From Planctomycetaceae bacterium (GTDB lineage: Bacteria; Planctomycetota; Planctomycetia; Pirellulales; Thermoguttaceae), in contig JAIRLW010000176.1 of NCBI GenBank assembly GCA_031259095.1, forward strand, positions 1-8,346: 8,346 nt of DNA, read 5' to 3'. The notes below the pieces were generated by a model, which was not told the origin of the DNA, did no database searches, and saw only the letters and a program-made list of their open reading frames with translations. The translations under genes were made by a program, and so were the position numbers. Shown here piece after piece: positions 1-8,346 of the stretch (positions are counted from its first letter, which is position 1; every line of letters begins with the position of its first letter).

Positions 1-113
1 ACTTTGCCCCTGTGGACGAACGGAAATCAAAATCCAAAACGGCAGGAAATACACCCAAAAATCCAAAATAATTCAGATTATTTGAATATTTCGATAACAA
101 ATACGATTCATTC

Positions 114-142
114 TTGACAATGAACGGTTAATAATGAATAAT
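114..142 (+). promoter_or_regulatory. Probable sigma70-type promoter upstream of gspF-like gene
   Basis: TTGACA (114-119) is a perfect -35 box. It is followed after 17 bases by AATAAT (137-142), which matches the -10 consensus at five of six positions. The predicted transcript would start near 149 and leave a leader of about 60 bases before the ATG at 210. The promoter overlaps a 7-bp-period repeat (AATAATGAATAATG within 130-143), so part of the match could be a by-product of the repeat. Confidence 0.5.
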
Positions 143-209
143 GGGCATTGTTTCTATTTTGATAAGATTTTCTGATAAGACTTGTTGATCTTTAATTCCT
201 TTCACCGCC

Positions 210-1409
210 ATGCCGGAATACCGTTATACTGCCCGTAATGAACTTGGAATCAAAATCGAAGGCGTTATTGACGCGGCAACCGAATCGGAAGCAGCCGCAA
301 CTCTTTCTGTCGGAGGCTTGTTTCCGTTGGAAATGACGCCGGTTCTGAAACAAACCGTTACCGGAAAAGTCCGCCGTGTCCGCGGTCAACAATTAGCGTC
401 GTTTTACTCGCAACTCGCCGATCTGTTACGCGGCGGCGTCCCGTTACTTCGGTCTTTGAAAATACTGCACGACCAAACTTCAAACACCAACCTGAAATTC
501 GTTCTGGATAATATCTATCGCCGCGTCGAAGCCGGTGAAACATTAGCGGAAGCAATGACCCGTTATCAAATTGTTTTTGGTGAAATGGGCGTGCAGATGA
601 TTCGTGCCGGCAGTGAAGGAGGATTTCTCGAAGAATCCTTAACTCATGTCGCCGAATATACTGAAACTCAGGACGACCTAAAAAACCGAATTATCGGAGC
701 ATTGATCTATCCGGTCTTGTTGTCGGCATTTTTGGTTGTAGTTGTTAGCGTGATTCTCGTGTTTATCGTCCCAAATTTTCAACCGCTCTTTGAAGATTTA
801 CGCAAACGCGGTGAATTACCGCAAATGACCGAATGGTTACTGTTTATCTCAGCACAAGCAAAATATTTTCTAATTGGTGTGATTCCAATTCTGGTTTTCG
901 GTCTTATTTGGTTCCGGTTTTGGAGCCGGACAGAAAATGGGCGGCGATTGGTTGATCATTTCAAACTCCGAATGCCAATTGTGGGACGAGTTTATGAAGG
1001 TTTCGCTGTCGCCCGATTTTGCCGGGTTCTCGGAACTCTTTTGAAAAACGGCGTTCCCATTGTCAAATCGCTCGACATTTCAAGAGATGCCGCCGGAAAC
1101 CGAATCCTCTCCGACGCGATTCAACGTGCCTCCGAAAATATCAGCGGCGGTTCAAGACTTGCCGGACCGCTTGCGGAATCAGATTGTTTTCCGCGTTCCA
1201 TTGTTGAAATGATTTCGGTCGCCGAAGAATCAAACACGTTGGATTCGGTTCTCGTGGACATCTCCAGTTCACTTGAAAAGAGGAATTGGCGATCTCTAGA
1301 TATTGCCGTCCGGTTTATCGAACCGCTCATGCTCATGATTCTCGGTACTGTTGTCCTTTTTCTCGTCCTCGCACTAATGATGCCTATCTTTAATATGTCA
1401 AGCATGTAA
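210..1409 (+). CDS. Type II secretion / type IV pilus inner-membrane platform protein (GspF/PilC family)
   Basis: This 399-aa protein has the usual length of the GspF/PilC family, the polytopic platform that couples a cytoplasmic GspE/PilB-type ATPase to pseudopilus or pilus assembly. The N-terminus (YRYTARNELGIKIEGVIDA, then A..L...G at 28-36) is the typical family opening. Two T2SSF repeats follow, at about 63-187 and 266-388. Each has the F...L..LL..GVP....L pattern (FYSQLADLLRGGVPLLRSL; FCRVLGTLLKNGVPIVKSL) and then an acidic glycine motif (AGSEGGFLEESL; AEESNTLDSVL). Hydrophobic segments lie at about 161-188, 219-238 and 367-394, giving the standard three-helix topology. An in-frame TGA at 186-188 makes ATG 210 the first possible ATG, but there is no clear Shine-Dalgarno. 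No other secretion gene is visible, so GspF and PilC cannot be separated here; an ATPase gene may lie upstream of the window. Confidence 0.93.
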   Translation: MPEYRYTARNELGIKIEGVIDAATESEAAATLSVGGLFPLEMTPVLKQTVTGKVRRVRGQQLASFYSQLADLLRGGVPLLRSLKILHDQTSNTNLKFVLDNIYRRVEAGETLAEAMTRYQIVFGEMGVQMIRAGSEGGFLEESLTHVAEYTETQDDLKNRIIGALIYPVLLSAFLVVVVSVILVFIVPNFQPLFEDLRKRGELPQMTEWLLFISAQAKYFLIGVIPILVFGLIWFRFWSRTENGRRLVDHFKLRMPIVGRVYEGFAVARFCRVLGTLLKNGVPIVKSLDISRDAAGNRILSDAIQRASENISGGSRLAGPLAESDCFPRSIVEMISVAEESNTLDSVLVDISSSLEKRNWRSLDIAVRFIEPLMLMILGTVVLFLVLALMMPIFNMSSM

Positions 1410-1470
1410 ATCGTTTCAGAATAGAGAGGTAATCCCAGACAGGCAAAGTTTTTGTTGGTTTTCTGTATTT

Positions 1471-1495
1471 CGACCCTGTTAGGGGTCGCCTACCT
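1471..1495 (-). repeat. Hairpin repeat of the AGGTAGGCGAY family (copy 1)
   Basis: Read on the minus strand this starts AGGTAGGCGAC and continues into a small hairpin; on the plus strand that is CGACCC (1471-1476), loop TGTTAG, GGGTCG (1483-1488). The 11-base AGGTAGGCGAC is identical to the start of the hairpin at 4604 and differs by one base from that at 6236. On the plus strand the hairpin is followed by a T-rich stretch (CTTTTGATTTTCC), so it could also help end gspF transcription about 60 bases after the stop. It lies 25 bases after the 3' end of the broken minus-strand gene. Confidence 0.45.
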
Positions 1496-1711
1496 TTTGA
1501 TTTTCCTTACTCTATTGGTTTACGGGTTTTCTTTACAGTATTTTGCGGCGGCTTCACTGATTTTCTTCAATACTCAGTTAGGACATAGGTTTGTCTTTCG
1601 CCATTCCGTATAATCAAATTGCTGACTCAGCAGCATGTAAATAAACCGTTCCGACTCTAAAAGTCCCAACCCTTCAGTGAGACATTTAATTCCTTTGTTA
1701 AGTAAAACAAG

Positions 1712-1720
1712 ATCGTCTGT
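1712..1720. repeat. Direct repeat flanking the MITE-like element (left copy)
   Basis: ATCGTCTGT is identical to 2006-2014 and is read as a target-site duplication. The last three bases (TGT) may belong to the element end, because the partial copy at 8288 also begins TGTAAT. The true duplication is therefore 6 bases (ATCGTC) or 9. Confidence 0.7.
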
Positions 1721-2005
1721 AATATATCAGTGGAATTTTTGTTTTTGGGGGCGGAATTGCCCCCTTTTGCGGTGAACTTGCCCCCGTTCAGAGCAAACTT
1801 GCCCCCGTTCAGAGTAACCTTGCCCCCGTTAGGGACGATAGGGACTCATGGGGACTCAATAGAACCAATTCGTTGTTTTTCCTATCTTCGGCGTGTTTTG
1901 CGATATTCAGCGTCTTTTGCGTTTAAATTTAACACAGAATACACAAAATGACGCAGAAAATGGGGAACGTTGAGACCGTTACAAAGATTCCGCTGAATAA
2001 TTACT
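1718..2005. mobile_element. MITE-like non-autonomous element, 288 bp, inserted in a small gene
   Basis: The left end is TGTAATATATCAGTGGAATT and onwards (1718-1741). The right end, read on the minus strand from 2005, is AGTAATTATTCAGCGGAATC and onwards (to 1982). The two 24-nt ends align without gaps at 18 of 24 positions. Both are bounded by ATCGTC, and deleting the element restores a reading frame with ribosome binding site and ATG. It has no credible coding capacity. Its interior holds a GGGGGC/GCCCCC hairpin (1747-1764), a 21-bp tandem repeat (1757-1840), GGGACNNNN nonamers (1832-1859) and GCGTNTTTTGCG-like repeats (about 1887-1925). A transposase elsewhere in the genome would have to move it. 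The family is not recognised. If TGT is not part of the left end, the element is 1721-2005 with a 9-bp duplication. Confidence 0.7.
1757..1840. repeat. Four 21-bp imperfect tandem repeats
   Basis: Units start at 1757, 1778, 1799 and 1820, each opening TTGCCCCC. The second and third are nearly identical (TTGCCCCCGTTCAGAG, then CAAAC or TAACC); the first and fourth diverge in their second halves. The fourth runs into GGGAC nonamers. The period is a multiple of three, so a spurious plus-strand frame reads as LPPF repeats. The whole array sits inside the MITE-like element. Confidence 0.85.
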
Positions 2006-2014
2006 ATCGTCTGT
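2006..2014. repeat. Direct repeat flanking the MITE-like element (right copy)
   Basis: ATCGTCTGT is identical to 1712-1720. On the minus strand it reads ACAGACGAT, codons 2 to 4 of the broken gene directly after its ATG, so this copy is the original target sequence. Confidence 0.7.
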
Positions 2015-2024
2015 CATTATTAGA

Positions 2025-2030
2025 CTCCTT
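2025..2030 (-). promoter_or_regulatory. Ribosome binding site of the broken small gene
   Basis: The minus strand reads AAGGAG with a 7-base spacer to ATG at 2017. This near-ideal site now leads into only 12 codons (MTDDSNYSAESL, then stop inside the element). That is strong evidence that a real gene started here before the insertion. Confidence 0.7.
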
Positions 2031-2060
2031 AATTAGCATTTCATGAAACAGGATAAACAT

Positions 2061-2090
2061 CGACTGAAATCGATGAAAATCGATAAAATA
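2061..2090 (-). repeat. 10-bp-period repeat array (copy 1, after the CLC gene)
   Basis: Three decamers on the plus strand read CGACTGAAAT, CGATGAAAAT, CGATAAAATA. On the minus strand this is a run of ATTTNNATCG units ending CGATTTCAGTCG, an exact 12-base match to 8209-8220. It starts 9 bases past the CLC stop codon. Confidence 0.75.
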
Positions 2091-2098
2091 ATTTAATT

Positions 2099-4000
2099 TT
2101 AGTTCCATTGAGCGTTTGCGAGATGTTCGTTGTAAGCGGTGATGATTTCGTGTTGCCGGAGCATTCCTAGCAAGCGGTTGGGTTGTTTTGGGTCAACAAC
2201 CGGAAGTTCCGAAATTCGCCATAGCGTACAGATTCGTAACGCTTTGTAAAGATCGTCGTCCGGCGCAACCGCAATTTCCACGTTACGCGAGAGGTCTTTT
2301 GCGGTTAGCGCGCCCCATTTCTTCCGGCTTCGGAAAACCGCCCAAATGTCGCTTGATTGAATCACACCGATTAGATTGTTTTCGTTGTCAACCACTGGAA
2401 ATAGAGAATCCGGTTTTGACGCGATGAGTCTTGCCGTTTGCGGAATCGACGACTCTGCCGGAATAGTCAACACGGAATGTTTTTTATCTTTTTCGAGACA
2501 AGTTTCCCGCACAGTGATCACTTTCAGCAGATCAATTGAATAATTACCGAAATGGGCTTCACTGTCGATTGGAGCCAGAACTTGTTCTTCGTAAAGCGAA
2601 GTGGTGGGCGATTGGATGGCGATATGGACGAGATTAAGGATGAAGAGCGGGATGAGGAGAGTGAAATCGAAACCGATCATTTCACAAACGATTATGGCGG
2701 CGGTGAAGGGTAGTTTTCCGATACCGGCGTAAAAGGTTGCCATTCCGACGAGGACGCAGGTGGTCATATTGGGCGTTCCCGAAATTCCAACCGTTTCAAA
2801 AACTAATCCGCAACAATGTCCGAGTGTTCCGCCGATCAGTCCTCCGATCAACAGCGAGGGGGCGAGCAGTCCACCGCTACCGCCGGAGGAAACGGTTAAA
2901 GCGGTTGCGAGCATTTTTGGGATAATAAGACAGAGGATCAGGTAAAACGGCAACTGATTTTCCAACAACCGATGCATCCATCCGTAACCGCCACCGAGAA
3001 CTTGCGGATAGGTTAAAGCGATACAGCCAAGAAGAAATCCGCCCAACGCCGGTTTGAAAAACTCTGGAATAGGAAGCCGTCGAAAGATTCGGTTGCGGAG
3101 TTCCATGACCATCCGAACAAAAAGAAGACCGCAAAGGGCAATGATCGGAATAAATATCAGAAACACCAAAAGATCGGTTCCGTGTTGAATTCCGACTGTT
3201 TCCGAAATTTCCAACAGACGAGTTTGACCGTGAAAAAATCGGAATATCGAATAGCCTGCCACCGACGCTAAAAGACAAGGGATAATGGCGGTGAATTCCA
3301 ATGCGGTGCTGGCGTACAAGATTTCTACGGCATACAATGCTCCACCGAGCGGGATTTGAAAGATTGCTCCGATTCCTCCGGCGGCTCCGGCAAGCAGCAG
3401 AATCCGGCGATCATGGACATTCAGACGCAACGGCTGCGCCAACATTCCCGCAATTCCCGCGCCAAGAAGAGAGGTCGGTCCCTCCCAACCCGCCGAACCG
3501 CCGGAACCAAGTGTTAGGAAACTTGCCAATGTTTTGACAATGGGAAGACGATTGCGTAGGATACCGTTGCGAAAATGAAAGGAACGAATTACACTGTCGG
3601 TTCCTTCCCCTACTGCTTCCGGCGCAAACGACCAAATAAGAAATCCGCAAAGGAATCCGCCAAACGAAGGAATTAAAAGAATTAAAATCCAATATCGCGG
3701 AAGAACGAACCCGTCAAAATAAACATCTTTTCGCGGGGCGTCCCAAAACGCCTCGCCCGGCAACGCCCCAGACGAAACGGTGTAATGTTCAGGCGTGGGA
3801 AAGACAATCCCCGCCGAAGAAAAAAATCCCGTCACCGAATGTTCCAGAAACTGAGCCCCAGCGTAAATTAAAACCGCCGCAAATCCCGAAATAAATCCAA
3901 TCAAAACACTGTAAACTAAAAGTTTACCTGATGAATCCCAATCAAATCGTTGTCGGAATTTGTTCGGAATGGTTTTGTTACCGTGATATTGACCTTCCAT
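2099..4000 (-). CDS. CLC-family chloride channel/transporter with C-terminal CBS pair
   Basis: This 633-aa membrane protein moves chloride, or another anion, across the inner membrane as a channel or H+ antiporter. Hydrophobic CLC helices span about 27-465. Motifs seen are GSGGSAGWEGP (165-175, with the external gating glutamate E173 kept and the usual arginine of GREGP replaced by W172), GAAGGIGAIFQIPLGGAL (205-222) and GGSGGLLAP (373-381, L379 at the usual GxFxP phenylalanine). The first filter motif, usually GSGIP, reads GEGTD (131-135). After E226 the position of the proton-pathway glutamate of E. coli ClcA appears to be I227. Two CBS domains follow (about 508-556 and 568-625; FPVVDNENNLIGVIQSSDI and LPVVD...LLGMLRQHEI), probably nucleotide-binding regulators. 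The lack of GREGT and GxNxP argues against the fluoride-exporting CLC-F branch. ATG 4000 is the first in-frame ATG after a stop at 4055-4057; no Shine-Dalgarno is seen. Confidence 0.95.
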   Translation of the reverse strand: MEGQYHGNKTIPNKFRQRFDWDSSGKLLVYSVLIGFISGFAAVLIYAGAQFLEHSVTGFFSSAGIVFPTPEHYTVSSGALPGEAFWDAPRKDVYFDGFVLPRYWILILLIPSFGGFLCGFLIWSFAPEAVGEGTDSVIRSFHFRNGILRNRLPIVKTLASFLTLGSGGSAGWEGPTSLLGAGIAGMLAQPLRLNVHDRRILLLAGAAGGIGAIFQIPLGGALYAVEILYASTALEFTAIIPCLLASVAGYSIFRFFHGQTRLLEISETVGIQHGTDLLVFLIFIPIIALCGLLFVRMVMELRNRIFRRLPIPEFFKPALGGFLLGCIALTYPQVLGGGYGWMHRLLENQLPFYLILCLIIPKMLATALTVSSGGSGGLLAPSLLIGGLIGGTLGHCCGLVFETVGISGTPNMTTCVLVGMATFYAGIGKLPFTAAIIVCEMIGFDFTLLIPLFILNLVHIAIQSPTTSLYEEQVLAPIDSEAHFGNYSIDLLKVITVRETCLEKDKKHSVLTIPAESSIPQTARLIASKPDSLFPVVDNENNLIGVIQSSDIWAVFRSRKKWGALTAKDLSRNVEIAVAPDDDLYKALRICTLWRISELPVVDPKQPNRLLGMLRQHEIITAYNEHLANAQWN

Positions 4001-4002
4001 CG

Positions 4003-4026
4003 ATGAGGGGTTAGGAATGAGGGGTT
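4003..4026. repeat. 10-bp direct repeat in the CLC leader
   Basis: ATGAGGGGTT occurs at 4003-4012 and 4017-4026, a spacing of 14 bases, and GGGTTAGG follows at 4030-4037. It lies just upstream of the CLC start codon and gives that leader a G-rich plus strand. It may be a relic of the 7-bp-period repeats; no operator role can be claimed. Confidence 0.4.
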
Positions 4027-4047
4027 TGTGGGTTAGGTGTTGTTTTT

Positions 4048-4123
4048 TGTCCCATTAGTCCCCTAATATCCCAATTGTCCCTAAAAAAGTGGGACAATTG
4101 GGACATTAGGGACTAATGGGACA
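4048..4123. repeat. 76-bp near-perfect palindrome built from GGGACNNNN nonamers
   Basis: The left arm (4048-4081) and right arm (4091-4123) pair over 33 positions with one bulged C and one A/C mismatch, around a 9-base loop TAAAAAAGT. The right arm is itself a 9-bp tandem repeat: GGGACAATT, GGGACATTA, GGGACTAAT, GGGACA. It lies between the zinc-ribbon gene and the CLC gene, both on the minus strand. On that strand the stem is followed by A residues rather than T, so it is not a standard intrinsic terminator, though so stable a stem in RNA could block transcription or protect a 3' end. Confidence 0.85.
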
Positions 4124-4140
4124 GTTTTCTGCTATCCGCT

Positions 4141-4172
4141 TTCCACTATCAACTCTCAACTACTTTCCACTA
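4141..4172. repeat. 7-bp-period repeat at the 3' end of the zinc-ribbon gene
   Basis: The run reads TTCCACTAT, CAACTCT, CAACTAC, TTTCCAC, TA, close to a 7-bp period. It resembles the arms of the composite repeat at 4705-4836. The last three bases form the stop codon (TAG on the minus strand) of the gene at 4170-4550. Confidence 0.55.
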
Positions 4173-4550
4173 TTCTGTGTGTTCGTCGTCGAAAAATTCT
4201 TCGTGGCGAATAATCCCGGATCCTTCTTCGACTTCGGTGTGGGTTTGCCATCGCCAACGTCTTGCGCCGCGTTTTTTTTCTTTTCGGACTTCAATACGCG
4301 GTTCGACATAGCAACCGAAAAAAGTTTTAATGGTTTCCCAAAACGTTGGTTCGGCGACATATTCGACATCAACGAGTTCAAAGGGTTTTTCGGGTTCGAG
4401 ATAAAGTTTTCTCATGGAGGTTTTGGGACCGAAATCGCCGCCGCAACAACTACACGGCAACTTATTTTTCGGCGGTTTCACCGCATGACCACAACCCTTG
4501 CAAACATAACGGTATTCCCAATGTCCAAAGCCGTAATGATTGTCTTTCAT
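4170..4550 (-). CDS. Zinc-ribbon protein of unknown function, 126 aa
   Basis: I do not recognise the family. Near the N-terminus C17-x2-C20 and C33-x2-C36 (in VCKGCGHAVK and LPCSCCGGDF, with an extra C35) form a classical four-cysteine zinc ribbon. The middle (about 46-90) is mixed with aromatics (EPTFWETIKTFFGCYVEP). A basic patch (KEKKRGARRWRW, 90-101) follows, then a strongly acidic tail (EEFFDDEHTE). There is no signal peptide or membrane segment, so a soluble cytoplasmic protein that binds nucleic acid or protein is possible. ATG 4550 is the first in-frame ATG after a stop at 4569-4571, with no clear Shine-Dalgarno. The overlapping plus-strand frame is phenylalanine-rich and featureless, while this one has the cysteine pattern and a balanced composition, so this strand is preferred. 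Confidence 0.7.
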   Translation of the reverse strand: MKDNHYGFGHWEYRYVCKGCGHAVKPPKNKLPCSCCGGDFGPKTSMRKLYLEPEKPFELVDVEYVAEPTFWETIKTFFGCYVEPRIEVRKEKKRGARRWRWQTHTEVEEGSGIIRHEEFFDDEHTE

Positions 4551-4603
4551 ACAAAAAAAATGAATTCGCTAAAATAAATGATATTTTTATAACGTTTCAT
4601 ATC

Positions 4604-4638
4604 AGGTAGGCGACGTTTCGGCGAAATGTCGCCTACCT
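4604..4638. repeat. Hairpin repeat of the AGGTAGGCGAY family (copy 2)
   Basis: The 35-base palindrome AGGTAGGCGACGTTTCG, G, CGAAATGTCGCCTACCT has a 17-bp stem broken only by one G/T pair, with no usable loop, so in RNA it would open to a short loop. Bases 4602-4620 match 6234-6252 at 18 of 19 positions. It lies in the leader between the divergent zinc-ribbon gene and the gene at 4921, and neither strand has a T-tract after it, so it is read as a dispersed palindromic repeat and not a terminator. Confidence 0.75.
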
Positions 4639-4704
4639 CCAGATTATTCGCGTAAATAACCAAAAAAGTATATCCGTTTTACTCCCTTTTGTCGAGACCA
4701 AAAT

Positions 4705-4836
4705 TAGTAGTGGACAGTTAATAGTGGAGAGCAGCCTCATTAGTCCTAAGGGACGATGGGGACTAATGGGACATTAGGATAAAGGAGACAACTCTCCACT
4801 CTTAACTATCAATTATCAACTACTATCAACTACTTA
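4705..4836. repeat. Composite inverted repeat with 7-bp-period arms and a GGGAC nonamer core
   Basis: The outer arms 4713-4731 and 4792-4810 pair at 17 of 19 positions (left arm GACAGTTAATAGTGGAGAG). Inside them CATTAGTCC (4738-4746) pairs with GGACTAATG (4760-4768). The core has three in-register nonamers, GGGACGATG, GGGACTAAT, GGGACATTA (4750-4776). The right arm continues as a 7-bp-period run (TAACTAT, CAATTAT, CAACTAC, then CAACTAC) to about 4833. The block ends just before the promoter of the secreted-protein gene. Confidence 0.65.
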
Positions 4837-4845
4837 TTTTTCCTC

Positions 4846-4874
4846 TTTACAGGAATTTTGAAAATTTGTATTAT
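4846..4874 (+). promoter_or_regulatory. Probable sigma70-type promoter of the TIGR03009-type gene
   Basis: TTTACA (4846-4851, five of six) is followed by a 17-base spacer and TATTAT (4869-4874, five of six). Transcription would start near 4881, giving a leader of about 40 bases with the ribosome binding site at 4908. This places the possible TTG start at 4858 upstream of the transcript and supports ATG 4921. Confidence 0.6.
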
Positions 4875-4907
4875 TTTTGAGTTGTTGAGATTTCGAAAAT
4901 TAATTCT

Positions 4908-4913
4908 AAGGAG
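4908..4913 (+). promoter_or_regulatory. Ribosome binding site deciding ATG 4921
   Basis: AAGGAG with a 7-base spacer to ATG 4921 is the strongest Shine-Dalgarno for any intact gene in the window. It marks 4921 and not TTG 4858 as the start. Confidence 0.8.
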
Positions 4914-4920
4914 ATTGTCG

Positions 4921-6210
4921 ATGTTTTTTTTGCGTATCATTCTAATTATTCTATTTTTTGTTGTTTTTGGGGAATTTTCTGGAGTGGCGGGTCAGGTTTA
5001 TCCGGCGCAACCCTCGACCAACTCCACACCGCAACCCAATGCGATTCAACAACCTCTTCGTCAAATGCCCTTGCAAACTCTGCCCAAAACCGTCATGCAA
5101 AACGGAGCGCCGGTTTATCCGCAACCCTTCAATAGTCCGAATCAACCCGGAATGGCGAATCGGACAATGCCAACCGGTTACGGTTCGCCCTACCCTACCG
5201 GTCAAACCCATCCCAACTATCCCGTTAAAGTCGCAACAACTCAGATGCCCGGTTCGGTTTACGGTGTGCCGCCCCAAAACCAAACAACAACTCTTCCGCA
5301 ACCGCAACAAACTCAACGCGAATTGGTCGGTCATGCCGAACCAATCACCCGAATCATTCCCTTCTTTCTCACTCCCCAAGAACAACAAGAATTAGACGAA
5401 TTTCTTATTCGTTGGGAAAAATACAGTTTAGGGATTAAACGTTATGATGTTGATTTCAACATGTTCCTCTACGATGAAACGATTCCCGGTTCGATTCCCG
5501 GTAAACCGTTAAAAACAGCGTTTGGTTATTTCAAATATATCGCTAAACCGTTACGGTTTGTCTATCACGTCGAAGGCGAATGGATCGACGATAAACAAGT
5601 CAAACACGATGAGAAAAAAAATAGAAATGTCCTCGCCGAAAAAATTATCATTAACGAAGAATCTGTTTTTCGCTATGACTTTAACACTAAGAAAGTGCAA
5701 CAAGTCAATGTTCCGCCGGAACTGATCGGAAAAGGAATTGCCGATAGTCCGTTGCCGTTGATCTTCGGAGCCAAAGCAGACGATATGAAAAAACGGTTTA
5801 GTATGAAAATTGTTACCAACGAGCAGCACAAAAACACTCAAATTTGGTTGCTGGCAAAACCTCTTCTCCTCGAAGATCAGCAAGAATTTTCTCAAATCGA
5901 AATCCGGCTCGATAAGGAAACTCTTCGCGCAACCGCTCTGAAAAAAGAAGATATTAACGGAAAAGCGTGTACGGTGTACACGCTTCTTTCGCCGGTAATC
6001 AATGGTCGGGTGACGGCGTTTCTGGAAGATCTTAAAAAATGGTTTACGCCGGCGGTGCCGGACGGATGGACGTTAGATGTGCAGGATTGGGTTCTCGAAG
6101 TTCAGACAGCGCAGCAACCAACGACAACCATTCGTCCCGCAACTCCCCAACCGCCCATTGTAAACCCACAACCCGCTCGAAACGAAATTCCCCTCTATCA
6201 ACCAAGATAG
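4921..6210 (+). CDS. Secreted LolA-like protein, planctomycete TIGR03009-type
   Basis: The 429-aa product starts with a signal peptide (MFFLRIILIILFFVVFG, likely cut near VAG|QV at 24-25). No lipobox cysteine is present, so it is probably periplasmic. Residues 26-135 are a low-complexity Pro/Gln/Asn/Thr linker. From LTPQEQQELDEFLIRWEKYS (150-169) to about 396 the sequence matches the planctomycete-specific TIGR03009 pattern as I remember it. It is LolA-like: FRYDFNTKKVQQVNVPPEL, then PLPLIFGAKADDMKKRF, an IWLLAKP strand, an IEIRLDKETL strand and a closing ING..CTVYTL strand, as in proteins with a half-barrel that holds lipid. A second Pro/Gln/Thr tail follows (397-429). The role is unknown; handling of lipid or lipoprotein in the periplasm is an inference from fold resemblance. 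A TTG at 4858 would add 21 residues but lacks a good ribosome binding site and falls inside the promoter. Confidence 0.85.
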   Translation: MFFLRIILIILFFVVFGEFSGVAGQVYPAQPSTNSTPQPNAIQQPLRQMPLQTLPKTVMQNGAPVYPQPFNSPNQPGMANRTMPTGYGSPYPTGQTHPNYPVKVATTQMPGSVYGVPPQNQTTTLPQPQQTQRELVGHAEPITRIIPFFLTPQEQQELDEFLIRWEKYSLGIKRYDVDFNMFLYDETIPGSIPGKPLKTAFGYFKYIAKPLRFVYHVEGEWIDDKQVKHDEKKNRNVLAEKIIINEESVFRYDFNTKKVQQVNVPPELIGKGIADSPLPLIFGAKADDMKKRFSMKIVTNEQHKNTQIWLLAKPLLLEDQQEFSQIEIRLDKETLRATALKKEDINGKACTVYTLLSPVINGRVTAFLEDLKKWFTPAVPDGWTLDVQDWVLEVQTAQQPTTTIRPATPQPPIVNPQPARNEIPLYQPR

Positions 6211-6241
6211 GGATGTGAAGGTAGTTGTCTGGTTCAGGTAG

Positions 6242-6273
6242 GCGATGTTTCGCCCGAAACATCGCTTGTTTTT
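6242..6273 (+). terminator. Probable intrinsic terminator after the TIGR03009-type gene
   Basis: GCGATGTTTCG (6242-6252), two bases, and CGAAACATCGC (6255-6265) form a perfect 11-bp stem followed by TTGTTTTT, 31 bases after the stop codon. The 5' side is preceded by AGGTAG, so this is also copy 3 of the AGGTAGGCGAY hairpin repeat, apparently used as a terminator here. Confidence 0.65.
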
Positions 6274-6334
6274 GATCGACCGAAATCGATTTTAGTCGAT
6301 TTTGGTCTAGTTTGGTCTAGTTTGGTCTAGTTTG
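6271..6334 (+). repeat. 10-bp-period repeat array (copy 2) with perfect TTTGGTCTAG triplicate
   Basis: In register from 6271 the decamers are TTTGATCGAC, CGAAATCGAT, TTTAGTCGAT, then TTTGGTCTAG three times without change (6301-6330) and TTTG. Bases 6277-6298 form a 22-base near-palindrome centred on ATCGAT, with CGATTTTAGTCG matching the other arrays at 11 of 12 positions. It starts directly at the terminator T-tract. Confidence 0.85.
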
Positions 6335-6427
6335 TACACTTGCTCATTTTCAGTAATTTGATATTCTGTTATGGTCATTCATCATACTTGAAGCCTTTAG
6401 CAAAATCATCATATTCTTCAGTTCACG

Positions 6428-8092
6428 ATGTCTGTTTCTGATTCTCGACAGGGTCGGCGCAAAAAGATGTTACGCGGAACACTGATTGTTGGCGTTGGCA
6501 TTCTGTTGAGTCGTTTTCTTGGGATGCTCCGCGACGTTGCCACAGCCGCGATGCTTGGGATGTCTGTTGGCGGGGTGATGGACTCTTTTGTGTTGGCATT
6601 CCGACTTCCTGATATTGCCCGACGTTTGTTTGGCGATGGAACGCTTAGTATTAGTTTTATTCCTGTTTTTAGCAAGGTCTGGCAACAGGATCAAAAAAAG
6701 GCGTGGATATTGTTATCGGTGATGCTTCTTTGGGTGTTTCTTTTTCTGATGAGTTTTGTGGTGATTGGCGAGATTTTATGCGGGATTGGTTTTACGATTT
6801 TCCATCCTGACAGCAAAGTTTATTTGACGTCTCATCTTTTGTCGCTTCTATTGCCGTATTTGATTTTCATTTGTATGGCGGCGATTACATCGGCGACACT
6901 TCAAACACTGGGACATTTTTCTCTTCCGGCGATCATTCCTTCGATTCTGAATATGATTTGGCTTCTGGGGATTTTACTGATTGCCCCGAATTTCACCAAC
7001 AATCCGGCGTCGCAATGTTATCTTCTAACGCTTTGCATTCTTGTTGCGGGCATTATCCAGTTTTTCATTCATTTTCCATTTTTGAAGCGATATGGTTTTT
7101 CTCTTAATTTTGCATTTTCCAAAGTGGCGACGGAGATAGGTCAGATTTTTCATGGTTTTTTCCCGCAACTTTTTGGTTTGATGTCGATTCAGTTAAATCT
7201 TTTGTCGGCGAGCGGCATTGCGTGGCTTTTTACTGGTTCGCCGGAAGAAAGTATTCGTTGGCTTGGGCGAATGGTCATGTTTCCGATGCATTCGGGAGCC
7301 GTTTCCGCGATTTATTACAGTGAACGTCTTTACGAATTTCCACAAGGTTTGATTGGTCTTGCGATTGCGACGGCAATTTATCCGTTGCTGAGTCAACACG
7401 CCGCCTGCAAGAATTACGCGGCGCTTGGCGAAGATCTTTCGTTGGGATTACGAGTTCAGTTTATGTTTTCGATTCCGGCGGGCGTTGGATTGATGTTAAT
7501 GTCGGAAAAGTTATCGCATCTTCTTTTCCAGCGCGGAGCGTTCACGCCGGACGATATGGCACGAACCGCCGATTTGGTTTTTTGGTTTGGTTCCGGCGTT
7601 TGGGCATTTTGTTCGTTGCCGATTGTCATTCGGGCATTCTATGTTCTTGGCGACATTTGGAATCCTTTTCGTATTGGTTTGCTGAGTTGTGTGTTGAATC
7701 TTGTTCTTGGCTTGTTTTTGATTTGGTCGATGGCGGAACAAGGTTTGGCGTTAGCGGCAAGTATTGCGGCAGAAAGTCAATCGTTGATTCTTTTTCTGAT
7801 TTTCGTTAAAAAATATCAGCAAATTGATATAAAATCGATTATTCTTGGCATCATCCGATCCTGTATCGCAACGTTGACAATGGCGTTGGTTGTTGCTCTT
7901 ATTATGAAGGCATTACCGGGCGAGAGTTCTCTGGATGACATTATTCATCTTTTACTTGGCGGTGTTGTTGGCATTTTTGTCTTTGCGGTGGTGTACCGGT
8001 TTGTCGGCGGACGCGAACTTGGCGTTATCATTCGCGGATATATTAAAAAGAAGACGTTGCCGAAACAAAACCGGAAACACCGAAAAAAGTGA
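6428..8092 (+). CDS. murJ: MurJ, lipid II flippase (MviN family)
   Basis: This 554-aa polytopic protein of the MOP superfamily flips lipid II to the periplasmic face for peptidoglycan synthesis. The N-terminal signature is clear: SRFLGMLRDVATAAMLG (28-44), DSFVLAFRLPDIARRLFGDG (52-71) and ISFIPVFSKV. These contain the arginines matching E. coli MurJ R18, R24 and R52, while the glutamate usual in the AEG motif is aspartate (D70). YYSERLYEFPQGLIGLAIATAIYP (296-319) carries the equivalent of R270. Between the helix at about 247-262 and that motif there is an extra segment of roughly 25-30 residues (265-290) that E. coli MurJ lacks and that I associate with planctomycete homologues. The lysine-rich C-terminus (539-554) is cytoplasmic in style. 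An in-frame TAG at 6398-6400 makes ATG 6428 the first ATG; no Shine-Dalgarno is seen. The preceding gene appears to end at its own terminator, so murJ probably has its own promoter, which I cannot place convincingly. Confidence 0.93.
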   Translation: MSVSDSRQGRRKKMLRGTLIVGVGILLSRFLGMLRDVATAAMLGMSVGGVMDSFVLAFRLPDIARRLFGDGTLSISFIPVFSKVWQQDQKKAWILLSVMLLWVFLFLMSFVVIGEILCGIGFTIFHPDSKVYLTSHLLSLLLPYLIFICMAAITSATLQTLGHFSLPAIIPSILNMIWLLGILLIAPNFTNNPASQCYLLTLCILVAGIIQFFIHFPFLKRYGFSLNFAFSKVATEIGQIFHGFFPQLFGLMSIQLNLLSASGIAWLFTGSPEESIRWLGRMVMFPMHSGAVSAIYYSERLYEFPQGLIGLAIATAIYPLLSQHAACKNYAALGEDLSLGLRVQFMFSIPAGVGLMLMSEKLSHLLFQRGAFTPDDMARTADLVFWFGSGVWAFCSLPIVIRAFYVLGDIWNPFRIGLLSCVLNLVLGLFLIWSMAEQGLALAASIAAESQSLILFLIFVKKYQQIDIKSIILGIIRSCIATLTMALVVALIMKALPGESSLDDIIHLLLGGVVGIFVFAVVYRFVGGRELGVIIRGYIKKKTLPKQNRKHRKK

Positions 8093-8117
8093 AAAATGGG
8101 TAACGGAGTTTTTTATC

Positions 8118-8143
8118 CGCAGATGACGCAGATTTTCGCAGAT
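8118..8143. repeat. CGCAGAT triple direct repeat
   Basis: CGCAGAT occurs at 8118-8124, 8127-8133 and 8137-8143, 26 bases after murJ. Similar GACGCAGA sequence occurs at 1950-1957 inside the MITE-like element. It is a short-period spacer repeat with no assigned function. Confidence 0.7.
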
Positions 8144-8198
8144 TGTTTTGGGGCATTTCTAAAAACTCGTTTTTTGATTAACCGCAATCAACCCAATT

Positions 8199-8240
8199 CG
8201 ACTAAAATCGATTTCAGTCGATTGTAGTCGATTCGGTCGA
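8199..8240 (+). repeat. 10-bp-period repeat array (copy 3, after murJ)
   Basis: Decamers ACTAAAATCG, ATTTCAGTCG, ATTGTAGTCG, ATTCGGTCGA run in register from 8201. Bases 8199-8220 are a 22-base palindrome centred on ATCGAT with a single mismatched pair. CGATTTCAGTCG (8209-8220) is identical to the minus strand at 2061-2072. No other clear structure is visible in the murJ downstream spacer up to 8287. Confidence 0.8.
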
Positions 8241-8287
8241 AGGCAACTTGAATAATTTCCCGAAATCTAAAAAAATTCTGAAAAATT

Positions 8288-8346
8288 TGTAATCTATCAG
8301 CGGAATTTTTTATTTGAGGTTAAAAAAGTATTCGCCCTGAAAGGGC
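8288..8346. mobile_element. Left end of a second MITE-like element, cut off by the window edge
   Basis: Bases 8288-8310 match the end of the 288-bp element at 1718-1740 in 21 of 23 positions (TGTAATCTATCAGCGG against TGTAATATATCAGTGG, then AATTTTT in both). After that the two diverge. The rest of the element, if complete, lies outside the window to the right. Confidence 0.5.
8334..8346. repeat. Small palindrome at the window edge
   Basis: GCCCT (8334-8338), loop GAA, AGGGC (8342-8346) form a 5-bp stem. TTC just before it suggests the palindrome continues beyond the edge as GAA. It lies within the putative second element end. Confidence 0.5.

What the first reader, a model, noticed from the sequence alone, without database searches (positions are those of the whole stretch)
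1712..2017. A 288-bp MITE-like element caught with its target duplication, splitting a small gene after codon 4
Four signals agree. Ends at 1718-1741 and 1982-2005 form 24-nt inverted repeats (18 of 24). ATCGTCTGT flanks the element on both sides. A perfect AAGGAG plus ATG ACA GAC GAT stands on one side, and an orphan frame starting ACA GAC GAT CTT on the other. Removing the element rejoins them in frame. The element carries no gene and its family is unknown to me.
Basis: seen in the sequence. Interest (0 to 1): 0.75.

Follow-up and report, generated by a model that had tools for sequence, protein, structure and literature searches.

The report
IS66-type miniature transposon splitting small gene
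A 286-base non-coding element, one of a family with hundreds of ends in this bacterial genome (likely an uncultured planctomycete), sits inside a small gene that a relative carries whole and without the element, and it was likely moved there by the transposase of an IS66-type insertion sequence.

Summary
The element is real. It spans 1719-2004 (286 bp, GTAAT...ATTAC). The end pattern occurs in 418 places of the 3.84-Mb genome (reversed pattern 0), in 14 of 21 genomes of the genus (0 to 882 places each) and in one genome of another genus (75). Of 47 distinct paired elements, 15 have an exact 8-bp duplication and 20 at least 7 of 8 (control 0.2% and 2%). Similar ends border IS66-family transposase genes of the single-frame ISBst12 type in relatives, and this genome keeps the 5' end of such an IS at a contig edge. 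So this is an IS66/ISBst12-type MITE: a new family of a known kind. No intact transposase with these ends was found, and movement in trans is inferred. Most unusual are the copy load, the patchy spread and the many unrelated interiors between the same ends.

The parts
1719..2004 (.). The mobile element (MITE), 286 bp, GTAAT...ATTAC, no conserved coding frame
   Evidence: Boundaries from family alignment of ends; sisters C113 and C390; frames not conserved between the three copies
1719..1741 (+). Left terminal inverted repeat GTAATATATCAGTGGAATTTTTG
   Evidence: 18 of 23 matches to the right end, counted from the sequence
1982..2004 (-). Right terminal inverted repeat, GTAATTATTCAGCGGAATCTTTG on the minus strand
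1711..1718 (.). Left copy of the 8-bp target duplication, GATCGTCT
2005..2012 (.). Right copy of the 8-bp target duplication, TATCGTCT (7 of 8)
1757..1830 (.). Tandem 21-bp repeats inside the element (TTGCCCCCGTTCAGAG... type); repeat number differs between sister copies
1863..2004 (.). Right-hand module of 142 bp shared with over 30 of the 59 matches in the genome, mostly next to other left parts
2025..2030 (-). AAGGAG ribosome-binding site of the split small gene
   Evidence: same motif before the intact gene in G014
2006..2017 (-). First four codons of the split small gene
   Evidence: intact 67-aa frame in G014
1523..1720 (-). Remnant of the rest of the small gene, 83% identical to the G014 protein, with one internal TGA
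8289..8346 (+). Left end of a second element with the same kind of end, cut by the contig end

Best explanation
This 286-bp non-coding element has ends of the IS66 family, ISBst12 group, and was likely inserted into the small gene as a non-autonomous MITE by the transposase of such an insertion sequence acting in trans. Shown: matching inverted ends, no frame conserved between copies, flanking 8-bp repeats (7 of 8 here; 8 bp is the family's length), an empty homologous site with an intact gene in a relative, hundreds of further ends in this and several congeneric genomes, IS66-type transposase genes bordered by very similar ends in relatives, and the 5' end of one in this genome. Inferred: the transposase binds both ends and joins the element to a staggered 8-bp cut, mostly in A+T-rich DNA, and host repair makes the duplication. 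In the window this split the small gene after codon 4, and the gene went on decaying.
For: Ends: 418 places against 0 for the reversed pattern. Duplication: 15 exact and 20 at 7 of 8 or better among 47. Empty site in G014. IS66 genes: of 13 other genomes of the genus that hold the ends, 9 have PF03050 matches. In 6 distinct places among the 25 loci the gene's 3' end is followed 121-152 bp on by an end in the right orientation: 4 of the GTAAT type, 2 of a GTAAC or degenerate type. G018:C241 has a 1549-bp element with ends CTAATCTATCAGTGG / GTAAAATATCAGTGG and one main transposase frame. The own genome has the first 203 bp of such an IS at a contig edge, 98% identical to the G018 protein over 43 residues. 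ISDge4, of the single-frame ISBst12 group, has ends GTGACTACTCAGCA / GTAACTGCTCAGCA and an 8-bp repeat (PMC12898284, passages).
Against: No intact transposase between these ends was found: the G018 copy is frame-shifted near its end and its flanks agree in only 4 of 8 bases (read), the G014 left part is interrupted, and the own genome gives no PF03050 match. G020 has 813 ends but no match to the G018 protein or to PF03050. The window element shares nothing with the IS beyond the ends. 27 of 47 paired elements, the C113 sister among them (2 of 8), lack a good duplication. The window's own duplication has one mismatch. Movement was not observed.
Confidence: 0.88

Rival explanations
1. It is a MITE, but it is moved by a transposase of another family with look-alike ends that is missing from these fragmented assemblies.
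For: No intact IS66 copy with these ends was found; G020 has 813 ends and no IS66 match; the genomes are in hundreds of contigs.
Against: Very similar ends border IS66 genes in several relatives and the own genome; the end type and 8-bp repeat are those of a published ISBst12-group IS. None of the 30 DDE_Tnp_1 (PF01609) loci examined is bounded by such a pair.
Confidence: 0.09
2. The element is ancestral at this site and was precisely lost in the G014 lineage, rather than gained in the window's lineage.
For: Only two genomes could be compared at the site, so the direction is not polarised by an outgroup.
Against: The window has two copies of the target and G014 one copy with an intact gene; exact loss of element plus one repeat is much rarer than insertion (general knowledge). 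The sister copies are close to the window copy, which suggests recent spread.
Confidence: 0.025
3. Chance inverted repeats or an assembly artefact.
For: The assembly is fragmented (653 contigs) and rich in other intergenic repeats.
Against: 418 ends against 0 reversed, duplications of one fixed length, the empty site, and the element lies inside a contig with unique flanks.
Confidence: 0.005

Closest known systems
IS66 family, ISBst12 group, e.g. ISDge4 of Deinococcus geothermalis (PMC12898284, passages)
   Same: Ends with GTAAC..TCAG-like outer part, 8-bp direct repeat, single transposase frame in the likely partner
   Different: The window element has no transposase; its ends are longer in common with each other (GTAATATATCAGYGGAATYTTT) and were found here only in the window's genus and one genome of another genus
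MITECca01 of the Cardinium endosymbiont (PMC9769881, passages)
   Same: About 240-bp MITE family with one likely parental IS and 169 copies in one genome
   Different: IS982 parent, with some sequence shared with the parent inside the ends; here IS66-type, several hundred ends per genome in six genomes, and interiors unlike the IS
ERIC, Correia and Chunjie elements (review PMC10969869, passages)
   Same: Short repeated elements whose copy number varies between genomes (ERIC up to 711 in Photorhabdus luminescens)
   Different: Other ends and hosts; the term IS66 does not occur in the main text of that review
BrickBuilt of Porphyromonas gingivalis (PMC4596501, passages)
   Same: A MITE that contains a minisatellite (23-nt units there, 21-bp units here)
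   Different: 19 copies, duplications of varying length, TIRs of another kind

Membership tests
MITE (bacterial) | Short, with no transposase gene | tested here: met
   286 bp; longest frames differ between three near full-length copies
MITE (bacterial) | Terminal inverted repeats | tested here: met
   18 of 23 (sequence); both match the 18-base family pattern without mismatch
MITE (bacterial) | Target-site duplication of fixed length | tested here: met
   8 bp: 15 exact and 20 at 7 of 8 or better among 47; the window copy has 7 of 8
MITE (bacterial) | Many copies at different sites, with empty sites in relatives | tested here: met
   418 ends; one empty site found, for the window copy; other sites were not tested
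MITE (bacterial) | Sequence shared with a parent IS beyond the ends (for the classical origin by internal deletion) | tested here: not met
   Window element has no alignment over 40 bp to the IS pieces; a deletion derivative with both ends exists in G019 (616 bp). Many MITEs share only their ends with an IS (general knowledge), so this counts against the origin, not against being a MITE
MITE (bacterial) | Moved in trans by a partner transposase | not testable with these tools
   Needs an assay
IS66 family, ISBst12 group (the likely partner) | IS66 DDE transposase | tested here: met
   PF03050 at 2.6e-24 and 2.4e-12 for the two parts of the G018 gene; zf-IS66 only 0.0018, under its cut-off
IS66 family, ISBst12 group (the likely partner) | Single transposase frame, no tnpA or tnpB | tested here: met
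   G018 element of 1549 bp holds one main frame plus its shifted end; other copies are partial
IS66 family, ISBst12 group (the likely partner) | GTAAC..TCAG-like ends | tested here: met
   GTAATATATCAGTGG, GTAACATATCAGTGG, GTAAAATATCAGTGG, CTAATCTATCAGTGG beside IS66 genes, against ISDge4 ends
IS66 family, ISBst12 group (the likely partner) | 8-bp direct repeat around the IS itself | tested here: inconclusive
   G018 copy 4 of 8 (read), G019 deleted copy 2 of 8; met for the MITEs

The most novel reading that the evidence does not exclude
In these planctomycetes IS66-type ends have become free packing ends: two of them at short range can move whatever lies between, so the family has burst to hundreds of copies with many unrelated interiors (other intergenic repeats, a minisatellite, even a gene start) and has crossed into another genus.
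Probability: 0.35. Interest if true: 0.6.

Novelty: new member of a known kind. Interest (0 to 1): 0.42.

Why it matters
It gives a high-copy MITE family with a named likely partner and a filled and an empty site in sister species. Within one genus the load runs from 0 to 882 end places per genome, so causes and costs of a MITE burst could be compared between close relatives. It also warns that contigs of such assemblies can break inside these elements and that small genes can be split by them.

Tried and rejected
PF01609 (DDE_Tnp_1) as partner: of the matches in 14 genomes, the 30 loci handed out were examined and none is bounded by a pair of such ends; the matches without a locus were not examined. 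A 9-bp duplication: 1 exact of 47, against 15 at 8 bp. Rfam: no family at gathering score in the window. Origin of the window element by simple internal deletion of the IS: nothing shared beyond the ends. Coding role: frames not conserved. The single-strand DNA fold (z -2.80) includes the paired ends and was not pursued. Literature: six searches listed no paper on an IS66- or ISBst12-derived MITE in planctomycetes. This is weak evidence of absence: lists were capped, asked for 'planctomycet' as a whole word and so could not find the usual forms, and one search drew 1,200 papers of which 5 were shown. Of papers I saw listings (titles and abstract starts) and the passages; none was read whole. 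That the relatives' MAGs come from termite guts is my recollection of the isolate-name style; the paper consulted did not confirm it in the passages seen.

Full report
What is there. The window is the whole contig C572 of a 3.84-Mb genome in 653 contigs, 78% complete. Between a type II secretion F-like gene (210-1409, PF00482) and a chloride-channel gene (2099-4000 minus, PF00654 with CBS) lies a 286-bp element at 1719-2004. The repeat proper is 8 bp: 1711-1718 GATCGTCT and 2005-2012 TATCGTCT, 7 of 8.

More than chance. Searched against its own genome (40 of 545 first-look candidates scored), the element gave 59 matches: itself, two near full-length sisters (C113, 91%; C390, 84%), and over 30 that lie in its right-hand 142 bp only. 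The core TCAGYGGAATTTTT with up to one mismatch occurs in 486 places, reversed pattern 15. GTAATATATCAGYGGAATTTTT with up to two mismatches occurs in 418 places, reversed pattern 0. These are ends, so roughly 200 elements if each has two recognisable ends (inference). A second element starts at 8289 and runs off the contig. The three near full-length copies differ mainly by small changes and by the number of 21-bp units.

Duplication length. From all loci then held, 47 distinct pairs of neighbouring ends, 80-700 bp apart and with 12 bp of flank, were compared. The loci had been drawn by likeness to the element, its ends or transposases, and the window's copy is included. At 8 bp 15 are exact and 20 have at least 7 of 8; left flanks set against other elements' right flanks give 0.2% and 2%. 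At 7 bp 2 are exact, at 9 bp 1. So 27 of 47 show no good duplication, the C113 sister (2 of 8) among them; old, recombined or mispaired ends would explain this (inference). The C390 sister, not counted there because its left end has an extra base, has ATTCGACC on both sides, but in a place where that motif is itself repeated. The 20 duplications are 85% A+T, against 58% in the fetched own-genome sample.

Empty site. In G014, of the same genus, contig C379 matches the left flank (206 aligned bases, 92%) and the channel gene (88%). Between them the target is contiguous: one copy, no element, with two base differences from the window at and beside the target, one of them the last base of the 8. 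There the gene is a complete 67-aa frame behind the same ribosome-binding motif. In the genus-wide search of 21 genomes, whose list was cut, G014 is the only other genome listed with the left flank proper. The protein has no Pfam match but 30 homologues at E 1e-3 or better; 3 of the 30 carry an organism name in the listing (a planctomycete, a Termitinemataceae and a spirochaete MAG). Related frames occur in 16 of 21 genomes of the genus. The window's remnant (1523-1720) is 83% identical with one internal stop, so the gene has decayed further. About 25-30 bp beyond the empty site G014 carries a different element of 212 bp with ends GTAACTATTCAG and ATTAATAT on both sides.

The likely mover. IS66 (PF03050) was tried because GTAA ends and 8-bp repeats recalled that family. 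The own genome gave no PF03050 match. Of 13 other genomes of the genus that hold the ends, 9 have matches, 8 over the cut-off. In 6 distinct places among the 25 loci returned, the gene's 3' end is followed 121-152 bp on by an end in the right orientation, 4 of the GTAAT type and 2 (both G012) of a GTAAC or degenerate type. In G018 a 1549-bp element has one main frame (391 aa, with the last part in a shifted frame) between CTAATCTATCAGTGG and GTAAAATATCAGTGG. In G014 left and right parts with GTAATATATCAGTGG ends lie on separate contigs, the left one interrupted. In G019 a 616-bp internally deleted form keeps both ends. With the G018 protein, 12 of 21 genomes of the genus match at E 1e-3 or better, several only at 26-33% identity. 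The own genome has the first 203 bp of such an IS at the edge of contig C24, 98% identical over 43 residues. The published ISDge4 of the single-frame ISBst12 group has ends GTGACTACTCAGCA / GTAACTGCTCAGCA, an 8-bp repeat and a 449-aa transposase (PMC12898284, passages); two IS66 members of Paracoccus also have 8-bp repeats (PMC3281130, passages). Against this: no intact transposase between these ends was found, the G018 copy's flanks agree in 4 of 8 (read), and G020 has 813 ends without any such match.

Distribution. Of 40 genomes (own included) 14 have the end pattern, all 14 among the 21 of its genus, with 3 to 882 places; 7 of the 21 have none, nor do the 19 of other genera. In a draw of 296 genomes of the order 5 have it: G000, G011, G017, G018 and, from another genus of the same family, G153 with 75 places; the other genome of that genus in the draw, G267, has none. 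In 10 stretches of G153, 1 of 5 paired elements with both flanks has an exact 8-bp duplication, and G153 has one weak IS66 match. Horizontal transfer or a mis-binned part: not resolved. Two relatives' contigs match in length and content public Planctomycetaceae MAG records, Pcl387_bin141 (G018) and Cd354_bin63 (G014); the window's genome, of the same genus, is therefore likely a planctomycete too.

Interiors. Fifty-eight elements of 120 bp or more fall, by single linkage on half of the shorter interior, into 19 clusters: 18, 17, 4, 3, 2 and 14 singletons. Interiors of 18 of 58 also match places of the own-genome sample outside recognised elements, though some of these, such as C507, are probably degenerate or cut elements. 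Among 27 non-adjacent end pairs 2 have an exact 8-bp duplication: one holds a second element nested inside it (L046), the other is a 587-bp unit with an extra internal end and what looks like the start of a gene (L019). This suggests that ends can pair over new DNA, which is the novel reading; chance and rearrangement are not excluded.

Verdict. An ordinary kind of thing, a MITE, in a family not met in the papers searched (limits in Tried and rejected), with a likely IS66/ISBst12 partner, a confirmed empty site, and a large and patchy load.

Noticed in passing
window 8289-8346: A second element of the same end type (GTAATCTATCAGCGGAAT) starts here and is cut by the contig end; ends near contig edges are frequent in these assemblies.
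   Followed up: partly
L120 650-861 (G014:C379): A different 212-bp element with ends GTAACTATTCAG and an 8-bp duplication ATTAATAT sits 25-30 bp from the empty site; similar ends flank an IS66-like match in G008 (L191 1191-2379).
   Followed up: partly
L019 1501-2087 (G000:C91): A 587-bp unit with an exact 8-bp duplication contains an extra internal end and what looks like a ribosome-binding site and gene start: possible capture of a gene fragment.
   Followed up: no
L046 1433-1893 (G000:C62): One element (1493-1778, exact duplication) lies inside another end pair (1433-1893) that has its own exact duplication: MITE in MITE.
   Followed up: no
L176 about 2176-2791 (G019:C77; L151 1171-1786): A 616-bp internally deleted IS66 copy that keeps both ends: a possible step from IS to MITE.
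   Followed up: partly
G153 (L246-L255): 75 places of the end pattern in a genome of another genus, while the other genome of that genus in the draw has none: horizontal transfer or mis-binning.
   Followed up: partly
window 4610-4640, 4735-4830, 6235-6330: Other short intergenic repeats (inverted GGCGAC/GTCGCC motifs, GGGACTAATGGGACA runs, CTCTCCACT/TAGTGG runs, GTTTGGTCTA tandem); motifs of these kinds also appear inside some elements.
   Followed up: no
L120 424-627 (G014:C379): The split gene belongs to a small family of about 67 aa with no Pfam match, with up to 7 related frames in one genome of the genus.
   Followed up: partly
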